In this document: piece by piece, positions 1-10,780 of the stretch | How the letters are laid out: each line of letters opens with the position of its first letter | How positions within the stretch are numbered: the first letter of the stretch is position 1 | NCBI GenBank assembly: GCA_934511335.1 | Contig: CAKSWL010000058.1 | Span: 1 to 10,780 of the forward strand | DNA: 10,780 nucleotides | Source of the DNA: an uncultured Cloacibacillus sp. | Lineage (GTDB): Bacteria > Synergistota > Synergistia > Synergistales > Synergistaceae | Reading direction: 5' to 3' | Program-made: the position numbers and the translations under genes | The notes under the pieces: generated by a model | What the model was told of the DNA's origin: nothing | Database searches by the model: none | The model's input: only the letters and a program-made list of their open reading frames with translations

Positions 1-674
1 GGCATTAAGAACCCGGGCAGAGCATTAATGGTAGATTTAATTACATCTTTCCATGAGAATGGCTTATCCTCGCGGTAGGCGGAGCCGTGCGTCTTGGCAA
101 AACGGTATGCATAAACCATCATGGCAATGCACATCAGAATGCCCGGAATGACTCCTCCCATAAAGAGATCCTTCACGGAGACCGTGATCGGCGAACAGGT
201 CGCCAAAACCACCATGAAAAGGCTCGGAGGAATGATCGGCCCCAGAAGACCGCCGGCCGCAAGCATAACGGCAGTGAAATCAACGTCATATCCGCGCTTG
301 CGAATTTCCGGCAGTATTATTGAAGAAAGAGCCGCCGTGGATGCTGACCCGGAGCCGGTTATTGCCGCAAATCCGGCTCCGGCCAGAACAGTCATCAGGA
401 GAAGACTGCCAGTTACCCATCCGACAACCGCGCTTGTCCAGTCAATAATGCGCCGTGCGATTCCACCCCTGTCCATAAGCTGTCCCGCAAGGACAAAAAA
501 TGGAATAGCCATCAGGGGGAAGCTGTCGAGGCCCGCCATCATGCGTATCGCAATCGTATTCATCGGAACGTCCATGAGATACAAGAATGCGGCCGAAACA
601 GTTCCGATCGCAAAAACAATCGGCGTACCGCTGAAAATAGCCACTACGAAAAGAATAAATATTAGAGCTAACAT
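1..674 (-). CDS. dctM: TRAP transporter large permease (DctM), 3' end cut by window edge
   Basis: The DctM subunit is the large inner-membrane permease of tripartite TRAP transporters. It carries the Na+-coupled import of organic anions handed over by the periplasmic binding protein. The reading frame is open from the ATG at 674 to the left edge, giving 224 visible residues of an expected roughly 420-440. The protein starts MLALIFILFVVAIFSGTPIV and continues with family-typical stretches: PLMAIPFFVLAGQLMDRGG near residues 58-76, the Gly/Ser-rich ITGSGSASTAALSSIILPEI near 105-124, and GPIIPPSLFMVV near 145-156. The start overlaps the dctQ stop by one base (TAATG), with GGAGG at 685-689 ten bases upstream, so translation is probably coupled. 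The frame shows no break. The subunit identity is secure; the substrate cannot be told. Confidence 0.95.
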   Translation of the reverse strand, partial: MLALIFILFVVAIFSGTPIVFAIGTVSAAFLYLMDVPMNTIAIRMMAGLDSFPLMAIPFFVLAGQLMDRGGIARRIIDWTSAVVGWVTGSLLLMTVLAGAGFAAITGSGSASTAALSSIILPEIRKRGYDVDFTAVMLAAGGLLGPIIPPSLFMVVLATCSPITVSVKDLFMGGVIPGILMCIAMMVYAYRFAKTHGSAYREDKPFSWKDVIKSTINALPGFLM

Positions 675-1174
675 TACTCTTTCGCCTCCAAGCCTGTCGT
701 TGATTTCAGCTGTTTCGCGTTAAAAACAACATACTCAATCAGCCAATAGAACAGCCCGATAGGTATTATGAAATATACATAGCTCATCGGAATGTCCAGC
801 GCCGCGGATATCTGCATGCCGCCTACAGCGATCAGGTCGAAACTGCCGTATATGGCGACAACTAGGAATACAACGGCAAATATCCCGCAAAGCACAACAA
901 GAATCTTTTTACTTGTGTCTTTAAGCACGCCGGTAAGGACGTCAACGCCGACATGCAAGTTGCGCTGCATCGCGACTCCGGCTCCAAAGAAAACCATCCA
1001 TAACTGAGCGAATCTGGCGCTTTCTTCGGTCCATGAAATATCCATGTCGTTCGGCAGGTAACGGCCAAAAATCTGAAGAAGTATCGCTATTACCATGTAA
1101 GATAATGTGATTACTATTCCAGTCTTGGCAATCAGCCGACAAACTTTAAGAATTTTCTCAAGTGTATTTATCAT
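674..1174 (-). CDS. dctQ: TRAP transporter small permease (DctQ)
   Basis: DctQ is the small membrane subunit that pairs with DctM in TRAP transporters. The 166-residue length is normal for the family. Four hydrophobic segments are visible, near residues 17-39, 53-70, 90-113 and 130-152. The family-typical stretch DISWTEESARFAQLWMVF (about 44-61) lies between the first two, followed by the polar NLHVGVDVL segment. It starts nine bases after the dctP stop and ends overlapping the dctM start. No strong ribosome binding site precedes the ATG; the nearest purine run, GGGGAAA, lies inside the end of dctP and is a little far, so expression may depend on coupling to dctP. Confidence 0.93.
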   Translation of the reverse strand: MINTLEKILKVCRLIAKTGIVITLSYMVIAILLQIFGRYLPNDMDISWTEESARFAQLWMVFFGAGVAMQRNLHVGVDVLTGVLKDTSKKILVVLCGIFAVVFLVVAIYGSFDLIAVGGMQISAALDIPMSYVYFIIPIGLFYWLIEYVVFNAKQLKSTTGLEAKE

Positions 1175-1183
1175 CTTAGATGA

Positions 1184-2164
1184 TTATTTCCCCATATCGT
1201 GGATCTGCTTCAGAACGTTTTTAAGCTCGGGCTTCGTTATATACTTATCCGCAACTTTCTGGGCGACTTCTTTGAAGGGCGCCACATCAGGCTTTGTAAT
1301 GTTGACCCCGGCCTTTTTCATAGCAGCCAGGCTGGCTTCTTCGCTCTTTGCATAGGCCTCGCGCTCAACCTTCGCTGAGTAGGCGGCAGCTTCCTGAATA
1401 GCCTTCTGGACATCCTTCGGATAGGACTGGAACTTCTTCTCGGACATCATCATCGCGGTGACGCAGCGGTACCAGTTAACGAGAGCCCAGTTGGGAGCGG
1501 GACGGTAGAACTGCTGGTTGTAGCAGCTGGTGTTTGAAGCTTCGACTCCGTCAATGACTCCCTGTTCGAGAGCGCTGAACTGTTCGCTGAAAGCCATAGG
1601 AGTCGCTTTCGCACCGAATCCGTTAAAGGTATCGATATGAATCTTGGACTGCATGGTTCTGATTTTGGCACCTTTCAGATCCTTGATGCTATTGACGGGC
1701 TTTTTAGAGGCGATGTGACGAGCTCCGGCATCGTAGATAGCCAGAAGGCGAATGCCCTTCTTTGCGCAGGCGTCTACAAAGAATTTTCCGGGCGCGCCGT
1801 CAGAAGCTTTGTAAAAATGCTCATCGCTGGTGAATAGGAAGGGAAGGTCGTAGACGATGAATTCCGGGACGAAATTCGTTACCACAGTGGTAGCTGAGGT
1901 CGCAACGTCAACATTGCCGAGGAAGAGGCCTTCTGTCATCTCCTTTTCGCTTCCAAGCTGGCAGCTCGGGAAGACCTTAACCTCAAATTTGCCGTTTGTC
2001 ATTTCTTTCAGTTTTTTACCGAAAGCTTCGAGTCCAAGCTGGTACGGCTCCTTGTTAGTTGCGCTGTGTCCAGCCTTTAAAACTGTGGCGCCTGCGGCGA
2101 AAGCAGAAGCAGCAAAGGCAAATGACAGCACAAACGTCAAAAAGAGCACAAAAGATTTTTTCAT
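1184..2164 (-). CDS. dctP: TRAP transporter periplasmic substrate-binding protein (DctP)
   Basis: DctP is the soluble receptor of a TRAP transporter: it binds a small organic anion in the periplasm and delivers it to DctQM. The 326 residues begin with a signal peptide (basic MKK, a hydrophobic core, cleavage probably after the AFA at 22-24). The core has family features: GSEKEMTEGL near 71-80, the IYDAGARHIAS region with Arg149, the GAKIRT segment with Arg169 (the arginine that usually salt-bridges the ligand carboxylate), and PMAFSEQFSALEQGVIDGVE at about 189-208. A good ribosome binding site (GGGGGA, about 2173-2178) precedes the ATG. A 72-base gap separates it from the dehydrogenase gene upstream. 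Keeping the carboxylate-binding arginine suggests a carboxylic acid ligand, but other TRAP ligands are possible. Confidence 0.95.
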   Translation of the reverse strand: MKKSFVLFLTFVLSFAFAASAFAAGATVLKAGHSATNKEPYQLGLEAFGKKLKEMTNGKFEVKVFPSCQLGSEKEMTEGLFLGNVDVATSATTVVTNFVPEFIVYDLPFLFTSDEHFYKASDGAPGKFFVDACAKKGIRLLAIYDAGARHIASKKPVNSIKDLKGAKIRTMQSKIHIDTFNGFGAKATPMAFSEQFSALEQGVIDGVEASNTSCYNQQFYRPAPNWALVNWYRCVTAMMMSEKKFQSYPKDVQKAIQEAAAYSAKVEREAYAKSEEASLAAMKKAGVNITKPDVAPFKEVAQKVADKYITKPELKNVLKQIHDMGK

Positions 2165-2236
2165 AAGAATATTCCCCCTTAATTCAGTTCAGCTTATATT
2201 CAGTCAATTCATTATGACCATCACATATTGTTAAAG

Positions 2237-3004
2237 CTAACGAGCAAGGTACCCTCCGTCTACAGCCATAGCGATGCCGGTGACATAAGAAGATTCATCT
2301 GAAGACAAGAAGAAGACCGCATTAGCCACTTCCTCAGGAGAGCCCATACGTCCGAGAGCAACGCCGCTGACATTACCGAGACGAGCGGCATCCGGATCCG
2401 GTGCGCGATCCCATGCCTGATGAACAAATTTCGTATCAATAGGACCCGGGCAGACGCAATTAACTCTGATATTATCCGGCGCCAGCAAGAGAGCCAGAGA
2501 TTTTGTCAGGGTAACTATGCCACCCTTCGTTGCAGAATATACGGGGCTCATGGGAGAACCGACTTTTCCGGCAATTGAGGAATCGAAAACAATCGCGCCG
2601 CCGCCTGTCTTTCTCATTTCCTCAACAGCGTACTTCGCGCTGAAAAAACAGCTTCTCAGGTTCACGGCAACAGCCTGATCCCATCCCTCTTCAGTAACTT
2701 CATCCAGACCTCCGGGCCCCGGCACGCCGGCATTGCTGAAGAGTATATCCAGCCTTCCGTAGCTTTCCACCGCTGTCTTTACCATGTTCTGCAAATCCGC
2801 GAGCTTAGACACATCTGTATTGACAAGAATGGCTTCTCCACCTGCTTCTTTGATCAGCCTTACCGTCTCTTCGCCTTTGCTGAGTGTCCTTACCGCCACT
2901 ACAACCTTTGCGCCATTCTTAGCATAAAGGCAGGCGGCAGCTTTTCCTATGCCAGCTCCTGCGCCTGAAACCACAGCGACTTTACCAGCTAACTTCAAGT
3001 TCAT
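2237..3004 (-). CDS. SDR-family NAD(P)-dependent oxidoreductase
   Basis: This is a classical short-chain dehydrogenase/reductase of 255 residues, which interconverts an alcohol and a ketone or aldehyde using NAD(P). Seen in the sequence: the nucleotide-binding loop GAGAGIG at 14-20, the TD pair at 63-64, NAG at 91-93, Asn115, a catalytic Ser at 142-143, and Tyr156 with Lys160 in YSATK. The PGPIDT motif sits at 187-191 and the C-terminal dinucleotide-fold end at VDGGYLAR. The start is supported by AAGGGGAAAG directly upstream. It lies between the selenoprotein and the TRAP genes on the same strand. By context I infer that it acts on the imported compound or on a product of the selenoprotein. 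Family members named 3-oxoacyl-ACP reductase or glucose dehydrogenase look alike, so no substrate is assigned. Confidence 0.95.
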   Translation of the reverse strand: MNLKLAGKVAVVSGAGAGIGKAAACLYAKNGAKVVVAVRTLSKGEETVRLIKEAGGEAILVNTDVSKLADLQNMVKTAVESYGRLDILFSNAGVPGPGGLDEVTEEGWDQAVAVNLRSCFFSAKYAVEEMRKTGGGAIVFDSSIAGKVGSPMSPVYSATKGGIVTLTKSLALLLAPDNIRVNCVCPGPIDTKFVHQAWDRAPDPDAARLGNVSGVALGRMGSPEEVANAVFFLSSDESSYVTGIAMAVDGGYLAR

Positions 3005-3190
3005 CTTTCCCCTTTGTCAATCTTTTACAGAGATATCGACGAGCGATACTTCTTTAGAAGATTTGCTGAATTTACAATCGTCGAACGGCAGAAAACAACA
3101 TGGCCATACGACGACCTCATAGGAGACAGTAAGCTTTTACACCTATCGCCATAGATCCAGCAAATAGCCATGTTATTTCCGGAGTGCCTG
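3005..3190 (-). other. Spacer between selenoprotein and SDR gene, with interleaved inverted repeats
   Basis: This 186-base gap on the operon strand holds no ORF I would support and no terminator with a T-run. Two perfect 8-base inverted repeats interleave: ATTTGCTG (3061-3068) with CAGCAAAT (3158-3165), and AACATGGC (3097-3104) with GCCATGTT (3167-3174). The order A-B-A'-B' would form a pseudoknot if both pairs formed in RNA. No clear -35/-10 pair is visible, so read-through from the selenoprotein gene is the simplest view. Confidence 0.4.
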
Positions 3191-4909
3191 TTAATCTTTA
3201 ATTTCCTTCGTTATGGGCCAACCGAGGCCAAGGCTCACAGCCGACTTTCCGGCAGCTCCGCCGATTACTGCGATATCAAAATAGCCGAAGTCTCTTACCA
3301 TGGGAACCATCGTATCATCCGATGCATTGATCAGCCATCTGTATCCGGGAAGTACAATCTTGCTTTCAATGCGCGGGATAACCTGATGTTTGAACTGCCC
3401 CCACTTACGGCGGCACTTGGCGTAGAGATACTGCTTGACGTCGAACTTTGACCAGCCTGCGTTGGCAATCATTCTGGCGTGGTCAGGAGCAAGAAGCAAT
3501 GCCACCTTCATGCGCGGAGGTGTTACGTAGCCCAGCCATGAACGCGCGCCTAGCCAGCCCATTGAATCTATTGAGGAGGCGAAGGTACGGAGAAGATCTT
3601 CCGGCGTGTCGCTCTCCATATCCTCTATTTCCATGAGAGACTGGCATGGAATTGCCGTAACGCAATTCAAGCCCGGCTTGAATCCCTTTTCGACGCTGAA
3701 AGGTTCCCATGGGTTTTCAGCCTCATTTTCAGCTGCGCAGAAGCTGTATTTGATTGGAGAGCCGATCGTATCCATATCGCGTATGCGGGCATATGTAAAG
3801 CCGATATTCATCATGCAGAGGCGCACCGCTCTGCCGATTGCCGTATTTGCCGCCGAAGCTCTGCCGGGGCCAAAACAGCATGCCTCGCTGTTCATCCCTA
3901 TTTGCTTGGCAATAGGCCCGTTTACAAGCAGTATCGGGGCGTGAGCGCCGGTGGACTGAGCTAGGATGGTCAAAACAAACTCCTCTACATCCATCGCTTC
4001 AATTATAGCTATCAATATAGGCAGGTGTGCGGGCTCGCAGCCGGCCATAACGCAGTTGGCGGCAATTTTTTCTACTGTGGCCAACCCCATGCCTGGCTGC
4101 ATTTTAAGGATAACTTCATGACGGCTGCGTTTCGTGCCAGTCAGCATGCGGTTGACAGCTTCCTCAGTGGGCGGAACTATCGGGAATCCATCTCCCCAGC
4201 CGTGGTTAATGAAATAGCGGTTGAGGTTGTAGCTCCAATCGAAATAATCTTCTCCCCCAATGGTTATACGCTCCGGTTCGACTGAATGTTCCAGAGGAAC
4301 TTCTTTTACCGGCTTGTCTGGTGCAGCAGCCTCTCCGGCTTTTTTCTTCGGCGGGAAGAGAAGCTCGCCTTCATGAGTCAAACCGTAAACTACGGCGTCA
4401 TAGAGCGCCTCGCCAGTCTGAGCAACTTCTTCCTCCGGCATTTCGGTGAAGGGATGAGGCATTACTGCTCTGCGTGCTCTCAGCAATCCTCTGGTTTTGA
4501 ATTCCGATGCATTAATCGGCAAAAATCCTTTGGCTACAATTCCTACGGTGGGAATACCCATTTTTTCTAGGGAGCTTACGTCACGCGTAAGCCATGCTGT
4601 GCACGACCCTCAGTCTCCTGTGGTAGCGATGGCCGCTTGGCACTCCGCCGCAATTACTCTGTCGTATACATCATCACCATGAGGCCAGCCTTGGGTAAAT
4701 AATTCGGTCTCAACGTTATACTCTTTTTTCAAGCGAGCCGCTATTGTTTTTAATGCTATGTCGCCTTTTGCCTTGCCATTCCACCATAACGCTATCTTCT
4801 TTCCTTTAAGACTAGTCAAACTAGCCGCTGGTGTTATAGTCTTTGATTCAACTTTAGCTACAGGATTTACTATTGTTACTGAGACATTCTGAGCTTTTTC
4901 CTCTGACAT
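3191..4909 (-). CDS. UGSC-family selenoprotein with fused C-terminal domain (UGA = Sec at residue 100)
   Basis: This is read as one 572-residue protein in which the TGA at 4612-4610 codes selenocysteine. Residues 1-99 end in ATTGD, followed by Sec-Gly-Ser-Cys (100-103), then sixteen open codons, then a run beginning MGIPTVGIVAKGF (117 on). The frame is continuous and open to the stop at 3191. UGSC is a known Sec-x-x-Cys redox motif in bacterial (seleno)proteins; the flanking pattern (GD before it, LEKMGIPTVG after it) fits that family. A charged, Pro/Ala/Lys-rich linker at about 187-203 leads to a C-terminal domain starting with GWGDGFPIVPPT (237-248) and containing Cys286, Cys291, Cys344 and Cys345. 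I infer a redox or reductive enzyme; its reaction is unknown. AAGGAGG (4918-4924), eight bases before the ATG, fixes the start. The internal ATG at 4561 has no ribosome binding site, which argues against two genes. It is the first gene of the SDR-TRAP cluster. Confidence 0.9.
4570..4612 (-). promoter_or_regulatory. Bacterial SECIS element just downstream of the recoded UGA
   Basis: Bacterial selenocysteine insertion needs a stem-loop in the coding sequence right after the UGA, bound by SelB. Here the RNA after the UGA contains a perfect 7-bp stem GCUUACG (4592-4586) / CGUAAGC (4580-4574) closed by the loop CGUGA (4585-4581), which has the expected GU. The loop begins 24 bases after the UGA, within the range usual for such elements. 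GGG right after the UGA can also pair with the CCC at 4570-4572, giving a lower stem. This supports recoding rather than a nonsense mutation. Confidence 0.85.
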
Positions 4910-4917
4910 TCCTTGTA

Positions 4918-4924
4918 CCTCCTT
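4918..4924 (-). promoter_or_regulatory. Ribosome binding site of the selenoprotein gene
   Basis: AAGGAGG is a near-perfect Shine-Dalgarno sequence eight bases before the ATG at 4909. It decides the start of the long selenoprotein reading frame. Confidence 0.85.
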
Positions 4925-4942
4925 GAAGTATCAATAACACAT

Positions 4943-4980
4943 TTTGTAACAAGATCTATTATTTCTGTTACCAAATCTTG
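4943..4980 (-). promoter_or_regulatory. Leader hairpins upstream of the selenoprotein gene
   Basis: Two mutually exclusive pairings are visible in the predicted 5' leader. One pairs 4943-4951 with 4966-4975 (nine base pairs with one bulged base, loop of 14). The other pairs CAAGAT at 4950-4955 with ATCTTG at 4975-4980. They share bases at 4950-4951 and 4975, so they cannot form together. They end about 19 bases upstream of the ribosome binding site. A regulatory role is only a possibility. Confidence 0.3.
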
Positions 4981-4989
4981 AGCTTTCTC

Positions 4990-5049
4990 CTAGTCGCCCA
5001 CTACCTCCTTTCGAAGTCCTGCAGAGCTCAGCGTTTCATCCGCCATCAT
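4990..5049 (-). CDS. Possible 19-codon leader ORF, or remnant, upstream of the selenoprotein gene
   Basis: A short frame reads MMADETLSSAGLRKEVVGD and stops at a TAG (4992-4990). AAGGA (5054-5058) lies three bases before the first ATG and six before the second. After the TAG the same frame remains open and protein-like (EKAQDLVTEIIDLVTKCV and on) and overlaps the selenoprotein start in another frame. The EKAQ resembles the EKAQ at residues 4-7 of the selenoprotein, and the DNA around it resembles a second copy of that gene's start region. It may be a leader peptide, a decayed duplicate of the gene start, or chance. I have no function for it. Confidence 0.25.
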   Translation of the reverse strand: MMADETLSSAGLRKEVVGD

Positions 5050-5068
5050 GTATCCTTGAATTGACGTA

Positions 5069-5097
5069 AGTTTAAAACAAAATCTAGAAATTGTCAA
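5069..5097 (-). promoter_or_regulatory. Sigma-70-type promoter of the selenoprotein-SDR-TRAP operon
   Basis: On the minus strand TTGACA (5097-5092) is followed after exactly 17 bases by TAAACT (5074-5069). The -35 box is perfect and the -10 matches four of six consensus bases. Transcription would start near 5062, giving a leader of roughly 150 bases before the ATG at 4909. No other comparably good promoter is seen between here and the gene. Confidence 0.65.
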
Positions 5098-5104
5098 TTT
5101 ATAT

Positions 5105-5132
5105 GGACTTATGTCCCATAGGACTTATGTCC
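5105..5132. promoter_or_regulatory. Tandem palindromic operator (two GGACTTATGTCC copies)
   Basis: GGACTTATGTCC occurs at 5105-5116 and again, identical, at 5121-5132, separated by CATA. Each copy has inverted GGAC/GTCC arms. The array begins seven bases upstream of the -35 box of the operon promoter, centred roughly 48 and 64 bases before the predicted start. That is where a transcription activator would bind, although a repressor is not excluded. I cannot name the regulator. Confidence 0.6.
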
Positions 5133-5150
5133 TAATAGTAGTATTTTTGT

Positions 5151-5273
5151 ATGGCAGCGAAAAACTATAAAGATGGATATAGACATCACATTAAAGGAAA
5201 CAGCCCCGAATATCACGAAGCCGAGGCGGACAAGCCATGGCAATACGTCGCCAGCAGCTTTAGGACATCATAA
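5151..5273 (+). CDS. Small ORF of 40 codons, function and reality uncertain
   Basis: It begins MAAKNYKDGYRHHIKGNSPE and ends in DKPWQYVASSFRTS before TAA. The composition looks protein-like, with many charged and aromatic residues and no low-complexity runs. No Shine-Dalgarno sequence precedes the ATG, and the start is only 18 bases from the tandem operator, so a promoter would overlap it. I do not recognise the sequence. It could be a genuine small protein, a fragment of a decayed gene, or chance. Confidence 0.25.
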   Translation: MAAKNYKDGYRHHIKGNSPEYHEAEADKPWQYVASSFRTS

Positions 5274-5323
5274 TCATCAAACTATATGCTATGCGATATG
5301 CGGAGACGAAGATGAATATTTCC

Positions 5324-5370
5324 CACAATAGCGGGCAACCATACCTAAGGACAGCAAGCCCACTATTGTG
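5324..5370. repeat. Long imperfect hairpin, 13-bp arms
   Basis: The arms CACAATAGCGGGC (5324-5336) and GCCCACTATTGTG (5358-5370) pair with one mismatch around a 21-base loop. No T-run follows on either strand, so it is not an ordinary terminator. It could be a mini-element end, a protein-binding palindrome or part of a structured RNA. Confidence 0.5.
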
Positions 5371-5596
5371 CCAGTGTTATTCCAGGCTTCGACGGTTTTG
5401 ACTCTACAATCCGGTGATACAACGTCTCTGCAAAAAATCGAGACACAGCAGGCATCGTGGTTTCCTAGATTTTTTCCTTTATCGCCTACATTTACCCTGC
5501 TGTCTCTTGCCCGCTTGCCTAATGTACTTCAGTCATCAGGACGCTTTTCCTTGGCAGCGCTTCCCTGATGCCTCTGACGCAGCGCACGGATCTGTT

Positions 5597-5641
5597 ACTT
5601 TTTTCGGTTCCGTATCATCTTTTAGTCATCACCGAAAAAGT
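5597..5641. repeat. Inverted repeat with A/T tracts in the arms
   Basis: ACTTTTTTCGGT (5597-5608) pairs with ACCGAAAAAGT (5631-5641) with one bulged T and a 22-base loop. The T-tract lies inside the arm rather than after it, so a terminator is not the first reading. Its role is unknown. Confidence 0.45.
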
Positions 5642-5997
5642 TGATAAATCCGGTAATAGTCTGTAGACGATCGCGACAATGTAGGAAATCTGTAATTATC
5701 GGAAAAAACTAAGATAATTAATAAAGACAAAGACTGCGGAGAAACCCAAACTTAAGCGATAAAATAAACAGGAAGGCTTTCAAAAGGTAAACTTGGATAG
5801 GTCTGCATGCAGGGCATCCTAGGCAGAGAGGGCCCTGAATTTTACCTATCGCAATGCCTGTCGTCTGTTCGGCATTCTTTTATAACCTAGCCCCTCTCCA
5901 CTAAAATATATGCCATGTTCCGCGGCGTGTTTCGAAATGCGGGGAGCCCTGTGTCCCATTCTCAGACCGGCTTCGTCCGGCGGGGTATCTCCGCCTT

Positions 5998-7107
5998 TCA
6001 TTCTTCGCCGGCGATTTTAGCGATGATCTCATCCGCCGCCTCCGGCCTGGCCAGCTGCTTCGCGGCCTTGCGCATTTTTTGCGCGGCCTCGCCGGCGAAG
6101 AGGGCGGCGGCGCTTTCGGCGGCGCGCGCAGGGCGCGGGAGCGGCCAGGCGGCGCCGTTTGCCGTGAGATAGGCCATGTTGAGCTCCTCCTGTCCCGGCA
6201 CAGGGTCGATGAGCAGCATCGGCAGCCCCGCGCAGAGCGCCTCAGAGGCGGAAAGTCCGCCGGGCTTCATCACCGCCGCGTCGGCGGCGGCATAGTAGTC
6301 CTCCATGTTGGATACGAAGCCCTCTATCCTCACGTTGTCTTTATAGCGGAAATATCCCCTCATCTGCTCCCGCAGTCCGCGGTTGCTGCCGCAGATGACG
6401 GAAACGCGCAGATCACCGCGCTCCGCGAGCGATTTTGCCGCCGCGAAGACCGAGCCCGCGCCGATGCCGCCGCCGCTGACGAGGATCACCCGTTCGTCCT
6501 GCGGCAGTCCAAGCCGGGACCGCGCCTTTTCCTTCGAGGGAAGTTTTTTAAATTTTTGCGTGATGGGCACGCCCGTATCGCTTACATTGTATATGCCGTC
6601 GGCAAGGCGCTGCTGTACGGAGCGCGCGCTGCCCGCGAAGGACCAGGCGAACTCCGCGCTGCGCTGAAAGCGATGACTCTCAAAATCAGTGTCGGCGCAG
6701 TAGACGGGCATGCGTCCCCGTTCCATCTTAGCGAGCTCAGAGGCCCCGAAGTAGTGCGTGAAAATCGCCGCCTCGGTGCCGTTCGCGGCAAAGAGGTTTT
6801 TCAGCCGGGGCAGGTAAAGGCGGCAGAGTTTTTCGTGGACCGCTTCAAAGACCCGCGCCTGCGCGCCGGGGCGGTCGGAACCCCAGTAGAGGGCTCCCCA
6901 TAGCCAGGGGGCGCGGCGCGCCATCGCGACATAGCCCTCCGAGACGGTGTATTTCAACCACGAGGGGATGACGTCCAGAATGTCGCAGCATACGATACGT
7001 CCCTGCGGGTTATAGGCAAGGAAAGCCTCGCAAAGGGCAAGGGCCGCCGTCCGATGGCCCGTCCCCTCCGAAGCGTAGATTACGGCGAGAGAGTTTAATT
7101 TTTTCAT
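5998..7107 (-). CDS. MGDG synthase/UgtP-type glycosyltransferase (GT28 family)
   Basis: This is probably a glycosyltransferase that adds sugar from a nucleotide donor to diacylglycerol at the inner face of the membrane, as UgtP/YpfP and MGDG synthase do. The 369 residues have two Rossmann halves. The N-terminal half carries YASEGTGHRTAA (11-22), matching the GxGH lipid-acceptor loop of the family. The C-terminal half carries SGGGIGAGSV (211-220), the donor-binding KPGGLSASEALCAGLPMLL (281-299) and DPVPGQEELN (301-310). There is no transmembrane segment. The ATG overlaps the stop of the DHH gene (ATGA), so the two are co-translated. MurG is a relative, but the N-terminal acceptor domain favours the lipid glycosyltransferases. 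The precise sugar and acceptor are unproven. Confidence 0.85.
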   Translation of the reverse strand: MKKLNSLAVIYASEGTGHRTAALALCEAFLAYNPQGRIVCCDILDVIPSWLKYTVSEGYVAMARRAPWLWGALYWGSDRPGAQARVFEAVHEKLCRLYLPRLKNLFAANGTEAAIFTHYFGASELAKMERGRMPVYCADTDFESHRFQRSAEFAWSFAGSARSVQQRLADGIYNVSDTGVPITQKFKKLPSKEKARSRLGLPQDERVILVSGGGIGAGSVFAAAKSLAERGDLRVSVICGSNRGLREQMRGYFRYKDNVRIEGFVSNMEDYYAAADAAVMKPGGLSASEALCAGLPMLLIDPVPGQEELNMAYLTANGAAWPLPRPARAAESAAALFAGEAAQKMRKAAKQLARPEAADEIIAKIAGEE

Positions 7108-8102
7108 ACAAGTCCTTTGAATAGGTCGCCAAGCGTCACCTTCGGCGCGGCGTTGCGCTCCTTTTCAACCCGAATCGCCGCAAGGATGGAGTCGCGCATC
7201 TGCTCCTGGGTATAATTGCGCGGGAAGTAGAGCGCCGAGGCGTCCCCGTGGCCGCCGCCGCGTATTTTTTTGCCGTCCTTCAGCAGCGCGAGCACCCTGC
7301 CAGCGAGGCCGTCGCGGCTGCGCATCGATATCGCCCAGTCCCCGCCGAGCCTCTTCGCGGCCACCGCCGCCACCTCCGGGGGATTGTCGTCGCGGTCGAG
7401 GATGAGGCCGCAGAAGTCGGAGACGTCGCCGTATTCGAGCACTCCGTCGCAGACGAAGGCCAGCTCGCTGCCCGAACGCCAGATATGCTCCTTGGCCTGC
7501 GCGAAGCGCGCCTCCTGCCGCTCCGTAAATTCTTTCGCCCCATTCAGCTCCGCCGGCGACAGCTCTGCGCGTGGGTTGTCCATCAGCCGCGCGAGCATCC
7601 CCCACTGGCCGCACATCGTGACCAGGGCCTGCCAGAGACGGCTCTCCGGCAGCTGCCCGAGCCATAGGTCGCGGTCGTTGGCGATCTTCATCACCGGTTC
7701 AAGCTCCGCAAGAATCCGCTGCGTGCGCTCGCCCTTCGCGTTCTCACGCAGCCAGCGCCAATAGACGAGGGCCCCGCAGTAATCGGTATCGATGACGGCC
7801 CATTTGCGGTTGCCGTACCGCTCAAAGGTGCTTTTATGGTGGTCGAAGAGGAAGGGAGGGCGCGAGTCGTTCCACAGCCTGTCTATCTCATCCACCGTCT
7901 GCTCGCGCTGACAGAAGAGGTCGAGCACGAGCGGCTCCTGCCCGGCGGCAAGCGTCTCTAAGATCAGCATGTCGACGTCGCCGTAGCCGGTGAGCGAGAT
8001 GCGCACGAGGCGGTCGTGATGCTGAACGTGCCAGGCGAGCGCCGCCGCCGCAACGCCGTCAAGATCCGTATGGCTGATTATATGAAGAAGAGGTTTATCC
8101 AT
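7104..8102 (-). CDS. DHH/DHHA1-family phosphoesterase
   Basis: This is a metal-dependent phosphoesterase of the DHH superfamily, whose members cleave short oligonucleotides, pAp or cyclic dinucleotides. In the 332 residues the manganese-binding motifs are visible: HTDLDG at 11-16, Asp61 in VLDLF, and DHHKS at 87-91. The C-terminal DHHA1 substrate domain has its GGGH motif at 282-285. The family members are cytosolic and there is no signal peptide, membrane segment or PAS domain, so a membrane GdpP type is excluded. GGAGGA precedes the ATG and a good promoter lies upstream. It overlaps the glycosyltransferase start by four bases. The protein resembles NrnA-like enzymes in architecture but differs enough that I do not assign a substrate. 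Confidence 0.88.
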   Translation of the reverse strand: MDKPLLHIISHTDLDGVAAAALAWHVQHHDRLVRISLTGYGDVDMLILETLAAGQEPLVLDLFCQREQTVDEIDRLWNDSRPPFLFDHHKSTFERYGNRKWAVIDTDYCGALVYWRWLRENAKGERTQRILAELEPVMKIANDRDLWLGQLPESRLWQALVTMCGQWGMLARLMDNPRAELSPAELNGAKEFTERQEARFAQAKEHIWRSGSELAFVCDGVLEYGDVSDFCGLILDRDDNPPEVAAVAAKRLGGDWAISMRSRDGLAGRVLALLKDGKKIRGGGHGDASALYFPRNYTQEQMRDSILAAIRVEKERNAAPKVTLGDLFKGLV

Positions 8103-8127
8103 TGTAATTCCTCCGGTTTTTATAAAT

Positions 8128-8156
8128 AATATATCTCACAAATGGGTGGATGTAAA
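8128..8156 (-). promoter_or_regulatory. Promoter of the DHH-glycosyltransferase pair
   Basis: On the minus strand TTTACA (8156-8151) is followed after exactly 17 bases by TATATT (8133-8128), each matching five of six consensus bases. Transcription would begin near 8121, about 19 bases before the ATG at 8102, with GGAGGA as the ribosome binding site. Confidence 0.65.
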
Positions 8157-8209
8157 TTAAAAATGCCGCAATAAAATACCGGTTCAACGACGCGCTTCCC
8201 CGTTTGGGA

Positions 8210-8215
8210 TATAAT
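8210..8215 (+). promoter_or_regulatory. -10 box of the Ppx/GppA gene
   Basis: A perfect TATAAT lies 22 bases before the ATG at 8238. No good -35 box is found at 16-18 bases; TTCAAC at 8183 is 21 bases away. The predicted start near 8222 leaves a very short leader that contains the purine-rich AGAGGTGG ribosome binding site. Confidence 0.45.
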
Positions 8216-8237
8216 CTGTGAGAAGAGGTGGATAAAA

Positions 8238-9149
8238 ATGAAAAAGGCAGTTATAGATATCGGGACGAATTCGGTGAAACTCATCATCGGGGAGCGCTCG
8301 CGCGAACAGGGAGCGAAGATACTGCTTGACATAAACGTGATCACCAAACTTGGCGAAGGGATGAGGGAGAGCGGCGCGCTTTCACAGCGGGCGATGGCGC
8401 GCACGGCGCAGGCCGTCGTAAAGTTTGCGGATTTCGCGCGTTCGCAGGGGGCGGAGGAGGTCGCCTGCGTCGGCACGATGGCGCTGCGCACGGCAAAAAA
8501 CGCAGCCGAGTTCGCAGCGCTGGTACATGCAGGGGACGGTCCTGAGGTCCGCGTCCTCTCCGGCGAAGAGGAGGCGGACCTTTCAAGCCGCGCGATGCTG
8601 AACAGCATCGCGGGCGCAAAACGCGGCGGCATCCTCATCTTCGACACCGGCGGCGGCAGTACGGAATTCGTCCGCGCCGCGGAAGGCGTCGCAGTGAGCG
8701 CCTTCAGCGTGCCGACAGGCGCCGTGACGCTGACGGAGGAAAACTTTAAAAGCGCCCCCGCCGACCCGCAAAAAGTCTGCTCCGTCATCGCGGGGCTGAC
8801 GAAAAAGTTCTCCGAGGAGGGGGTCGGGCCGGGGGCGAAAATGGTGATCGGCGCGGGCGGGAACGTCACCGCGATCGCCGCGGTCGCCGCAGGCTTGGAG
8901 AAATACGACCCTAACCAGATACACGGAAGCACGCTCAGGCGGGAAGAGATCATGCGTCAAACGGCGCTATACGCGAAGTGCACCGCCGAAGAGCGCCGCA
9001 AGATCCGGGGGCTCTCGCCGAAACGCGCGGATATCATCTTAGGCGGCGCCTGCATCATCGTCGCCGCGCTGGAGGCGGCGGGGGCCGGCGAGATGACGGT
9101 CAGCGACCGCAGCCTGCGCCACGAGCTGCTGACGGACATCCTAGGCTGA
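8238..9149 (+). CDS. Ppx/GppA-family phosphatase (exopolyphosphatase type)
   Basis: This enzyme belongs to the sugar kinase/actin-fold Ppx/GppA family, which releases terminal phosphate from polyphosphate or from pppGpp. The 303 residues cover only the N-terminal catalytic domain pair, as in many non-enteric bacteria; the E. coli enzymes are about 500 residues with an extra C-terminal HD-type region. Visible motifs are DIGTNS (7-12), LSGEEEA (107-113) with the likely catalytic Glu, DTGGGSTE (136-143) and GAGGNVTA (205-212). AGAGGTGG supports the start. It is transcribed away from the DHH gene with a shared upstream region of 135 bases. Whether polyphosphate or pppGpp is the substrate cannot be decided from sequence. 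Confidence 0.92.
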   Translation: MKKAVIDIGTNSVKLIIGERSREQGAKILLDINVITKLGEGMRESGALSQRAMARTAQAVVKFADFARSQGAEEVACVGTMALRTAKNAAEFAALVHAGDGPEVRVLSGEEEADLSSRAMLNSIAGAKRGGILIFDTGGGSTEFVRAAEGVAVSAFSVPTGAVTLTEENFKSAPADPQKVCSVIAGLTKKFSEEGVGPGAKMVIGAGGNVTAIAAVAAGLEKYDPNQIHGSTLRREEIMRQTALYAKCTAEERRKIRGLSPKRADIILGGACIIVAALEAAGAGEMTVSDRSLRHELLTDILG

Positions 9150-9228
9150 ACGCGGAGATTTTCTTTAGCATTTACGCGGCGAACGCGGAATCGGGGCATT
9201 TTCCGCAAAAAGTTTAGGAACGCCGCCC

Positions 9229-9287
9229 GGCGGACCTTCCGCCCAACGCGGCCGCAGACAGGCCGAAGCAGCAGCGCCGCCCGCTGC
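9229..9287. terminator. GC-rich hairpins between two convergent genes
   Basis: Two small perfect hairpins lie between the convergent genes: GGCGG/CCGCC (9229-9233/9239-9243) and GCAGCG/CGCTGC (9271-9276/9282-9287). Neither is followed by a clear T-run on either strand. They may contribute to termination in both directions, but they are not standard intrinsic terminators. Confidence 0.3.
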
Positions 9288-9291
9288 GGAA

Positions 9292-9798
9292 TCAGCGATT
9301 CAGATACTGCGCCTCGTGCATCAGCAGGAAGCTTTTCACATCGAGGCCGCCTCCAAAACCGACCAGCTTCCCGTCGGAGCCAATGACGCGGTGACAGGGG
9401 ATTATGATCGCGATCGGGTTTCTGTTATTTGCCAACCCTACCGCGCGGAAACCATTGGGCGACCCCACGGCCCGCGCGATATCGCCGTAAGTCGCCGTAA
9501 AGCCGTAGGGGATCCGGCGCAGCTCATCCCAGCAGCGCATTTGAAAGGGCGTGCCCTTCGGCGCGAGCGGAAGCTCGAAATTTTTCCGCTTGCCGTCAAA
9601 ATATTCTTCAAGCTGACGGCAGGCCTCGAGCAGCAGCGGCGTCTCGTTCATATTCAAATCCTCTTTGGGGTACGTGCCGCTGCCGGCGAAGTGCAGATCG
9701 GTCAGCCGTCCATCTTCTTCTCCCAACGTCAGAGTGCCGACGCCATAAAAATAATATTTCGCGTAATTCTTCACCGCCCCATCCCACCCTTTCATCAT
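9292..9798 (-). CDS. ogt: Methylated-DNA-[protein]-cysteine S-methyltransferase
   Basis: This protein repairs O6-alkylguanine and O4-alkylthymine by moving the alkyl group to its own cysteine, in a single-use reaction. The acceptor motif PCHRVIG is at 134-140 with Cys135. The helix-turn-helix region around TATYGDIARAVGSPNGFRAVG (about 101-121) contains Tyr104 and the arginine finger Arg118, and ANNRNP (123-128) precedes the active site. At 168 residues it is a compact Ogt-type protein without the Ada N-terminal domain. The ATG at 9798 has no ribosome binding site; a GTG at 9774 follows the purine-rich AAAGGGTGGGATGGGG and is a plausible true start, giving 160 residues. TATAAT at 9820-9815 supplies a -10 close upstream. 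Confidence 0.93.
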   Translation of the reverse strand: MMKGWDGAVKNYAKYYFYGVGTLTLGEEDGRLTDLHFAGSGTYPKEDLNMNETPLLLEACRQLEEYFDGKRKNFELPLAPKGTPFQMRCWDELRRIPYGFTATYGDIARAVGSPNGFRAVGLANNRNPIAIIIPCHRVIGSDGKLVGFGGGLDVKSFLLMHEAQYLNR

Positions 9799-9814
9799 GA
9801 CCGCCGATATCGCT

Positions 9815-9820
9815 ATTATA
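9815..9820 (-). promoter_or_regulatory. ogt: -10 box of the alkyltransferase gene
   Basis: TATAAT on the minus strand lies about 16 bases upstream of the ATG at 9798. The -35 region (TAGAAT, 9843-9838) is weak. A start near 9808 would leave almost no room for a ribosome binding site before 9798, which favours the GTG start at 9774. Confidence 0.4.
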
Positions 9821-9984
9821 TTACGCCGCCGCCTCCGATTCTATACGCCGTTCATCATGCTTAAATTATTGCTGGACATATCATCGCCTTTACACCAAAC
9901 TTTATCGCAAACGGGATAAGCCGATCGCCGACAGAATTTATGAATTGACTTCTCAAAAAGTTTTGTTAGACTATATTTGTTTTC

Positions 9985-10009
9985 CTAAGGTGAAAAATTT
10001 TTATCTTAG
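9985..10009 (+). repeat. Near-palindromic AT-rich hairpin
   Basis: CTAAG (9985-9989) and CTTAG (10005-10009) flank a run that pairs throughout if two G-U wobbles are allowed in plus-strand RNA. It could be a protein-binding palindrome or a hairpin. No function can be assigned. Confidence 0.35.
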
Positions 10010-10040
10010 TAAAATGGAAAGATTACAATTTTGTGGTTTG

Positions 10041-10077
10041 CAAAATAATAAAAGGCCATCCAAGAGAGGCTGGATGG
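10041..10077 (-). terminator. Intrinsic terminator pointing left, with no obvious gene
   Basis: In minus-strand RNA a perfect 7-bp stem (CCATCCA/TGGATGG, 10077-10071 and 10062-10056) with an 8-base loop is followed by CC and then TTTTATTATTTT. It has the layout of a rho-independent terminator. No convincing minus-strand gene ends just to its right. Confidence 0.45.
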
Positions 10078-10125
10078 ATGTTGGCGGAGTTTTCCAAGCA
10101 CTGTCAGATATCCGCGGCACGGCTT

Positions 10126-10150
10126 TCAGATATCTGAGGATAACAGGTCG
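10126..10150. repeat. Direct repeat copy 1, containing palindrome TCAGATATCTGA
   Basis: It consists of TCAGATATCTGA (a perfect 12-base palindrome, 10126-10137) followed by GGATAACAGGTCG. A partial third copy, TCAGATATC, lies at 10104-10112. Copy 2 is at 10412-10433. The two copies agree at 20 of 22 aligned positions with one 3-base gap. They bracket a promoter, so paired operator sites are possible. Confidence 0.55.
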
Positions 10151-10197
10151 GCCCGCGGCATCGAGAGCCTGTGACAGATTTTGAATTTTTGCTTTTG

Positions 10198-10249
10198 GCG
10201 CCGACGCGGGCAGCCTCGCCTCCCGCCGTTATCGGCGGAGAGGGGCGCC
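10198..10249. repeat. GC-rich nested hairpin
   Basis: An inner perfect stem CCGCCG/CGGCGG (10223-10228/10233-10238) with loop TTAT is enclosed by two GGCGCC copies (10198-10203 and 10244-10249) that can pair with each other. It may be a structured RNA or part of a repeat. It has no T-run after it on either strand. Confidence 0.4.
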
Positions 10250-10278
10250 GGGAGTATTTATACGCGGCAAAAATGCTG

Positions 10279-10307
10279 TCGACATTGTATTTTATCGCTG
10301 TTATATT
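10279..10307 (+). promoter_or_regulatory. Plus-strand promoter upstream of the desuccinylase-family gene
   Basis: TCGACA (10279-10284) is followed after exactly 17 bases by TATATT (10302-10307), each matching five of six consensus bases. The start would be near 10314, giving a leader of about 210 bases to the ATG at 10524. It lies between the two copies of the direct repeat. Confidence 0.5.
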
Positions 10308-10411
10308 AAAGCAGTATCTGTACATCTGGTGCGAAACGGATGTTTTTAACTATCGCAAAACAAAATCACGATGCTCTGGCAGACAGTTCATTTGTTTTTA
10401 TAGCTTTTTTA

Positions 10412-10433
10412 TCAGTTATCTGATAACAGGACG
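10412..10433. repeat. Direct repeat copy 2, within a hairpin
   Basis: This copy reads TCAGTTATCTGATAACAGG followed by ACG. Its left part belongs to a 7-bp hairpin TTATCAG/CTGATAA (10409-10415/10420-10426). It matches copy 1 at 10126-10150 apart from two substitutions and a 3-base gap. It lies in the predicted leader of the downstream gene. Confidence 0.55.
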
Positions 10434-10457
10434 ATAAAGGACGCAGCGGACAGAGGA

Positions 10458-10484
10458 GATATCATAGGGGACGGATATCATCCG
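10458..10484 (+). repeat. GATATCAT pair upstream of the desuccinylase-family gene
   Basis: GATATCAT occurs at 10458-10465 and 10474-10481, and the second copy sits in a small hairpin CGGAT/ATCCG (10472-10476/10480-10484). The pair ends about 40 bases before the next start codon. A regulator-binding role is possible but unproven. Confidence 0.3.
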
Positions 10485-10523
10485 CGTGAGGATAAAAACT
10501 ATACAAAAAAGAGGAAAGTAGAA

Positions 10524-10780
10524 ATGGGAGGAAAAAGGACAGAGTTACTGGAGTTCCAGACAGACGACGGCAGGAGGGCGGAGCTTCCCATCGCGCTCGT
10601 CATCGGCGACACGGAAGGGCCGGACGCGGTCATCACGGCGGGGATACACGGCGGCGAATACTGCGGCGTGCTGGCGGCGATAAAGCTCTTGCGCGAGCTT
10701 TCTCCGTCGGATATCAAAGGCAGCGTGAAGATCATCACCGTATGCGACACCGCCGCCTTCGAGGCGCGCAGCATGTTTTT
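10524..10780 (+). CDS. Succinylglutamate desuccinylase/aspartoacylase-family protein, 3' end cut by window edge
   Basis: These are zinc-dependent amidohydrolases of the M14-like AstE/AspA family, which remove acyl groups from N-acyl amino acids. The 85 visible residues begin MGGKRTELLEFQTDDGRRAE. The zinc-binding H-x-x-E of the family is present in TAGIHGGEYCGV at about 38-49. The segment after it (LAAIKLLREL, then KGSVKIITVCDTAAF) fits the following helix and strand. GAGGAAAG (10511-10518) lies five bases before the ATG and supports the start. The remaining zinc ligand and the C-terminal domain lie beyond the window, so the exact substrate cannot be judged. Confidence 0.85.
   Translation, partial: MGGKRTELLEFQTDDGRRAELPIALVIGDTEGPDAVITAGIHGGEYCGVLAAIKLLRELSPSDIKGSVKIITVCDTAAFEARSMF

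Follow-up and report, generated by a model that had tools for sequence, protein, structure and literature searches.

Does an in-frame UGA divide a gene of an uncultured Cloacibacillus sp. into two truncated frames, or does it place selenocysteine (Sec) in a single protein, and what might such a protein do? The gene lies on the minus strand of a 10,780-nucleotide stretch of DNA (contig CAKSWL010000058.1; 'the window' hereafter). From the ATG at 4909 to the TAA at 3191, its frame has a sole interruption, the TGA at 4612-4610; with this codon read as Sec, the frame gives 572 residues, of which D-U-G-S-C are residues 99-103. A first-pass annotation had joined the frames 4909-4610 and 4561-3191 into one, and the sequence and its open reading frames (ORFs) bear this out, as the gap between them consists of the TGA and sixteen open codons. 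It had also described Gly-Ser-Cys directly after the TGA (codons GGG TCG TGC) and an internal ATG at 4561 without a ribosome-binding site; both descriptions are accurate, and no Shine–Dalgarno-like run occurs in the preceding ctccctagaaaaa. The nearest genome searched (G001) has CTT in place of that ATG and hence lacks the internal start; the AAGGAGG ahead of the upstream start is common to the window, G001 and a second relative (G034). The coordinates of all features are collected in Table 1.

Table 1 Features of the window, with positions counted from its first letter
Feature	Position	Strand	Basis
Predicted UGSC–Unknown_1 fusion selenoprotein gene	3191..4909	-	572 aa, Sec at residue 100; TAA stop 3193-3191
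Predicted Sec codon UGA, residue 100	4610..4612	-	TGA kept in L013 and L015; Cys in homologs
Ribosome-binding site AAGGAGG, 5' of the 4909 start	4918..4924	-	Sequence
SECIS-like hairpin, 7-bp stem, loop CGUGA, 24 nt from UGA to loop	4574..4592	-	Sequence, folding, bSECIS model
UGSC domain core, residues 38-178, predicted GrdB C-domain-like alpha/beta	4376..4798	-	AF2 model, PF24696, hhalign
C-terminal domain, residues 206-572, equated with 'Unknown_1' of the Global Ocean Sampling paper	3194..4294	-	Model pLDDT 92
SDR oxidoreductase	2237..3004	-	PF13561 7.7e-63; order same in G001
TRAP transporter substrate-binding protein DctP	1184..2164	-	PF03480 4.3e-74
TRAP transporter small permease DctQ	674..1174	-	PF04290 3.8e-27
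Probable TRAP large permease, partial, runs off the window	3..674	-	ORF; identity from position
Possible sigma-70-like promoter TTGACA-17-TAAACT	5069..5097	-	Consensus match only

Upstream of the gene, positions 4910-5997 form a stretch of about 1.1 kb with no minus-strand ORF of at least 80 aa, poorly conserved in G001 except towards the gene start. Promoter-like sites number six, equal to the shuffle mean of 6.0.

We found the gene in two of the 185 genomes of the phylum searched, G001 and G034, whose proteins are 96% and 88% identical to that of the window. Both carry the same TGA, which is thus conserved in three assemblies altogether. Ortholog comparison gives dN far below dS before as well as after the UGA, and residues 101-116 are the same in both orthologs save one K/R change and are still recognisable in Cys homologs. 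Window and G034 are identical over the 33 nt from Cys103 to Ser113, the whole hairpin included, with an overall agreement at third positions of 366/567; the match over codons 101-116 is equalled by 4.9% of comparison windows at third positions and by 14.0% at all positions. Against G001 the conservation of the same codons is ordinary, equalled by 61.5% and 44.6% of comparison windows, and the hairpin stem there has one change, from G-C to G-U.

These comparisons bear on the reading of the UGA as a true stop, whether by nonsense mutation, by sequencing error or as the boundary of two separate genes. Such a stop would suit the long ORF on each side, the second of which could start at the internal ATG. 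It is at odds with a UGA shared by three assemblies, with the conservation of the residues that follow it, with purifying selection on both sides and with an internal start that has no ribosome-binding site and is replaced in G001, and we consider it very improbable.

Homologs with Sec or Cys at the site had been called for as a check. Our search, with C written for U in the query, returned 432 matches, and among the best 120 all 38 homologs that cover the site have Cys at residue 100, while 29 of these 38 also keep the second motif Cys. The suspicion that ordinary annotation splits such genes is upheld: 66 of the best 120 homologs begin between residues 101 and 125, immediately after the UGA site, as expected if gene callers restart after UGA, and a further 16 start beyond residue 125. 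Ordinary annotation cuts this gene in two, and the same cut is indicated across the family.

The search for sel genes covered the two relatives. In G001, selA, selB, selD and tRNA-Sec (77.4 bits) all score over the cut-off, and selD itself has an in-frame TGA; in G034, an assembly 89% complete, selA, selB and selD were found and the best tRNA-Sec match, at 38.6 bits, is below the cut-off. Passages of a study of Cloacibacillus porcorum report a strain with every Sec insertion gene and an absolute need for selenium (PMC10838667). That the UGA is read as another amino acid, through a Trp-type code change or near-cognate readthrough, is hardly credible given that TGA ends three other ORFs of the window, that the covering homologs have Cys rather than Trp at the site and that the nearest genome has a complete sel machinery.

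The predicted SECIS element had been described as a perfect 7-bp stem with GU in its loop, 24 nt past the UGA, and this is what the sequence holds: GCUUACG pairs with CGUAAGC (4592-4586 and 4580-4574) around the loop CGUGA (4585-4581). A bSECIS model given in passages of PMC13188914 specifies a loop of 3-9 nt with G in the first two positions, a stem of 4-16 bp, a spacing of 16-37 nt and a minimum free energy of at most -7.5, and the hairpin agrees on all four counts (5 nt, 7 bp, 24 nt and -16.5 kcal/mol over a 47-nt stretch). Its folding energy is unexceptional, with z between -1.2 and -1.8 and 8 to 23 of 200 shuffles folding equally well. Under a strict definition (seven Watson–Crick pairs around a small loop that contains GU, at a spacing of 16-37), a hairpin follows 20 of the 4959 TGA triplets in the examined loci, true cases and duplicate loci counted, and appears 32 times when the downstream stretch is dinucleotide-shuffled 20,000 times. 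Under loose criteria, which allow G-U pairs and do not demand GU, hairpins are common: of 1543 TGAs, 109 have one with at least 7 bp and 498 one with at least 5 bp. At the UGA sites of GrdB, our positive control (loci L041-L060), the loose hairpin is present in 16/16 with the 5-bp minimum and in 11/16 with the 7-bp minimum. Because loose hairpins are common and the folding energy is unexceptional, the hairpin alone is modest evidence, compatible with Sec insertion and not proof of it. A haloarchaeal Cys member (L035:7280-7329) folds a similar hairpin at the place where the TGA members have their SECIS, and part of the SECIS-like hairpin may stem from coding constraint. What decides the matter is that UGA and frame are conserved, not the hairpin.

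Taken with its UGSC-family identity, the Cys homologs, the UGA kept in two further genomes and purifying selection on both sides of it, the selenoprotein reading put forward in the first pass stands: judged from its sequence, the gene at 3191-4909 very probably encodes one 572-residue UGSC-family selenoprotein, read through a single UGA. As such it is another member of a known family. It matches PF24696 over residues 13-178 (1.5e-31; 110.3 bits against a gathering score of 25) and misses the equivalog cut-off of NCBIfam NF041046 (94.9 against 125 bits), a 147-position model that spans the UGSC domain only. The C-terminal domain had no Pfam match of its own in the domain searches. We equate it with 'Unknown_1', matched by fusion name rather than by alignment, as passages of a 2008 Global Ocean Sampling study already report a UGSC/'Unknown_1' fusion (PMC2398784); as far as names show, the fusion type too is already known. 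What our analysis adds is a relationship to glycine reductase GrdB and the way family members vary between Sec, Cys and Met.

This pattern is visible on plasmids. There were 24 plasmid records with a match, and 13 loci were analysed, with 9 Cys, 2 TGA and 2 Met at the Sec site. The TGA members belong to Acidovorax sp. T1 (a fusion, 31% identity) and Paracoccus ferrooxidans (a stand-alone UGSC gene followed by an Unknown_1 gene); annotation cuts both short at the TGA, as stubs of 95 and 96 aa, and 19 nt from the TGA each has an 8-bp hairpin, which in Paracoccus includes one G-U pair. In Paracoccus ferrooxidans, selB lies 3.3 kb past the Unknown_1 gene, and the search of the Acidovorax sp. T1 plasmid, confined to that plasmid, gave no selB match. 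The Paracoccus genes (L079:5387-12134) fall inside 6.8 kb adjoining a transposase, a possible mobile set of selenoprotein plus factor. Distant relatives in Sporomusa and Vibrio have Met at the Sec site, the Sporomusa row being less sure as it aligned elsewhere with another query. The Met fusion homologs (L039:9025 and L080:6052; motif MGTS) both adjoin aconitase X and DUF126 genes. Passages of PMC5330540 mention UGSC-motif selenoproteins in genomes whose tRNA-Sec anticodon is CUA.

G001 also has a second UGSC–Unknown_1 gene (L013:16108-17790), a 63-64% identical paralog beyond the TRAP genes whose motif, CGSS, has Cys at the Sec position but no longer the second Cys; the site is encoded by TGT, the right hairpin arm is altered and the region folds differently. 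The metagenome proteins P0003-P0007 and P0009-P0012 likewise have Cys at the site and a motif without the second Cys.

For the structure we modelled the full-length protein with AlphaFold, Cys replacing Sec (pLDDT 90.5, pTM 0.91). The UGSC domain comprises five strand/helix units (38-43/49-64, 67-72/79-87, 92-98/101-116, 121-126/127-140 and 144-150/159-178) that we read as a parallel, Rossmann-like alpha/beta arrangement, and the Sec position falls between strand 3 and the helix after it in the model. A fold search listed many Rossmann-, flavodoxin- or receiver-like rows and, among those listed, no thioredoxin, although a thioredoxin-like fold may still apply.

Profile comparison links this domain to GrdB. 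Using hhalign, we compared a UGSC profile of 152 sequences (33 fusions and 119 stand-alone) with one of the GrdB family (n = 89) and obtained, in this single comparison, a probability of 95.2 and an E value of 2.7e-8, with residues 80-183 aligned to GrdB 330-430. The match persists with residues 96-106 masked (81.5), with residues 90-116 masked (73.5) and for the post-motif residues 107-185 alone (84.7), as well as for stand-alone rows only (94.5) or fusion rows only (92.3). GrdB rows read from DNA only (n = 16) give 94.5, with Sec on Sec, and database rows only (n = 73) give 94.3 in the same register. The Sec column of the 89 GrdB rows reads W in 64, C in 21 (in 16 of these, C stands for Sec), G in 3 and a gap in 1, W presumably being the database translation of TGA. 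None of thirty column shuffles exceeds 23.5, and the reversed profile gives 11.8; profiles of selA, selB, fumarase, GrdE, SDR, DctP, MurG-like and DHH proteins give at most 2.4, although with 1 to 13 sequences each, against 89 for GrdB, they are weaker tests. Earlier, smaller profiles gave 92.2; masking the motif all but abolished their match, which dropped to 6.1 when one shuffle scored 10.7, so the case for homology beyond the motif depends on the larger profiles. Residues 1-92 alone score 2.4 against GrdB, and PF07355 matched none of 54 UGSC family members at E ≤ 10, a model that covers little of the UGSC-like part because GrdB matches end at model position 347, the ORF stopping before the Sec codon. 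On these profile alignments, the UGSC domain is probably homologous to the C-terminal Sec domain of GrdB, a relationship we regard as real but distant. The link does not appear in the UGSC passages of the literature examined. The Unknown_1 domain scores 0.3 against GrdE, and the window genes tested include none recognisable as a GrdE- or GrdA-like partner.

The neighbouring genes would suit metabolism of a carboxylate. The SDR gene is likely in the same operon as the UGSC gene, and TRAP transporter genes follow. In G001 (L013), a 428-aa ORF comes after DctQ, its first 60 residues nearly the same as those of the window ORF 3..674, and the row continues with the Cys paralog, an ORF whose NifU-like match is just below the cut-off and an amidohydrolase. 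Twelve of the 13 plasmid loci have annotation (L075 has none), and the raw neighbour counts over these 12 are as follows: TRAP/TAXI or tripartite tricarboxylate transporter genes near six (L035, L036, L037, L076, L077 and L078), SDR near three (L076, L078 and L079), DUF6282 near three (L035, L074 and L077), thioredoxin reductase near two (L038 and L078) and aconitase X near both Met forms (L039 and L080). The two thioredoxin reductase genes lie near a UGSC/Unknown_1 pair (L038:5638-8812 and L078:3074-7554), with thioredoxin too in L038. TRAP and SDR genes also occur near UGSC genes in Halalkalicoccus. These neighbours are compatible with a carboxylate enzyme recharged by thioredoxin.

The alternative that fares best accepts the selenoprotein and takes the UGSC domain for a general thiol/selenol redox protein, such as a thioredoxin-like disulfide or peroxide reductase. 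It draws on the UxxC motif, on the thioredoxin reductase neighbours in two loci and on passages of two papers, PMC2398784 among them, that call UGSC thioredoxin-like or place it with thioredoxin-fold proteins. We judge it unlikely, as five alternating strand–helix units are predicted, the fold-search rows are often of Rossmann, flavodoxin or receiver type, the profile matches GrdB, and the Met variants and metabolic neighbours would suit an enzyme with a substrate better than a redox buffer.

The GrdB link and the adjoining TRAP and SDR genes instead suggest that Sec serves a GrdB-like reaction on a carboxylate taken up by the cell. SelB and tRNA-Sec very probably decode the UGA at 4612-4610 as Sec with help from the downstream hairpin, as the sequence, its conservation and the machinery of the relatives imply, and in the model Sec sits at the start of the helix after the third strand of a Rossmann-like fold that is probably homologous to the GrdB C-domain. 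The TRAP transporter would import the substrate and the C-terminal domain would hold it; by analogy, the Sec selenolate could then attack it and displace a leaving group, after which the thioredoxin system may regenerate Sec via Cys103 of the UxxC pair. The SDR might act before or after the UGSC protein. We regard GrdB-like chemistry as possible, if somewhat short of an even chance. More tentatively still, and again by analogy, UGSC–Unknown_1 might be a second, compact type of 'protein B' reductase that depends on Sec. Its GrdB-type Sec domain, with a substrate domain of its own in place of the GrdE pyruvoyl partner, would reductively cleave a carbon–heteroatom bond of the carboxylate after import, and thioredoxin would recharge it. 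If that were true, compact 'protein B' reductases with Sec, Cys or Met at the site would be spread over anaerobic bacteria of the gut, bacteria of the soil and haloarchaea.

Among known systems, the UGSC family as defined by PF24696 and NF041046 and in passages of PMC2398784 shares motif, domain and C-terminal fusion with the window protein, whereas the window gene has a Synergistota-type setting with TRAP and SDR genes and scores below the NF041046 cut-off. Thioredoxin-fold UxxC selenoproteins likewise carry the UxxC pair at a helix start, although the predicted fold of the window protein is Rossmann-like instead. The fluoroacetate reductase FarEB of Cloacibacillus porcorum MFA1, as described in passages of PMC10838667, probably comes from the same genus and includes a GrdB-like protein that depends on Sec and works on a small carboxylate taken up by the cell; FarB is reported there to be homologous to GrdB and to be paired with FarE, whereas the window protein has no PF07355 match. 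Compared with GrdB and PrdB of the glycine, sarcosine, betaine and proline reductases, the window protein has no detectable GrdB N-terminal half, reads GDUG where GrdB reads STUG, and joins its Sec domain to a domain without detectable relation to GrdB or GrdE. With their C-terminal alpha/beta domain it is predicted to share the fold, UxxC in register, the strand–helix pattern after that motif and a PHP segment (VMPHPF in the window protein, AIPHPL in GrdB).
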